From the NCBI RefSeq assembly GCF_011301715.1, contig NZ_CP049870.1, positions 62,001 to 126,000 of the forward strand: 64,000 nt of DNA, written 5' to 3'. The notes beneath the pieces were generated by a model. The model worked only from the letters and a program-made list of their open reading frames with translations, was not told where the DNA came from and ran no database searches. The stretch is from Sphingomonas sp. HDW15A. GTDB taxonomy: Bacteria > Pseudomonadota > Alphaproteobacteria > Sphingomonadales > Sphingomonadaceae. Below are positions 1-64,000 of this stretch, piece by piece (positions within the stretch are counted from its first letter, which is position 1; each line of letters opens with the position of its first letter). Position numbers and translations under genes: made by a program.

Positions 1-468
1 CGCGCCCAGCGCCATGCGCTGCGCTTCGTCGACGAACAGAGCGATCTGCTTGACCGTGCGACCGTCGGCATTGACCGCTCCGGTGAAGTGCGGTGACTTG
101 AGCCCGCCTTCCAGCACGCCAAGCAATTTTTCTTCTTCCGCCGCCAGCAGGCGGTCGCGCTGGGTGGGCACATCGGCGTCCGGCGCAACCCGGCGCAGGT
201 GCACCAGCGGGCGACCTTCCTCCAGCGGCTCGAACCTGGTGCGCGCCTTGTCGATCAGCGCAAACTCTTCCGGCTGGGCAATAACCGCGACCGTCGGCGG
301 GGTCTCGTTCCTTTCCGCCTGAGCGCCGATTCCGCCGAAGATGAAGCCGAAGACCAATGGCAACAGCGGCCCTAGCAGGAACAGCAGAAAGGTCTTGCTG
401 AAAACCGTTGCCTTGAAGTCTCGCCGGCCGATGACATAGGCCGCGCCAAGGGTTTCGCGGACGGTCAT
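1..468 (-). CDS. ABC-2 type exporter permease (3' part outside window)
   Basis: This is the first 156 residues of an inner-membrane permease of the ABC-2/NatB type; the gene runs off the left edge. A short cytoplasmic start is followed by one strong hydrophobic segment at about residues 23-48 (rich in L, F and G), and then a long polar domain of the kind ABC-2 permeases place outside the membrane after their first helix. The ATG lies inside the stop of the ATPase gene upstream (ATGA overlap), so the two are translationally coupled and form one exporter. The substrate cannot be read from this fragment; NatAB-like sodium or drug export is only a family guess. Confidence 0.8.
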   Translation of the reverse strand, partial: MTVRETLGAAYVIGRRDFKATVFSKTFLLFLLGPLLPLVFGFIFGGIGAQAERNETPPTVAVIAQPEEFALIDKARTRFEPLEEGRPLVHLRRVAPDADVPTQRDRLLAAEEEKLLGVLEGGLKSPHFTGAVNADGRTVKQIALFVDEAQRMALGA

Positions 469-1403
469 GCTGCCACCTCGACCGGATCGTCCATCTTGCG
501 CGCAGCGGCCTCCCCGGCGATCGCGACGAAGGCGTCGTGAAGCCCCGGCCGCTCGATGCTCAAAGTCTCTATCCCGGCTCCCCCGTCGAGCAGTGCGCGA
601 AGCAATGGCTCCGGCCCGCCCTGTGGCAGTTCGAACCGCCACTCGCGGCCGACCAGCCGCGCATCGGCCGGCAGAGCAGAACGCCATGGGCCGTCCTCGG
701 CGCGGGTTCGCAAATGCACGATCGGCCGGAGCCGGCCCCGCGCCTCGTCGACCGCGCCGTCGAAGGCGACCTTGCCGGCGGCGATGATCGCCACCCGCTC
801 GCACAGCCGCTCGGCGTGGGCGATGACGTGGGTAGAGAAGATGACCGTCGCCCCGGCTGCCGCCTCGGCGCGGATCAATTCCTCCAGCTTCGCTTGGTTG
901 ATCGCGTCGAGACCCGAGAAGGGTTCGTCGAGCACTATCAGCTTGGGCTCATGGACGATGGTCCCGAGAAGCTGGACGGTCTGTGCCATGCCTTTCGATA
1001 GTGTCCGGATGGGCTTGCCGATCCAGTCGCCGAGCCCGCGGCCGTGAAGCAGTTCGATGGCCCGGGCGCGCCCTTCCTTGATCGGCAGCCCGCGAAGCGC
1101 GCCCATGAACGCGATGGCTTCCTCGCAAGCCATCGCCGGATAGAGTCCGCGTTCCTCGGGCAGGTAGCCGACCTCGTGGGCGGCCTCGAGCGGCCTCTCC
1201 CGGCCGAGCAATGCGCGGCTTCCGCTGTCGGGGTCGATAATACCCAGCAGCATGCGGATCGTCGTCGTCTTGCCAGCGCCATTGGGCCCGAGAATTCCGT
1301 AGATCGAGCCGGCTGGCACGGCCAGGCTCACGCCAGCGACCGCCAGGGTATCGCCAAACCTCTTCACCATGTCGGTCGCCGTCGCGGCGTAGTTGGCGGA
1401 CAT
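465..1403 (-). CDS. ABC transporter ATP-binding protein (NatA/CcmA-like)
   Basis: A 312-residue cytoplasmic ATPase that powers the permease it overlaps. Walker A (GPNGAGKTT) is at about residues 39-47, the signature appears as LSKGMAQ, and Walker B as LIVLDEPFSGLD, followed by the switch histidine in STHV. The C-terminal 80 residues form the extra domain usual in ATPases that partner ABC-2 exporters. The start chosen (MSANY) avoids an upstream extension that would run across queG on the other strand; only 28 bases separate the two divergent start codons. The transported substrate is unknown. Confidence 0.85.
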   Translation of the reverse strand: MSANYAATATDMVKRFGDTLAVAGVSLAVPAGSIYGILGPNGAGKTTTIRMLLGIIDPDSGSRALLGRERPLEAAHEVGYLPEERGLYPAMACEEAIAFMGALRGLPIKEGRARAIELLHGRGLGDWIGKPIRTLSKGMAQTVQLLGTIVHEPKLIVLDEPFSGLDAINQAKLEELIRAEAAAGATVIFSTHVIAHAERLCERVAIIAAGKVAFDGAVDEARGRLRPIVHLRTRAEDGPWRSALPADARLVGREWRFELPQGGPEPLLRALLDGGAGIETLSIERPGLHDAFVAIAGEAAARKMDDPVEVAA

Positions 1404-1431
1404 GGCCCCTGTGCTAAGGCCGAAAGTGTAA

Positions 1432-2469
1432 ATGACAATGACCATTGAGCAGGAGATCCGCGAAAAGGCGGCCGAGCTGGGCTTCGTCGCCTGCGGCTTC
1501 GCGCGCGCGGATGCGGCGGCCCATGCGGGTCCGAACCTGCTTCGCTGGCTGGGTGAGGGCCGCCACGGCGAGATGGGCTGGATGGAGACCCGCAAGGAAC
1601 AGCGTGCAAGTCCGGCCGGCCTCTGGCCCGACGCGAAAAGCGTCATCGCGCTTGGCATGAGCTACGCCCCGGCGCGCGACCCGCTCGAACTCGAATCGCA
1701 CCCCGAGCTCGGCCGGATCTCGGTCTATGCCCAGGGCGGCGACTATCACAAGACGGTCAAGAAGGCGCTGAAGGCGCTCGCCCACTGGCTGGTCGATCGT
1801 TGCCCATCCGAGCTCAAGGTGTTCGTCGACACTGCCCCAGTGATGGAAAAACCGCTTAGCCAGGCCGCCGGGATCGGATGGCAGGGCAAGCACACCAGCC
1901 TGCTCAGCCGGGAACATGGCAACTGGCTGTTCCTTGGAATCATCTACACCACGCTGGAACTCCAGCCCGACGCGCCCGGCTCCAACCATTGCGGAAGCTG
2001 CAGCCGCTGCATTGCCGCCTGCCCCACCGGCGCGATCACCGCTCCGGGCGAGATCGACGCGCGCAAATGCATCTCCTACCTCACGATCGAGCTCGCCGGC
2101 CCGATCCCGCACGATTATCGCGGCGCCATCGGCAACCGAATTTACGGCTGCGACGATTGCCTTGCAGTCTGTCCCTGGAATCGCTTTGCCGAATCCGCCG
2201 CCGCGAACCGGGCCTTCCTGCCCCGCGCCGAACTCGCCGCTCCGAAACTCGCAGATCTCCTAGACCTCGACGATGCCGCTTTTCGCGAGATGTTTTCCGG
2301 CTCGCCGATCAAGCGGATCGGCCGCAATCGCTTCGTCCGCAATTGCCTGATCGCCGCCGGCAATAGCGGATCGCGGAATCTCTTGCCAGCCGCGGAAAAA
2401 CTTCGCGACGACCCCGATCCGGTGGTCGCGGATGCGGCGTACTGGGCTGCCGAGCGGCTAGCGAGTTAA
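1432..2469 (+). CDS. queG: Epoxyqueuosine reductase
   Basis: Cobalamin-dependent reductase that performs the last step of queuosine synthesis, converting epoxyqueuosine to queuosine at the wobble base of certain tRNAs. The 345-residue length is normal. The N-terminal half carries DTAPVMEK (from residue 133), which holds the conserved catalytic acid region. Two ferredoxin-like cysteine clusters follow: C187, C190, C193, C197 and C240, C243, C247 (CDDCLAVCPWN). The C-terminal tail looks like the HEAT-type repeat seen in QueG. A second ATG six bases downstream is an equally possible start. It ends 12 bases inside the convergent lipoprotein gene. Other queuosine genes are not nearby. Confidence 0.95.
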   Translation: MTMTIEQEIREKAAELGFVACGFARADAAAHAGPNLLRWLGEGRHGEMGWMETRKEQRASPAGLWPDAKSVIALGMSYAPARDPLELESHPELGRISVYAQGGDYHKTVKKALKALAHWLVDRCPSELKVFVDTAPVMEKPLSQAAGIGWQGKHTSLLSREHGNWLFLGIIYTTLELQPDAPGSNHCGSCSRCIAACPTGAITAPGEIDARKCISYLTIELAGPIPHDYRGAIGNRIYGCDDCLAVCPWNRFAESAAANRAFLPRAELAAPKLADLLDLDDAAFREMFSGSPIKRIGRNRFVRNCLIAAGNSGSRNLLPAAEKLRDDPDPVVADAAYWAAERLAS

Positions 2470-2796
2470 CGTCGCGACACAGCTGCGCTGGTCGATGCGG
2501 TCGCCCGACGGTCGCCGCGTATCGATGTGCATCGCCCGCTCACGGCCCCCTTCGGGATAGAGATAAGCGTCGAGCACACAGGTCGTGCTCGTCCATTGCA
2601 GCTTCAGCCCCGACCCTTCCCGCACCTGCAGCCGCGGCGCGCCGAAAAGGGTGGTGAGCTCATTGGCGCTCAGCCCGACGAGGGCGCTGACAGGCCCGGA
2701 TGGCCGCGTCGGCGTGGGGCGGGACGGTTCCGGCTTCGGGGTGCTTGCGCAGCCCGCCGCTAGAAGAGTGAGAGCGAATAGGGAAATGCGGCGCAT
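2458..2796 (-). CDS. Small putative lipoprotein, function unknown
   Basis: A 112-residue protein with a clear lipoprotein signal: MRRISLF, a hydrophobic stretch and the lipobox LAAGC. A proline/threonine-rich linker follows, then a short domain beginning GLSANELTTLFG that contains two later cysteines which could form a disulfide. The SANEL...LFG pattern resembles the SmpA/OmlA-like small lipoproteins of alphaproteobacteria, but that is a weak resemblance. The start at the MRR methionine gives a proper signal peptide; the longer reading from 2832 does not. It converges on queG with a 12-base overlap. Confidence 0.7.
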   Translation of the reverse strand: MRRISLFALTLLAAGCASTPKPEPSRPTPTRPSGPVSALVGLSANELTTLFGAPRLQVREGSGLKLQWTSTTCVLDAYLYPEGGRERAMHIDTRRPSGDRIDQRSCVATLTR

Positions 2797-2859
2797 GGCC
2801 GGGACCATGGCGTCCACCCATGCGACTGGCAAGCTTGCCCGTACCCTACGGCGAGGCTA

Positions 2860-2880
2860 GGGGCCTCGCCTTCTCCCAGC
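2860..2880 (+). promoter_or_regulatory. Hairpin in the leader of the PfkB kinase gene
   Basis: GGCGAGGC (2860-2867) and GCCTCGCC (2873-2880) form a perfect 8-bp stem with a five-base loop, 16 bases before the kinase ATG. There is no T-tract, so it is not a typical terminator. It could influence translation or mRNA stability; the role is inferred. Confidence 0.3.
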
Positions 2881-2896
2881 ATCCACAGGACCATCC

Positions 2897-3892
2897 ATGA
2901 CACAGCCTCGCCTCGACGTGCTTTGTATCGGCAATGCCATCGTCGACGTCATCGCCGACACAGACGACGCTTTCCTCGCCGAGCAGGGTTTGGCGAAGAA
3001 TTCGATGCGGTTGATCGATGAGGAGGAGGCCGTGCGCCTCTACGGGCTAATGGGTCCGGGCCGCGAGGTCAGCGGGGGATCAGCGGGAAACACCGCCGCC
3101 GGCGTCGCCGCACTTGGCCTCAAGGCTGGCTTCATCGGCCAGGTCGCCACCGACGAGCTTGGCGACATCTACCGCCACGACATCGAATCGCAGGGGGTCG
3201 AGTTCCTGGTCGAAGCACGCGGCGACGTCGGAGCCACTGCCCGTTCGTTGATTCTCGTCACGCCGGACGCGCACCGAACGATGAACACCTTTCTCGGAGC
3301 GGCGCAGCGCCTGGAATCAAAGGCGATCGATCGCGACCGGATCGCCGAGGCCGCGATCCTCTATCTCGAAGGCTATCTGTGGGATCCGGAAGTGCCGCGC
3401 GCAGCAATGGAAGCGGCGATCGAAGCGGCCCATGCCGCCGGCCGCAAGGTCGCATTCACCCTCAGCGACACGTTCTGCGTCGACCGGCATCGCAGCGGCT
3501 TCTGGGACCTGCTGTGGGACGGAAAGATCGACATCCTTTTCGCCAACGAGGCCGAGGCACTGGCGATGGCGGCCACCGACGATATCGAGGAAGCCAAGGC
3601 GGTTCTCGCCAGGGCCGTGCCGTTGCTCGTCGTCACAAAGAGCGAAAAGGGCGCTTCTGCCATCTCCGCAGACGAGCGCGCCGACGTTCCGGCGGAGCCT
3701 ATCGAGCGGCTGGTCGACACCACTGGCGCAGGCGACCTGTTCGCAGCGGGCTTCCTCGCCGGTCACGCGCGCGGCATGACGCTCGAGAATTCGCTTAGGC
3801 TAGGCGCAATCGCTGCTGCCGAAGTGATCCAACATTATGGCGCACGCCCGGAAAAGGATCTGAGGGCACTGGCCGGAAGCCTGCTCGCCTAA
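2897..3892 (+). CDS. PfkB-family kinase, probable adenosine kinase
   Basis: A 331-residue ribokinase-fold sugar kinase, cytoplasmic. The N-terminal glycine motif (GGSAGNTAAG, about residue 59) and the C-terminal DTTGAGDLFAAGF motif are intact; the catalytic base is Asp280 within GAGD. Opening residues CIGNAIVDVIA and the overall layout match the alphaproteobacterial adenosine kinase group, which phosphorylates adenosine to AMP, though substrate assignment inside PfkB is never certain from motifs alone. It is transcribed alone, divergent from the lipoprotein gene, and ends at a terminator shared with the convergent permease gene. Confidence 0.85.
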   Translation: MTQPRLDVLCIGNAIVDVIADTDDAFLAEQGLAKNSMRLIDEEEAVRLYGLMGPGREVSGGSAGNTAAGVAALGLKAGFIGQVATDELGDIYRHDIESQGVEFLVEARGDVGATARSLILVTPDAHRTMNTFLGAAQRLESKAIDRDRIAEAAILYLEGYLWDPEVPRAAMEAAIEAAHAAGRKVAFTLSDTFCVDRHRSGFWDLLWDGKIDILFANEAEALAMAATDDIEEAKAVLARAVPLLVVTKSEKGASAISADERADVPAEPIERLVDTTGAGDLFAAGFLAGHARGMTLENSLRLGAIAAAEVIQHYGARPEKDLRALAGSLLA

Positions 3893-3894
3893 GG

Positions 3895-3928
3895 CCAAAA
3901 GAAAAGGGGCGGCCCGAAGACCGCCCCT
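3895..3928 (-). terminator. Rho-independent terminator for the amino acid permease gene
   Basis: AGGGGCGG (3905-3912) pairs with CCGCCCCT (3921-3928). Read on the minus strand, the stem is followed by a T-rich tract (TTTTCTTTTGG), 23 bases after the permease stop. It may also act on the plus strand for the kinase gene, but lacks a T-tract on that side. Confidence 0.8.
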
Positions 3929-3950
3929 CCCTTGATGCACTTGCCGCAGT

Positions 3951-5558
3951 TTATTCGCGGGTCGATGGCGACCCTGGAACCGGCGCGCCCGGCATCGGGG
4001 CGGCGTCGATCGGCGGGGCATCTGGATCGAGTTCCGGAACCTCGACGATTCCGCGACCGAGGTGGCTGCGGCTGCGGCTGTAACCGAAGTAGATGAGGAA
4101 GCCGACGACCGACCAGATCGGCAGGACCAGCATGGCCGCGGTCGGCAGATTGAAGAACAGGAACAATGTTCCAAGCACCGTCAGCGGCCCGATGATTATC
4201 AAACCCGGTACGCGGAAGGGACGCTTGCGATCCGGCGCGCTCTTTCGCAACAGCATCACGGCAATGGCCACCATCAGGAAGGCATAGAGCGTACCCGCGT
4301 TGGCGATGTCGGCAAGTTGTCCGACCGGAAGGAACGCCGCGGCGATGGCCACGACGACGCCGGTGAGGGCCGTTACGATATACGGAGTCCGCCATTTCGG
4401 ATGCACTTCCGACAGCTTTTCCGGAAGCAGGCCGTCGCGGGCCATGACGAAGAAGATGCGGGTCTGGCCGAACAGCAGGATCAGGATGACCGAAGGCAAA
4501 GCCAGGAAGGCGGCGATGCCCAGCATGTTGCCGACACCGGAGAAGCCGATCTGGCGGAGCACATGCGCCAGTGCCTCGTTCGAGCAGACCAGCGCCTGCG
4601 CATGTTCGGGCAGGGCGCACTGACGGGCAAGCTCTTCCGAACCGGCCGGGAAAGGTACCCCGCCAGGGCCCATGATCGGCTGGCCGCCGATGGTGCCGAC
4701 GGCACCGGCCGCGACCAGGATGTAGAAGACGGTGCAGATCAGCAGGCTGCCAATCAGCCCAATCGGCACGTTGCGCTGCGGGTTCTTGGTTTCCTCCGCA
4801 GCAGTCGAAACAGCATCAAATCCGACATAGGCGAAGAAGATCGTTGCCGCGGCGCCGACCGCGCCGACACCGGTTCCGAAGCCGCCGAAGATTCCGGCGG
4901 GCAGGAACGGATTGAACTTGTCAGGGTCGAAATAGGCGCTGGTCAACGTCAGGCCGATGAAGGCGGTGAGGGCCGCGATCTTGATCGCGACGAGCACGGC
5001 GTTGACGCGAGCGCTCTCGGTCGTGCCGATCATCAGCAACCAGGTCACCAGAAGCGCGATGATTAGCGCTGGAAGATTGATAAAGCCGCCTTCGGCGCCG
5101 CCGAATGCAAGCGGCCCAGCGCGGAGGAAGGCGGGCAATTCTATGCCCATGAATTCGTTCAGGATCGTGCCTGTAAAATAGCCCGACCAGCCTACCGATA
5201 CGGCTGAGGCGGCGATGGCATATTCCAGCACCAGGGCCCAGCCGACGGTCCAGGCCAAAAACTCGCCCATGGTTGCGTAGCTGTAGGTGTAGGCGGAGCC
5301 GGCGACCGGGATCATCGCCGCGATCTCGGCATAGCAGAGGGCGGCGACAATGCAGACCAGGCCGGCGATGACGAAGGCCAGCATCAGGCCCGGACCGGCT
5401 TTTTGCGCACCGGCGGATGTCAGAACGAAAATTCCGGTGCCGATGATGCAACCGATACCGAACAAGGTAAGCTGGAAAGCGCCGAGTGTGCGCTTGAGCG
5501 ACTTTTTCTCCGCTGTCGCCAGGATTGCGTCGAGCGGTTTGACTCGATCGAGTAGCAT
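3951..5558 (-). CDS. APC-family amino acid permease (cationic amino acid transporter type)
   Basis: A 535-residue inner-membrane transporter with about twelve hydrophobic segments. The first helix carries GIGCIIGTGIFVLTS, the hallmark of APC transporters that bind the substrate backbone, and a later segment has FFAYVGFDAVSTAAEE, the conserved helix-6 region of the CAT/YfnA group. The N-terminus (KSLKRTLGAFQLTLFG) is also typical of that group. An extracellular loop of about 60 residues holds two cysteines. The C-terminus ends in a proline/aspartate-rich tail. Substrate probably basic or other amino acids; not determinable here. It stands alone, with its own terminator downstream. Confidence 0.9.
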   Translation of the reverse strand: MLLDRVKPLDAILATAEKKSLKRTLGAFQLTLFGIGCIIGTGIFVLTSAGAQKAGPGLMLAFVIAGLVCIVAALCYAEIAAMIPVAGSAYTYSYATMGEFLAWTVGWALVLEYAIAASAVSVGWSGYFTGTILNEFMGIELPAFLRAGPLAFGGAEGGFINLPALIIALLVTWLLMIGTTESARVNAVLVAIKIAALTAFIGLTLTSAYFDPDKFNPFLPAGIFGGFGTGVGAVGAAATIFFAYVGFDAVSTAAEETKNPQRNVPIGLIGSLLICTVFYILVAAGAVGTIGGQPIMGPGGVPFPAGSEELARQCALPEHAQALVCSNEALAHVLRQIGFSGVGNMLGIAAFLALPSVILILLFGQTRIFFVMARDGLLPEKLSEVHPKWRTPYIVTALTGVVVAIAAAFLPVGQLADIANAGTLYAFLMVAIAVMLLRKSAPDRKRPFRVPGLIIIGPLTVLGTLFLFFNLPTAAMLVLPIWSVVGFLIYFGYSRSRSHLGRGIVEVPELDPDAPPIDAAPMPGAPVPGSPSTRE

Positions 5559-5696
5559 AGAGTTCCCCTTGACCTGGCGCGCGGCCGGTGGCGCGCGCGC
5601 TCGTCGTTTGTGGGGCGGAGCCTAGCGGCTCAATCGGCAAGGGCAATCGCTAATTGGACGCGGGCTGTGGCGTCGTTGCAACGCCGGCGCGGAGAC

Positions 5697-6074
5697 CTAG
5701 CGGCTAAGCATCGGCCCCAGCGGCTGGCCGCCGAAGATGTGGACGTGGAGGTGAGGCACCTCCTGCCCGCCGCGCTTGCCGGTGTTGGCCAACACCCGGT
5801 AGCCCTGAGTGTCCGCGCCGGTCTTTCTCGCAGCTTCACCGATCAGGCGAACAAGATCCGCGATCTCCGCGTCGGAGGCGTTGGCCGAGAAATCGTCCCA
5901 GCTGACGTAAGCGCCCCTTGGCAAGACCAGGACGTGAATTGGCGCAAGCGGATTGATGTCCTCGATCGCAAGACTGTGTTCGCTTTCCGCGACCACCCGT
6001 CCGGGAAGCTCGCCGCGCAGGATCCTCGCGAAAATATTCTGCTCGTCGTAGGCCTGCTTGTGATCGATCGGCAT
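5697..6074 (-). CDS. HIT-family nucleotide hydrolase (HinT-like)
   Basis: A 125-residue protein of the histidine triad family. The catalytic motif HLHVHIFGG lies near residues 108-116, and the N-terminal FARILRGELP is the classic HinT opening. These enzymes hydrolyse purine nucleoside phosphoramidates and related adenylates in the cytoplasm. The gene ends QPLGPMLSR. It is divergent from sspB with only 50 bases between start codons, and about 140 bases separate it from the permease gene, a stretch where nothing else is evident. Confidence 0.9.
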   Translation of the reverse strand: MPIDHKQAYDEQNIFARILRGELPGRVVAESEHSLAIEDINPLAPIHVLVLPRGAYVSWDDFSANASDAEIADLVRLIGEAARKTGADTQGYRVLANTGKRGGQEVPHLHVHIFGGQPLGPMLSR

Positions 6075-6124
6075 TCTCGTTTCTCCCCGCTTGACCGCTT
6101 GGCGGGGATGGCTACCAGAAACCC

Positions 6125-6607
6125 ATGACCGACGACACGCCTGAAAGCCTGATTCCGTACGATGAGATCGTCCAGGAAGCCCTTCGCGACGTTGTTGGGC
6201 GGGTCCTTTCGGAAGTGGAGCGGGCAGGGGGACATCTTCCCGGCGGCCACCATTTCTACATCACCTTCCAGACCAAGGTCCCGGGGGTTTCGATCCCCAA
6301 GCATCTGACGGAGCGCTTCCCTGACGAGATGACCATCGTCATCCAGCACCGCTTCTGGGATTTGAAGGTGGAGGACGACCGCTTTTCGGTCGGATTGTCG
6401 TTCGGCGGCGTTCCTTCGACCCTGGTTGTGCCGTTCGCTGCGGTCACCGATTTCGTCGATCCGGCTGTCGATTTCAGCCTGAAGTTCCAAGCCAATGCCG
6501 CGCCGCTCGAGCCAGAAGAACATGACGAGGCGGAGAATGACGTGCCCGAACCCGCGGTCGAGGATGGGTCCAACGTCGTCAGCGTCGACTTCACAAAAAA
6601 GAAATGA
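6125..6607 (+). CDS. sspB: SspB-like ClpXP adaptor
   Basis: A 160-residue protein of the alphaproteobacterial SspB family. These adaptors hold ssrA-tagged peptides and pass them to the ClpXP protease. The beta-rich core includes [25 protein letters not shown] and [12 protein letters not shown]. The acidic middle tail and the final [10 protein letters not shown] form the separate ClpX-binding tip expected for the family. Close divergence from the HIT gene suggests a shared promoter region. The stop is followed by a weak CCCCG/CGGGG hairpin (6619-6635) before fumC. Confidence 0.88.
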
Positions 6608-6674
6608 CGGCAGTCATGCCCCGTGCGTGGCGGGGACACTCGTCGTCCACCTGAACAGCAATTCGAGGAATCTC

Positions 6675-8069
6675 ATGGTCACTCAAACCCGCACCGAGAG
6701 CGATAGCTTCGGACCTATCGAGGTTCCCGGCGACTGCTACTGGGGCGCCCAGACTGAGCGTTCGATCGGCAATTTCCCGTTCGGGACACGCGAACAGATG
6801 CCGATCGAGATCGTCCGTGCGCTCGGCTACGTGAAGCAGGCGGCGGCCCGGGTGAACGCCCGGCTTGGCGGGCTGGATGCGGAGATCGCCGAGGCGATCC
6901 AGCAGGCCGCCGGGGAAGTCGCGCGGGGCGACCTCGACAGTCAATTCCCGCTCGTCATCTGGCAGACTGGTTCGGGCACCCAGTCCAACATGAACGCCAA
7001 CGAGGTCATTGCCGGCCGCGCCAATGAGAAGCTCAGCGGCGACCGAGGCGGCAAAACCCCGGTCCACCCCAACGATCATGTCAACAAGGGCCAGTCGTCG
7101 AACGACAGCTTCCCGACCGCGATGCACATTGCCGCCGGGATTGCGGTCCATCGCCGGCTGCTCCCCGCGCTCAAGACCATCCACAAGCGTCTCGATGCCC
7201 AGGCCAAGGCGTGGGACGGGATCGTCAAAATCGGCCGCACCCACCTCCAGGATGCGACCCCGCTTACCCTCGGCCAGGAATTCTCAGGCTATGCGGCGCA
7301 GATCGCGGCCAACATCGAGCGGGTGGAGGGCGTCCTGCCGCGGGTGATGATGCTCGCACAGGGCGGAACCGCGGTCGGAACCGGGCTCAACGCGCCCAAG
7401 GGATTCGCTGACGCCTTCGCCAAGGAAGTCGCCAACCTCACCCAGTTGCCGTTCACCTCGGCGCCCAACAAATTCGCGGAGCTCGCCGCCCACGACACGC
7501 TGGTCGAGCTTTCCGGCGTCCTCAACACCATTGCCGTTTCGCTAAGCAAGATCGCGAACGACATCCGCCTGCTCGGATCCGGGCCGCGTTGCGGCCTTGG
7601 CGAGTTGAAGCTTCCGGAAAACGAGCCGGGCAGCTCGATCATGCCGGGCAAGGTCAACCCGACCCAGTGCGAGATGCTGACGATGGTCGCCGCTCAGGTG
7701 ATGGGTAATCATGTCGCTTGCACCATCGGCGGCCTTCAGGGCCATATGGAGCTGAACGTTTTCAAGCCGCTCATCGGCGCCAACGTCATCCGCTCGATCA
7801 ACCTCCTTTCGGTCGGGATGGAAAGCTTCACCGAGCGCACGCTCGATGGCCTCGAGCCCGATGAGCAGCGAATCTCCGACCTCATGAACCGCTCGCTGAT
7901 GCTGGTGACGGCGCTCGCGCCGGAAATCGGCTATGACAATGCCGCCGCCATTGCCAAGCATGCCCACAAGAAAGGCATGACATTGAAGGAAGCGGGGCTG
8001 GACCTCGACCTGGTCGACGAGGAAACGTTCGACCGTGTGGTAAAACCGGAGTCGATGCTCGGGCGCTAG
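6675..8069 (+). CDS. fumC: Fumarate hydratase class II
   Basis: Homotetrameric, iron-free fumarase of the TCA cycle, catalysing fumarate to L-malate. At 464 residues it has the usual length. The superfamily signature [11 protein letters not shown] spans residues 319-329, and the other conserved blocks [22 protein letters not shown] and [17 protein letters not shown] are all present. The start is the ATG at 6675; a longer upstream reading would overlap sspB. It is separated from sspB by 67 bases and is probably expressed from its own or the sspB promoter. Confidence 0.97.
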
Positions 8070-8089
8070 GCTGCCCTGAAGGAGGCTTA

Positions 8090-8637
8090 ATGACCGCCAT
8101 TCACGCGTTCCGCCATGGGGTCCTGCTTTGCGCCGCATTCGCGATGAGCGGCTGTTTTGGCGGGGCACGGGGACCAGGCCTTCACCGACCGCCGCTTCTT
8201 CCGCGGCCCTCATGCCGGGAGCGTCCGTCGCCCTTGCTCCGGCTCTTTACATGCAGGTGGCGAGCAGCAGCAGCTTGTTCGCGATCCGCGCGTCAGAGCT
8301 TGCCGCCCAACGGGCGGCGAGCGGCACGACCCGCGCCGCCGCGGAGGCGATCATCCGGGACCAGACCGGAGTAGCTTCGCAACTGAGCTTCGCCGGCCGC
8401 CGCCTCGAGCTGCTTCCGAGCGCCGCTCTCTCCCCCGAGCAAAGCGCCGAGCTTGACCGGCTCCGCGAATCCGCCGACTTCGACTCCGATTATCGCCGGG
8501 CAGTCGGCGGAACGCTGGCCCGGGCGCTCGACGCGCACCAGTCGTTCGCCCGCTCCGGCTCAAGCCCGACGCTGATACCGGTGGCGCGCATGGCAGCGCC
8601 CGTCACTAAGAAGAACCTCGACGCGCTCGGCCGTTAA
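8090..8637 (+). CDS. DUF4142-like lipoprotein, frameshifted in this sequence
   Basis: Translation should start at the ATG at 8090, which has a strong ribosome site (AAGGAGG, 8079-8085). That frame encodes a lipoprotein signal ending in the lipobox AMSGC, then fails. The rest of the protein (ALYMQVASSSSLFAIRASELA onward, to the stop at 8637) is in another frame. Restoring one G in the G4 run at 8162-8165 joins them smoothly as GCFGGGTGTRP. The joined protein of about 182 residues fits the DUF4142 family: periplasmic, alpha-helical, of unknown function. A shorter in-frame start exists at 8212 but would lack the signal peptide. Confidence 0.65.
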
Positions 8638-9185
8638 GCGCCCGCTTGCCAGTCGCGGATGAAGTCGGTCGGGAACAGCAGCATCCACACGTTGAGCGTC
8701 AGATTGTCGCGCACCGCCCACAGCGCGACCAGCTCCAGAGCTACGACGGTCACGACGCTCGCCCACACCGGAATGCGCTTCGCCAGCCAGTAGCCCGCGG
8801 CCATCATAAGGATGTCGCTCACGCTGTTGAGGATGCTGTCGCCGGTATAGCCCAGCGCGGCTGTCGCCTCGCGGTAGCGGTCGATGATCCACGGCGTATT
8901 CTCCGCTACCTCCCACGCCGCCTCGATGAACAGGGCTGTCTGGAACCGCCGGTCCTCGTGCATCGCCGGAAAAAGCAGCCTTAGCATCCAGTAGAATAAA
9001 AAGCCGTGGATGATGTGGCTTGGGGAATACCAGTCGGCCAGCATCTGGCTCTGCTGCGGCCCGACCTGGCCCCACAGGTCGACGAAGCCACAGGTACAGA
9101 TTGCCGACCGCCCCATGGCGGCGAGGGTAAGCGCTGAGAGAATTGCCGCGAGCAAGACAGAGATGGCGAATGTCCTGCTCGTCAC
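8634..9185 (-). CDS. DUF2585 (UPF0314) family membrane protein
   Basis: A 183-residue inner-membrane protein with four to five hydrophobic segments. Conserved-looking features are CTCGFVDLWG after the first helix, SPSHIIHGFLFYW, and EAAWEVAENTPWIIDRYR with its charged residues, all characteristic of the DUF2585/UPF0314 family found mainly in alphaproteobacteria. No function is known for the family. Its stop overlaps the end of the convergent DUF4142 gene by four bases, and its start faces the CorA-type gene 28 bases away. Confidence 0.85.
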   Translation of the reverse strand: MTSRTFAISVLLAAILSALTLAAMGRSAICTCGFVDLWGQVGPQQSQMLADWYSPSHIIHGFLFYWMLRLLFPAMHEDRRFQTALFIEAAWEVAENTPWIIDRYREATAALGYTGDSILNSVSDILMMAAGYWLAKRIPVWASVVTVVALELVALWAVRDNLTLNVWMLLFPTDFIRDWQAGA

Positions 9186-9213
9186 CCGCTTACGCTAGGG
9201 AGGCGGCCAAGGC

Positions 9214-10230
9214 TTGCCAATCCCTTCTCTTGGGGCGATCAACCGAGCCATGCTGCGTTTGTTTGGCCCCGGCTGTCCCATCAAGCCCGTCGATCCGGTT
9301 GCGATGGCCGCCGTCCCCGAGGGGGTCGTGTGGATCGACCTGCTAAATCCGACGCCGGAAGAGGAAAAGTTGGCCGAAGGCGCGCTCGGCCAGAACATCC
9401 CGACCCGCGAGGATCTGAAGCAGATCGAGCCTTCCAGCCGCCTCTACGAGCACAATGGCTTGCTGCACATGACGGCCTCGATCCTTGGAATGATCGAGGA
9501 TGGTCAGCCCAGCGCCGAGCCGGTCGGCTTCATCCTTTCCGATAAGCTGCTCGTCACCGTGCGCTACTCCGAGCCGGCGCCCTTCCTACTGCTCGCCGAA
9601 CATCTCTACGGGGAGCCGGAGAAGGCGAGCGGTCCGCGCCGCGTGCTGATCCAGTTGCTCGACATCATCGTCGACGAGCTAGCTGACCAGTACGAACATG
9701 CCGGGGGCGAGATCGAAACCCTGTCGTCGCGGGTGTTCGAGCGGAATCTGAAGCGGCGTGAGAAGGAGCGCCATACCGAGCGCCGGCTGGAAGCGCTCTT
9801 GCTTCGCATCGGCCAGGTCCAGCGACTGCTCGCCGAGATTCGCCATTCGACCGTAAGCATCAGCCGGATGATGACCTTCTTCCGCAATTGCGGGTCGATC
9901 GAGGGCAGCAGTTACGCCCCGCGAATCGACAGCTTCAACTCCGACTTGAAGGCGCTGCTCGATCACAGCGTCTTCCTAAACGACAATCTGACCTTCCTGC
10001 TCGACGCCAGCTTGGGCCTCATTAGCCTTGAGCAGAATTTCGTGATGAAGGTCTTCTCGGTCTTCGCGGTGATCTTCATGCCGCCGACGCTCATCGCCGG
10101 AATCTACGGCATGAATTTCGAGCATATGCCGGAGCTTAGGTGGGTTCTCGGGTACCCGATGTCGCTTGGCCTGATCCTCATCAGCGCAATCGTGCCCTAC
10201 TGGCTTGCGCGGAGAAGTGGTTGGCTTTGA
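9214..10230 (+). CDS. CorA-family magnesium/cobalt transporter
   Basis: A divalent-cation channel of the CorA type. The long N-terminal cytoplasmic domain is followed by a coiled-coil stalk (about residues 170-270) and two C-terminal membrane helices joined by the ion-selectivity motif YGMNF. The TTG start at 9214 is favoured by AGGGAGG at 9197-9203, ten bases upstream; the ATG at 9250 (MLRLFGPG) is an alternative that agrees with the usual beginning of homologues but has a weak ribosome site. Whether Mg, Co or Ni is the main substrate cannot be told. Confidence 0.9.
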   Translation: MPIPSLGAINRAMLRLFGPGCPIKPVDPVAMAAVPEGVVWIDLLNPTPEEEKLAEGALGQNIPTREDLKQIEPSSRLYEHNGLLHMTASILGMIEDGQPSAEPVGFILSDKLLVTVRYSEPAPFLLLAEHLYGEPEKASGPRRVLIQLLDIIVDELADQYEHAGGEIETLSSRVFERNLKRREKERHTERRLEALLLRIGQVQRLLAEIRHSTVSISRMMTFFRNCGSIEGSSYAPRIDSFNSDLKALLDHSVFLNDNLTFLLDASLGLISLEQNFVMKVFSVFAVIFMPPTLIAGIYGMNFEHMPELRWVLGYPMSLGLILISAIVPYWLARRSGWL

Positions 10231-10771
10231 CTTGAGCCTCCCGCTCGTCATCCTCCTCAATGGTCCGCTGGGGATCGGCAAATCGACCCTTGGCGAAGCG
10301 CTTGGCGAGGCAATCGAACGAAGCGTCACGCTCGACGGGGATAGCCTCGCGGCTCTTAACCCACCGCCGGCCGACGAAATAACGGAGCTCCACGAAACCC
10401 TTGCGCTGCTCGTCGCGTATCATCTTCGCTCGGGCTACGACCGATTCATCATCAACCATTATTGGCGGTCCGCAGGAGAGCTCGAAGACCTGTCGCTGCG
10501 CATTCGCGCGATCGCGCCGGGCGCAAGCGTTCGCGCATTCCGGCTGACTTTGCCGCACGAAGCGAATCTTCGGCGCATCGCCCAACGCCAAGCCGCGCGC
10601 GCGATCGATGAGTCGGAGTTCGAGGCGACAACCTTCGGCGAGGAGTTCGCCCTCCTTTTCGGCGCAGGCAGCGATCTTGGCGAACCGTTCGACGTATCCG
10701 ATCCGCCGGAGAGGCTCGTTGGCCGGCTGCTGCGCCTTCTTAGGTCGGAGCTTGCAGCTAACCGCAACTGA
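10205..10771 (+). CDS. P-loop NTPase, kinase-like, function unknown
   Basis: About 180 residues with a Walker A motif GPLGIGKST close to the N-terminus, followed by a short LDGDSLA segment, the layout of small nucleotide, sugar or shikimate-type kinases. Further on, RIAQRQAAR resembles the arginine-rich lid of such kinases. The start is uncertain: the frame opens at TTG 10205 inside the corA end, with GTG 10217 or TTG 10232 possible; all keep the P-loop. The overlap with the CorA gene suggests co-expression. The substrate is not recognisable. Confidence 0.65.
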   Translation: MRGEVVGFDLSLPLVILLNGPLGIGKSTLGEALGEAIERSVTLDGDSLAALNPPPADEITELHETLALLVAYHLRSGYDRFIINHYWRSAGELEDLSLRIRAIAPGASVRAFRLTLPHEANLRRIAQRQAARAIDESEFEATTFGEEFALLFGAGSDLGEPFDVSDPPERLVGRLLRLLRSELAANRN

Positions 10772-10867
10772 GGGCCAACCCCTTTGCCCTTCCCCGCTCA
10801 ACTTGCTAGGGCGCGCGCAATCCCGCGCCCGTCAGCGGAGCGCCACCACAGCAGTTGAAGGACGACC

Positions 10868-13549
10868 ATGATTCCGACCGGCCAGGACAGCTTGAACACG
10901 CGCTCGAAATTGGAGGTCGGCGGCCGCTCCTACGCTTATTACTCGCTCGAAAAGGCCGCCGGCCAGCTCGGCGATATCAGCCGCCTGCCCTATTCCATGA
11001 AGGTCTTGCTCGAAAACCTGCTTCGCTTCGAGGACGGGGTCACCGTCACCCGCGAGGATCTACAAGCGATGGCCGACTGGCTCAAGGAGCGGCGGATCAA
11101 CCGCGAGATCCAATATCGCCCGGCGCGGGTTCTGATGCAGGACTTCACCGGCGTTCCGGCGGTGGTCGATCTTGCCGCCATGCGCGACGCGATGAAGTCG
11201 CTCGGCGGCGACGCGCAGAAGATCAACCCGCAAGTCCCGGTTCACCTCGTCATCGATCACAGCGTCATGGTCGACGAGTTCGGCACGCCGCGCGCGTTCG
11301 AGGACAACGTCGCGCTTGAATATCAGCGCAATGCCGAGCGCTACGAGTTCCTGAAGTGGGGCAGCCAGGCGTTCGACAACTTCCAGGTCGTCCCGCCGGG
11401 AACCGGCATTTGCCACCAGGTCAATCTCGAGCATATTGCCCAGACCGTCTGGACCAGTGAAGACCAGGATGGCGAGACCGTCGCCTATCCCGACACGCTG
11501 GTCGGAACCGACAGCCACACGACGATGGTCAACGGCCTTGGCGTTCTCGGCTGGGGCGTCGGCGGGATCGAGGCCGAAGCGGCTATGCTCGGCCAGCCGG
11601 TCAGCATGCTCATTCCGGAAGTCGTCGGCTTCCGTCTCGACGGGCAGTTGAAGGAAGGCATCACCGCCACCGACCTCGTGCTCACCGTCACCCAGTTGCT
11701 TCGCGCCAAGGGCGTCGTCGGCCGCTTCGTCGAATTCTATGGCCCCGGCCTCGACAGCCTCAGCCTCGCCGACCGCGCGACCATCGCCAACATGGCTCCG
11801 GAATATGGCGCGACCTGCGGCTTCTTCCCGATCGACGAGCGGACCCTCGATTACCTGCGTCTGACCGGCCGAGACGAGGATCGCATCGAACTGGTCCGCG
11901 CCTATGCCAAGGCCCAGGGAATGTGGCGCGACAGCGGCTCGGCCGATCCGCTTTTCACCGACACGCTGGAACTCGACATGGGTAGCGTCGAGCCCTCGCT
12001 CGCCGGCCCCAAGCGCCCGCAGGACCGGGTGCGGCTTTCGGAAGTCGACGAGCTCTTCATCGCGGAGCTTGAAGGCACCTATAAGAAGCAGGGCGATACC
12101 GAGCGCCGGCTGGTTGATGGCGAAGAATTCGCCATCAGCCATGGTGATGTGATGATCGCCGCGATCACCAGCTGCACCAACACCTCCAACCCCAGCGTTC
12201 TGGTCGCCGCCGGGCTCGTCGCCCGCAAGGCGCGCGCGCTAGGTCTCACCCGCAAGCCGTGGGTCAAGACCAGCCTCGCACCGGGAAGCCAGGTTGTCAC
12301 CGAATATCTCAACGCTGCCGGCCTCACCGAGGATTTGAACAGCATCGGCTTCAACCTCGTCGGGTACGGCTGCACCACCTGCATCGGCAATTCGGGGCCT
12401 CTCGCCCCGCCGATCTCCAAGGCCATCAACGAGAACGACCTCGTCGTCGCCTCAGTCCTGTCGGGCAACCGCAATTTCGAAGGCCGCGTCTCGCCCGATT
12501 GCCGTGCCAATTATCTCGCCTCGCCGCCGCTGGTGGTCGCTTACGCTTTGCTCGGCACGGTAACGTCGGACATCACCAAGTGCGCGCTCGGCCAGGACAA
12601 AGACGGCAACGACGTGTTCTTGAAAGACGTCTGGCCGACCAACGACGAAGTCCGATCGCTGATCGACAAGCACGTCCACAGCGACATGTTCCGCTCCCGC
12701 TATGCCGACGTTTATCATGGCGACGACCGCTGGCGGGCGATTCAGGTCACCGGCTCCGATACCTACAACTGGCCCGCCGGATCGACCTACATCGCTAATC
12801 CGCCCTACTTCACCGGAATGACGATGACGCCGAAGCCGCTGACCGACATCCAGGAAGCCCGCGCGCTGGCAGTGTTCGGCGACTCCATCACGACCGACCA
12901 CATTTCGCCGGCCGGCGCGATCAAGCTCGACAGCCCGGCCGGGAGCTATCTCGTCGCCAACGGCGTCGAGAGGCGCGACTTCAATAGCTACGGCGCCCGC
13001 CGCGGTAATCATGAGATCATGATGCGTGGCACTTTCGCCAACATCCGCATCCGCAACCGCATGCTCGACGGCGTCGAAGGCGGAATGACCCGCTACGGCC
13101 CGAGCGGTGAGGTCATGCCGATCTACGACGCGGCGATGAAGTACCAGGCCGACGGCACGCCGTTGGTCGTCGTCGGCGGCAAGGAATATGGCACCGGGTC
13201 GTCGCGTGACTGGGCAGCCAAGGGAACGGTCCTGCTCGGCGTTCGCGCCGTGCTGGTCGAAAGCTTCGAGCGTATCCACCGCTCCAACCTCGTCGGCATG
13301 GGCGTCCTCCCGCTGCAATTCGCGGACGGTGAGAATGCCGCAACCTACCGGCTCGACGGCAGCGAGACCTATTCGATTCACGGCATTGCCGGCCTTGAGC
13401 CGCGCCAAGATGTCGTCGTCGCCGTCACCCGCGCCGGCGGCGAGACCTTCACCATCACCGCCCGCTGCCGGATCGATACCTACAACGAGTTGGAATATTT
13501 CCGCTCGGGCGGAATCCTCCAGTATGTGCTCCGGAACCTCGCCGCCTAA
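10868..13549 (+). CDS. acnA: Aconitate hydratase A
   Basis: TCA-cycle aconitase converting citrate to isocitrate through a [4Fe-4S] cluster. At 893 residues it matches the AcnA/IRP family. The cluster ligands are visible as Cys436 (SCTNTSNP), Cys502 and Cys505 ([12 protein letters not shown]). The swivel domain in the C-terminal third contains [16 protein letters not shown] and [16 protein letters not shown]. The ATG overlaps nothing and follows a 96-base gap. The stop codon shares its last A with the ATG of the GFA gene (TAATG), so the two are translationally coupled. Confidence 0.97.
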
Positions 13550-13911
13550 TGGCGGGCGGCGGCGAAGCGCTGATCGCCCGCTGCCACTGCGGGCGGGTCG
13601 CCATCACGCTGCCGCGCGTCCCGGACGAAATCAGCCAGTGCAATTGCAGCCTGTGCAGCAAGACCGGCTTCATGGGCATCTATTACGATCCCAAGGAAGT
13701 CACCGTCAGCGGTGACGTCGATCCCTATGTGCGAAGCGACCTCGACGAAGCCTGTCTCACCAACTGGCGCTGCAGCCATTGCGGCTGCGCGACCCACTGG
13801 ACCGGGCTTGGCCAATATGCCGAAGGGCGAATGGGCGTGAATGCCCGAATGGTGGACGCCCGTGCCCTGGGAGGCGTGCCGGTCAAGCCGGTGGACGGAG
13901 CCAGCTGGTGA
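13549..13911 (+). CDS. GFA / CENP-V domain zinc protein
   Basis: A 120-residue protein of the glutathione-dependent formaldehyde-activating (GFA) fold. Zinc-binding cysteine pairs are visible as CHCGRV near residue 12, CNCSLCSK near residue 31 and CSHCGC near residue 75. Most members of this family have no proven activity, and the name GFA should not be taken as proof of formaldehyde chemistry. It is coupled to acnA upstream (TAATG) and to the small membrane protein downstream (GTGA overlap). Confidence 0.88.
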   Translation: MAGGGEALIARCHCGRVAITLPRVPDEISQCNCSLCSKTGFMGIYYDPKEVTVSGDVDPYVRSDLDEACLTNWRCSHCGCATHWTGLGQYAEGRMGVNARMVDARALGGVPVKPVDGASW

Positions 13912-14165
13912 GCCTGTCGCTGCTGATCGATATCGTCGGCTGGGGTGGGGCAGCGCTCATTCTTGGCGCCTATGCCCTGCTGACTGCCGGAAAGGTCGAC
14001 GCCAAAAGCGTCGTCTACCAGGGCATGAACGTGATCGGCGCGCTTGGCTTCATCGCCAACGGCTGGTGGCACGGGGCGATGCCTTCGGCGGTGCTCAACG
14101 TGATCTGGGCGGCGATCGGGATGGTGGCCTTGTGGAAGATCCGGCAGGCGAGCGTGCTCGGCTGA
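13908..14165 (+). CDS. Small membrane protein of the CBU_0592 type
   Basis: An 85-residue protein with three hydrophobic segments (IDIVGWGGAALILGAYAL, VVYQGMNVIGALGFIANG and the last 25 residues). The pattern, with a short polar turn containing GKVDAKS, matches the small CBU_0592-like family often found in alphaproteobacteria; no function is known. The start is the GTG that overlaps the stop of the GFA gene. A longer reading in the same frame would overlap that gene and is not favoured. It abuts the convergent receptor gene with no spacer. Confidence 0.75.
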   Translation: MSLSLLIDIVGWGGAALILGAYALLTAGKVDAKSVVYQGMNVIGALGFIANGWWHGAMPSAVLNVIWAAIGMVALWKIRQASVLG

Positions 14166-16166
14166 TCAGTCCAGCCGAAGCCCCAGCCATAAGGTTCTAG
14201 GCGTTCCGCGCTCGCGGGTGCCATCGGCCAGGATCGAGGTGACGACTTTCGTGTCGAACAGGTTTTCGGCGCGCAGGTCGAGCGACAGGCGTCCCTTGAT
14301 CGGCCAGCGTCCCACGGCATCGACGACCCATGCGTCCGGCAATGGATCGGGATCGCCTTCGCTTTCGTTCTGTTCACCGATGTAGCGGACCGCGAGCGAC
14401 GCGATCTTCCCGCGATCTTCCCAGCTGCCGCGCAGACTTGCCTGCACCGAAGGAACCTGCGCCGGCTTTTCTCCATCGAGAAATTCGGCAAGCCCATTGT
14501 CGCGGATGCGGACCCGCGTCAGCGCAAAACTACCGTCGACCGACCACGTTCCGTTCCGCCATTCCCCGTCCAGCTCAATCCCGCGACTGACGATGGCGTC
14601 CAGGTTCTCGCGTCGCCGGTACAGCCCGCCCGCCGCGACGAAGCCGACCCCCGGAAACGTGCCGGGCCCTTGGTCCAGCGTGACATTGGCGATGGCGTTT
14701 TTCAGGCGATTGGCGAAAGCGGTCAGCGACAGGCGCGCGCCTTCCGCTGGCCTCCAGTCGAACCCGGCTTCGGCTCCAATCAGGCTTTCCGGGTCTAGGG
14801 CGGCATTGGCTGCGGTCGCGTCCGGCCCCACCCGGAACGGCCGCACCAACTCGTTGATCGTCGGCAGCCGCCAGCTTCGATAGGCCGACGCACGCAGCGC
14901 AAATCGCTCCGACACAGCGTGACCCACGCCTCCCCGCAGCGACCACTCTTGTCCATCCCGGTCATGGAATTGCGTGTCCGTGATGACCGGCCCGCCGATG
15001 TTGCGCTCGAACAGACTGGCGTCGGAAATGGCCCAGCGGTCGAGCCGCGCGCCGGCGCCGAAGGTCGTCGCGCCGAGCATAACCGAAGCATCGGCGAACA
15101 GGCCGTAGGTCAGGCTTTCTGCCGATGCCTGCCGCTCGCGCTGCGGAACACTCCCTACGAAGAAATAGCGCTCGTTGGTCTCGCCCTCGACTCCGCGGAT
15201 GTCCGCCCCAAGGGAGAGCCCAACATTTCCAACACGCGGCTTCCACAGCGCCTTGCCGCCCCAGCCTGCCGCCGGAACGTCGTGCTGGTCGAGCGCCGGG
15301 CTTACCGTCGCGCGTCCCAGACCGACGCTCGCGAACTGGCTCTCGAACCCGCGCCATTGGCGATAGCCGAGCACTGACCATTGCTCGCCAACCAGCCTAA
15401 GCGACGCGTCCAGCCCGCGTCCCCGATTCTCGGTAAAGTCGACGCCACGGTCTCGCCGGTCGTCAAAGGCCGAGAGGTTGGCCTGGACCTCTGTCTCTCC
15501 GACCGGCGCGAGTAGCCTCACCCTTCCGCTCCACTGCCGGTAGGGCGCGGCCCGGTCGATCGGACCACGATCATCGCTGAATATCGGCGCGAACCCGTCA
15601 CCCCGTTGCCACGCGGTGCCAGCAATGAAGCGTGAAGCGCCGATCTCGGTCCCGACAGTCGCGTTGGCAGCAAGGCTGTGGCGCGATCCGACCGCCACTC
15701 CGCCTCGCAAGAGATTGTCGGCCTCTGCGATCGAGTCGACTTGAAGCGTACCCGCCAGTGCACCTGGCCCGTAAGCCACTCCACCGTTTCCGCCACGAGT
15801 CAGAACCAGGCGGTCGGCCAGCGCCGGATCGAGCGCGACGAAGTTGATCCACCCTCCGAACGGGTCGGCCTGGGTCACGCCGTCGACTTCCACCGCGAAC
15901 CGGCTGGCGGCATTGCCGCCCAGCCCGCGCGCCGTCAGCCCTTGCGCAGTCGGATGCGTCGATCGGGAGTCAGAACGTCGGAAGCTGGTCAGTCCGGCTA
16001 CCGAGCGGACCACGTCCTCCATGCGGCCGCCCGGGCTCCAGGTCAGTTCCGACTTGTCGACGACGATCCGGTGCTCGCCCTGCGCTTGTTCCGGAAGTCC
16101 GCGCCCGGTGATGACGATGGTCTCGGCAGCCGCTTGCCACAGCAGCGCCGCGGCAACTGCGCTCAT
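14166..16166 (-). CDS. TonB-dependent outer-membrane receptor
   Basis: A 666-residue outer-membrane beta-barrel with a signal peptide (MSAVAAALLWQAAAE), a TonB-box-like ETIVITG just after it, and a plug domain at about residues 35-150 containing MEDVVRSVAGLTSFRR and GLTARGLGG. The rest is barrel and ends WLGLRLD, with the aromatic/hydrophobic C-terminal strand needed for outer-membrane insertion. These receptors import iron chelates, cobalamin or sugars using energy from TonB; no regulator or transport gene lies beside it to indicate the ligand. Its start overlaps the ygfZ stop by four bases, so both may share a transcript. Confidence 0.92.
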   Translation of the reverse strand: MSAVAAALLWQAAAETIVITGRGLPEQAQGEHRIVVDKSELTWSPGGRMEDVVRSVAGLTSFRRSDSRSTHPTAQGLTARGLGGNAASRFAVEVDGVTQADPFGGWINFVALDPALADRLVLTRGGNGGVAYGPGALAGTLQVDSIAEADNLLRGGVAVGSRHSLAANATVGTEIGASRFIAGTAWQRGDGFAPIFSDDRGPIDRAAPYRQWSGRVRLLAPVGETEVQANLSAFDDRRDRGVDFTENRGRGLDASLRLVGEQWSVLGYRQWRGFESQFASVGLGRATVSPALDQHDVPAAGWGGKALWKPRVGNVGLSLGADIRGVEGETNERYFFVGSVPQRERQASAESLTYGLFADASVMLGATTFGAGARLDRWAISDASLFERNIGGPVITDTQFHDRDGQEWSLRGGVGHAVSERFALRASAYRSWRLPTINELVRPFRVGPDATAANAALDPESLIGAEAGFDWRPAEGARLSLTAFANRLKNAIANVTLDQGPGTFPGVGFVAAGGLYRRRENLDAIVSRGIELDGEWRNGTWSVDGSFALTRVRIRDNGLAEFLDGEKPAQVPSVQASLRGSWEDRGKIASLAVRYIGEQNESEGDPDPLPDAWVVDAVGRWPIKGRLSLDLRAENLFDTKVVTSILADGTRERGTPRTLWLGLRLD

Positions 16167-16861
16167 GACGCCAGGCCGGCTCTCAACCAGTCGGGAACGA
16201 TCGCCCCGTCAGGAAGGGCATCGGTCCGGGCATGAACCACGGAGAGTCCAAGGTCCGGGTAGGCGATCCGGGTCCGGTCGGCGTGGCCTTCAACCACGAC
16301 CAGCCTACGATTGACCTTCTGACGCCAGTTCATTCGAGCAGTATTCTCCTGGCCGACGAAGCAGCCTTTGGAGAAACTGACGCCATTCAGCTCGGCTGCA
16401 TTGCATTCCAGCCACAAAAGGTCGCCGAGCTCGGCGCGCCCTTCGCAAACGCCCAGCCGAAGGCGCTGTTCACGCCAACCGGCAGCGGGGGCGTCTGCCG
16501 GGGCGAGCCATCTTCGGCCAAGCTCGGCGAGCCTGGGATCGGTTGTTTCGGATTCACCATTCGCTGACCAGTGTACCGCCAAGGCCGTGTCACGCTCGAT
16601 GCGGATTGGCCTGCGCAGGCGGTAGATCGTAAGGCGCTTGGCCAAGTCCTCGGCGGCCTGCGCTTCGCAGTCGAGCAAAAGGTCGTCGCCATCCGCCCAG
16701 ACGATGAAGTCGAACAGGCATTTCCCCTGCGGTGTCAGCAGCCCAGCCCAAACCGGCAGTGCGCCCGCGACGTCGCTGGTAACCAGGCCTTGCAAGAATC
16801 CGCGGACGTCTTCGCCGCTCAATCGCAGGACGGCGCGATCGCTAAGGGTGGTGGCATCCAT
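16163..16861 (-). CDS. ygfZ: YgfZ/CAF17-family folate-binding protein (iron-sulfur cluster maintenance)
   Basis: A 232-residue protein related to the GcvT aminomethyltransferase fold. The family signature K-G-C-[FY]-V-G-Q-E is present as KGCFVGQENTARM, with the conserved cysteine. Bacterial YgfZ uses folate to help maintain certain iron-sulfur enzymes. The N-terminal LSGEDVRGFLQGLVTSDV is likewise typical. It is divergent from pyrC with 22 bases between the starts and overlaps the receptor gene downstream. Confidence 0.9.
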   Translation of the reverse strand: MDATTLSDRAVLRLSGEDVRGFLQGLVTSDVAGALPVWAGLLTPQGKCLFDFIVWADGDDLLLDCEAQAAEDLAKRLTIYRLRRPIRIERDTALAVHWSANGESETTDPRLAELGRRWLAPADAPAAGWREQRLRLGVCEGRAELGDLLWLECNAAELNGVSFSKGCFVGQENTARMNWRQKVNRRLVVVEGHADRTRIAYPDLGLSVVHARTDALPDGAIVPDWLRAGLAS

Positions 16862-16883
16862 CGCCTTTAGCTAGGGAGCGGAC

Positions 16884-17903
16884 GTGAGCGACACAATCAC
16901 CATTCGCCGACCCGACGATTGGCACGTCCACCTTCGCGACGGGCCGATGCTGGCCAGGGTCGCTCGTCACACCGCTCGTCAATTCGCCAGGGCGATCGTG
17001 ATGCCCAACCTGGTCCCGCCGGTCACGACCGTCGAGCAGGCCGGCGCCTACCGTGAACGAATCCATGCCGCCGCTGGCCCCGGCTTCGCGCCTCTGATGA
17101 CTGCCTATTTGACCGACCGAACCTCGCCCGAGGAGCTCTCGCGCGGCCAAGAGGAGGGGGTGTGGATCGCGGCCAAGCTTTATCCGGCCGGCGCGACGAC
17201 CAACAGCGAAAGCGGCGTAACCGACATCGTCAATATTCGTCCGTGCCTCGAACGGATGCAGCAGATCGGCATGGTTCTGTGCGTCCATGGCGAGGTGACC
17301 GAGCCAGACGTGGATGTGTTTGACCGGGAGGCAGTCTTCATCGAGCGAATACTCGAGCCGATGGTACGTGATTTTCCGGCGCTGAAAGTGGTGCTTGAGC
17401 ATATTACCACCCGCCAGGCAGCGGATTTCGTCGCCTCTGCTCCGGCAAACGTCGCCGCCACGATCACGCCGCAGCACCTCCATCTCAACCGCAATGCTCT
17501 GTTCGCGGGCGGGCTCCGGCCCCATGCTTATTGCCTGCCGGTCGTGAAGCGCGAAGAGCATCGCCTCGCTGTTCGCAAGGCAGCGGTGAGCGGCAGCCCC
17601 AAATATTTCCTGGGTACCGACAGTGCTCCGCATGCACGCGAAGCCAAGGAGAGCGCCTGCGGCTGTGCGGGGATCTTCAACGCGCCGTTCGCGCTAGAGA
17701 GCTATGCCGCAGTGTTCGAGGAAGAGAGCGCCCTCGATCTTCTGGAAGGCTTTGCTTCTCATCACGGTGCCGATTTCTATGGCCTTCCTCGCAACGAAGG
17801 CACGGTCACCCTCCAGCGAACCGAAGTCGTCGTTCCAGCGGAAATCGACGGCCTCGTGCCCTTCCACGCGTGCGAATCGCTCTCTTGGCGATTGGCTGGT
17901 TGA
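16884..17903 (+). CDS. pyrC: Dihydroorotase (class II)
   Basis: Third step of pyrimidine synthesis: reversible cyclisation of carbamoyl aspartate to dihydroorotate, by a binuclear zinc enzyme. Metal ligands are visible as His14 and His16 (WHVHLRDG), Lys98 (AAKLYPAG, the carboxylated lysine), a histidine in VLEHIT, one in ITPQHLHLN, and Asp246 (LGTDSAPH). The 339-residue length is normal. The start is GTG. The next feature is the tRNA-Ser gene, 44 bases downstream. Confidence 0.97.
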   Translation: MSDTITIRRPDDWHVHLRDGPMLARVARHTARQFARAIVMPNLVPPVTTVEQAGAYRERIHAAAGPGFAPLMTAYLTDRTSPEELSRGQEEGVWIAAKLYPAGATTNSESGVTDIVNIRPCLERMQQIGMVLCVHGEVTEPDVDVFDREAVFIERILEPMVRDFPALKVVLEHITTRQAADFVASAPANVAATITPQHLHLNRNALFAGGLRPHAYCLPVVKREEHRLAVRKAAVSGSPKYFLGTDSAPHAREAKESACGCAGIFNAPFALESYAAVFEEESALDLLEGFASHHGADFYGLPRNEGTVTLQRTEVVVPAEIDGLVPFHACESLSWRLAG

Positions 17904-17947
17904 ACGCGGGCGCTGCCTTCGCTACAGCCCGCCGGCTGCCGCAATCC

Positions 17948-18040
17948 GGAGACGTGGGTGAGTGGCTGAAACCAGCGGTTTGCTAAACCGCCGTACGGGG
18001 AATTCCCGTACCGAGGGTTCGAATCCCTCCGTCTCCGCCA
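17948..18040 (+). tRNA. tRNA-Ser (GCT)
   Basis: A 93-base class II tRNA. The acceptor stem pairs GGAGACG at the 5' end with CGTCTCC near the 3' end, followed by discriminator G and an encoded CCA. The anticodon stem GCGGT/ACCGC encloses TTGCTAA, giving anticodon GCT at 17982-17984. The long variable arm (TACGGG/CCCGTA) is typical of tRNA-Ser, and the T-loop GGTTCGAATCC is intact. It reads AGC and AGU codons. Confidence 0.97.
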
Positions 18041-18055
18041 GCGTTCCCTTTCAGA

Positions 18056-21000
18056 TCAATTCCGCTCCCACCAATACGCCTGGCGGGTCCGGCTGCCGGT
18101 GACTTCCTCATTAAGCGTCATCGAGTCGTAGAGGCGCCCGCCAAGCATCACCTTGCTCACCCTCTCCGTGTTGCGGATGTTGTCCAACGGATTGGCGTCC
18201 AGCACGACGAGGTCGGCAAGCTTGCCCACCTCAAGACTACCGACATCGCGCGACAGCCCGAGTGTACGCGCGGGGTTGACCGTTGCCGCCTGCAGCGCCT
18301 GCAGTGGGGTCCAGCCGCCCTTGACGAAACTCCACATTTCCCAATGGGCGCCAATTCCGTCCTGCTGCCCATGGGCGCCGATGCTGACCGAGACACCGCG
18401 GTCGGCCAACTTGCGCGCCTCACGAGCGGCCGCAGTGTCGGCATAATCCTCTTCCGGCGCGATGACCCGCCGGGCATTCGCGGCCGCGAGGATCGTCGGG
18501 GGATATGCGCCTTGAGTAGCGGCTGCTCCCAGACATTGGTGTGCGAGCGCCAGTAGGGGTCGCCGCCGGGGCCGCCATAAGCGACGACCAGAGTTGGCGT
18601 GTAGTTGGTCTTGGTCTGCGACCACATCTGCAGCACATCTTCATAAAAGGTGCTTCCGGGCACGTTGTGCTCGACCGTCGCATTGCCGTCCTGAATCAGC
18701 GACATGTCCATGTTGAACAACGACCCGCCTTCGGGAACGACCAGCATGCTCTCCGCCTGGCCCGCAGCAACGACCATCTGGCGTTGCTCGCGCCGCGGCT
18801 GGTTGTAGTTCTTGACGCTCCACGCGCCTTGCGCCTTCAGTCGCCGGACGTGCGCCAGCGCGTCGTCGAAATTGCCGATGTCAGCGAACGCTCCGGCCGC
18901 TTTCGCTCCGTAGATGATCTCGCCGGTCGAGAATATACGCGGCGCCAAGATCAGGCCCGCGCGCTGCATCTCCGAAGCCGAAAAGACCTCGGCCGCACTG
19001 CTCGACGGGTCGTGGATCGTCGTGGTTCCCAGCGCCAGATTGACGTGGTTCGACCAGTTCTGCTGCGGGGTCATCTGGTCGACACCGTACGGCCCGTGCG
19101 CATGAGCATCGACGAAGCCGGGAACGATCGTCTTGCCGGTCAGATCGACCGTCGGAGTTCCCGCCGGCACGCTCATGGCGGCGAGCGGCCCCACCGCGAC
19201 GATGCGGTCACCCTCGACTAGGAGTGCGCCATTCTCGATGACGCCGCCGTCCGGCCCGGCCATGGTCACTATCCTGGCGCCGCTCAGCAATACGCGCCCG
19301 TTCGGCCTCGCCGCAGCGACCGTCTTGCCCAGTGAAACCCCGGTCTTCGGCGGGGTGAAGCCTTCCATGAACGCCGTTCGCGTGTCGGCTGTATAGAGCG
19401 TTGGCCCAATGCTCCAATGAACCTGGGTTCCCCCGTTCGAGAAATGCAGGAAATCGCCGCCGCCGATGCTCAGCCGGGTCGTCGGCAGCGCCCCGCCCTT
19501 CAGCGCCACGCTGACGTCCTGGGCGCCTGGCATGAGCGGCATCAGGTAACCTTCGTAGTTCTGGCGGAAGGCGACGCTGGCGCCGTCCGGCGAGACCTGG
19601 AAGTCGCTGGTGAGGTCGCCCGAGGCATGTACGCGCACGGCTTCGCCCGAAAAATCGCTGCTGATCAGTTGCAGCTTGTCGTCGCCCTGCGTGATCATGA
19701 ACAGGCGGTCGTTCGCCACGCCATATTGGGGGCTGAATGCGCCGCGCTTCACGAGTGTCGGTGCACCGCCCTTGACCGGGACGGAATAGACGCCGCCGTC
19801 GCGCCCCCACTGGTTCGACGTCAGATATCCGCCTTGGCCGGCTTCGAACACCAACGTTCGCCCATCGGGCGAGAAGCGCGGGCGGGAATAATGGCCGGGC
19901 TGGGTGGTCACGCTGCGGGGAGAACCGCCGCTTGCAGAGACGATCTGCACTTGCCCGAGCGTATTGTCGTTCCAGCCGACGAACGCGATCGAACGGCCGT
20001 CGCGTGACCAGGACGGGTACGCCTCGAACCGGTCTTCATTGCCGCGGGTCAGCCGTCTCGGGGCGCCGCCGCTGACCGGGCGGATCCACAACTTGCCAAG
20101 GGATTCGAAAACGACATCGCGGCCGCTGGGCGACACCTGCGCCCAACGAATCATCTTGGTTTCGAAGCTTGCCGGGGCGACTTCGATCGTCGGGTGGACC
20201 GAGTTTGCAACGATTCGGTCGTCATTCACCCGGAACGGGATTTCGCTCGAGCCGCTTCCGTCGACCCTGGCTCGGCGAAGCTTTCCGCCAGCCCAAAACA
20301 CGACATCGCGACTGTCCGCGGTCCAGTCCATATTCGGATAGACGCCGGTGACAGCCCACGTCTCCTGCATGTCCTGGTCCAGCGCGTCGTAGATCTTGCG
20401 TTCGTTACCGGTGGCGAGATCGCGTACATAGAGCTTGGACTTGGCTCGTTCGCGCCGGACGAATGCGAGATACTTTCCGTCGGGTGACGGCGTCGGGCGA
20501 ACGGCACCGCCAGCGCCTGCGGTTACCCGATGGGTCTGGCCGGTCGCAAGCTCGTAGCGCTCGATAGCGAACAGCTCGGTGTTGGAGTCCTGCGCGTATT
20601 CGAAGATGCCGCCAGGCGTCACGTTTCGAGTGAAATAGACGTTCTTGCCATCTGCGGAGAAAGTCGGCTCCCCGAGCTCCTTCTGATGCTTCTCGTTGGG
20701 CCGCTTGACGAGTTGGACGCCGCCGCCGCCATCGACATGGAATAGCCAGACCTCACCTGTCCCAAGGGAGCGCGCGGTGGTGAAGTGCTTCTTTGCAACG
20801 ATGTAGCGTCCGTCTGGGCTCCAACTCGGCTGGTTCATCAGCCGGAAGTCTTCCTTCGTCAGTTGCTTCTTGTTCGATCCGTCGGCGCCCATGATCCAGA
20901 TATTGTCGCCGCCGCCACGGTCGGACACGAACGCGATACGGCTTCCGTCCGGCGACCAGCGCGGCTGCTGTTCGTAAGCGAGGCCCTCCGCAACCCGTTG

Positions 21001-21324
21001 CGGGGTGCCGCCCGTGATCGGCATGACGTATATGTCACCAAGCATGTCGAACGCGACCCGGCTCCCGTCCGGAGATACATCGACATTCATCCATGTGCCC
21101 TCATCGGTGTTGATGGGCACCTTACGGGTCGTCAGCCCGCGCGGCTGCATTACATTCCATTTGGGCGGATCCATCTTTGCGGGCGCGGGATCCATAGTCG
21201 TGGGCGGCGGAACATGCTTTGTCGCCGCCTCGCTGCTCGAAGGCTCGGGCGGCGCCTGTTCCTGGGCCAGGGCCATGGCGCTGGCCGAGAGAAGAAGGCA
21301 GGCGATCGAGCAACGTGCGAGCAT
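18056..21324 (-). CDS. Secreted beta-propeller/amidohydrolase fusion protein, frameshifted in this sequence
   Basis: Once one base is restored the protein is about 1,089 residues. It has a signal peptide (MLARCSIACLLLSASAMALAQ), then about 600 residues of TolB-like PD40 repeats (repeated SPDGRYI- and SWSRDGRSI-like blades), and a C-terminal amidohydrolase with the metal motif VDAHAHG. The last 140 residues are in another frame, and adding one base to the G5 run at 18498-18502 (C5 on the coding strand) rejoins them as HIPPTILAAANARR. The tail has SIGAHGQQDG and the usual amidohydrolase ending GKLADLVVLDANPL. Likely a periplasmic peptide- or amide-cleaving enzyme; substrate unknown. Confidence 0.85.
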
Positions 21325-21486
21325 ATGCGGTCCTACTGCTGATTGAGGATCAGGCCGCGGCAGTGCACGTCCCATCCAACGGATGTGCACGAACGTTGGT
21401 TGACGGCTGGCGAAAGGTCAATTGCCCCTTTTCCGGCACTCAGGCGGGGCTCTGGGGATATGCATCCGGAACAGGGGCGGCGACAG

Positions 21487-21500
21487 TTGATCTCGGTCAA
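21487..21500 (+). promoter_or_regulatory. FNR/FixK-like box upstream of crtZ
   Basis: TTGATCTCGGTCAA differs by one base from the FNR/FixK consensus TTGAT-N4-ATCAA. It lies 65 bases before the crtZ start, in the divergent gap between crtZ and the amidohydrolase gene, a plausible place for oxygen-responsive control. This is a sequence match only. Confidence 0.35.
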
Positions 21501-21565
21501 TGTCGAGCGGAAAAGAGACCGGTAAGGCTGGCGGCGTTCAAATCTCGCCTGCTATATGGGGGCCG

Positions 21566-22087
21566 ATGTATTATCTCATTCTGATCTGGCTGGCGACCGT
21601 CGCGTTCATGGAGGGATTCGCCTACGTCATGCATCGTTGGGTGATGCATGGTCCCGGTTGGGTGCTTCACAAGAGTCACCATCGGCCGCGTACGGGCCAG
21701 TTCGAACTCAATGATCTTTACGGCGCAATTTTCGCCATCCCTTCGATCGTTCTGATCTATGGTGGAACGGTCGCGGGCTGGGGCGACTGGGCGACCGCCG
21801 TCGGTGTTGGAATCGCGACGTACGGAGCAATCTATTTCGGCTTCCACGACGTGATCGTCCACAAGCGAGTAGGCCACACCTACGTGCCCCGTTCCACTTA
21901 CATGAAGCGGATTGTGCAAGCGCACCGGATGCATCATGCACTCGAAAGCAAGAAGCACGGCATCAGCTTCGGCTTCCTGGTGGCGCCGCGGATCGACACG
22001 CTCAAGAGGCAATTGGCCGAAAGCGAGGCCCGCTTGCGCAAGCCGGCCGGGATCAGGCCGGCCGGGTCCACAGACCTTCCCGCTTAG
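21566..22087 (+). CDS. crtZ: Beta-carotene 3-hydroxylase
   Basis: Membrane diiron hydroxylase that adds hydroxyls to the beta-ionone rings, turning beta-carotene into zeaxanthin. The 173-residue length and opening MYYLILIWLATVAFMEG fit the family. The histidine clusters that bind iron are present: H23-x4-H28, H35-x2-HH (HKSHH), FHDVIVHKR and HRMHH. A longer reading from 21500 adds 22 residues without support. It is transcribed toward the crtY-crtI-crtB operon and overlaps the end of crtB by 35 bases on the opposite strand. Confidence 0.93.
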   Translation: MYYLILIWLATVAFMEGFAYVMHRWVMHGPGWVLHKSHHRPRTGQFELNDLYGAIFAIPSIVLIYGGTVAGWGDWATAVGVGIATYGAIYFGFHDVIVHKRVGHTYVPRSTYMKRIVQAHRMHHALESKKHGISFGFLVAPRIDTLKRQLAESEARLRKPAGIRPAGSTDLPA

Positions 22088-22985
22088 CATTGGGAGCAGG
22101 CCAGACAGCTTGCGCCAGCGCGAGTGCAAATTCCTCGAGCTTTTCGGAATCGGTCACGATGGTTCGGCTCTGCCAGGCGGAGGATCCGCGCGAGACCACC
22201 TTTTCCCCGATCGCGCCGTAGACGTTCGACGCTGCCAGCACCGCCAGGCGTGAGCGCAGAGGAAGGCGGCGGGCGCCCACCCGTGCCGAGGCCCGGTACG
22301 CTCGCGACAGATCGACGAGGCGGGCGGCTAGCGATGCAATGCCGTCGCCATTGGCGGGATCGGCGAGCGCTTTCTCATCAAGCTCGGCATCGGCGAGCCA
22401 CTCCTGAGGCAGATAAACGCGGCCTTCGCGCGCGTCGGCGACGATATCGCGGGCAATGTTGGCAAGCTGAAAGGCAATTCCGAGATCGCTGGCGCGATCG
22501 AGCGTATCCTTGTCTTCGGGGTCCACACCCATCACCAGCGCCATCATCACGCCAACCGCTCCGGCGACGTGAAAACAGTAGCGCAGCAGGTCATCGGTAG
22601 TGTCTGGCCGCCACCCCTTAGCGTCAAGGGCGAAGCCGTCGAGATGGTCGTGCGCTGCGCGCGGCGGAATTTCGCATTCGCGGGCGACGATACCGAAGGC
22701 ATCGAAGGGCGCGACTCCGGTGGTCTCGCCGGCCAGTGCCCGGTCGGTCAGCGAAACAATCTTCCGGTACGCCGTCTTGGGATTGGCCGGCGCCGTCATG
22801 TGGTGGCCCAGTACCTGTCCGTCGATCAGGTCGTCGCAGGCGCGGCACCACGCGTAAAGTAACCACGCCCGTTCGCGCGTTCTTTCATCGAACAGCGCCG
22901 AGGCGCTTCGAAAGCTTTTCGAGCCGCGGGCAATGATTTCCTGAGCGGCAATGACGAGTGCCGCTCGGTCCGGCGCATCGCTCAT
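22053..22985 (-). CDS. crtB: Phytoene synthase
   Basis: Condenses two geranylgeranyl diphosphates to phytoene, the first committed step of carotenoid synthesis. The two aspartate-rich sites that bind Mg-diphosphate are seen as RACDDLID and ARDIVADAREGRVYLP. FQLANIARD just before the second site is also conserved. At 310 residues the length is normal. It is the last gene of a crtY-crtI-crtB transcription unit; its ATG overlaps the crtI stop by four bases. Confidence 0.95.
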   Translation of the reverse strand: MSDAPDRAALVIAAQEIIARGSKSFRSASALFDERTRERAWLLYAWCRACDDLIDGQVLGHHMTAPANPKTAYRKIVSLTDRALAGETTGVAPFDAFGIVARECEIPPRAAHDHLDGFALDAKGWRPDTTDDLLRYCFHVAGAVGVMMALVMGVDPEDKDTLDRASDLGIAFQLANIARDIVADAREGRVYLPQEWLADAELDEKALADPANGDGIASLAARLVDLSRAYRASARVGARRLPLRSRLAVLAASNVYGAIGEKVVSRGSSAWQSRTIVTDSEKLEEFALALAQAVWPAPNAKREGLWTRPA

Positions 22986-24454
22986 CCGACGATCAGGCCC
23001 GCCGTTGCCTTCGCGCTGCCGACCACACCTGGAATTCCCGCGCCGGGATGAGTGCCAGCTCCGACGAAATAAAGATTTTCGAGCACGTCATCGCGATTGT
23101 GGACCCGGAAATAGGCGCTCTGCGTCAGCACGGGCTCAAGGGAGAAAGCGCTGCCCAGATGTGCGCCTAGGTCGGTTTCGAAATCCGCCGGCGTGTAATG
23201 GAAGATGGTCCGGATACGCTGGCGGATGTCAGGGATCAGCAATTTCTCGATCCGGTCGAGCACGACTTCGCGATAGGCGGCACCCTCCACATCCCAGTCG
23301 CGGTCCATCTTGCCGCGATGCGGGACGGGAGCGAGCGCATAAAAGGTCGAGCAACCCGGCGGGGCCATCGATGGGTCGGTGGCGGTTGGCTTGTGCAGGT
23401 AGAGCGAGGGATCGCTAGCTAGCACGCCATGCTTGTAGATGTCGTCGAGTAGAGGGCCGTAACGATCCGAGAACAGAATCGAATGATGCGCGATATCCGG
23501 GAAATCGCCGTCCAGTCCGAAGTGGACGACAAACAGGCTGGGGGAGAATTTCCTCCGCTTGAGCCTCTTTTCCATCGTCGTGCCACGGCGATGGCTCTTG
23601 ATCAGGCCGTAGCTGTGGACGACGTCGCCATTGGTCGCGACGATGTCGGCGGCCAGCGTCCCCTTGGCAGTCCTCACGCCGGTAACGCGGTCGCCAGCCG
23701 TCGTGATTTCCTCGACGGGTTCATCGAGCCGAAGAGTCCCGCCGAGGCGTTCAAACAGGTTCACCATGCCAGCGATCAGCGCGTTGGTGCCGCCTTTCGC
23801 GAACCACACGCCGCCATCGCGCTCCAGCTTGTGAATGAGGGCGTAGATGCTGCTGGTGTTCATCGGGTTGCCGCCGACCAGCAAGGTATGGAAGCTCAGC
23901 GCTTCACGCAGCTTCTCGTTCTTCACGAAGCTTGCGACGATCGAATACACGCTCCGCCATGCCTGGTAGCGAGCCAGCGCCGGTGCCGCCTTGATCATCG
24001 AAGCGAAGTCGAGGAACGGCACTGCGCCGAGCTTGACGTAGCCCTCCTCGAAGACGCCGGCGGAGTAGCGCAGGAACTTGCGGTAACCGTCCACGTCGGC
24101 GGGATTAAGCGCCGCGATTTGCTTCGTCAGGCTGGCATCGTCGTTCGAATAGTCGAAGATCGTCCCGTCGTTCCACATCAGTCTATAGAAGGGCATTACC
24201 GGTTCCAGCGTCACGTCGTCGGCCAGCTTGTGCCCGGACAGTGCCCACAATTCCTCCAGGCAATCCGGGTCGGTAATCACCGTCGGACCGGCGTCGAAGG
24301 TGAAGCCGTCTTTCCTCCAGACGTAGGCCCGTCCACCCGGCTTGTCGCGCGCCTCGATAATCGTCGTCGCGATCCCCGCCGATTGAAGACGGATGGCCAG
24401 CGCGAGACCGCCGAAACCCGCGCCGATTACGATTGCTGAGCGGGGCCGGGTCAT
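22982..24454 (-). CDS. crtI: Phytoene desaturase
   Basis: FAD-dependent enzyme that introduces four double bonds into phytoene to give lycopene. The N-terminal dinucleotide fold is intact (VIGAGFGGLALAIRLQSAG) and is followed by KPGGRAYVW. The C-terminal CrtI signature region reads NLYFVGAGTHPGAGIPGVVG. 490 residues is the usual length. Both ends overlap neighbours by four bases (crtY before, crtB after), which indicates tight translational coupling. Confidence 0.96.
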   Translation of the reverse strand: MTRPRSAIVIGAGFGGLALAIRLQSAGIATTIIEARDKPGGRAYVWRKDGFTFDAGPTVITDPDCLEELWALSGHKLADDVTLEPVMPFYRLMWNDGTIFDYSNDDASLTKQIAALNPADVDGYRKFLRYSAGVFEEGYVKLGAVPFLDFASMIKAAPALARYQAWRSVYSIVASFVKNEKLREALSFHTLLVGGNPMNTSSIYALIHKLERDGGVWFAKGGTNALIAGMVNLFERLGGTLRLDEPVEEITTAGDRVTGVRTAKGTLAADIVATNGDVVHSYGLIKSHRRGTTMEKRLKRRKFSPSLFVVHFGLDGDFPDIAHHSILFSDRYGPLLDDIYKHGVLASDPSLYLHKPTATDPSMAPPGCSTFYALAPVPHRGKMDRDWDVEGAAYREVVLDRIEKLLIPDIRQRIRTIFHYTPADFETDLGAHLGSAFSLEPVLTQSAYFRVHNRDDVLENLYFVGAGTHPGAGIPGVVGSAKATAGLIVG

Positions 24455-25593
24455 GCGGCAAGCGCCTTTAGGGCGCGTCCTACGGGCACCGGCGGCTTCC
24501 CGGTGAGAACCCGCAGCTTGTCAGCGAATGAAAGTCTTCCGGCGTAGAATCGGCCGATCATGTCGTCCGGGAGGCGATAAAAATGTTCGAACACACGTAC
24601 CCTTTCATGAGGCTTTGCGGCCCGGAACAACATTCGGTTTAATGCGCGGAAAAAGCGGCCGGCGCGCCAGTGATCGAGAAAACGGCTTCGAGTCCATCTG
24701 GCCAGTGCGGGACCGGAAAAGTCGTCGAGGCGTGCCAGTGCCATGGCGTTCGATACCGCCAGCGGCAGCGAGTAGCCGGTCGTCGGGTGGAAAAAGCCAC
24801 CCGCAATTCCCAACCGCGGCACAGGATCCTCTTTCGGCCAGAAGGCGTCAGGGTCACCATCGAGGAGCACAGGTAGAACCCCGATTTCTTCCCGAATCTC
24901 TTCGCCGTTCCAACCATTGCTCGCCGCATAATCGTGGATCCGTCGCTTAATCGTTCCAAGGTTCAGCTTGGCAGTGTCCGAGTAATACGTATCCTCGATC
25001 AGCAACCGGTCCTCGCTGAACGGCAGTGAATATAAAAAGCGATAGCCGTCGATCTGTTCGACCGTCGCGTCCATGATGATCGGCGTGGCTAAGCCGTGAG
25101 CTTCGGACCGAAGCTCGATCCCAACGAACTTCTGCCACGCGAGCTCGAGGCCTGGCATCTTCTCCGACGGCCCGCGCGCGTCGATGACTCCGCATGCCCG
25201 AACGGCCCCTCCGCCATCCACCGTGATCCCCTCTGTCCCAATCGACGCGATCCTTGTTCCGACGCGATATTGCTTCGGATCGAGCCGCTTTCGCACCAGC
25301 CGATCGAGATTCTCGGAATGAATGCTATTGTAGCCGAAGCCAAGGTTGCGGACGCGGTTGGGGAAATGGACCTGATGTGATGGCCAGCGCGCAGGCCGTA
25401 GGGGCGCGACCACCGCGGCTCCATCGGGATCGAGGTCGCCGTCGAAATAGGACCAGACGTGATTTCCGCCGAAAGTCTCTCCGCCCTCGACCAGAAGCAG
25501 CGGCAACTCGGGCCGACGCTCCGCAAGGGCTAAAGCTGCAAGAGCCCCGGCCAGTCCTCCACCGACGATGACCAGAGGATCGCGTCGCTCCAT
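24451..25593 (-). CDS. crtY: Lycopene beta-cyclase
   Basis: Cyclises both ends of lycopene to beta-carotene. The 380-residue protein opens with an FAD/NAD-binding fold (DPLVIVGGGLAGALAALAL) and carries the CrtY motifs FGGNHVWSYFD and GIAGGFFHPTTGYSLP; LIEDTYYSD is a further family motif. The start MERRDP is chosen because it places the dinucleotide fold at the usual distance; the frame stays open 51 bases further up, into the space shared with the divergent desaturase gene, whose start lies 41 bases away. First gene of the crtYIB unit. Confidence 0.94.
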   Translation of the reverse strand: MERRDPLVIVGGGLAGALAALALAERRPELPLLLVEGGETFGGNHVWSYFDGDLDPDGAAVVAPLRPARWPSHQVHFPNRVRNLGFGYNSIHSENLDRLVRKRLDPKQYRVGTRIASIGTEGITVDGGGAVRACGVIDARGPSEKMPGLELAWQKFVGIELRSEAHGLATPIIMDATVEQIDGYRFLYSLPFSEDRLLIEDTYYSDTAKLNLGTIKRRIHDYAASNGWNGEEIREEIGVLPVLLDGDPDAFWPKEDPVPRLGIAGGFFHPTTGYSLPLAVSNAMALARLDDFSGPALARWTRSRFLDHWRAGRFFRALNRMLFRAAKPHERVRVFEHFYRLPDDMIGRFYAGRLSFADKLRVLTGKPPVPVGRALKALAA

Positions 25594-25634
25594 CTTCTCG
25601 CCATAGGGGGAAGCCACTGGTAAGGGAACCGTCG

Positions 25635-26444
25635 ATGACGGCAAATCTGTCCACCTTTTGGCCCGCCGCCGCAGCTGCTGCGGCGATGACAGCGATCATG
25701 GCCGGCCGCTACTTGCTGTCGAGCGGCGGCTTCGCCCTGCTTACCAGATATCGCAAGCCCGGCCTGTATCGCGGTCTCGACGGCCAGATCCGTTCGGAGA
25801 TTTTCTGGTCCCTGGTCAGCGCAGCGATCTACGGAATCCCTGCCGGAATTGTCGCCTGGGGGTGGCAGGAGCGGGGCTGGACGCAAATTTATACTCGAGC
25901 AGATGCTTACCCCCTGTGGTGGATTCCCGCCTCCGTCCTCGCCTATCTGCTGATACACGACGCGTGGTTTTACTGGACTCATCGCCTGATGCACGTTCCG
26001 TGGATCTATCGCCGCGCCCATTCCGTTCATCATGCGAGCCACCCTCCCACGGCGTGGGCAGCCATGAGCTTCCATCCGTGGGAAACGCTGACGGGCGCGG
26101 TCGTAATTCCCGCGCTCGTTCTCACCATTCCCATTCACGTCGGCGCGCTTCTAGTTGTTCTGATCATTATGACGGTGATGGGCATCACGAATCACATGGG
26201 CTGGGAGATGTTTCCTAAAGCTCTGGTTCAAGGAGCGGCAGGAAAGTGGCTGATAACTGCAAGCCATCATCAGCTTCATCACCAAAGGAACAAGTGCAAT
26301 TATGGCCTCTACTTCCGCTTCTGGGATCGCCTCTGCGGCACTGATCGCGGCCTTGGCAGTTTCGAGCCCGGCCGCATCTCAAGCCGGCGGGCAAAGCCAG
26401 CAGGCCAGTCACTCGATCGCAGTGGAGATCGACGGGCTGCGTGA
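25635..26444 (+). CDS. Sterol desaturase / fatty acid hydroxylase family membrane protein, possibly carotenoid-modifying
   Basis: A 269-residue diiron membrane enzyme. Histidine clusters typical of the family are HDAWFYWTHRLMH, HSVHHASH and a C-terminal HHQLHHQ, followed by the conserved NYGLYFRFWDRLCGTD. Position beside crtY suggests it acts on carotenoids, for example ring hydroxylation, but the sequence alone does not show this. An AAGGGA ribosome site lies shortly before the start. The last 143 bases overlap the DUF2141 gene in another frame; the residues after GTDRGLG look less conserved and arginine-rich. Confidence 0.8.
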   Translation: MTANLSTFWPAAAAAAAMTAIMAGRYLLSSGGFALLTRYRKPGLYRGLDGQIRSEIFWSLVSAAIYGIPAGIVAWGWQERGWTQIYTRADAYPLWWIPASVLAYLLIHDAWFYWTHRLMHVPWIYRRAHSVHHASHPPTAWAAMSFHPWETLTGAVVIPALVLTIPIHVGALLVVLIIMTVMGITNHMGWEMFPKALVQGAAGKWLITASHHQLHHQRNKCNYGLYFRFWDRLCGTDRGLGSFEPGRISSRRAKPAGQSLDRSGDRRAA

Positions 26445-26772
26445 CTCGAAAGGGGTTGTGCATATCTGCCTGACGGGTCGCGCCGACGCTTTCCCCGTCT
26501 GTGCCCCAGGATCGCAAAAGGCATCGATTCCCGCTCGGAAGGGCGCGATTCGTTACGAGTTTTCTAACATTCCCGACGGCGATTATGCCGTGGCGGCCTT
26601 CCACGATGCCAACGGCAATGGGATACTCGACAAGATGGTGGGGATGCCTCGCGAAGGCTTCGCTTTCTCACAGAACCCCCCACTTCGGCCGCGGGCCCCG
26701 ACGTTCAAGGAGTGCAGTTTCACCTTGAAGGGCCACGGCGCACTCCACCTCAAGATGCGCTACATCCTCTAA
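26302..26772 (+). CDS. DUF2141 domain secreted protein
   Basis: A 156-residue protein. Residues 1-28 look like a signal peptide ending in a good cleavage pattern (PAASQA), though without basic residues at the front. The remainder is the DUF2141 domain: IAVEIDGLRDSKG, then NIPDGDYAVAAFHDANGNGILD, a likely calcium-binding loop, and a C-terminal beta region. Function unknown; the family is often found near carotenoid genes. The ATG lies within the end of the preceding gene, so its signal sequence is encoded by a doubly used stretch of DNA; AAAGGA lies 12 bases upstream of the ATG. Confidence 0.8.
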   Translation: MASTSASGIASAALIAALAVSSPAASQAGGQSQQASHSIAVEIDGLRDSKGVVHICLTGRADAFPVCAPGSQKASIPARKGAIRYEFSNIPDGDYAVAAFHDANGNGILDKMVGMPREGFAFSQNPPLRPRAPTFKECSFTLKGHGALHLKMRYIL

Positions 26773-26932
26773 AACCTTTCGGCGCGTCGTTACGGCGCCG
26801 CATCGCATTCTCATGAGGATTCGGAACCGGAACGGAAAAGCGTCGTTCATTCGCCGCGTGGTCGCTGCCGGCTCGAGGGCGGGGGTCTGGCGCACTCAGC
26901 GATCGCGCAAGGACAAATGAGGGAGATCGATA

Positions 26933-27484
26933 ATGAAGAAAACTTTTGCTGCCGCCCTGATGGCCGGCACACTTTCGCTGGCGGCTTGCACCTCGGTCGA
27001 CGATGCCCGCCTTGCGGACGTTGGAACGGGTGCTGCTGTCGGCGCGGCCGGCGGCGCGGCGCTCGGCGCTGTCGTTGGCGGCGTAAGCCCGATTGAAGGC
27101 GCAGTGGTTGGTGCAGCGGTCGGCGGACTCGCGGGCGCGGTCTGGTCGGATTCCAACAATGACGGTTATGCCGACGGCTACACGCAGAACGGCACCTATT
27201 ACCAGGGTCGCCCGTCGGTTCTTGGCGGCGCAGCTACCGGCGCTGTCGCTGGCGGCGCGCTCGGCGCGGCTGCTGGAGCCGTCATTCCCGGCGTTAGCGT
27301 TCTCGAGGGCGCGATTGCCGGTGCTGTAGTCGGCGGTCTCGCCGGTGCGATCTGGGCTGACCAGAACCGCGACGGCCGAGTCGACGGCTATACCTACAAC
27401 GGCCAATATTATCAGGGCACGCCAACGACGAATCCGCCGGCGTCCACGATGCCGCCGTCCACCTATTCTGGTGAGCGGGGCTAA
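26933..27484 (+). CDS. Glycine-zipper lipoprotein with internal duplication
   Basis: A 183-residue protein with a lipoprotein signal (MKKTFAAALM...LAAC). It contains two very similar halves, at about residues 30-88 and 96-154. Each is a glycine/alanine-rich hairpin (GAAVGAAGGAALGAVVGG-like, then VEGAVVGAAVGGLAGA-like) followed by a polar block (D-x-N-x-D-G-x-x-DGYT...G-x-YYQG). Glycine zippers of this type insert in or associate with membranes. The ribosome site GAGGGAGA precedes the ATG. The 160 bases before the gene show no other feature. Function unknown. Confidence 0.8.
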   Translation: MKKTFAAALMAGTLSLAACTSVDDARLADVGTGAAVGAAGGAALGAVVGGVSPIEGAVVGAAVGGLAGAVWSDSNNDGYADGYTQNGTYYQGRPSVLGGAATGAVAGGALGAAAGAVIPGVSVLEGAIAGAVVGGLAGAIWADQNRDGRVDGYTYNGQYYQGTPTTNPPASTMPPSTYSGERG

Positions 27485-27504
27485 CGATCATCAAGGGTCT
27501 GCCC

Positions 27505-28845
27505 TTGAACGTGACTCGCGCCGGACGCCTTTCGCGTCCGGCGCGTTTCATGTTGGCAGCCTTCGCTGTCGTGGTCGCGCAAGCGCCGCTGGCGAGCACG
27601 GCGTCGGCCTACGTCGCTGCCGAAGTCGCGGCGCCTTCCATTGAAAGTTTCTACGCTACGCGCGGTGGCCGGCTGATCTGGTTCGGTCCCACACTGACCG
27701 ACACCTCGGCTGCCACGGCGTTCATCGAACTGTTGCGAAGCGCCGATGCAGATGGGCTTAACCCGCAATCCTACCCGATCGCCGCCTTGGAAGATGCGAT
27801 ACGCGGCTTGCAGGCGAAAGATTTCCCGTCGATTGCGCGCGCGGACCGCCTGTTCAGCGAAGTCCTGGTCCGCTTCGCGCGCGACCTGCGCCGCGACTCC
27901 ACGGGTGAGATGATCTGGGTCGACCAGAGTCTAAGACCTGCCGCTGCGTCGCCCGAAAAGCTGCTCAATGACTTCGCCTCGGCAGGCTCTCAGCGCGAAT
28001 ACATCGCGGAAATGCGGTGGATGAACCCGGTTTACGTCGGACTGCGCGATGCTCTTCTGAGCGGCGGTCAGAAGAGCGGGCAGGACCAGGTTCTGCGCTT
28101 GAATCTCGAACGCGCGCGCGTACTTCCGATGCCGATCGGGCGCTATCTCATCGTCAACGCCTCCGCTGCCCGGCTGACGCTTTACGACGGTGCGCGCGAG
28201 GTCGACTCGATGAAGGTGGTCGTGGGCAAGCGGACCCAGGCCACGCCGATGATGGCGGCCTTTATTCGCTACACTTCCCTGAACCCATATTGGAACGTGC
28301 CGCCCGATCTCACTGCGGAGCGGATTGCTCCGAACGTTGTGAAAGAAGGCCTCTCCTATCTCGAGAAGAAGGGCTATCAGGTCCTGTCGAGCTGGGGCGA
28401 CGACGCCCGGATACTCGATCCCGCGACAATCGACTGGCAGACGGTCGCCGATGGCCGGGCGGAAATCCGGGTCCGCCAGCTGCCGGGCCCCGAGAACGCC
28501 ATGGGGCAGATGAAATTCATGTTTCCGAATTCGCAGGGCGTCTATCTCCACGACACGCCGCAAAAGGAGCTTCTTGCCGAGGCGTCGCGAATGTTCAGTG
28601 GCGGCTGTGTCAGGCTTGAAGATGCGCCACGCTTGGCTCGCTGGCTGCATGGCCGAGCGCTCGAACCCTCGGGGGCGGCGCCGGAACAGCATGTCGACAT
28701 GAAGGATCCGGTGCCGGTTTTCATCACCTATCTCACCGCCGTGCCGGAAGAGGGTAAGATCGCCTACTATCGCGATGTATACGGACGCGACGCACAGGCG
28801 TTAGCCAAGCTGGGCACTGGGTCGACGCTGGCTAGCCGGCACTAG
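27505..28845 (+). CDS. L,D-transpeptidase, YcbB/LdtD-like
   Basis: A 446-residue periplasmic enzyme that forms 3-3 cross-links or attaches proteins to peptidoglycan. The N-terminus has a basic stretch and a hydrophobic signal (MLAAFAVVVAQAPLAS). The YkuD catalytic domain lies at about residues 210-400; the motif FSGGCVRLED places the nucleophile at Cys368, and HDTPQKELL about 18 residues earlier fits the YcbB-type active-site lid. The start is a TTG with AAGGGT upstream; an ATG at 27550 would shorten the signal. It converges on the TonB-like gene with a four-base overlap. Confidence 0.9.
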   Translation: MNVTRAGRLSRPARFMLAAFAVVVAQAPLASTASAYVAAEVAAPSIESFYATRGGRLIWFGPTLTDTSAATAFIELLRSADADGLNPQSYPIAALEDAIRGLQAKDFPSIARADRLFSEVLVRFARDLRRDSTGEMIWVDQSLRPAAASPEKLLNDFASAGSQREYIAEMRWMNPVYVGLRDALLSGGQKSGQDQVLRLNLERARVLPMPIGRYLIVNASAARLTLYDGAREVDSMKVVVGKRTQATPMMAAFIRYTSLNPYWNVPPDLTAERIAPNVVKEGLSYLEKKGYQVLSSWGDDARILDPATIDWQTVADGRAEIRVRQLPGPENAMGQMKFMFPNSQGVYLHDTPQKELLAEASRMFSGGCVRLEDAPRLARWLHGRALEPSGAAPEQHVDMKDPVPVFITYLTAVPEEGKIAYYRDVYGRDAQALAKLGTGSTLASRH

Positions 28846-29545
28846 CGGCCCCAACGTGCGACGTAGTTGACGTCCTGATACAATAAGGTGCCGTCCGCTT
28901 CGCGGGCTGGGCGGAAGCGAAGCCGTCTCGTCAGCATGTCGCAAAGCGTTGAATCGATCCGCGCGCTCCCGCTGCTGGTCGCCGTTCGACAGCGGGCGAC
29001 CCGGCCATTGGTGTCTACCAGCAGGGTGAAGACAGCTGTACCCTGCTCGATGTCGCGGCCTGCGATCGCGCGATAGTCGCGGTTGCTTATCCGTCCTGCC
29101 ACGAGCAGCGCGCCGGTCCGGCCGGCACCGAGGCCGGTTCCACTTCCACCCGTTCCAGCCCCGACCCGCCGGCTCCCGGCCCCGTCCCGCTGTCCGCATT
29201 TCCGGTCGACGGATTGCTTCCGGTGCCGGGCGTCGGCGCAGCGATGACCGGTGTCGGTCGGGGGAGGGGGGAAGGCAGGGCTACGACAGGGCTGGGCTCG
29301 GCCTTCTTGCCTTCGACACCTTCCTCCTGCCGGACCTTGTGCTCCACTTTTCGCCGTTCCGTGAGCGGCCGGGGCGGAGGCGGCAAAGCCACGTCGTAAG
29401 TTTCCAGAATATTTTCGCGGCGGTCGTCTTCGCGAAGCGCGAGCCCGGTGACGAAAGCAATTCCAACGAACAGGTTCACTGCGATCGCGGCGGCTGCGGC
29501 CCGGGCTCGCTCGGCCGATGTTTCGAACGAATGGCGCCCGCTCAC
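28842..29545 (-). CDS. TonB-like energy transducer, frameshifted in this sequence
   Basis: The first reading frame gives an N-terminal membrane anchor ([17 protein letters not shown]), a proline-rich stretch (LPPPPRPL), a basic segment and a low-complexity linker of about 60 residues, then stops at 29087-29089. A second frame continues with the folded TonB C-terminal domain ([24 protein letters not shown] start, [26 protein letters not shown]). Adding one base close to 29105-29112 joins them as [12 protein letters not shown]. The joined protein of about 234 residues would link the inner membrane to TonB-dependent receptors. Partner exbB and exbD genes are not nearby. The start overlaps the next gene's stop by four bases. 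Confidence 0.75.
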
Positions 29546-31830
29546 GGCTGCCTCTTCAGCTCCGCCTCCCGCTGCAGCAAACGCGACAGTTGCGCCATGC
29601 CATTGAGATATGGCGGGGGAACGAAGATCTCACGATAGTCCTGGGACGCAGCAGCCCTAAGCGTCCACATCGGATCGATCAGGTGCGGCCTTGCAAGTGC
29701 GACAAGGTCAGCCCGGCCCGAAGCGAGGATTGCATTGGCGTGATCGAACTCGGTGATGTTGCCGACCGCCATAGTCGCAAGCTTGGCCTCATTCCGGATC
29801 TTGTCCGAGAAGGGCGTCTGGAACATTCGACCGTACACCGGCTTGGCGTCCGCCCAAGTCTGGCCTGCCGACACGTCGATGAGGTCCGCTCCAGCATCGG
29901 CAAACGCGCGAGCGATTTCTACTGCCTCGTCCGGAGTAACGCCGTCGTCGCCAGCCCAGTCGGTGGCGGAAATTCGAACGGACATGGGCCGTTCCTGAGG
30001 CCAGGCGTCTCGCATCGCTCGAAATATCTCGAGCGGAAAACGCAGCCGGTTCGCCAAGGTGCCGCCATAGTCGTCGGTACGCCGGTTCTGGAGCGGCGTG
30101 ATGAAGCTGGAAAGCAAATAACCGTGGGCCGCATGAAGCTCGATCATGTCGAATCCCGCTTCGATGCCGCGCCGGGTTGCGGCTACGAACTGGTCGCGAA
30201 CGAGATCCATGTCCTTTCGAGTCATTGGCCTCGGCACCTGACTGGTCGGAGCCCATGGGACATCGCTTGCGGCGATCAGCGGCCAATTACCCTGCGCCAG
30301 TGGAGCGTCCATCTTCTCCCATCCTAGCTGGGTGGAGCCCTTGCCGCCCGAATGGCCTAGCTGAAGACAGATCTTCGCTTCGCCATGCTGGTGCGCATAG
30401 TTCGTTATCCGCTGCCATGCCTCCGTCTGCTCGTCGCTCCACAATCCCGTGCAGCCGGGCGTGATACGTCCGGTTGGCGACACGCAGGTCATTTCCGTGA
30501 ATACCAGCCCCGCGCCGCCCATGGCCCGCGACCCGTAGTGGACAAGGTGAAAGTCGTTCGGGACGCCCTCGACCGCTGAATAAGTCGCCATCGGCGAAAC
30601 AACGACGCGATTGGCGATGTCCATCTGTCGCAAGCGGAATGGCGCGAACATCGGCGGTGCTGCCCGTTCGGAGCCTGTGGCCTTCTCCCAGAAGCGTTTT
30701 TCGATCCCGCCGAGCCATGCCTTGTCGCGAAGCCGCAAATTCTCGTGACTGATCCGCTGGCTGCGGGTCATCAGCGAATAAGCGAACTGCCACGGTTCAA
30801 AGCCAAGGTACCGCTCCACCGTTTCGAACCATTCCGTGGAGTTGCGCGCACTGTTCTGAAGTTTGACCACCTCAAGCGCGCGTTCCTCCTGATATTCGGC
30901 TAGCGCTTCTTCCGGCGCGAGAGATGGCCGGTTGAGCACTTCGGCCAGCTTGATGGCGTCTTCTAGCGCGAGCTTCGTCCCAGAGCCGATTGAGAAGTGC
31001 GCCGTATGGGCAGCATCGCCAAGGAGAACGATCTTCCCTGCACTCCACTTTCGGCAGGAAATTCGCTTGAAATTGAGCCAGGCCGCCGATCCCCGCAAAT
31101 GGGCAGCGTTGGAGATCAGCCGATGGCCGCCCAAGTATCGGGCGAAAATATTCTCGCACAGCGCGATCGATTCCTCGGAATCCATTCTGTCGAGGCCAAG
31201 CCCCTTCCAGGTTTGCTCCGAACATTCGACGATGAACGTCGAGCAGTCGTCGGAGAACCGGTAGGCGTGGGCCCAGATCCAGCCGGCTTCGGTTTCTTCA
31301 AAAGCGAAGGTGAAGGCGTCGAACAGCTTGTCCGTTCCCAGCCAAATGAACTTGTTGGCGCGGGTTTCGACCTCGACTTGGAAGGCATCGGCCATGCGAT
31401 CGCGAATGCGGCTGTTGATTCCGTCGGCTGCAATTACGAGGTCATATTCAGTGAGGGTGAGGTCGAGGTCGCATTCCGTCCCGAAGTGGAGCGATACCCC
31501 CAGCTGCTCTGCGCGGTGCGAGAGAATCTCCAGCAGGTCCTTTCGCCCGATTCCCACGAAACCGTGACCTGACGAGCGTTCGACCTGTCCGCGAAGATGG
31601 ACCTCAATATCATCCCAGTGCGCAAAGCCCTCAGCGATGCTCTGGGCGGAGTCGGGGTCGTTGGCCTGAAGATTCTCCAGCGTCTGGTCTGAGAACACGA
31701 CGCCCCATCCGAAGGTGACACCGCGCGCGTTGCGCTCGAAGACATCGATCTGATGATCCCGATTTCTCAGTTTCATGGAAATCGCGAAATAGAGCCCGGC
31801 TGGCCCTCCGCCGATGCAAGCGATCTTCAT
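29542..31830 (-). CDS. Two-domain flavoprotein: FAD monooxygenase fused to old-yellow-enzyme reductase (2-aminobenzoyl-CoA monooxygenase/reductase or salicylyl-CoA 5-hydroxylase type)
   Basis: A 762-residue fusion. Residues 1 to about 370 are an aromatic-ring monooxygenase with FAD motifs [13 protein letters not shown] and [17 protein letters not shown]. Residues about 395-760 form an old-yellow-enzyme (NADH:flavin oxidoreductase) domain with [33 protein letters not shown] and RRTDDYGG. This pairing is known from 2-aminobenzoyl-CoA monooxygenase/reductase and salicylyl-CoA 5-hydroxylase, which act on aromatic CoA esters. The methionine before KIACIGGG is used as start, since the longer reading has no support. 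No CoA ligase or other aromatic pathway gene lies in the window, so the substrate stays open. Confidence 0.85.
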
Positions 31831-32447
31831 GGCTCGCAACCCTAGCGCCGAGTTACAGGGCGGCAATGGAATTCGGGTTTGGCGCCCTTCCGATGATCGC
31901 GACTCGGGAAATGACGATTGATTCGCTGCCACCGCGGGAGCCCAACGCCCCGGAATCGCTCATTTCGTCCCGATTCGGAACGCTGGACGGAATTTTTTCG
32001 CAGTGAAATTGCGGGCCGAGCGGACTCGTATTTCCTACTCAAAAATCTCTCTGTGCCCCGATTAACTTGTCATAAATCATCTTTGCAAAATTAACAGAGG
32101 TTTACCATACAACAACAAGACGATTACACGTCTAGTATTACTCACCTAAAAACTCGGCTATTCTCTCGTAGCATGAATAGCATCAGGCAAAGGCGCCGCG
32201 TGATCCCAACAATAGTAGTAGAGAAGTAGCCCAACGTTAATCATTTTTAGTTGAGATTGTAAAAGATTCAGATTCAAAACCGATCGTCTAACGCGCTCCT
32301 TCCGCTTGCTTTTTTTACGTTGCAGTGTTTGCTTCAACACGGATGCGGGAGACTTGAGCGAGCTGTTAACCATTCTTGGTTAACTGGCCCGACCCCTTTT
32401 CCCGCGAAACAGGACGGCTCCTCCGGGCGCCACGGCAAAGGTGGGTT
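31831..32447. other. Long AT-richer intergenic region before the adhesin gene
   Basis: About 617 bases with no credible gene, clearly richer in A and T from about 31990 to 32360 than the coding DNA on both sides. It separates the divergent monooxygenase and adhesin genes and so should hold both promoters. Seen in it are a short inverted repeat (AGACG-ATTACA-CGTCT, 32118-32133), a run of seven T near 32312, and the palindrome described separately. Its base composition would suit binding by nucleoid proteins or stress regulators; that is inference. Confidence 0.6.
32365..32384. promoter_or_regulatory. Perfect inverted repeat GTTAACCA-N4-TGGTTAAC, candidate operator
   Basis: Two perfect 8-base arms flank a four-base spacer, 64 to 83 bases before the adhesin start codon. 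The symmetry and position suit the binding site of a dimeric regulator. No T-tract follows, so a terminator is unlikely. The regulator is unknown. Confidence 0.45.
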
Positions 32448-35400
32448 ATGCGAAACGAAGATGCTTCCCAGGCGGGTCTGAACGAATCCGGCACGGTCAA
32501 CGCACGTGACGATGCCGACCACCTCGCGGCCAAGGATTTCGGTCCAGCCACTGGAAATCTCATCACCGGCGCGGGCACCATCAACGGTTCCGCAGGAACG
32601 GATATCGGCGGCGCCGATGCCAGGATCGTTGCAGTCGAGGGCTCGGGCGGATCCGACACCACTTTCTCCGCAGGGAAGCTCGAGGTCGCGGGCCAATATG
32701 GAACGCTGACGATCGATGCCGACGGCAACTACAGCTATGTCCGCAACGCGGGCACGCCAGCCGGCGTGTCCGACGTTTTCACCTACACGCTTCAGGGCCA
32801 GGGCGGCGCGTCCGATACCGCTAAGCTGATCATCAACATCGGCGATGTGCCGATGTTGGCGACCGATGGAACGCGCGTCATTCCAGGACCCGACGGGACC
32901 GTCGTACTACCCGCCGGCGTCGAGCTTTCCGACGTTCGCGTCGTTGGCCGCGACCTGGTCGTGACCCTACCCGACGGCTCGACGATGGTCATCGTCGATG
33001 GCGCGATTTTCGTTCCGCAGCTCGTCCTGGACGGCGTTGAAGTCCCGGCAAGCAACCTTGCCGCGCTTCTGATTGGCGCCGAGCCGACTCCGGCTGCCGG
33101 AGACCTTTCCCCGGCGCAGCAGAGCAGCGGGGGCAACTTCGCGCTTCCGCCGCCCCCGCTGGATCCGGGCGTTCCGCTTGGCGACCTTCTTCCTCCGACC
33201 GAGCTCACTTACACGCCGCCGGAAACTCAGGAACTGTTCGACGCCGTCGATAACGAGCCGGTAGCGGGAATCGCCTCGATCGCTCTCGATGACGACGACA
33301 TTCCGGGGCGCAACGGCAATCCCGGGGGCCCGAACGACGACGTTGGTAGCCCGAATGCGGCGGGCAGCGGGATCCTTCCCGGCTCAGACGGCGATGGCAG
33401 CCTTGAATGGGCCCTTCTGTCGAGCGGCGCACCGAGCGGCTTCAGCTACAATCTGCAACCCGACGGATCGATCCAGGTCGTCCAGGTGCAGGGCGGCAAC
33501 AATGTGGTCGTTCTCACCATCACGGTGAATGCGGACACCGGCGCGTACACGGTGACGGAAAATAACCCGATCCGGCACGCCACTGGTGATACCGAGAACA
33601 ACAGCATCTTCGTCATCAATTATTCCGTGACCGACGATGACGGCGACGTTGCGCTCGGCACTCTTACTGTCAACGTCGATGACGACACGCCGACGGTGAC
33701 CGTTGCAGCTGGTTCTGACGCAAACGTGCTCCTGACCACCGACGACGCCCAGACGATTGGGGCCGCCAGCGATACGGCCGTCAGTCTCGCCGATTTCAGC
33801 GGCGTATTCGGCGCGACGGTTGTGTCGGCCGGTGCAGACGGGCTCGGTGCTGGCTCGTCCAGTGCTTACTCTTTGAACATTACGGGTTCGGTCTCAGGGC
33901 TCTCGAGCCATGGAAATGCGATCAACCTTTTCATTCTGAACGGCGTGGTGGTCGGTACGACGGGCGGCCAGCCGGCCAGCCTTGCTGACGCCAACATTGT
34001 TTTCACCGTCTCGGTCAGCAACACCGGCGTTGTCACCCTGACGCAGCTTCAGCAGATCGATCATCCGATCGCGAGCGATCCGACTGCGACGGGCGCGCCA
34101 TTCGCCGACCATATCGTCAGCATGGCCGACGGCCTGGTAACCCTGACCCGTACGGAGACCGTGGTCGACAATGACGGCGACTCCGTCACTGGCTCGGCAA
34201 GCGTCAACATTGGTGCCAACCTGCGCTTCACCGACGATGGTCCGACGATCGACCCGACGCTGAACGAGGTCCGTGGCGCGATCGTGGATGAGAGCGCGCC
34301 TGTTTCTGCGGCGACGATCCCCTTGGTCGGCGGCTATACCGCCGGGGACGATCCGCATCTCGACGGTGGCCTTGCCATCGGCAGTGGCAGCACGTCCGGT
34401 GCAGTCATCGACGCCAACGCAGTGTTCGGGGCTGACGGCCCGGCCAATGGTGGCGGTGTTACCTATGCGCTCGATGTGCTGAATGCCGTCTCCGGGCTGG
34501 AGACTACGGAAGGCGTCGCGATCAACCTCGTCGAGCTTTCGAACGGTGTCGTGGTCGGTGTCGTCGACGGGACGACGACGGTTGCCTTCGCGATACAGAT
34601 CAACTCCTCAACGGGTGTCGTCACGGTCGAGCAATATCTCAGTTTGCAGCACCCGGAATTCCCGAACAATTACGACGAGTCGATCAATCTCAATGAAGGT
34701 TCGCTTGGCGTTACCGTCACGGCGACGGACTTCGATGGCGATACCGCGACTTCGCCAGCGATCGACATTACTCCGCTGATCGACTTCCGCGATGATGGTC
34801 CGTCCGTGAGCGCGACCCTCAATGCCCAGGCGACCGTGACTCTCGACGAGACCGGTCCGGGCGCGGCTGCGACCATCGCGCTTGGCGGCAACACCGCCGG
34901 CAACGATGAGGATGTGGCCGGTGCGGGTCCGATCTCGCGGGCGGTATCGGGCGCCGCGGTGCTCAACGTCGGTCCGCTGTACGGCGCCGACGGCCAGGGC
35001 ACGAGCGGCTATGTGATCACGGTTGCCAATGCGGCTTCGGGGGTGACCACCACCGAGGGCGAGGCGATCACGCTGGTCCAGCTCAATGCGACCACGATCC
35101 TCGGCGTCGTCGCCGCTGGCGGCGAGCATGCCGGCCAGGTGGCGTTCGCGATCCAGATCAACGGGACGACGGGCGCGCTGACGGTCGAGCAGTATCTGAG
35201 CCTCGATCATCCGGTGAACCCCAACCCCAACGATCCGCTGCAGCTTGCTGCCGGTGCGATCACGGCGACCGCGACGGTCACCGATGGTGACGGCGACCCG
35301 GCTTCCTCGGGTGCGGTCGACATCACCGGCCTGATCACGTTCCTGGACGATGGTCCGTCGGCGAACGCGACCCTCAATGCCCAGGCGACCGTGACTCTCG

Positions 35401-38400
35401 ACGAGACCGGTCCGGGCGCGGCTGCGACCATCGCGCTTGGCGGCAACACCGCCGGCAACGATGAGGATGTGGCCGGTGCGGGTCCGATCTCGCGGGCGGT
35501 ATCGGGCGCCGCGGTGCTCAACGTCGGTCCGCTGTACGGCGCCGACGGCCAGGGCACGAGCGGCTATGTGATCACGGTTGCCAATGCGGCTTCGGGGTGA
35601 CCACCACCGAGGGCGAGGCGATCACGCTGGTCCAGCTCAATGCGACCACGATCCTCGGCGTCGTCGCCGCTGGCGGCGAGCATGCCGGCCAGGTGGCGTT
35701 CGCGATCCAGATCAACGGGACGACGGGCGCGCTGACGGTCGAGCAGTATCTGAGCCTCGATCATCCGGTGAACCCCAACCCCAACGATCCGCTGCAGCTT
35801 GCTGCCGGTGCGATCACGGCGACCGCGACGGTCACCGATGGTGACGGCGACCCGGCTTCCTCGGGTGCGGTCGACATCACCGGCCTGATCACGTTCCTGG
35901 ACGATGGTCCGTCGGCGAACGCGACCCTCAATGCCCAGGCGACCGTGACTCTCGACGAGACCGGTCCGGGCGCGGCTGCGACCATCGCGCTTGGCGGCAA
36001 CACCGCCGGCAACGATGAGGATGTGGCCGGTGCGGGTCCGATCTCGCGGGCGGTATCGGGCGCCGCGGTGCTCAACGTCGGTCCGCTGTACGGCGCCGAC
36101 GGCCAGGGCACGAGCGGCTATGTGATCACGGTTGCCAATGCGGCTTCGGGGGTGACCACCACCGAGGGCGAGGCGATCACGCTGGTCCAGCTCAATGCGA
36201 CCACGATCCTCGGCGTCGTCGCCGCTGGCGGCGAGCATGCCGGCCAGGTGGCGTTCGCGATCCAGATCAACGGGACGACGGGCGCGCTGACGGTCGAGCA
36301 GTATCTGAGCCTCGATCATCCGGTGAACCCCAACCCCAACGATCCGCTGCAGCTTGCTGCCGGTGCGATCACGGCGACCGCGACGGTCACCGATGGTGAC
36401 GGCGACCCGGCTTCCTCGGGTGCGGTCGACATCACCGGCCTGATCACGTTCCTGGACGATGGTCCGTCGGCGAACGCGACCCTCAATGCCCAGGCGACCG
36501 TGACTCTCGACGAGACCGGTCCGGGCGCGGCTGCGACCATCGCGCTTGGCGGCAACACCGCCGGCAACGATGAGGATGTGGCCGGTGCGGGTCCGATCTC
36601 GCGGGCGGTATCGGGCGCCGCGGTGCTCAACGTCGGTCCGCTGTACGGCGCCGACGGCCAGGGCACGAGCGGCTATGTGATCACGGTTGCCAATGCGGCT
36701 TCGGGGGTGACCACCACCGAGGGCGAGGCGATCACGCTGGTCCAGCTCAATGCGACCACGATCCTCGGCGTCGTCGCCGCTGGCGGCGAGCATGCCGGCC
36801 AGGTGGCGTTCGCGATCCAGATCAACGGGACGACGGGCGCGCTGACGGTCGAGCAGTATCTGAGCCTCGATCATCCGGTGAACCCCAACCCCAACGATCC
36901 GCTGCAGCTTGCTGCCGGTGCGATCACGGCGACCGCGACGGTCACCGATGGTGACGGCGACCCGGCTTCCTCGGGTGCGGTCGACATCACCGGCCTGATC
37001 ACGTTCCTGGACGATGGTCCGTCGGCGAACGCGACCCTCAATGCCCAGGCGACCGTGACTCTCGACGAGACCGGTCCGGGCGCGGCTGCGACCATCGCGC
37101 TTGGCGGCAACACCGCCGGCAACGATGAGGATGTGGCCGGTGCGGGTCCGATCTCGCGGGCGGTATCGGGCGCCGCGGTGCTCAACGTCGGTCCGCTGTA
37201 CGGCGCCGACGGCCAGGGCACGAGCGGCTATGTGATCACGGTTGCCAATGCGGCTTCGGGGGTGACCACCACCGAGGGCGAGGCGATCACGCTGGTCCAG
37301 CTCAATGCGACCACGATCCTCGGCGTCGTCGCCGCTGGCGGCGAGCATGCCGGCCAGGTGGCGTTCGCGATCCAGATCAACGGGACGACGGGCGCGCTGA
37401 CGGTCGAGCAGTATCTGAGCCTCGATCATCCGGTGAACCCCAACCCCAACGATCCGCTGCAGCTTGCTGCCGGTGCGATCACGGCGACCGCGACGGTCAC
37501 CGATGGTGACGGCGACCCGGCTTCCTCGGGTGCGGTCGACATCACCGGCCTGATCACGTTCCTGGACGATGGTCCGTCGGCGAACGCGACCCTCAATGCC
37601 CAGGCGACCGTGACTCTCGACGAGACCGGTCCGGGCGCGGCTGCGACCATCGCGCTTGGCGGCAACACCGCCGGCAACGATGAGGATGTGGCCGGTGCGG
37701 GTCCGATCTCGCGGGCGGTATCGGGCGCCGCGGTGCTCAACGTCGGTCCGCTGTACGGCGCCGACGGCCAGGGCACGAGCGGCTATGTGATCACGGTTGC
37801 CAATGCGGCTTCGGGGGTGACCACCACCGAGGGCGAGGCGATCACGCTGGTCCAGCTCAATGCGACCACGATCCTCGGCGTCGTCGCCGCTGGCGGCGAG
37901 CATGCCGGCCAGGTGGCGTTCGCGATCCAGATCAACGGGACGACGGGCGCGCTGACGGTCGAGCAGTATCTGAGCCTCGATCATCCGGTGAACCCCAACC
38001 CCAACGATCCGCTGCAGCTTGCTGCCGGTGCGATCACGGCGACCGCGACGGTCACCGATGGTGACGGCGACCCGGCTTCCTCGGGTGCGGTCGACATCAC
38101 CGGCCTGATCACGTTCCTGGACGATGGTCCGTCGGCGAACGCGACCCTCAATGCCCAGGCGACCGTGACTCTCGACGAGACCGGTCCGGGCGCGGCTGCG
38201 ACCATCGCGCTTGGCGGCAACACCGCCGGCAACGATGAGGATGTGGCCGGTGCGGGTCCGATCTCGCGGGCGGTATCGGGCGCCGCGGTGCTCAACGTCG
38301 GTCCGCTGTACGGCGCCGACGGCCAGGGCACGAGCGGCTATGTGATCACGGTTGCCAATGCGGCTTCGGGGGTGACCACCACCGAGGGCGAGGCGATCAC

Positions 38401-41026
38401 ACTGGTCCAGCTCAATGCGACCACGATCCTCGGCGTCGTCGCCGCTGGCGGCGAGCATGCCGGCCAGGTGGCGTTCGCGATCCAGATCAACGGGACGACG
38501 GGCGCGCTGACGGTCGAGCAGTATCTGAGCCTCGATCATCCGGTGAACCCCAACCCCAACGATCCGCTGCAGCTTGCTGCCGGTGCGATCACGGCGACCG
38601 CGACGGTCACCGATGGTGACGGCGACCCGGCTTCCTCGGGTGCGGTCGACATCACCGGCCTGATCACGTTCCTGGACGATGGTCCGTCGGCAGTTGTCGC
38701 AGATGCGATCACGGCCGGTCTCACGAACGGCACCAATGATAGCGCGACCGCTTCGCTGGATATTGATGACGATGTCTTCAACAACTTCGGCGCAGACGGC
38801 GGCAAGGTCGTGTTCACCAATGCCACCATTACGTCACTGCAGGGCCAAAACCTGAAGTACAACGGTGTGGCATTAGAATACGCCATTTCTGCGGGTGGCC
38901 AACTTCTCACCGGCTACGTGGACGGGAACAATAACGACACGGTCGATGCTAACGAGACCGTATTCACCATTGAACTCCAGCCAGGAGGGTCGAGCAATTA
39001 TACCATCACGATGGTTCAATCCCTCGACACCGTCCAAAACATCGACTTCAATGGCGGAGGTTACAATTTCGTCGGAGGCAACGGCTCGTGGGCCGGTTTC
39101 ACCTCCGGTACCAATGGAGACGGCGTTCTCGATCTCTTGCTGACCCCAATGGTCAACGGGGCCAATTCCAGCACAATGAATACAAATGCCAACGAGGGTG
39201 GCGTCGGTTCCGGTAACTCTATCTCCTTCGGCGAAGGTGTCCGAGTCGACACGGTTCAGGATCTGCAGGCCGTCCCGGCCCCGACTCCCTCCGGCGATTA
39301 CGGCACTCTCGCGAATCAAAACCATGTGTTTGGACAACACGAAAATGTGCTTGGCATTTCGGCCGTAATAAGCACGGTCAACGGTCCTCCAGGATCGACC
39401 ACAAATATCACGATGATCGCTCGCGATGAGAGTGTGGCTTCAGACGCCAATGATTACGTCGGTGATGGCACGCAGGAGGCAATTACGGCCGTGGTGATCA
39501 CCCATGGGGCCATCACCACGACAGTCCTGAGAACCGATGGTCTCAACCAGAATGTTGTCGTTGATGGCATCTCATACAATGTTGTCTTCGGGGCGATGGA
39601 CGCGACTGTTAACGGGGTCGTCGAGGGCACCCGTATCGGCGCTGCCACAGCGGACGGGTTTGACAGCCTCGAATTCCGCAACGTCGGTGGACAAGAATTC
39701 AAGATCGGTGACTTCAACACGATAGCAATCACCAATGGTCCGATCGACTTTACCGTTCCGATTTCCGTCGTCGACGGCGACGGCGACACGGTCAGCAGCG
39801 GCAACCTCGCGATCCATGCGGATCCGGTTCCGCCGGTCGTGCTCGACATGGACGGTGACGGAGTTGAGTTCCTCGGCCTCGACGCCGGTGTCCACTACGA
39901 CTACGGCGCGGGTCTCGTAGCCACGGCCTGGGTCGGAGCGGACGATGCGATCCTGGTTCGCGATGCCAATGGCGACGGAACGGTCACGGATGCGTCCGAG
40001 TTCGTCTTCGGCGGCAATGGCGTTACAGACATGGAAGCGCTGCACGCCCAGTATGGCGAGCAGCTCGACGCAAGCGATGCCGACTTTACGATGTTCGCGC
40101 TGTGGACCGATGCCAATTCCAACGGCGTGGTCGATACCGGCGAAATGCAGTCGCTCGCCGAAGCCGGCGTTGTCAGCATCGGCCTGGTCAGCGACGGCGC
40201 AAGCTACACCGCCGCCAATGGCGATGTCGCGGTCGCCGGAAGCAGCACCTACACGATGGCTGACGGCTCAACCGGCACTGCTGCCGATGCCGCCTTTGCC
40301 ACTGGTGCGGCGAGAACCCAGGAAGTCGAACGGATTGCTGCCAACAGCAACACGACCGTCCTAGCCGCGGCCGTTGCCGCAGCTGGCATGGCGGCGAGCG
40401 CTGCGGCCGCAAGCCCAGTCGATACGCAGAATGCGGCACACAGCAACGCCGTCGTTTCCGTCGAGTCGATCAGCGTCGCTGCGGACCTCGCCTCGACCAC
40501 CTCGGTCCAGGCGCTGGCTGCAAGCTTCACCGATGCAGCCGCAACGGTCTCGGTCTCACTTGGAGATCAGGCGACGCTCTCGAGCGACTGGCATGCACCG
40601 ACGGGCGACATCGGCCAGTCGACCGGACTGGAGTCAGCGTTCAGCGCGCTCGCCGCTGGAACCGACGTCATCGAATCGCAGATGGCGTTGCCGGCCATGG
40701 CCACGACAGTCGCAATGCCGACCGCCGAAGCCATCATGGCGCTCGAAAATTCGCCAGCAGCGACGATCGACACGGTCGAACAGATCCTCGTCGATGCGCT
40801 GGCGGGTGGCGGCGTCAACCAGATCGATACGCTGATGAATGCCCTTCCGGACAACGGAAATGGCGGAATTGCGCAGATCGATAGCGCTGCAAGCGGGTTG
40901 CACGGCCTCGTTCCGACCTGGGACATGGGCGGAGATGCCGGATTTACGCCGGCGGTTCCGACGATAATCACGGCCGAAGCGATGATGCTTCACGTGGATG
41001 CAATCCAGCCTGTGGCCAACGGCTAA
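32448..41026 (+). CDS. Giant type I-secreted repeat adhesin (LapA/BapA-like), frameshifted in this sequence
   Basis: Restoring one G gives an uninterrupted protein of 2,859 residues. The ATG at 32448 has AAAGGTGG just upstream. Layout: residues 1-210, a beta-rich N-terminal region; PAAG at 215-218, a likely LapG cleavage site; a proline/glycine-rich spacer; two diverged repeats (about 33690-34790); seven almost identical 185-residue DUF5801-like repeats; a unique region; then Asp/Asn calcium loops (DMDGDGVEFL, DANGDGTVTD, DANSNGVVDTGE) near the C-terminus, as in T1SS substrates. The frame breaks at 35594-35597, where G4 replaces the G5 of the other copies. It heads the secretion operon. Likely role: cell-surface attachment and biofilm formation. 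Confidence 0.88.
34791..38674 (+). repeat. Seven tandem 555-bp repeats in the adhesin gene
   Basis: Copies begin at about 34791, 35346, 35900, 36455, 37010, 37565 and 38120. Each encodes 185 residues starting near DDGPS and ending near ITGLI. They are almost identical in DNA: copy 1 differs near its start (GTGAGC for GCGAAC), copy 2 lacks one G, and copy 7 has A for G at 38401. Such similarity implies recent expansion or gene conversion; copy number is expected to vary among strains. Confidence 0.97.
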
Positions 41027-41033
41027 ACCTGAC

Positions 41034-41060
41034 GCGGGTCCCTGGTGGACGGGGACCCGC
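41034..41060 (+). terminator. Strong hairpin between the adhesin and tolC genes (attenuator or stabiliser)
   Basis: GCGGGTCCC (41034-41042) pairs perfectly with GGGACCCGC (41052-41060) across a nine-base loop, just after the adhesin stop and 28 bases before the tolC ATG. It lacks a T-tract, so partial termination or mRNA end protection is more likely than a full stop. It could set the ratio of adhesin to exporter. Confidence 0.5.
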
Positions 41061-41088
41061 CTCAGACAGACCAGAGAAGGGGGAAGAC

Positions 41089-42561
41089 ATGAATAAGTAC
41101 TGGTATCTGATTGCCCCGGGTGCGCTGCTTGCTGCGGCTAGTCCGGCTTTCGCGATCGAACTGCGTGATGCGGTTCAGGCCGCGTTGAACACCAACCCGG
41201 AAATCCGTCAGGCGATCCACAACAAGCAGGCCACCCGCGAAGAGCGCGAGCAGGCCGAGGGCTTGTGGCTTCCACGCGTTTCGGTCGAGGCCGCAGCCGG
41301 CGCCCGTTATCTCAGCAATCCGACCCGGCGCAGCATTGGGCTGGATGACAATCAGTTGTGGCCGGTCGAGGGCAGCCTCACCGTTGATCAGCTTTTGTTC
41401 GACATGGGCGGCCGCGAGGCTGAAATCCGCCGCCAGGCTTCGCGAACCGACGCCGCCGCGGCCCGGATCGAGGAACGTTCCGAATATGTCGCGCTGAACG
41501 TGGCTCGCGCCTACATCGATTACCTGCTGCAGCAGCGGCTGGTTGCAATCGCCCAGGACAATGCGACGTTCCATGAACGCCTTGCCGGCGATCTTCGCGA
41601 AGGCGTCGCCAAGGGTTCGATCAGCATCGCGGACCAGCAGCAGGCTGAAGAGCGGCTCCAGTCGGCACGCGCGCGAGTAACCGAGGCGCGCGAAGACCTC
41701 GACACCGCAGCGATCCAGTTCCAGACACTTGCCGGCGTTCCGATCGACAGCGTGACGATGCCGCCGGATCTTTCGCAATATATGCCCGCGACCCTCCAGG
41801 AGGCGGAAGGTCTCGCTCGTCAGTACAATCCGCGAGTGCAGGAATCGATCGCCGATCTTTCGACGGCCCGCGAGGTCACCAAGGCCGCCAAGTCCGAATT
41901 GGGTCCACGCTTCAACCTCGAAGGCACGGCTCGCGTCGGGCATGACATCGACGGTTATGACGGCAAGACGACCGACGTACTTGGCCGCGTCGTCATGCGC
42001 TGGTTGATCTTCAATGGCGGGACCAACGTCCATAACGTTCGTGAGCAGCAGTCGCGTGCCGATGAAGCACATGCCCGCCTTTTCGAGATGACCCGCCGTG
42101 CGGAAGAAGATGCCCGCTCGGCCTGGAGCCGCCTGACCAACCAGAGCCGGCTGGTTACGGAGCTCGAAACGCAAGGCCGCGTCGCCGATGACCTGCTGCT
42201 GTCCTATCGCGAGCAGTTCAACGTCGGCCGTCGCTCCTTGCTTGACGTGCTCGATGCTCAGAACACGCGCTACAACGTTCAAGCTTCGGCCGAGACCGCG
42301 CGTCTCGCCAAGCTCTACGCGCAATATCGTGTGCTCGCATCGATTAACCGCCTGATCGAAGCGCTTGGAGTCAACATGCCGACCGAGGCGTGGAGCGACG
42401 AGCGCACCCAATACCGGGTGAACCCGATTCCGCCGGAGGATCTGCAGGAGAATAGCCTTCCGCAGCCCCTGATGGGACCGCCGGCCGCGCCGGTAAACGC
42501 TGCGGCTGCGCCCGCGCCGGCCGAAGCGCCGGTGGAGCCTGCTCCGACGGGCGGACAATAA
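41089..42561 (+). CDS. TolC-family outer-membrane channel of the type I secretion system (LapE-like)
   Basis: A 490-residue protein with signal peptide (PGALLAAASPAFA) and two TolC repeats, each ending in long coiled-coil helices (ASRTDAAAARIEERSEY, EQAEGLWLPRVS, NVRYN-like blocks). It would form the trimeric outer-membrane tunnel for the adhesin. The C-terminal 60 residues are a proline/alanine-rich tail beyond the family core. It lies 62 bases after the adhesin gene and 19 bases before the exporter gene, on the same strand, as in Lap and Bap operons. Confidence 0.93.
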   Translation: MNKYWYLIAPGALLAAASPAFAIELRDAVQAALNTNPEIRQAIHNKQATREEREQAEGLWLPRVSVEAAAGARYLSNPTRRSIGLDDNQLWPVEGSLTVDQLLFDMGGREAEIRRQASRTDAAAARIEERSEYVALNVARAYIDYLLQQRLVAIAQDNATFHERLAGDLREGVAKGSISIADQQQAEERLQSARARVTEAREDLDTAAIQFQTLAGVPIDSVTMPPDLSQYMPATLQEAEGLARQYNPRVQESIADLSTAREVTKAAKSELGPRFNLEGTARVGHDIDGYDGKTTDVLGRVVMRWLIFNGGTNVHNVREQQSRADEAHARLFEMTRRAEEDARSAWSRLTNQSRLVTELETQGRVADDLLLSYREQFNVGRRSLLDVLDAQNTRYNVQASAETARLAKLYAQYRVLASINRLIEALGVNMPTEAWSDERTQYRVNPIPPEDLQENSLPQPLMGPPAAPVNAAAAPAPAEAPVEPAPTGGQ

Positions 42562-42580
42562 GAGTTGAAGGGGACAAGGG

Positions 42581-44734
42581 TTGAGTTTCGTGCACTGGCT
42601 GGAATCCACGCCGTCGCGTGAGATCGACCCTGTCCTTGACTGCCTAGCCTTCCTCGCGCGCAGGTCCGACCGGCCGTCTTCCCCGGTTCTCCTGCGTGCG
42701 GGGTTGGCACTATCGGATAAAGGCACGCTGCCTTTCCACCAGGTTGAGCCCGCGCTCGATCAGGTTGGAATGCGCGGCGATCCGATGGTGCGTCGCCTGA
42801 AGGGCTGGCCGGTCCAGCGCCTCCCGGCAATTCTCGAACTCAAGGATGATCGCGCCGCAGTGCTGCTTGAGGTCAAGGGCGGTGACGGTCTCGTCTATGC
42901 GCCCGGTCTCGCCGAGGCGATGTGGGTCAAGCTCGACGATCTCCAGTCGGCATACACCGGCCGCGCGGTCGCCGTTGAGGCCGACCCGACGCGCGAGCGA
43001 GAGGGCGAGCGCCCGTGGGACAAGGCCAAGCGAACCCACTGGTTCTGGTCGGAGGTGTGGAAGGAGCGTCGCGAATTCTGGCCGGTGATGCTGGCTGCAC
43101 TGATCGTCAACCTGCTGGCTCTGGCCGTGCCGTTGTTCACGATGAACGTTTACGACCGGGTCATCCCTAACAAGGCGATTCCAACTTTGTGGGTTTTGGC
43201 CCTCGGTGTGGCGCTTGCGCTGGCGTTTGATTTTGCGCTTCGGATCGCGCGTTCGCGGCTGGTCGATGAGATCGGCCTGACTCTCGACGCAAAACTGAGT
43301 CAAAAGCTTTTCGAAAAAGTCATGAACCTGCCGATGGCGAGCCGCCAAGGCAGCACTGGCGCCTTGGCCAAGCGGCTTTCCGAATATGAGCTCGTACGGG
43401 ACTTCTTTGCTTCGACCACGGTGGTTTTGCTCGTCGACCTTAGTTTCCTGCTCCTCTTTCTGATCTTCATTACGGTGCTGGCTGGTTGGCTGGTCTTGGT
43501 GCCACTTGTCGGGATCGCGCTAATGGCGCTCGCCGGCTACTCGCTTCAGAAGAAGATGGGGCGAAGCGCCATCGACGCCCAAGCCGACGCCAGCCTGCAA
43601 CATTCGATGCTGGTCGAGTCCATTGGGGGGCTCGAGACATTGAAAGCCGCTCGTGCAGAAGGGCAGATGCTTGGCCGCTGGCGCCGCTATGCGTCAATGA
43701 GTGCCGCAACGCAGGAACACATGCGCCGGGTCACTGCAGTGGCGGTGAATCTTACGAGCTCATCTCAGCAGCTCATCAGCATCGGTCTGATCGTGGGCGG
43801 CTTCTATCGCTTCAATGCTGGCGAAATGTCGATGGGCGCCATCATCGCCATTGTCATGCTCGCCGGTCGTGCGATGTCACCGGTTGGGCAGTTCGCCTTC
43901 CTCATGACGCGCGCAAAGCAGGCTCTGACGACGATGAACTCCCTCCAACAGATGATGGAGGTCGAAGACGAGCGCCAGACCTCCGCGCGCTCGATCGTTC
44001 CGGAAATCCGCGTTGGCAAGATCGAACTCATTGACGTCGACTTCGCGTATCCGGGGGCCTCCGCGAACGCGCTCAACGGCGTATGCCTAAAGATCGAGCC
44101 GGGCGAGCGGATCGGCATCATCGGGCGAGTCGCTTCCGGCAAGTCGACGCTCGGACGAGTCCTTTGCGGTTTGTACACGCCCACAGGCGGAGTGATGACC
44201 GTCGATGGCCTCGACAGCCGTCAATATCATCCGCACCAGCTGCGTGACGAATTCCGTTTCGTTGCCCAGGATTCGGAGCTGTTTAGCGGCTCGGTTCGGG
44301 ACAACCTCATGCTTGGCGCTGCCCAGGCCGACGATCAGCAGCTGATCGATGCCGTCATTCGTTCGGGCGCCGACATCTTCCTCTCGCGCGACGCCGCCGG
44401 CTTCGATTTCCCGGTCGGCGAGCGCGGCACGCGTTTGTCCGGCGGGCAGCGCTCGCTTCTCGTGCTGGCCCGGGCGCTCGTCTCGCCATGCAAGCTCCTT
44501 TTCCTCGACGAACCCACGGGATCGATGGACACGCAGACCGAGAATTATTTCATCGAGCGACTAAGGAATGCGCTCACCCCGAAGCAAACTCTCATCGTCT
44601 CGACGCATCGTCATCAGATGCTGAACATCGTCGACCGGCTGATCGTCATCGACGGAGGCCGGATCGTCGCCGACGGCCCGCGCCAGGATATCCTCGGCCG
44701 GCTCGGCAATGTCGCCAAGGAGGCGAAGAAATGA
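42581..44734 (+). CDS. Type I secretion ABC transporter, permease and ATPase (LapB-like)
   Basis: A 717-residue inner-membrane exporter. The N-terminal 130 residues resemble a C39-peptidase-like domain without an obvious catalytic cysteine, as in exporters of RTX proteins. About six membrane helices follow (residues 165-430), then an ATPase with Walker A GRVASGKST at 515-523, signature LSGGQ at 619-623 and Walker B LLFLDEPT. Start is TTG with AAGGGG- and ACAAGGG-like ribosome sites upstream. It pumps the adhesin through the HlyD and TolC partners encoded alongside. Its stop overlaps the next gene's ATG (ATGA). Confidence 0.94.
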   Translation: MSFVHWLESTPSREIDPVLDCLAFLARRSDRPSSPVLLRAGLALSDKGTLPFHQVEPALDQVGMRGDPMVRRLKGWPVQRLPAILELKDDRAAVLLEVKGGDGLVYAPGLAEAMWVKLDDLQSAYTGRAVAVEADPTREREGERPWDKAKRTHWFWSEVWKERREFWPVMLAALIVNLLALAVPLFTMNVYDRVIPNKAIPTLWVLALGVALALAFDFALRIARSRLVDEIGLTLDAKLSQKLFEKVMNLPMASRQGSTGALAKRLSEYELVRDFFASTTVVLLVDLSFLLLFLIFITVLAGWLVLVPLVGIALMALAGYSLQKKMGRSAIDAQADASLQHSMLVESIGGLETLKAARAEGQMLGRWRRYASMSAATQEHMRRVTAVAVNLTSSSQQLISIGLIVGGFYRFNAGEMSMGAIIAIVMLAGRAMSPVGQFAFLMTRAKQALTTMNSLQQMMEVEDERQTSARSIVPEIRVGKIELIDVDFAYPGASANALNGVCLKIEPGERIGIIGRVASGKSTLGRVLCGLYTPTGGVMTVDGLDSRQYHPHQLRDEFRFVAQDSELFSGSVRDNLMLGAAQADDQQLIDAVIRSGADIFLSRDAAGFDFPVGERGTRLSGGQRSLLVLARALVSPCKLLFLDEPTGSMDTQTENYFIERLRNALTPKQTLIVSTHRHQMLNIVDRLIVIDGGRIVADGPRQDILGRLGNVAKEAKK

Positions 44735-45773
44735 CCTGGTTGCGCGCCCGATCCGCATTTTTCGAAATCCGTCGCTGGGTTCTCGCGGCGGGGCCCTTCT
44801 GGTGGCGCTGGCCTCCTTTGCGGCTGTTTCCCTGCTCGCGCTTCGCAGCGAGCGAGCCGAGGCCAGCGCTGTCGCGTCGGCCCAGGCCGCCAAGCTGGTC
44901 GAGGCGACGATCGACCATGCAAACGAGGTTCGGGCGGTTGGCGAAGATGCGAAGCTGATCAACGCGACCATGCCATTCAGTACGGCGCCAGTGCGTGCCG
45001 CCAATGCGTTTGTTATCCCGGCTGCCGATGAAATCGATCATCGCCGCGCTCTGCTGTGCCTGACCCAGGCCGTATATTATGAGGCTGGGTACGAGCCGAT
45101 CGCCGGTCGGCGGGCCGTCGCCCAAGTCGTTTTGAACCGGACTCGTCACCCAGCCTTCCCAAAGTCCGTCTGCGGCGTGGTATATCAGCGTAACTCGACG
45201 CCGATCTGCCAGTTTACGTTCGTTTGCGACGGCTCGCTCGATCGCCGTCCGGAGCCGGGCGCGTGGCGAATTGCACAGCAAATCGCGAGCGAAGCACTGG
45301 CCGGCTACGTCGAAAAGTCGGTCGGATCCGCGACCCATTACCACGCCGATTACGTCGCGCCGCGCTGGGCCCCGCTGCTGGCGAAGATCAGCAAGATCGG
45401 CGCACACATCTTCTACCGCTGGCCGGGCGCATGGGGCATGCCGGGCGCGTTCGCCGGCCGCTACATGGGCGAGCCGCGCGATCCTGCGACGATGCGTCCG
45501 CTGATCGTCCGCGTACCGGGCATCGATGGACAGACGATCGAACAAGTGACCGGCACCGGCCCAATTATCGACGGGACGATGCTTAAGCGCGCTCCGAACG
45601 ATGTCGGCGGATTGTTGGATACGTCGAAGGGCTGGACTTTGAACATTCCGTTGCCCTCTGAGGCGGGGTCCGCCACGCATGCCGTTGCCGAACGCCAGGC
45701 GAATGCCCCCGCGCCGGCCGAAAAGGCTCAAAATGACGCAGCCGCTCCAACCACCGTGCTCGCCTCGCGCTGA
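44731..45773 (+). CDS. SleB-type cell wall hydrolase, frameshifted near its start in this sequence
   Basis: The most likely start is the ATG at 44731: it overlaps the previous stop (ATGA) and has AAGGAGG at 44717-44723. That frame gives MTWLRARSAFF...WVLAAG and then leaves the protein; one G added to the G4 run at 44790-44793 continues into ALLVALASFAAVSLLALRS, completing a membrane anchor. The alternative ATG at 44709 reads through in one frame but lacks a ribosome site. The SleB-like hydrolase domain, about residues 95-240, contains CLTQAVYYEAGYEP, AQVVLNRTRHPAFP, CQFTFVCDG and GSATHYHADYV. It may open peptidoglycan for the secretion machine. Confidence 0.8.
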
Positions 45774-45792
45774 CAGGGTATAAAGAATCATC

Positions 45793-47052
45793 ATGGCTTC
45801 CACTGCGTTCATCCCGGAACTCGCCCGTCGGCATAGCGAGCTTAGCGGCTCCCGCCGGGTCATCATCTATTCTGCAGCGTTCTTCCTAGTTTTCCTGCTG
45901 TGGGCGAGCATTGCCCAAGTCGACGAAGTGACCAGCGGACAGGGAAAGGTCATCCCCTCCAGCAAGGTGCAGATCATCCAGTCTGCGGACCCGGCGACGG
46001 TCGCGGAATTACTTGTAAGGGCCGGCCAGCCGGTGAAGCGCGGCCAGCTTCTCGCCAGGCTCGACAATCCGGAGAGCCGCTCGATCCTAGCAGAGACTGA
46101 AGCGCTCGAAGCACGGGCCGCTCGTCTCGGCGCCGAAGGGTTGGGAACCTCGTCGGGAGCGCTCCAGGGCGAGGAAGCCGCGCTCAGCGAAGTACGGCGC
46201 CAGACCTTGTCTTCGCGGGTCAGCGCCCTGCGCGCTTCGGCGGAACAGCGCCGCCGCGAAGCCGCGGAAGCCAGCGCCACGATCTCGTCACTGTCCCAAA
46301 GCCTCCAATTGGCGCAGGAGAACGTGAACCGTCTCGCGCCGCTTGCCGCCAAGAATATTGTTCCGCAAACCGAACTTGCAACTGCCCAGCGCGAAGTCGT
46401 TGACCTGCGCGGCCGGATCGCTGCCGCGCGCGAGCAGCAAGGCCGGGCCATGGCTGCCGTCAGCGAAGCGCAGAGTCAGGCCAGCGAAGCGCAGTTCGAA
46501 TTTCGCAAGCAGGCGCTAGACGAGCGGAGCCAGGTTCAGCAGAAGATTGCCGTAAACCAGCAGTCGCTGCAGGGGCGGGGACAGTCCGGCCGGCTGGAAC
46601 TGCGCTCACCGGTAGATGGCGTCGTCAACGACGTGAAAGTCACGACCATCGGTGGTTTTGTCGCAGCCGGCGAAAAGGTAATGGAAGTCGTTCCGATGGG
46701 CGACAAGCTGCTGGTCGAGACGCGCGTCAAGCCCAGCGATATCGCCTTCATCAAGGTCGGCGACAAAGCGCTGGTCAAGGTGACGGCTTACGATTTCTCG
46801 ACCTATGGCGGGCTCGATGGGCGCGTCGTTCAGGTTTCCGCCGATTCCATTTACGATGAAGCCGAGCGACAGGCCTACTTCACCGTCATCGTCGAAACGG
46901 AGCGCAGCTACCTGCATTCCGCTGGGCGAAAGCTCCCGATTACGCCGGGCATGATGACCGATACCCAGATCATCACCGGGCGTAAAAGCATCCTAACATA
47001 TCTTTTGAAACCGCTTTCGAAAGCCCGGAGCGAAGCGCTTCGGGAACGCTAG
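45793..47052 (+). CDS. HlyD-family periplasmic adaptor of the type I secretion system (LapC-like)
   Basis: A 419-residue membrane-fusion protein. One N-terminal helix (VIIYSAAFFLVFLLWASIAQV) anchors it in the inner membrane; it is followed by DEVTSGQGKVIPSSKVQII, the conserved start of the lipoyl half. A coiled-coil hairpin spans about residues 100-260 and the C-terminal barrel contains GRVVQVSADSIYDEAERQAYFTV and the family ending TPGMMTDTQIITGRKS. It would bridge the ABC exporter and TolC channel. Last gene on this strand; it overlaps the convergent protease gene by four bases. Confidence 0.94.
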   Translation: MASTAFIPELARRHSELSGSRRVIIYSAAFFLVFLLWASIAQVDEVTSGQGKVIPSSKVQIIQSADPATVAELLVRAGQPVKRGQLLARLDNPESRSILAETEALEARAARLGAEGLGTSSGALQGEEAALSEVRRQTLSSRVSALRASAEQRRREAAEASATISSLSQSLQLAQENVNRLAPLAAKNIVPQTELATAQREVVDLRGRIAAAREQQGRAMAAVSEAQSQASEAQFEFRKQALDERSQVQQKIAVNQQSLQGRGQSGRLELRSPVDGVVNDVKVTTIGGFVAAGEKVMEVVPMGDKLLVETRVKPSDIAFIKVGDKALVKVTAYDFSTYGGLDGRVVQVSADSIYDEAERQAYFTVIVETERSYLHSAGRKLPITPGMMTDTQIITGRKSILTYLLKPLSKARSEALRER

Positions 47053-47942
47053 AAGGCGATCGAGACGACGACCGGATCGCCCGCCGCGACCTCCGCAGTG
47101 GCGACGATCTCAGTTGCCGGATTTGCGGCCGCATATTGGATCGCGGGCTCGTTCCCACGGCGATATCCGTGTGTCCAGCTGCGATCGCCGGAGAAAGTCA
47201 GGATCGGCCGGTATTCGGGGATGGAATCACTGTCGACGATCCGGTTCGTCCCATTGTCCAGCACAAGCAAGCGACCGTCGGCCCTGACGACCAAGACGGC
47301 ATGATCCGCCCGGCGACGGACATCGTGCAAGATTACGAGATAGAGATCTTTTTCAGCGAAGCCGGCATGACGAAGCAATTGCAGCTTTGCGATTGCGAAA
47401 TCCTCGCAGTCGCCACGACCGCGCCGAAGCGTTTCGCCTGCCGCAAGCCAGAGGTCGGCATAGCCGAACTGCCGCTTGTCGTTGGCGAATTGTACACGAG
47501 CGTTGACGAAGCGGTTGACGGCATCGAGCTGTTCGATCGCACCTAATCCCGAAAGACGCTTCACAAAGGCTGACGCTGCCAATCCGATCGGCATGCGCTC
47601 CACTTTCGCCCAGCGCCGCTCGAGCGGCGTGGTCCCAACAGCCAGTGCGACCGAGCCGAAAACATCGGGCCGATCATCCGGCACGATCCGGGGCGTGATC
47701 GGGACCATGCCTCGACTGTTTCCGTCGTAGCCAGCCGCGCCAGCAGTTACGTTCCGCGCGGCGCCCTGGCTCGCAAGAATGGCGGCGAGGCTGCTGGGCG
47801 CGCCAAGAATGGCTTCGGTCTTGCTATAGCTCGCGTTACGCGGTGCCACGGACGCCCCAAGAGGCAACTCGCCCGCAACCGCCGGAACGGAGGCGAGAGC
47901 CCATCCTGCGAGGGCAGCAGCGATGCGAACGGCGCGTTTCAT
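47049..47942 (-). CDS. LapG-like transglutaminase-type cysteine protease (BTLCP family)
   Basis: A 297-residue periplasmic protein with a signal peptide (RIAAALAGWALASVPAVAG). The catalytic triad of the BTLCP family is visible: Cys179 (GRGDCEDFA), His214 (RADHAVLVV) and Asp229 (LLVLDNGTN), with spacing close to that of Pseudomonas LapG. LapG cuts adhesins after a di-alanine near their N-terminus, releasing them from the cell. Here the gene sits convergent to the adhesin operon, whose product carries a matching PAAG, so that role is likely. LapG is normally held by LapD under high c-di-GMP; no lapD is in the window. Confidence 0.88.
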   Translation of the reverse strand: MKRAVRIAAALAGWALASVPAVAGELPLGASVAPRNASYSKTEAILGAPSSLAAILASQGAARNVTAGAAGYDGNSRGMVPITPRIVPDDRPDVFGSVALAVGTTPLERRWAKVERMPIGLAASAFVKRLSGLGAIEQLDAVNRFVNARVQFANDKRQFGYADLWLAAGETLRRGRGDCEDFAIAKLQLLRHAGFAEKDLYLVILHDVRRRADHAVLVVRADGRLLVLDNGTNRIVDSDSIPEYRPILTFSGDRSWTHGYRRGNEPAIQYAAANPATEIVATAEVAAGDPVVVSIAF

Positions 47943-48005
47943 TGCGCCGACAATCGCAGGACATCACCAAAGTCCGCTTAAACGCCATGGTTAAGGGCGC
48001 GCTAA

Positions 48006-48833
48006 CTAATCCGAATGCTCAACTCGGTTGAGGAAGTCGGCGACGGCTCGGTTAAACTCTACGGGCCTCTCTAGGTTGGTCAAATGTCCCGCTTCGGCAA
48101 TCGTTTGAAGGGTCGCGCCTTCGACCATCGCGGCAAGCTCTTGCGACAGCTCGGGCGGCGTGATGCGGTCCTCCGACCCGACCATAACGAGTGCCGGTAC
48201 GGCGATTGCGGCCGCTCGATAGGATTGCTTTGCCAGCCATACCGCCTCTGCGCCGATGGCATAGGCTGCGGGATCGATGCGGCTCATCGTCTCGACGACC
48301 TCGCTGCGGATGTCCTCGCCGGCCTGGCTTCCAAGCAAGGCACCGGCGCGCGCTTCAGCCAGCGGACGCATTCCCATCGAGCGGCTGGCTTCGATCGACC
48401 GCTCGAAGATCGCTGCGCCGTCGGGGTGATCCGCGAAGGTATCGGCAAGGATCAGGGACCTACATCGCTGCGGAGCCAACGCATGCATTGCGATCGCAAC
48501 GACGCCGCCCAGGGACAAGCCGCAGACATGCGCCGAGTCGATGTCCAAAGCATCGAGCACGGCTAGCGCGGCCCGGGCGAAGTCGTCGCGGGTGGCACTG
48601 GCGAGAAAGTCGCTTTCGCCATAGCCGGGATAATCGAGCGCAACGGCCCGGCGGCTTTGGCCAAAATGGGCTAGCTGCGGGTTCCACACGCTTTTGTCCG
48701 AACCGACACCGTGAAGAAAGACGATCGGAGTCAGCGGACCGCTGCCACGCTCCTCGACTCCGATCCGGCCTAATGCTGTCGCTAGCGCCCCCATTGCGCC
48801 GATGATGACGCCAATGGCGCTCTTTGCAACCAT
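48006..48833 (-). CDS. Alpha/beta-hydrolase fold protein
   Basis: A 275-residue hydrolase. The oxyanion segment is FLHGVGSD, the nucleophile elbow is GLSLGG (catalytic serine), the acid is in VGSEDRITP and the histidine in EAGHLTNLERP. The pattern resembles 3-oxoadipate enol-lactonases and related esterases, but no pathway partner is present and the substrate is unknown. The start at 48833 is supported by GGAGG six bases upstream. It is divergent from the [2Fe-2S] protein gene with 27 bases between. Confidence 0.85.
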   Translation of the reverse strand: MVAKSAIGVIIGAMGALATALGRIGVEERGSGPLTPIVFLHGVGSDKSVWNPQLAHFGQSRRAVALDYPGYGESDFLASATRDDFARAALAVLDALDIDSAHVCGLSLGGVVAIAMHALAPQRCRSLILADTFADHPDGAAIFERSIEASRSMGMRPLAEARAGALLGSQAGEDIRSEVVETMSRIDPAAYAIGAEAVWLAKQSYRAAAIAVPALVMVGSEDRITPPELSQELAAMVEGATLQTIAEAGHLTNLERPVEFNRAVADFLNRVEHSD

Positions 48834-48860
48834 CAGAGTCCTCCATTAGCGTCCGCGACG

Positions 48861-49391
48861 ATGACTCGAATGACTGTCAATGGCGAAGGAATGCATTTCC
48901 GGCTCGATGCGGAGACCCCGCTGCTGTGGGCGTTGCGCGATGCCGCCAACCTGACCGGCGCGAAATACGGCTGCGACAGCGGCGATTGCGGCGCCTGCAC
49001 GGTAATTATCGATGGCCAGGCAATGCCCAGCTGCACGGTCACAATCGGCGCGCTCGAAGGCGCGGACGTGCTGACCATCGAGGGATTTCCCCCGGATCGC
49101 TCGCACCCGCTCCAGCAGGCATGGGCGGCTGAACAGGTCAGCCAGTGCGGCTATTGCGAACCGGGCATGATCATGGCGCTTTCGGCCCTACTGCAGGCAA
49201 GCCCTAATCCGCTGCCGGAGCAGCTGGCCGCAATCGGCAACATCTGCCGCTGCGGCATCGGCCCGCGGGTCTTGCGTGCGGTTGCGCGCACAAGCGCTTC
49301 AGCCGCCGGTGCGGACATCCTCAAAGTTTCATCCGGGAAAGCTGAACCGGGCAATTCATCGCGGTTCAGCAACGGCTCATCCGGCGAGTAG
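48861..49391 (+). CDS. [2Fe-2S] subunit of a xanthine-oxidase-type molybdoenzyme (IorA-like), apparently without its partner
   Basis: A 176-residue protein. The N-terminal plant-type ferredoxin domain has CDSGDCGACTV and a further cysteine in MPSCTVT; the C-terminal helical [2Fe-2S] domain has QCGYCEPGMIM and NICRCGIGPRV. This is the small subunit layout of isoquinoline 1-oxidoreductase and similar aldehyde or heterocycle hydroxylases. The large molybdenum subunit normally encoded next door is missing: the next gene is unrelated. The last 35 residues are low-complexity and serine-rich, beyond the family core. Confidence 0.88.
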   Translation: MTRMTVNGEGMHFRLDAETPLLWALRDAANLTGAKYGCDSGDCGACTVIIDGQAMPSCTVTIGALEGADVLTIEGFPPDRSHPLQQAWAAEQVSQCGYCEPGMIMALSALLQASPNPLPEQLAAIGNICRCGIGPRVLRAVARTSASAAGADILKVSSGKAEPGNSSRFSNGSSGE

Positions 49392-49424
49392 CATCCCAAA
49401 CTCACTGAAAACAACCGAACCCGA

Positions 49425-50267
49425 ATGAGCTCCCATATGCGTAATCTTGCACTTCTCCTCTTACTCGCCAGCGCCGCCGCGCCGGTCATGGCGCAAAGCG
49501 GCGAGCGGTCGTCCGAAGACCGTGCCGCGGCCCGCGCCGAACGTGCCCAGGCTCGCGCCGAACGCGCCGAGCGTACTGAAGCGCGCAGCAACGAAGCCCG
49601 GGCAGCGCGAAGCGAGCAACGCGCCTCGCGCGCCGAACCCCCCTCCGCGCCGGTCGTCACGCAGACCCAGTCGGTCGAGCAGCAGGCTGTCCAGCAGTCA
49701 GCACCGGCTGCGCAGGAGACGCGGTCGTCGCGCCGGCAGGCGTATGAGAGTCGTCGCGAACGCATTCGCGAGCAGCGCACGTCGGAGCCGGTCGACGCTC
49801 AGACGACCGCATCGGGAGATGGTATTGCTCCGCGTCAGCGCGACATCCGCACGATTCCCGATACGTCGCCAACGACCGTGGTGACCCGCAACAACGACGG
49901 TACCATAACCACCCAGCATCGCAGCCGCGACGGCCGCCGCTGGAGCGAGAATCACCGCCGCTGGGATCGCGACCACTGGCGTGGCGATCGCCGTTACGAC
50001 TGGCGCCGCTATCGCAGCCACCACCGGTCCCTGTTCCGCCTCGGTCTTTACATCGACCCGTTCGGCTGGGGATACCGGCGCTGGGGCATCGGATCCTACC
50101 TATATCCGAACTATTATTCGTCGAGCTTCTGGCTCAACGACCCGTGGCAGTATCGCCTGCCGCCGGTTTACGGTCCCTACCGCTGGGTCCGCTATCATGA
50201 CGACGCCCTGCTGGTGGATATCTACAGCGGCCAGGTTGTCGACGTGATCTACAACTTCTTCTGGTAG
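49425..50267 (+). CDS. RcnB-like periplasmic protein
   Basis: A 280-residue exported protein. A signal peptide (MRNLALLLLLASAAAPVMAQ, from the second ATG at 49437) precedes about 50 residues made almost only of R, A and E, probably a long helix. After a glutamine/threonine-rich linker comes an arginine/tryptophan-rich stretch (WSENHRRWDRDHWRGDRRYDWRRYR-like, with repeated R-x-W) and a C-terminal domain rich in Y and W that ends DALLVDIYSGQVVDVIYNFFW. That C-terminal pattern is the RcnB family, linked to nickel/cobalt homeostasis in enterobacteria; the role here is untested. A terminator follows. Confidence 0.75.
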   Translation: MSSHMRNLALLLLLASAAAPVMAQSGERSSEDRAAARAERAQARAERAERTEARSNEARAARSEQRASRAEPPSAPVVTQTQSVEQQAVQQSAPAAQETRSSRRQAYESRRERIREQRTSEPVDAQTTASGDGIAPRQRDIRTIPDTSPTTVVTRNNDGTITTQHRSRDGRRWSENHRRWDRDHWRGDRRYDWRRYRSHHRSLFRLGLYIDPFGWGYRRWGIGSYLYPNYYSSSFWLNDPWQYRLPPVYGPYRWVRYHDDALLVDIYSGQVVDVIYNFFW

Positions 50268-50295
50268 AACAGACTCTACCGTTGGTGGAAAAGCG

Positions 50296-50323
50296 GGGCG
50301 TCCCGGCACTTGCCGGGGCGCCC
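50296..50323 (+). terminator. Probable terminator after the RcnB-like gene
   Basis: GGGCGTCCCGGCA and TGCCGGGGCGCCC can pair over about 12 bp with one G-U pair, starting 29 bases after the stop. The following bases (TGACTGTTATAG) give only a weak T-rich tail. Confidence 0.65.
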
Positions 50324-50365
50324 TGACTGTTATAGGCCAATAGGACACTCATTTGGGGGATTATC

Positions 50366-52204
50366 ATGATCGGCCGCCTCTCGACGCTCGTTCTTCTTGC
50401 TACGACCAGCATGGCCGCTGCCACGGCGTCGCATGCCGCGGCGCCTGCTGCCGTCGTCAGTGTCGCCGCCGCCCAGGCGATGAGTCAGGCCCAAGCGCAC
50501 GACGCCCTGTTCGCGCTTTTCAAGAAGAGCGACGAGGACAACCTCAAGCGCAATCCCTTGAGCGCGCTTTCGCGCGGCGACCTTCGCTATGCCGACCAGC
50601 TCGGCAATTATCTCACCAAGGAATATAACGACGCGGAGATTGCGGCTGCCAAGTCGGAGCTCGCGGCCCTGCGCGCTATTCCGCGCGACGCGCTCTCGCC
50701 GACCGACAAGATCGCCTATGACGTTTTTGAATATGGCAATGTGCAGACCCTGAAGGGGTTCGAGCCGCAGATCCTGGCGCTGACCGAAGTTCGCCCGGTC
50801 AATCACTTCGCCGGTTTTCACACTTTCTATCCGACTTTCGCGAGCGGCAAGAGCGCCGCGCCGTTCAAGACCGTCCTCGATTATGAGAACAACCTGAAGC
50901 GTCACCGTCAATATGCCGCGCTCACCGACCGCGCGATCGGCAAGTTCCGCGAAGGGCTTGCCAGCGGGGTGCTGGAAACCAAGCTGACAATCAAGAACGT
51001 CATCGAGCAGCTCGACACGCAGCTCAAGCAGCCGGTCGAGGAGTCGCCCTTCTACGGCCCGATCGGAATGTTTCCGGATACGATCAGCGCCGCTGACCGG
51101 GCCCGGCTGACAGCCGAGTACAAGGACGTCATCGGCAACGTCATCTATCCAGCGCACAAGCGCCTTCGCGATTTCCTTGCCAATGAATATCTGCCGCGCG
51201 CACGCGACTCCGTTGGCCTGTCGCAGATGAAGGGCGGCGCCCAGCTCTATCAGTACATGATCGAGCAGACGACGACCGTGCCGCTAACGGCGGACTATCT
51301 TCACAACCTCGGCCTGAGCGAAGTCGCCCGGATCCGCGGCGAGATGGAGAAGGTCAAAAACGAAGTCGGCTTCAAGGGCACGCTGCAGCAATTCTTCGAC
51401 TATCTGCGCACCGATCCGAAGTTCAAACCGAAAAGCCGCGAGTGGCTGACCGAGGAATATTACCGCATCGGCAAGGCGGTCGATGCCAAGGTGCCGGAAT
51501 ATTTCGCGTTGGTCCCCAAGACCAAGCTTGAGATCCGTCCGTACGAACCCTTCCGCGAGAAGTTCGAGGCCGGCGGGTCATACCAGCAGGGCACGCCGGA
51601 CGGGTCGCGCCCGGGCATCTTCTATTTCAATGCCTATGACCTTCCCAGCCGGACCACGCCGGGCATGACGACGCTCTACCTGCACGAGGGCGCGCCGGGG
51701 CATCACTTCCAGATCAGCCTTGCGCAGGAGAACGAGGCGTTGCCGGCATTCATGCGCTTCGGCGGCAACACCGCTTACGTCGAAGGCTGGGCGCTCTATG
51801 CCGAAACGCTTGGTTACGAGATGGGCTTCTTCAAGGATCCTTATCAGCGCCAGGGCACACTGGACGACGAGATGCTTCGCGCGATGCGGCTGGTGGTTGA
51901 CACCGGGCTCCATTCGAAGGGTTGGACCCGCGAACAGTCGATCGAATATATGCTCAACAACTCGGGCATGGGCAGGACCGACGCCACCGCCGAGGTAGAG
52001 CGCTACATTGCGATCCCCAGCCAGGCCCTGGCTTACAAGGTCGGCGCGCTGACCATCCAGCGTTTGCGCAAGAAGGCATCCGAGCAACTTGGCAAGCGTT
52101 TCGACCTTCGCGAATTCCATGCGATCGTGCTCGACACGGGAAGCCTTCCGCTGCCGATCCTTGAGCGCAAGGTCGACGACTGGATCGCCTCGAAAAAGAG
52201 CTAG
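50366..52204 (+). CDS. DUF885 family exported metallopeptidase-like protein
   Basis: A 612-residue protein with signal peptide (STLVLLATTSMAAATASHAAA). The DUF885 domain covers most of the rest. The likely zinc site is HEGAPGHHFQ near residue 442, with a further conserved glutamate in AYVEGWALYAE about 40 residues later; this arrangement resembles a gluzincin peptidase. No experimental function is known for most of the family. The gene stands alone, with a terminator before it and a weak stem-loop (52212-52230) just after its stop. Confidence 0.88.
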   Translation: MIGRLSTLVLLATTSMAAATASHAAAPAAVVSVAAAQAMSQAQAHDALFALFKKSDEDNLKRNPLSALSRGDLRYADQLGNYLTKEYNDAEIAAAKSELAALRAIPRDALSPTDKIAYDVFEYGNVQTLKGFEPQILALTEVRPVNHFAGFHTFYPTFASGKSAAPFKTVLDYENNLKRHRQYAALTDRAIGKFREGLASGVLETKLTIKNVIEQLDTQLKQPVEESPFYGPIGMFPDTISAADRARLTAEYKDVIGNVIYPAHKRLRDFLANEYLPRARDSVGLSQMKGGAQLYQYMIEQTTTVPLTADYLHNLGLSEVARIRGEMEKVKNEVGFKGTLQQFFDYLRTDPKFKPKSREWLTEEYYRIGKAVDAKVPEYFALVPKTKLEIRPYEPFREKFEAGGSYQQGTPDGSRPGIFYFNAYDLPSRTTPGMTTLYLHEGAPGHHFQISLAQENEALPAFMRFGGNTAYVEGWALYAETLGYEMGFFKDPYQRQGTLDDEMLRAMRLVVDTGLHSKGWTREQSIEYMLNNSGMGRTDATAEVERYIAIPSQALAYKVGALTIQRLRKKASEQLGKRFDLREFHAIVLDTGSLPLPILERKVDDWIASKKS

Positions 52205-52632
52205 GCCGCGGGTGCCAGCCTTGGCGGCACGAAGCCAGCCTGATTGTTTCCACCTCTCGAGATTCTCTCGCGGGAGAGGGCTCAACTCGCGGTAGTTCGC
52301 GAAGTTCGCGGCACGCTCCGGTATGATCATACCCGCCGCAGTTTTCGGGCATCGCTTGGAAAAGCAGGCTGGTCAGCGACGAGAAAGAGCCGAGCGCTGA
52401 GAGGCACATCAGGTTGCCTGGACAGGAATTTCTAGAGTCAATTTTGGATGGAGAGCCGACTCTAGCGGCAATCGCAGGAATGAGTCGAAGACAGACAATA
52501 GGGCTATCGAAAGCTTATCCTCATGCTGCTCCACCTGGCGAGTAAAACGAGGCTCAGAAATCTCACCACCATTTTTACGAAGCAGGTGTGAAGTGCTATA
52601 AAATTGAGAGTCGTCTTTGAAGGAGCGTTGCG
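52205..52632. other. Intergenic region without a recognisable gene
   Basis: About 430 bases between the DUF885 gene and a small hypothetical gene. A stem-loop (GTGCC-A-GCC with GGC-GGCAC, 52212-52230) directly follows the DUF885 stop but has no T-tract. A CTCTC/GAGAG hairpin occurs near 52264-52279. The last 200 bases are AT-richer and probably hold the promoter of the next gene. No mobile-element ends or RNA gene could be seen. Confidence 0.5.
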
Positions 52633-53046
52633 TTGTCTATTCTCTTGTCCGCGCTTTCCCTCGCCGCCGCGATGCCGCAAGAAGCCGATTTCCAAGTCAT
52701 TCCGCCCAACATGGTTTGTAGAAAGTTGGTCTTGGGAGCGTCGCGATCTGGCGATGTGACGATTTGCAAGACCAGAGCCGGATGGGCCGCATCGGATGCG
52801 TGCAAAGGGGCGACACGTTATTGCTCGCCCCAACAGATTGCGGAGATGAAGGCGAAACATACCGCCTTCGCCCTGACCGAAGACAGCCGGATCATTTGCC
52901 GCGAGCTAAAAGGTACCGGGTCACGCCTGTCGGCATCGAAAACGTGCCTGCCCAACCGAGAATGGCAGCGCATGTGGGAACAGGGTAGCGCCACCACCCG
53001 GGACATCCAGGATCGCTTTTCCAAGTTGCCGCGAGGCGACCGCTAG
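52633..53046 (+). CDS. Small exported protein, function unknown
   Basis: A 137-residue protein. The first 13 residues form a short hydrophobic segment (SILLSALSLAAAMP) that may be a signal peptide. Six cysteines follow, two in CRKLVLG/CKTRAGW-like contexts, one in DACKG and others later, suggesting disulfides in the periplasm. The start is a TTG with GAAGGAG about ten bases upstream; no ATG gives a better start. Similar small cysteine-containing proteins with a xCKTRxxW motif are frequent in sphingomonads but have no assigned role. The 177 bases after it hold nothing recognisable. Confidence 0.6.
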   Translation: MSILLSALSLAAAMPQEADFQVIPPNMVCRKLVLGASRSGDVTICKTRAGWAASDACKGATRYCSPQQIAEMKAKHTAFALTEDSRIICRELKGTGSRLSASKTCLPNREWQRMWEQGSATTRDIQDRFSKLPRGDR

Positions 53047-53223
53047 GGTTGAAAGGGCAACCCGTCCGGTTCGAGGTAACCGAGCAGAACCGAAGTTCGC
53101 TTGATTGCCTTTGCGTCCAGTGCGTTCTCTTACGTCGCGCTATTGGTGATGTCACTTCAGTCCCGATGTCGTTTTTGTTGCTAATGTCCGCTTTGGGTCA
53201 AAGGCTGACGTTGACTCCGACGG

Positions 53224-53412
53224 CTAGCGCCTGCGCGAGAGCAGGATGAGTACAAGACCAGCGAAGGCGACGATCGCTCCGCGAGTGACCCACGGCCGCT
53301 GGTCGATCATGAAACTTGATGCCGGCCAATTGATCAGGCCCGCGCCCTGCGCGGTCCAAAGGAGCCCGACAAGCAAGGCAGCAATGCCGAGGATAAACAG
53401 AGCGGTCTTCAT
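53224..53412 (-). CDS. Small two-helix membrane protein, function unknown
   Basis: A 62-residue protein starting MKTALFILGIAALLVGLLW, with a second hydrophobic segment (GAIVAFAGLVLILL) at the end. The loop between them, GLINWPASSFMIDQRPW, looks conserved, and short proteins of this layout are widespread in proteobacteria. The start at 53412 places the lysine right before the first helix; the longer frame from 53448 adds 12 residues without support. Confidence 0.65.
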   Translation of the reverse strand: MKTALFILGIAALLVGLLWTAQGAGLINWPASSFMIDQRPWVTRGAIVAFAGLVLILLSRRR

Positions 53413-53490
53413 GACGCAGTGTTTGAATGACTGATCGCGCATCCGCAATGGGTCGCAAGCTGCCCGTGCAGACGCCGATCCGGTCGGGGC

Positions 53491-53964
53491 CTAGTCGCCG
53501 CCACTCCCGAGATCGACGAACGGCGCGAACTTGACCTCGCGCTTGACGAAACTTGTCTCGTAGCGGTGTACGGAACTGTCCGACGCGAACAGCTCTTCGG
53601 CCAGCGCTACGAAGTCGTCCATGCTCGGGCAGTCGAGCAAGACCGCGAGATCATGATTGCCGCTGATCTCGTAAGCGAACTGAACTTCCGGCGTGTCATT
53701 TAATCGTCGTTGCAAGCGGTCTTTCCCTTGCTGATCGGCATGCTCCGCAAGCTGAACGAAAACCAGCGCGCGAAGCCGTCGTCCCGTGAGCTGCGGGGAG
53801 AGCAGGGCAATGGTCTTCGCGACCCAGCCTTCCGCCCGCAATCGGCGAAGCCGGCGCGCAATGGCGGACGGGGACAGCGGTACATGCGCGGCGATCTGGT
53901 CCGCGGTCAGCGAATCGTCGGTCTGAACCAGATTGAGCAGGATTCGGTCGAACCGGTCGATCAT
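53491..53964 (-). CDS. Lrp/AsnC family transcriptional regulator
   Basis: A 157-residue regulator. Residues 1-60 form the helix-turn-helix (FDRILLNLVQTDDSLTADQIA, then LSPSAIARRLRRLRAEGWV); residues 65-150 form the RAM ligand-binding domain, including FAYEISGNHDLAVLL. Such proteins respond to amino acids. It is divergent from the two S41 peptidase genes with 100 bases between, and the gap contains a palindrome that could be its binding site, so it may control itself and the peptidases. The start MIDRFDRILL is preferred over the longer frame from 54015. Confidence 0.88.
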   Translation of the reverse strand: MIDRFDRILLNLVQTDDSLTADQIAAHVPLSPSAIARRLRRLRAEGWVAKTIALLSPQLTGRRLRALVFVQLAEHADQQGKDRLQRRLNDTPEVQFAYEISGNHDLAVLLDCPSMDDFVALAEELFASDSSVHRYETSFVKREVKFAPFVDLGSGGD

Positions 53965-54033
53965 GCGCACGACGCTGCCAAAATTTGGCACGCCGCGCAC
54001 GAAAATTGCGCGCATCTGGCGATGGAAATGCTG

Positions 54034-54048
54034 TAGTGTGTCACACTA
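54034..54048. promoter_or_regulatory. Palindrome TAGTGTG-T-CACACTA, candidate operator
   Basis: A perfect inverted repeat with seven-base arms, 17 bases before the S41 gene start and 70 bases before the divergent Lrp/AsnC gene start. Such divergent placement is typical for an autoregulated local regulator. Binding by the neighbouring Lrp-like protein is inferred. Confidence 0.5.
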
Positions 54049-54064
54049 GCAATACAGTGAGGAC

Positions 54065-55149
54065 ATGATGCGCGTTCAGATTGGACTATCCCTGCTCGCT
54101 GCCTGTGCAGCCGTTCCGCTGGCAGCGCAGTCCGCAAGCGCGCCGGCGTCGGCGGAACCGGTCCAGGCATTCGATCCGAAACAGGCTGCGGCGGTGGTGA
54201 CGAAGCTGGCGACGACGCTTGAAGAGAATTTCGTCTTTCCAGAGGTTGGCAAGGCCTATGCAGTGCGTCTTCGCCAGCAGCTGAAGGAGGGCGCCTATTC
54301 TTCCTTTCGCGACGGACAGGCTTTCGCGGACAAGGTTACAAGCGACCTCCAGAGCGTGCACAAGGACGGACACTTACGCCTCCACGTGGTCCCGGTCGCA
54401 GACCGCAGCGGACCGGAGACTGCGCCCGGGCCGGCCGGCGCGAACGATGGCAGCACGATTCTGAAATCCGGCTGGCTCGCCGATGGCGTGGCCTACATCA
54501 ATTTCCGGATGTTCTCCGGAAACGAGGCGACGATGAGAGAGCTGAAGGCCTTTCTCGATTCGCATCGTGACGCCAAAACCCTGATCATCGACGCTCGCCA
54601 GCATCGCGGCGGGGGCTGGAAGAGATGGACATGATCTTCCCGCAAATCTTCACTGCGGTGACCCCGCTGGTGCAGATGGACACGCGCGAGGCGGTCGACC
54701 GCAGCGGCGGCAATCCGCTTGCAGACCTGGCCTCGTTGAGGACGGTCAAGGGGCCGGCAGGAGTCGTCCGCCGCGAGCATTTCGTCACCCCGGCGGCGAA
54801 CCAGGGCGGGCTTGCCAAGGCGAAAGTCTACTTGCTCACTTCGAGCCGGACCGCTTCGGCCGCTGAGCATCTCGCGATGTCCCTCAAGCGCACGCATCGC
54901 GCGACCCTCGTCGGCGAGACGACGCTGGGCGCCGGACATTATGGCCGCATGGTTCCACTCGACGACAGCTTTACCTACGCCGCCTTCATCCCCGTCGGGC
55001 GGACGTTCGATCCGGACACTAACGAGGGCTGGGAAGGCACCGGCGTAAAACCGGATGTCGCGGTTCCGGCCGACAAGGCGCTCGACGAAGCGCTCAAACT
55101 CGCAGGAGTCGCCACCAGCGGCGATGCCGCACTGGCAGCCCTGCGCTAA
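54065..55149 (+). CDS. S41 family peptidase, frameshifted in this sequence
   Basis: The first frame has a signal peptide (IGLSLLAACAAVPLAAQSA) and the N-terminal half, up to LIIDARQHRGGG, then stops at 54634. The second frame carries the catalytic part with SSRTASAAEHLA (serine nucleophile) and GETTLGAGHYGR. Adding one G to the G5 run at 54611-54615 joins them as RGGGLEEMDMIF, giving about 361 residues, the same as the downstream paralogue. These C-terminal-processing-like proteases, without a PDZ domain here, usually act in the periplasm. It is followed by its paralogue 18 bases downstream. Confidence 0.82.
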
Positions 55150-55167
55150 TATCAACTGGAGAAGATT

Positions 55168-56244
55168 ATGTTGCGGCCTACCGCGGCGGCACTGCTGCTC
55201 GCGTCCCTCTCCCTCTCGCCCGCTTCGCTGCAAGCGGCCGATACGCATGTCGAAAGCAGTTCGGCATCCGCCGTAATCGAGGCCCTGGGCGCGACTCTAG
55301 ACCAATTTTACGTCGATCGTGCCGTGGGCTCCGCCTATCGGCAGGCACTCCGCCGGTTCCTCGAGACAGGTCAGGCGGACGGCCTGTCTGGCGAGGGGCT
55401 GGCGAAAGCGTTGACGACGTTCCTCCAGCAATCCCACGCCGACGCTCACCTTGCGGTCTACGCACCCGGATCGGGCATTTTCGGCAAGGAGGACGAGAGT
55501 GGAGAACCGCCGCTGCCGGAAAACGCCTACGAGGCGTCCGGATGGGTCGTCCCGGGGGTCGCCTACATTCGGCCGTTCGCCTTTTTCGGTCGGCCCGGCG
55601 ACATCAAGCGGATGCAAAACTTCGTCGATGCTCACGCCGACGCAAAAGCGCTGATACTCGATTTGAGGCATCACGCCGGCGGCGAAGTGGCGGAGATTGA
55701 CGTTCTTGCTGCCGATTTGTTCGACAAGCCGACAGACTTGGCAGTGATGCATACGCGCACGGCAGGATGGGACCGGTTCGAGCCGGCCGCCGATACCCCG
55801 CAATTGTCCGTGGCCAAGCGCGACATCAACTACGTCGAGCAGGTCCATCGCGCCGTGCCGCGAAAGGGCGGCGCCCGCATGGCCAAGATCCCAGTCTACG
55901 TGCTGACCTCGAAGCGTACGGCTTCCGCGGGCGAGCATCTGGCACTGGTTCTGAAACGGACCGGACGTGCGGTGCTGATTGGCGAAACGACCTACGGCGC
56001 GGGAAATTACGGCGAAGAAGTCGAACTGGCGGGCGGCTTCAAGCTTTTCGTGCCCTATGGCGAGACCATCGACCCCGACACCCGCAAGGGCTGGGAGGGA
56101 ACGGGTGTCTCGCCGACTGTCCAGGTCGAGGCGAAGCAGGCGCTCAACGTCGCGCTCCAGCGGCTTGGCGTGTCCTCTTTGGCCGAAACCTGTCCCAATG
56201 TCGGGGAAGCGGGAGGCGCCGGGAAACTTGCGCCCAGCCGGTAG
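55168..56244 (+). CDS. S41 family peptidase, paralogue of the preceding gene
   Basis: A 358-residue intact protein with a signal peptide (LRPTAAALLLASLSLSPASLQA). The N-terminal helical bundle (VIEALGATLDQFYVDRAVG) matches the neighbour's (VVTKLATTLEENFVFPEVG). The catalytic region has TSKRTASAGEHLAL with the likely serine, followed by GETTYGAGNYGEE; RHHAGG is the counterpart of the oxyanion loop. The two genes arose by tandem duplication and are probably co-transcribed under the Lrp-like regulator's control. It converges on lysS with eight bases between. Confidence 0.88.
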   Translation: MLRPTAAALLLASLSLSPASLQAADTHVESSSASAVIEALGATLDQFYVDRAVGSAYRQALRRFLETGQADGLSGEGLAKALTTFLQQSHADAHLAVYAPGSGIFGKEDESGEPPLPENAYEASGWVVPGVAYIRPFAFFGRPGDIKRMQNFVDAHADAKALILDLRHHAGGEVAEIDVLAADLFDKPTDLAVMHTRTAGWDRFEPAADTPQLSVAKRDINYVEQVHRAVPRKGGARMAKIPVYVLTSKRTASAGEHLALVLKRTGRAVLIGETTYGAGNYGEEVELAGGFKLFVPYGETIDPDTRKGWEGTGVSPTVQVEAKQALNVALQRLGVSSLAETCPNVGEAGGAGKLAPSR

Positions 56245-56252
56245 ACCTCGGC

Positions 56253-57824
56253 CTAGCTCGCGGCTTCAAGCGCCTCGGCGATGAGCTTGCGGCTGTTGTC
56301 GAGGCCGTAGAGCGCGAAGAAGCTGCCCATGCGTGGACCCTGGCTCGAACCGAGCAGGGTCTCGTAAAGCGCCTGGAACCAGTGGCGCAGGCTTTCGAAC
56401 GGGTAACGCTTGCCGATTTCGAACACCTCGTGCTGGATTGCATCGGCCGGCGTGTCGGGATCCATGGCGGCCAGCGCTGCATCCAGTTCCCTGAGCGCTT
56501 CGACCTCGTGCCCGACCGGACCCCGCCGCTTGAGATTGGGCGCGACGAAATCGCGGGCGTAATTGACCGCCAGCTCGATCAGCTCGTCGAGCTCGCGGTC
56601 GTAATCCGGCGAGGTGCCCGGGGCGTAGCGCTGCACAAAGCGCCAGGCGACGTCCTTGTCCTGGACGCCGGGCAGTGAGACGAGGTTGAGAAGTAGGCCA
56701 TAGGTCAGCGGCAGGGTGGTCGTCGGTACCGCGCCGAGGTGGATATGGTGCGCGGGGTTGCCGAGCTTCTGCTCGATCGGCTGATCGGCATATTTCTCGC
56801 GGAACTGCCAATATTCGTCGACCGCGCGGGGGACCAGGCCGAGGTGAAGATTCTTGGCCTTCTTTGGCTCGCGGTAGAGGTAGAAGGCCAGGCTGTCCTT
56901 CGATCCGTAGGTCAACCATTCCTCGATGCTGAGGCCGTTGCCCTTCGACTTGGAGATTTTCTCGCCCTTTTCATCGAGGAACATCTCGTAAATCAGGCCT
57001 TCCGGCTTGCGCCCGCCGAGCACCGACGCGATGCGGCCCGATTGGACGCCGCTGTCGGTCAGGTCCTTGCCGTACATCTCATAATCGACGCCCTGGGCGA
57101 CCCAGCGCATCGCCCAGTCCACCTTCCATTGAAGCTTCGACTGGCCGCCGAGCGCGGACTGCTCGATGCGGGTGCCGTCCTCGTCCGTGAAGGCGATCGT
57201 TCCCGCCGACGCGTCGATGACCTCGACCGGCACCTGCAACACCTTGCCCGTAGTGGGCGAGATGGGCAGCACCGGCGAATAGGTCTTGCGCCGTTCTTCA
57301 CGGAGCGTGGGCAGCATGATGTCGAGGATTTCGTCGAAGTGAGCGAGGACGTTGCGCAAGGCATCGTCGAACGCACTGCTGTTGTAGCGTTCGGACGCGG
57401 AGACGAATTCATATTCGAAGCCGAAGCGGTCTAGGAAGTCGCACAGCATGGCGTTGTTGTGCGCGGCGAAACTCTCGTGAGCCGTTGGAAAGGGATTGGG
57501 AATCCGGCTTAGCGGGTGCCCGAGATATCCCGTCAGCATCGCCTGGTTGGGGACGTTGTCGGGCACCTTGCGCAGGCCATCCATGTCGTCGGAGAAAGCA
57601 ACGAGCCGCGTCGGGGCGCCGCCCGTCAGCTCGTGATAGGCGTGGCGGACCATCGACGTGCGCAGGACTTCCGTGAAGGTGCCGATATGCGGCAGGCCGG
57701 AAGGGCCGTATCCGGTCTCGAACAGGATGGGCGAACCGTCCGGCTTGGCGCCAGGAACACCATTGGTGGCCCAGCGCTTCATTAGCCGGCGCGCCTCCTC
57801 GTACGGCCAGGCCTTGTTCGTCAT
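56253..57824 (-). CDS. lysS: Lysine--tRNA ligase, class I
   Basis: Charges tRNA-Lys with lysine. It belongs to the archaeal-type class I enzyme (LysK), not the common class II form. The class I HIGH motif appears as GPSGLPHIGTF and the KMSKS loop as KISKSKGNG. The 523-residue length fits. Class I LysRS is normal in many alphaproteobacteria. The start MTNKAW is chosen; the frame extends 36 residues upstream but would cross into the divergent helicase gene. 68 bases separate the two start codons. Confidence 0.95.
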   Translation of the reverse strand: MTNKAWPYEEARRLMKRWATNGVPGAKPDGSPILFETGYGPSGLPHIGTFTEVLRTSMVRHAYHELTGGAPTRLVAFSDDMDGLRKVPDNVPNQAMLTGYLGHPLSRIPNPFPTAHESFAAHNNAMLCDFLDRFGFEYEFVSASERYNSSAFDDALRNVLAHFDEILDIMLPTLREERRKTYSPVLPISPTTGKVLQVPVEVIDASAGTIAFTDEDGTRIEQSALGGQSKLQWKVDWAMRWVAQGVDYEMYGKDLTDSGVQSGRIASVLGGRKPEGLIYEMFLDEKGEKISKSKGNGLSIEEWLTYGSKDSLAFYLYREPKKAKNLHLGLVPRAVDEYWQFREKYADQPIEQKLGNPAHHIHLGAVPTTTLPLTYGLLLNLVSLPGVQDKDVAWRFVQRYAPGTSPDYDRELDELIELAVNYARDFVAPNLKRRGPVGHEVEALRELDAALAAMDPDTPADAIQHEVFEIGKRYPFESLRHWFQALYETLLGSSQGPRMGSFFALYGLDNSRKLIAEALEAAS

Positions 57825-57892
57825 GGCGGCCTCACGGATCAGGTCGGCGCTCAACTGTTGCCCTTTCGTTCTCACAGCGCCAAGGATTGCGC

Positions 57893-60595
57893 GTGGTGCG
57901 CGCTCCTTTGCCTCTTCCCGTCCTGCATGCAACCCATGCGGGAATCTGGCTGCTCGGACCTGACGAGGCGCAGGCGCGCGAAGCGAGCCGGGGCGAAGCC
58001 ATCGGCCGAATCGCGGAGACCCCGCATATCCTGCTCAACGCACCGGTCGCCGGGCAGCGGCTTGGCTATGGGGATGTCAGCGGCCTTGACCTGCTCGAAC
58101 TGTTCGCCTTCATCCATCCGGCGCGTTTCGTCGTCCCGACCGTCGCCGGAATGGCGCGGGCGGCTGGTCTGAAAGAGCCCGAAAGCGACGCCGATGCAGC
58201 GGCGCTGCTTCGTCATATCGCCCAGCAACTGCTCGACACGATGGGGTCGCCGGGATGGGCCGAGCGCGAGAGCGCCTGGAGCGCCAATCAGACCTTGTGG
58301 AGGGTCGGCTGGGGCTGGGCGCCATTCGTTGCCGAGCGGATCGCAAAGCCGGAGCGCGGGGAGAGGATGCTCTTCTCTCGCCTGACGCCATGGGAGGAAA
58401 GCGGAGAAAGGCCGGCGCCGCTCACGATCTCGATCCCGGGTGAAGATGCCGAGAGGCGGCTCGAAGCGCTAACCGGCAAAGGAAGCGAGACCCGCGCTGG
58501 GCAACGGGCGATGGCACGAGAAGCAGCGGCGATTTTCGCACCGCGGCCAAAACCGGGCGAACCGAATATGCTGCTGGCCGAGGCCGGGACCGGGATCGGC
58601 AAGACCTTGGCCTATCTTGCCCCCGCCTCGCTCTGGGCCGAGCGAGCCGGCGGGACGGTATGGGTGTCGACCTTCACCAAGGCGCTGCAGCGCCAGCTCG
58701 ATGCGGAAGGCTGGAAAATCGTCGCTGAAGCCGAGGAGCGGAAGAAAAGGATCGTGATCCGCAAGGGCCGCGAGAATTATCTGTGCCTGCTGAACCTTGA
58801 AGACGCGATGCAGGGTGGGTTCTCCGGTCGCGCGGCGATCCTCGCGCATCTCGTCGCTCGCTGGGCGGCTTATTCGAAGGATGGCGACATGGTCGGCGGC
58901 GACCTGCCGGGCTGGCTCCCGAGCCTGTTCCGCCGGGCCGGCGCGACCGCGCTGACCGACCGCCGCGGCGAGTGCGTTTATGCGGGATGCCCGCACTATC
59001 GCAAATGCTTCATCGAGAAGGCCGAGCGAGCCGGTCGCGAGGCTGACCTGGTTATCGCCAATCACGCGCTGGTGATGGTCAATGCCGCGCGCGGACGCCC
59101 GGAATCGCCAAACCGGATCGTCTTCGACGAAGGCCACCACCTGTTCGACGCCGCGGATTCCACATTCTCGGCGGCCCTGACCGGGCGCGAGGCCATCGAA
59201 CTGAGACGCTGGATTGTCGGTCCTGAGAACAAGTCGCGCGGACGACGGCGCGGACTCGCCGCCCGGCTGCTCGATGTCGCGAGCTATGACGAGAAGGGCG
59301 CGGAGGCGCTTGAGGCTGCGGTGGAGGCTGCTCGCGCAATGCCGTCGGAGGGCTGGCTTGCGCGGATTGCCGAAAACGATCCGTTCGGTCCGGTCGAACG
59401 GCTGCTCGGCGAGGTTCGCGGCACGGTCTACGCGCGCGCCAAGGCGCAGGAAGCGGGCTATGGCCTGGAGACCGAACTTGCCGAACCGGATTCGGCGTTA
59501 ATTGGTGCCGCCGCGGGCGCGCTGGAAGCGCTCGACTCGCTCGCTCGGCCGCTTGCCGCATTGTCGCGGCGGTTGGAGGCGGTGCTCGAAGACGCTCCCG
59601 ACTGGCTCGACAGCGCGGCGCGGGCGCGGGTCGAAGGCGCGATCAACGGCCTCAATTGGCGGCGCGAAACGCTGGCGTCCTGGATCGCGATGCTTGGCCG
59701 GATTGGAAGCGTGGCCGATCCCGATTTCGTCGACTGGCTGGCGATCGATCGCGTCGAGGGCCGCGAATATGACGTCGGGCTCCACCGCCACTGGCTGGAT
59801 CCGACGCGCCCGCTGGCCAAGGCGGTGATCGAGCCCGCGCACGGCGTGCTGGTAACATCGGCAACATTACGCGGGAGCGAAGATTGGGTGCGGGCCGAGG
59901 AACGGACCGGCGCGTCGCATCTTGCGCGCCCGGCAGCCCGTTTCGAAGCGGCTTCGCCTTTCGACTATTCGGCCAACTCCGAAGTGCTTATCGCTACCGA
60001 TATTCCGCGCGGCGACGTGGCGGCGCTCGCCGGGTCCTATGCCCGCCTGATCGAGGCATCCGGCGGCGGGACGCTGGGCCTGTTCACCGCCATCGCGCGC
60101 CTGCGTGCCGTGCACGCGCGGATTGCGGACCGTCTCGCCCGCGCCGGACTGCCGCTTTATGCCCAGCATGTCGATCCGATCGACACCGGTACCCTTGTCG
60201 ACATCTTCCGCGACGATCCGCACGCATCCCTGCTTGGAACCGACGCGCTTCGTGACGGCGTCGACGTCCCGGGAGAGTCGCTTCGGCTGGTCGTGATGGA
60301 GCGCGTGCCGTGGCCGCGCCCGACCGTGCTTCACGCTGCGCGGCGACTGGCCGGCGGCGGGAGCGCCTATGACGACCGCGTCGTCCGCGCCCGCCTTGCG
60401 CAGGCCTTCGGGCGGCTCATCCGCAGGCAGGGCGACCGCGGTCAATTCGTAGTGCTTTCCAGCGCCTTTCCCTCGCGATTGCTGAGTGCCTTTCCGCCGG
60501 GAGTCGGCGTTCATCGGCTGCCGATCGAGGAGGTCGTGGCGCGCGTGCGGGCCCGGCAATTTGCGCAAGCGAGCACGGAGGGAATCGATGCCTAG
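57893..60595 (+). CDS. ATP-dependent DNA helicase, DinG/XPD family
   Basis: About 900 residues, a superfamily 2 helicase. A 200-residue N-terminal extension precedes Walker A (AEAGTGIGKT, near residue 230). A four-cysteine [4Fe-4S] site is seen as one cysteine in ENYLCLLN plus CVYAGCPHYRKC. The Walker B box is DEGHH, and the C-terminal motifs include ATLRGSEDW and FGRLIRR near the end. DinG-type helicases unwind R-loops and G-quadruplex or damaged DNA. GTG 57893 is taken as start because AAGGA lies six bases upstream; TTG 57887 is the alternative. Its stop overlaps the phosphatase start. Confidence 0.87.
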   Translation: MVRAPLPLPVLHATHAGIWLLGPDEAQAREASRGEAIGRIAETPHILLNAPVAGQRLGYGDVSGLDLLELFAFIHPARFVVPTVAGMARAAGLKEPESDADAAALLRHIAQQLLDTMGSPGWAERESAWSANQTLWRVGWGWAPFVAERIAKPERGERMLFSRLTPWEESGERPAPLTISIPGEDAERRLEALTGKGSETRAGQRAMAREAAAIFAPRPKPGEPNMLLAEAGTGIGKTLAYLAPASLWAERAGGTVWVSTFTKALQRQLDAEGWKIVAEAEERKKRIVIRKGRENYLCLLNLEDAMQGGFSGRAAILAHLVARWAAYSKDGDMVGGDLPGWLPSLFRRAGATALTDRRGECVYAGCPHYRKCFIEKAERAGREADLVIANHALVMVNAARGRPESPNRIVFDEGHHLFDAADSTFSAALTGREAIELRRWIVGPENKSRGRRRGLAARLLDVASYDEKGAEALEAAVEAARAMPSEGWLARIAENDPFGPVERLLGEVRGTVYARAKAQEAGYGLETELAEPDSALIGAAAGALEALDSLARPLAALSRRLEAVLEDAPDWLDSAARARVEGAINGLNWRRETLASWIAMLGRIGSVADPDFVDWLAIDRVEGREYDVGLHRHWLDPTRPLAKAVIEPAHGVLVTSATLRGSEDWVRAEERTGASHLARPAARFEAASPFDYSANSEVLIATDIPRGDVAALAGSYARLIEASGGGTLGLFTAIARLRAVHARIADRLARAGLPLYAQHVDPIDTGTLVDIFRDDPHASLLGTDALRDGVDVPGESLRLVVMERVPWPRPTVLHAARRLAGGGSAYDDRVVRARLAQAFGRLIRRQGDRGQFVVLSSAFPSRLLSAFPPGVGVHRLPIEEVVARVRARQFAQASTEGIDA

Positions 60596-61079
60596 GCTTC
60601 TGCTGCTGCGCCACGCGAAGTCGAGCTGGGACGAAGACGGCCTTGCCGATTTCGACCGGCCATTGAACGAGCGGGGGCGTGCGGCCGCCACGGCGATTGG
60701 ACGCTATCTCGCGGCGCAGAAAGTCGTTCCCGACCGCCTTATGGTCAGTCCCGCGCGGCGGACACGCGAAACCATTGAGCGCGTCCTTGCCGAGGTTTCG
60801 GGATGGCCCAAGCCGCAATATGATGATCGCATCTACGAGGCGTCGAGCGGGGACCTGTCACGAATCATCAGCGAAACCCCGGCCGGGACAGAATCCCTGA
60901 TGCTCGTCGGACACAATCCCGGTCTCGGGTTCATCGCTGCCCAACTCGGCGGGGCCAGGGCGGCGGTAGAGCTCGGCAAGTTTCCGACCGGATCGCTCGC
61001 GATCATCGAACTGTCGGAGCCGTGGGCCGAAGCGCACAGCGGGACGCTCGCCGCTTTCGTGAAGCCGCGCGACCTCTAG
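60588..61079 (+). CDS. SixA-type histidine phosphatase
   Basis: A 163-residue protein of the histidine phosphatase superfamily. The catalytic motif RHAK (His9) lies at the N-terminus; a second histidine is in LVGHNPGL. Short SixA-type enzymes remove phosphate from phosphohistidine in phosphorelays or from small molecules. The ATG overlaps the helicase stop by eight bases with GGAGGG upstream. It converges on the merR-like gene with a four-base overlap. Confidence 0.88.
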   Translation: MPRLLLLRHAKSSWDEDGLADFDRPLNERGRAAATAIGRYLAAQKVVPDRLMVSPARRTRETIERVLAEVSGWPKPQYDDRIYEASSGDLSRIISETPAGTESLMLVGHNPGLGFIAAQLGGARAAVELGKFPTGSLAIIELSEPWAEAHSGTLAAFVKPRDL

Positions 61080-61477
61080 GCGGTCAGGGCGGAGGCGAGA
61101 CGGTCGCGAAGTTCGACGAGGCGGCCGTAATCGAACGACGGTTCGTCCAACTGCCGTTCGGTCTGCGCGAGATCCCACTCGGTAGGCGCGGGCGGCGCAG
61201 CGATGGGCGCCGGCAGAGTCTCGTCCCTCGGCTCACCTTCGCGAAGCAGCTTTTGAACGCCGCGGATGGTGTAGCCGTCAACAGTCAGCAGGCGATGGAT
61301 ACGCCGCGCGAGATCGGCATCCGCGGGCCGATAGTAGCGGCGGTTTCCAGCGCGCTGCAGCGGCCGAAGCTTCGGGAACTTCGATTCCCAGTAGCGCAGG
61401 ATGTGCTGGGGAACCCCAAGCTGGGCCGACAATTCGCCGATCGTCAGGAACGCATTCGGATCCTTGTCGGCGGCCAT
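61076..61477 (-). CDS. MerR-family transcriptional regulator
   Basis: A 133-residue DNA-binding protein with an N-terminal MerR winged helix (FLTIGELSAQLGVPQHILRYWESKFPKL, then RRYYRPADADLARRI). The C-terminal half has a proline/alanine linker and a short helix, without an effector-binding or metal-site motif. Regulators of this short type lie downstream of ihfA in the plsX-fabH-ihfA block of many alphaproteobacteria. Its target is unknown. It starts seven bases after the ihfA stop. Confidence 0.88.
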   Translation of the reverse strand: MAADKDPNAFLTIGELSAQLGVPQHILRYWESKFPKLRPLQRAGNRRYYRPADADLARRIHRLLTVDGYTIRGVQKLLREGEPRDETLPAPIAAPPAPTEWDLAQTERQLDEPSFDYGRLVELRDRLASALTA

Positions 61478-61484
61478 CGTCAGC

Positions 61485-61811
61485 CTAGCGCGCGATCCGT
61501 TCGCGCATGATCTGGCTTGCGCGGAACGTCATCACCCGGCGCGGCGCGATCGGCACCTCGATCCCGGTCTTCGGGTTGCGGCCAACGCGCTCACCCTTGT
61601 CGCGAAGAATGAAGCTGCCGAAACCCGAAATCTTGACGTTCTGGCCTTCGGACAGGGCATGGCACATGTGGTGAAGGACGCGTTCGACCATGCTGGCGCT
61701 TTCCGCACGCGACAAGCCAAGCTTGCGGTGGACGATGTCCGACAGGTCTGCCCGGGTCAGAGTGCCCGAATGCAATCCACCAGTTGAACGGGCCACGCCT
61801 GCGTCCGCCAT
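61485..61811 (-). CDS. ihfA: Integration host factor subunit alpha
   Basis: A 108-residue DNA-bending protein of the HU/IHF family. The core has [46 protein letters not shown] and ending [17 protein letters not shown], including the proline-bearing arm that kinks DNA. The MADAGVARS start adds a short N-terminal stretch of about 15 residues. It pairs with IHF-beta from elsewhere. Place in the rpmF-plsX-fabH-ihfA-merR block supports the alpha-subunit call over HU. Confidence 0.88.
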
Positions 61812-61903
61812 AATCGATTCCCTTCCCCTTGCGCCCCGCGGGGAGCGCGATTTGTCGAGCCTAACCAAAAAGTTGCGGCTGGGCAATCCGATGGCATGAA
61901 AGC

Positions 61904-62863
61904 TTAGTACCGGACCGCCGCCGCACCCCACGTGAATCCGCCGCCCATCGCTTCAAGAACCAAAAGATCGCCGCGCTTGATCCGTCCGTCGCGGACGGCG
62001 GTATCGAATGCCAGTGGCACGGACGCAGCCGACGTGTTGGCATGTTCATTGACGGTAACGACGACCTTTTCCGCCGGAAGCCCCAGCTTCTTCGCGGTTG
62101 CGTCGAGGATCCGCATATTGGCCTGGTGCGGGACGACCCAGTCGACCTCGTCCGAAGAAAGTCCAGCGGCGCCAAGCACTTCGTTCATCACTTCGGCCAG
62201 GTTCACGACCGCATGGCGAAACACCTCGCGGCCCTTCATGCGCAGCTTGCCGACCGTTCCCGTCGTCGAGGGTCCGCCATCGACATAGAGCAAATCGTTG
62301 TGGCGTCCGTCGGCGTGAAGGCGGGTGGCGAGGATTCCGCGATCCCCATCTTCGGCCGTCAGCACCAGCGCGCCCGCCCCGTCTCCGAACAGGACGCAGG
62401 TCGTGCGATCCTCCCAGTCGAGAATCCGGCTGAACGTTTCGGCGCCGATCACCAGCGCCTTGTCCGCGCTTCCGGTGCGAACCATCGATTCGGCGACGGT
62501 CAACGCATAGAGAAATCCGGTGCAGACGGCATGGACGTCGAAGGCGATGCAATCGTCGATGCCAAGCATCGCCTGCACCTTGGTCGCGCTCGACGGAAAG
62601 GTCTGGTCGGGCGTTGCCGTCGCAAGGACGATCAGGCCGATCTCGGACGGGTCGATACCTGCTGCCTCTAGCGCCCTGCGGGCGGCATCCGCGGCGAGGG
62701 TTGCGGTCGTTTCGCCGTCGCCGGCGATATAGCGGGAACGGATGCCGGTCCGCTCGACGATCCACTCGTCGGAGGTCTCGACTTGCTCAGCGAGCTCGGC
62801 ATTCGACACCCGGCGCTTCGGAAGGGCAGAGCCGCTTCCGGCAATGACGGCCTTGCGGCTCAT
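61904..62863 (-). CDS. fabH: Beta-ketoacyl-ACP synthase III
   Basis: Starts fatty-acid synthesis by condensing acetyl-CoA with malonyl-ACP. The 319-residue protein shows the catalytic triad: Cys114 ([10 protein letters not shown]), a histidine in PHQANMRI and an asparagine in [10 protein letters not shown]. The signature [10 protein letters not shown] is also present. The ATG overlaps the plsX stop by four bases (ATGA). A 92-base gap separates it from ihfA. Confidence 0.96.
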
Positions 62864-63909
62864 TCCGCGGCCTCGTCGGAGAAGGCATGGGCGCGGAAAT
62901 TGTCGAGGTCTTCGCCGATCTTGTTGGTGATGTCGTTGGCGACCATCCGCGCCGCGACCTGGATGGCGTTGGCGACGCCCTTGGCGTTGGCACTGCCGTG
63001 GCTCTTCACGACAAGGCCGTTCAGGCCGAGGAAGACCGCGCCATTGTGATTGTTGGGGTCGAGATGGACCTTCAGCATGTGAAGCGCCGGCTTCGACAGA
63101 GCAAAGCCCGCCTTCGAACGAAGCGATGACGTAAAAGCGCGGCGAAGCAGGTCGGTGACGAAGCGGGCCGTGCCCTCCGCCGTCTTTAAGGCGATGTTGC
63201 CGGAGAAGCCGTCGGTGACGATCACGTCCACATCGCCGCGCGAAAGCTTGTCGCCCTCGGTGAATCCGTCGAAGGTGAAAGGGAGGTAGTCGGCGTCGCG
63301 AAGGAGCGCGGCGGCTTCCTTCAACTCGCCGGTGCCCTTCAGCTCCTCGGTGCCGATGTTGAGCAACTTGACCCGCGGGTTTGCGATTTCGAGCACGGTG
63401 CGAGCATAAGCCGAGCCCATGACCGCGAACTGAACCAAGTTCTGAGCGTCGCACTCGGTATTCGCGCCGAGATCGAGCATGACGAGGTCGGTCTCGCCGA
63501 GCGTCGGCAGAAGTGCGGCAAGAGCCGGACGGTCGATGCCCGGCATGGTGCGAAGCGCCAGCTTGGCGATCGCCATCAGAGCGCCGGTATTGCCCGCCGA
63601 CAGGGCGGCGTCGGCCTGGCCGTCCTTTACGGCGTTGATCGCCATGCCCATCGAGGTGCCCTTGGCACGGCGAATGGCCTGGCTCGGCTTTTCGGTCGCC
63701 GATATCGACTCTGTGGTGTGATGGACAGTGACGGCCTGGGCGAGGCCCTTGTAGCGCGCCAGTTCTGGCTGGATCGCCTTCTGGTCGCCGAACAGCTCGA
63801 ACTTGAGGGAGCGGTTGTTGCGGCGCGCGCGCGACATGCCGGCGACAATAGCCGCCGGGCCGATGTCTCCACCCATTGCGTCAATCGCGATCCGCGGGCT
63901 CACGGCCAT
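62860..63909 (-). CDS. plsX: Phosphate acyltransferase
   Basis: Makes acyl-phosphate from acyl-ACP for phospholipid synthesis. The 349-residue protein opens with [18 protein letters not shown] and carries [20 protein letters not shown] and [12 protein letters not shown], all conserved in PlsX. It is coupled to fabH by the ATGA overlap and follows rpmF by 26 bases, a conserved arrangement that links ribosome and lipid synthesis genes. Confidence 0.96.
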
Positions 63910-63935
63910 GGCAGCGTGCCCCTACGCGATTCCGC

Positions 63936-64000
63936 TCAACCCTCGGGCTGAACGATCTCGCGGCCGTTGTAGTGACCGCACGCGGAACAGAGGTTGTGGG
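63936..64000 (-). CDS. rpmF: Ribosomal protein L32 (C-terminal part; 5' end outside window)
   Basis: The visible 20 codons, read on the minus strand from the window edge, encode HNLCSACGHYNGREIVQ followed by PEG and a stop. This is the C-terminus of bL32, with the Cys-x-x-Cys pair of its zinc-finger-like region. Its place directly upstream of plsX confirms the call. Confidence 0.9.
   Translation of the reverse strand, partial: HNLCSACGHYNGREIVQPEG

Follow-up and report, generated by a model that had tools for sequence, protein, structure and literature searches.

The window analysed here, a stretch of 64,000 nucleotides of Sphingomonas DNA, holds a repeat adhesin, a type I exporter and a LapG-like protease side by side. 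The question that this locus raises is whether the adhesin is released from the cell as in the Lap system of Pseudomonas, and what would control that release. The regulated release of adhesins has been worked out mainly in Gammaproteobacteria, where it operates via LapD and c-di-GMP; outside this class it is much less known, according to the accessible text of a 2026 Desulfovibrio paper (PMC13090378). We read the cassette as a LapD-less variant of a Lap-type, two-step system for a surface adhesin, a reading to which we give a probability of about 0.75, and its release is possibly tuned by a pseudo-protease.

Six genes were found within positions 32448-47942 (Table 1). The protease gene is convergent to the five others, which encode the adhesin, the TolC channel, the ABC exporter, the hydrolase and the HlyD adaptor. 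Family matches, coordinates and strands bore out the gene content, order and orientation that a sequence-only reading had proposed. The match of the exporter covered profile positions 1 to 692 of TIGR03375, and the TolC channel reached 222.8 bits with TIGR01844, just below the cut-off of 225.15. The families recognised in the adhesin were DUF5801 (PF19116) and T1SS_rpt_143; its C-terminal part, which was matched upstream of the TolC gene in many relatives, presumably bears the type I secretion signal. On the far side of the protease there are genes for an alpha/beta hydrolase, a 2Fe-2S protein, an RcnB-domain protein and a DUF885 protein, and the flanking genes scanned also include those of an L,D-transpeptidase (27505-28845) and an AsnC-type transcription regulator (53491-54015).

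Table 1. Features of the cassette and frame-split genes of the same genome. Positions are those of the window, or of C1 where so prefixed.
Feature	Position	Strand	Family match or remark
Adhesin gene, 5' part as assembled	32448..35600	+	VCBS-like N-terminal domain, retention-module-like domain, T1SS-143/DUF5801 domains
Predicted retention-module-like beta domain	32877 to about 33056	+	AlphaFold2 model
Predicted helix after beta domain	about 33048-33077	+	AlphaFold2, residues 68-77 of model
Candidate LapG cleavage site PAAG	33090..33101	+	EP step precedes
Tandem array of identical 555-nt repeats (185 aa, DUF5801)	35040..38691	+	Six full copies and one partial
Adhesin gene, 3' part as assembled	35597..41026	+	Repeats, Ca-binding-like region, C-terminal part
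TolC-family outer-membrane channel, LapE-like	41089..42561	+	OEP PF02321, 164 bits, over cut-off
Type I secretion ABC exporter, LssB/LapB type	42581..44734	+	TIGR03375, 786.7 bits (cut-off 693.1)
SleB-type cell wall hydrolase	44709..45773	+	Hydrolase_2 PF07486, 96 bits
HlyD-family periplasmic adaptor, LapC-like	45793..47052	+	TIGR01843, 339 bits (cut-off 208.65)
LapG-like BTLCP cysteine protease	47049..47942	-	Peptidase_C93 PF06035, 67 bits (cut-off 27)
Frame-split EAL pieces	C1:1309344-1310047		
Frame-split GGDEF-EAL gene	C1:48414-50749		
Frame-split outer-membrane-protein-like gene	C1:50909-51750		

In the assembly the adhesin gene is split between two open frames, a point missed by the sequence-only reading and corrected here: ORF 32376-35600 stops where ORF 35597-41026 starts. 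The start codon is most likely at 32448 within the first of these, since the relatives begin with MRYDDAS or MRYEDAS. The break near 35597 arises within the repeat array, whose partial copy has 323 nt and one mismatch, and where one repeat spacing is 554 instead of 555. Arrays of identical repeats are a frequent place of assembly errors, and at least three further genes of the genome are frame-split in the assembly (Table 1), so that an assembly error is the likely cause. Were the break real instead, this strain would carry the adhesin gene as a pseudogene in decay, with the cassette in the course of being lost. We consider this improbable: the two adhesin halves are uninterrupted over 1074 and 1809 codons, each of the five remaining genes has an open frame and matches its family over the full length, and the whole adhesin, present in 9 of the 17 same-genus loci fetched, runs in one frame of 2804-3594 codons in all nine.

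When named genomes were first scanned for the protease, no relative turned up. The gene order, hydrolase included, recurs in 16/17 same-genus loci and in 19/20 loci of other genera, the latter having been picked for an exporter near the protease; in these same fractions the hydrolase lies between the ABC and HlyD genes. Because of this recurrence the arrangement is not due to chance, and the hydrolase regularly forms part of the cassette. The comparison of gene order across relatives, which had been suggested from the sequence, thus yielded a conserved cassette. Among the 150 matches listed for the order, at least 62 genomes have a C93 gene no more than 15 kb from a full-length TIGR03375 exporter. 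The protease is convergent to that exporter in 62/62, and 61 of these genomes belong to the family of the window; for the other 88 of the 150 listed C93 genes no such exporter was seen nearby, some of these genes being on short contigs. For the genus members of this sample, the exporter was over the cut-off in 19/19 with a C93 gene and in 0/4 without. A lack of correlation between protease and such adhesins in relatives had been named as a possible refutation; what was found is a strong link to the exporter.

The protease conserves the Cys-His-Asp triad attributed to it from the sequence (C179, H214 and D229), and the triad and the flanking calcium-site residues D178/E180 align with the solved LapG structures 4u65 and 4fgo. 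Its N-terminus is signal-peptide-like. With the NCBIfam LapG equivalog NF045674 it scored 71.4 bits, below the cut-off of 320. The three catalytic residues are kept in 44/44 cassette proteases of the tree set and in those of all 36 genus genomes that possess one, and D178/E180 are conserved across the cassette proteases.

AlphaFold2 predicted a small beta domain in the adhesin N-terminus, with pLDDT block means of 91-94 over model residues 11-70, then a helix, and then a segment modelled as unstructured, of low confidence, which holds PAAG. The stretch EPTPAAG is encoded at 33081-33101, and the predicted scissile bond is Ala-Ala. The accessible text on LapG substrates describes the order of beta domain, helix and segment with the site, the consensus of the latter being DP followed by [T/A/P]AAG (PMC13090378). 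The same order appears in the model of the window adhesin, whose N-terminus would have the anatomy of a LapG substrate, with the candidate site at the expected place. Sequence and fold searches of the retention-like domain gave no clear tie to a solved structure, no retention-module model was matched in an NCBIfam scan of the adhesin N-terminus, and the part upstream (residues 47-161) scored 77.8 with the NCBIfam BapA/Bap/LapF adhesin model, below the cut-off of 180. The motif [T/A/P]AAG stands ahead of SSGGNF in 26/33 adhesin N-termini, in 19/19 named loci (18 by script and L172 by eye) and in 103/120 homologues (101 by script and two by eye), three sets that overlap and two of which were found by queries containing the motif; its background rate is 1.3-1.7% per 20-24 residues. 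The strict motif is absent in 7/33 and 17/120 N-termini, where PASG, PAGG, PAGP, PEAG and others are seen instead. This conserved candidate site had gone unmentioned in the sequence-only reading.

Considering that the cassette is conserved, the triad intact and the candidate LapG site conserved, there is good support for a releasable adhesin module of LapA/LapG-like type. A different substrate for the protease was also weighed: it might act, like HvyA, on surface polysaccharide export or another envelope protein, its adjacency to the exporter being incidental. There is precedent for a BTLCP acting elsewhere, as HvyA of Caulobacter crescentus belongs to a capsule export locus and prevents capsulation, according to the accessible part of the source (PMC4241560). 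Such a role is very improbable here, given the convergent neighbours in every one of the 62 genomes, the joint presence or absence of protease and exporter in the genus sample and the PAAG conserved in the adhesin.

Of the Lap-type control that had been suggested, the releasable module stands; its regulation by c-di-GMP via LapD is not supported, as the LapD N-terminal domain PF16448 (LapD_MoxY_N) had no match in this genome. LapD had been noted as absent from the window and as lying elsewhere or replaced, which is consistent with this genome-wide result. In 296 genomes of the order no PF16448 match was over the cut-off and two weak ones were below it; as a positive control, the domain was found in 49/68 C93 genomes of other classes and in 0/35 of the same class. 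Since the genome has ten EAL and eight GGDEF matches, c-di-GMP signalling exists in the organism; when the frames were read by eye, no LapD-like periplasmic part was seen behind the ten EAL matches. A LapD elsewhere in the genome is supported neither by the PF16448 search nor by the frames behind the EAL/GGDEF matches.

A full Lap circuit might nevertheless operate, c-di-GMP acting through an unrecognised non-LapD inner-membrane receptor that restrains the protease, and this we regard as doubtful, though a serious alternative. It has a precedent in Desulfovibrio vulgaris, where a LapG-like protease cuts [T/A/P]AAG and DvhD, an HD-GYP protein with dCache, is in LapD's place, as far as the accessible text describes it (PMC13090378). 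Matches to HD-GYP (PF13487) or dCache_1 (PF02743), which a receptor of that type would show, were absent from the genome, and a scan of nine flanking genes for a regulator next to the protease turned up no c-di-GMP gene. In this genome only one EAL protein was seen to have a periplasmic domain, a CHASE2 protein (C1:720050-722338) whose GGDEF part is degenerate and which ends in no other output domain than EAL. As a stand-in for LapD it is weakened by its presence in 68/71 genus genomes, with or without C93, and by an EAL motif that looks intact by eye. Four LapG positions used in cross-linking to LapD include V205, Y206, A169 and Y176 (PMC4359373, accessible part). In our alignment, read by eye, V205 and Y206 correspond to the hydrophobic I247 and L248, in favour of a receptor, whereas D213 stands in place of A169 and Y176 aligns to a gap.

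As controller, the strongest candidate to emerge is a second LapG, encoded away from the cassette in this genome, which has lost the catalytic Cys. Paralogues of this apparently dead kind group in one clade, present in 23/37 C93-bearing genus genomes and, in four genomes, beside the active protease; their degree of conservation is close to that of the active enzyme. A secreted pseudo-protease could replace LapD by binding the adhesin helix and AAG site, or the active protease, with no cut being made, thereby shielding the adhesin until the levels change, a tentative proposal that we rate as rather unlikely in this precise form. The adhesin may also be trimmed constitutively, with no dedicated inhibitor, so that release would depend on expression, calcium or the rate of secretion. 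The cassette holds no inhibitor, its protease is the single C93 match in 10/37 C93-bearing genus genomes, and the calcium site is conserved; against these points, continuous release would make retention pointless, yet the N-terminal domain is strongly conserved, and the dead paralogues are conserved in 23/37 genomes. We hold constitutive trimming to be unlikely, but worth keeping in consideration.

In the LapD-less two-step system that we prefer, the LssB-type ABC transporter, HlyD and TolC would export the giant adhesin C-terminus first, and its N-terminal beta domain would plug TolC in the periplasm, keeping the adhesin attached to the cell. A way through the peptidoglycan, for assembly or for passage, may be opened by the SleB-type hydrolase. 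Docked on the helix, the calcium-dependent LapG-like protease would then cut PAAG and free the adhesin.

The cassette is widely distributed in the family to which the window belongs, yet the known receptor LapD was not found, and the conserved dead protease makes the question of release control concrete. If the proposal is true, release is controlled by a periplasmic pseudo-enzyme and not by a membrane c-di-GMP receptor, which would bring a pseudo-protease into the control of bacterial surfaces. Taking into account the conserved cleavage motif, substrate and protease are testable directly in vitro. A literature search, conducted outside most subscription journals, met no sphingomonad LapG system and no dead LapG paralogue.

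By comparison with known systems, the protease shares with HvyA its alphaproteobacterial origin, the BTLCP family, a signal sequence, the triad and predicted calcium residues, as far as the available description goes; HvyA belongs to a capsule export locus, whereas the gene here adjoins a type I adhesin exporter. In the DDxP/T1SS clusters of Bradyrhizobium and Mesorhizobium, too, BTLCP genes lie close to those of adhesin-like type I proteins of Alphaproteobacteria, and some clusters are reported with LapD-like genes; their description, in its accessible part, mentions no hydrolase or dead protease paralogue (PMC7730722). With the Dvh/Bfs system of D. vulgaris (DvhA, DvhG, DvhD) the cassette shares a LapG-like protease, the [T/A/P]AAG type of site and an apparent replacement of LapD, but no DvhD counterpart was found here, and the accessible description of Dvh/Bfs mentions no dead paralogue. 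From the Lap system of Pseudomonas fluorescens (LapA, LapB/C/E, LapG, LapD) it differs in that no LapD family domain was found, the protease gene is convergent, a SleB-type hydrolase is in the operon, the repeats are of DUF5801, no NCBIfam retention-module model is matched by the N-terminus and there is a dead protease paralogue. As in P. fluorescens, a giant type I-secreted adhesin is accompanied by an LssB-type ABC exporter with HlyD and TolC partners, by a BTLCP with Cys-His-Asp and calcium residues, and by a [T/A/P]AAG-type candidate site at the N-terminus.

The family scans agreed in positions, strands and families with the six-gene order of the sequence-only reading, in which a BTLCP protease of intact triad converges on the other genes. 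Two distinct PDB sequences were matched by this protease (E ≤ 0.01), 4u65 and 4fgo, both LapG proteins, and C179, H214 and D229, together with D178 and E180, were aligned to their functional residues.

Genes of the cassette in coordinates of the window (bases 62001-126000 of the 2.34 Mb single-contig genome)
Gene	Position	Strand	Basis
Giant adhesin	32448-41026	+	family scans
TolC	41089-42561	+	family scans
ABC exporter	42581-44734	+	family scans
SleB-type hydrolase	44709-45773	+	family scans
HlyD	45793-47052	+	family scans
LapG-like protease	47049-47942	- (converges on the five + genes)	family scans

As assembled, the adhesin consists of two open frames, 32376-35600 (1074 codons) and 35597-41026 (1809 codons), and the break falls inside an array of DUF5801 repeats. 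This array comprises six full copies of 555 nt, mutually identical, and a truncated copy of 323 nt that has one mismatch; an older copy of 80.6% identity lies upstream, and a single spacing of 554 was detected among copies otherwise 555 nt apart. The whole adhesin was contained in nine of 17 same-genus loci, as one frame each of 2804-3594 codons (in the remaining loci it runs off the fetched stretch or contig in six and is interrupted by unread bases in two). At least three further genes are frame-split in this assembly. Because of the repeat array, the one-frame relatives and the other split genes, we lean towards an assembly error, the alternative being a real break. It is improbable that the adhesin is a decaying pseudogene in this strain, since additional split genes were found on the contig (C1) at C1:48414-50749 and C1:50909-51750, which lowers the odds of that explanation. 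The former is a GGDEF-EAL gene with a membrane-spanning N-terminus and the latter an outer-membrane-protein-like gene (both L054); another GGDEF-EAL gene extends over two frames at C1:1309344-1310593 (split pieces C1:1309344-1310047; L011, L012, L017). Each of these three genes is split over two frames by indels, real or assembly-derived. An antisense open frame of 991 aa over the array (window 35564-38539, minus strand) most likely reflects the GC-richness of the tandem repeat and is no gene.

The Peptidase_C93 profile (PF06035) was matched in 141 of the 296 genomes of the order. Pairing, defined as a C93 gene within 15 kb of an exporter, was carried out among the matches listed with 150 C93 genes and 90 LssB/LapB-type exporters (TIGR03375) covering the profile from its start, matches beginning deep in the profile being left out. 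At least 62 C93 genes (62 genomes) among the matches listed were paired, 62 of 62 convergently, with 61 genomes belonging to the window's family and one to another; 88 C93 genes and 28 exporters among these matches were unpaired, short contigs explaining some. The exporter was over the cut-off in 19 of 19 sampled genus members with C93 and in 0 of 4 without it (n = 23), species that are related and hence not independent events. Gene order, compared across relatives, bore out the hydrolase-containing cassette: TolC, ABC exporter, HlyD and protease were present in all 17 same-genus loci and the hydrolase in 16 (L072 lacks it), and among 20 other-genus loci, chosen for neighbouring exporter and protease, the hydrolase lay between ABC exporter and HlyD in 19, the exception (L087) coming from another family. 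Two active cassette-type proteases (L200, L201), each adjoining a HlyD gene, suggest two cassettes in genome G555. The C93 proteases L097-L110 of the order lie away from TIGR03375-type exporters.

According to PMC13090378, LapG substrates combine a retention domain of beta structure with a targeting helix and a DP motif, and are cut within [T/A/P]AAG, between its two alanines; the site of Vibrio FrhA is PAAG (PMC6890996). In the window adhesin, VPASNLAALLIGAEPTPAAG is followed by a short linker and SSGGNF. The motif occupied the corresponding position in 26 of 33 N-termini (that of the window included), in 19 of 19 loci of the named-genome scan (18 scripted, L172 by eye) and in 103 of 120 proteins listed of 129 homologues (101 scripted, two by eye); these sets overlap, the queries for the sets of 33 and 120 contained the motif, and the search patterns of the 19-locus scan did not. 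Its background was 59 in 75,375 and 90 in 113,430 residues. Of the 101 positives scored by script, 87 have [D/E]P ahead of the motif. Deviating N-termini include PASG, PAGG, PAGP and PEAG, the last replacing PAAG in L082, L085, L128 and L129. For this segment (31 rows), AlphaFold2 predicted a beta domain (pLDDT block means 91-94) and a helix at residues 68-77, with confidence dropping onward and the PAAG region without secondary structure; fold searches with the adhesin N-terminal domain gave no clear match.

The same control through LapD, encoded elsewhere or replaced, had also been postulated; the full-genome search with PF16448 (LapD N-terminal domain) and EAL found no LapD. This genome gave no PF16448 match, and across the 296 genomes of the order there were two, both weak and under the cut-off. 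Since 14 named control genomes also lacked it, a further positive control was required, for which a phylum sample of 249 genomes was used (strong match, E < 1e-20). C93 accompanied the strong match in each of the 49 genomes that have one. Outside the window's class, 49 of 68 genomes with C93 gave a strong match; within it, 0 of 35 did, and 12 of these 35 had weak matches. In six genomes with coordinates compared, PF16448 and C93 match starts were 598-714 bp apart. Considering that some Bradyrhizobium and Mesorhizobium clusters are reported to contain LapD-like genes (PMC7730722), we do not claim absence of LapD across all Alphaproteobacteria. No LapD-like architecture was seen in the proteins behind the ten EAL matches of the genome (two being halves of one gene). 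Their sole periplasmic domain seen was CHASE2, in a protein (C1:720050-722338) that also has an EAL domain and a degenerate GGDEF part and is found in 68 of 71 genus genomes. HD-GYP and dCache_1, parts of the Desulfovibrio LapD replacement DvhD, had no match in this genome.

The second C93 of the genome (C1:2149179-2149886, minus strand) carries GDSED in place of the GDCED of active members. C93-like proteins are encoded in 37 of 71 genus genomes, 23 with a Cys-less paralogue, 4 with a second intact-triad C93 and 10 with a single match. The cassette protease adjoins HlyD in 36 of the 37, with C-H-D in 36 of 36; the other genome, G571, is 69% complete. The Cys-less paralogue occurs in 22 of these 36 versus 1 of the 35 other genus genomes, and in G289, G570, G547 and G542 it lies 5' of the active gene on the same strand, with starts ~1.3-1.6 kb apart. 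Its Cys position is occupied by S, A, D, E, M or T, and His is frequently missing as well. Taking into account that Cys mutants of Caulobacter HvyA (C192S/A; PMC4241560) and of the Desulfovibrio protease DvhG (C317A; PMC13090378) are non-functional, it may fairly be inferred that the Cys-less paralogues are inactive.

All 23 dead paralogues fell into one clade (SH-aLRT 93, quick search) when 80 C93 proteins were placed in a tree, and a single loss of Cys accounts for them; a second tree with the active-site columns masked agreed. The identity of the active sister group of this clade is less sure, with a support of 95 in the first tree and values of 42-44 around it in the second. For ten species pairs, dN/dS ranged over 0.13-0.31 in the dead genes and 0.13-0.35 in the active ones; most dS values exceeded 1, near saturation, and the dead pair furthest from saturation (dS 0.75) had 0.18. 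The dead paralogues have a signal-peptide-like N-terminus in 22 of 23 (by eye), D178 in 23 of 23 and E180 in 78%. With two gap columns left out, 19 residues attain 85% in the dead group and not in the active one, which at several of these positions has the same residue less often. Across the 71 genus genomes, this is the profile of a pseudo-enzyme under maintenance rather than that of a gene in decay. In G154, G170 and G235, an intact C-H-D C93 (L111, L198, L199) lies near Atm1-type ABC transporter and PlsC genes, a locus which in other species is the dead-paralogue site; these may possibly represent its ancestral active form.

Because of the homology to LapA/LapG and the conserved candidate site, we propose that the adhesin would be exported through the type I machinery, its N-terminal domain would plug TolC and hold it, and the protease would release it by cutting at PAAG. 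The hydrolase probably makes room in the peptidoglycan. Release may be constitutive or controlled by an unrecognised receptor or by the dead paralogue, which could compete for helix and site or bind the protease; no single one is strongly favoured. Among the controller candidates tested, only the dead paralogue followed the cassette distribution, and it is missing from 14 of 36 cassette genomes. A largely open-access literature search did not find the same combination in other systems. Each part is from a known family, and the combination in question is that of no LapD found, a hydrolase in the operon and a conserved dead protease.
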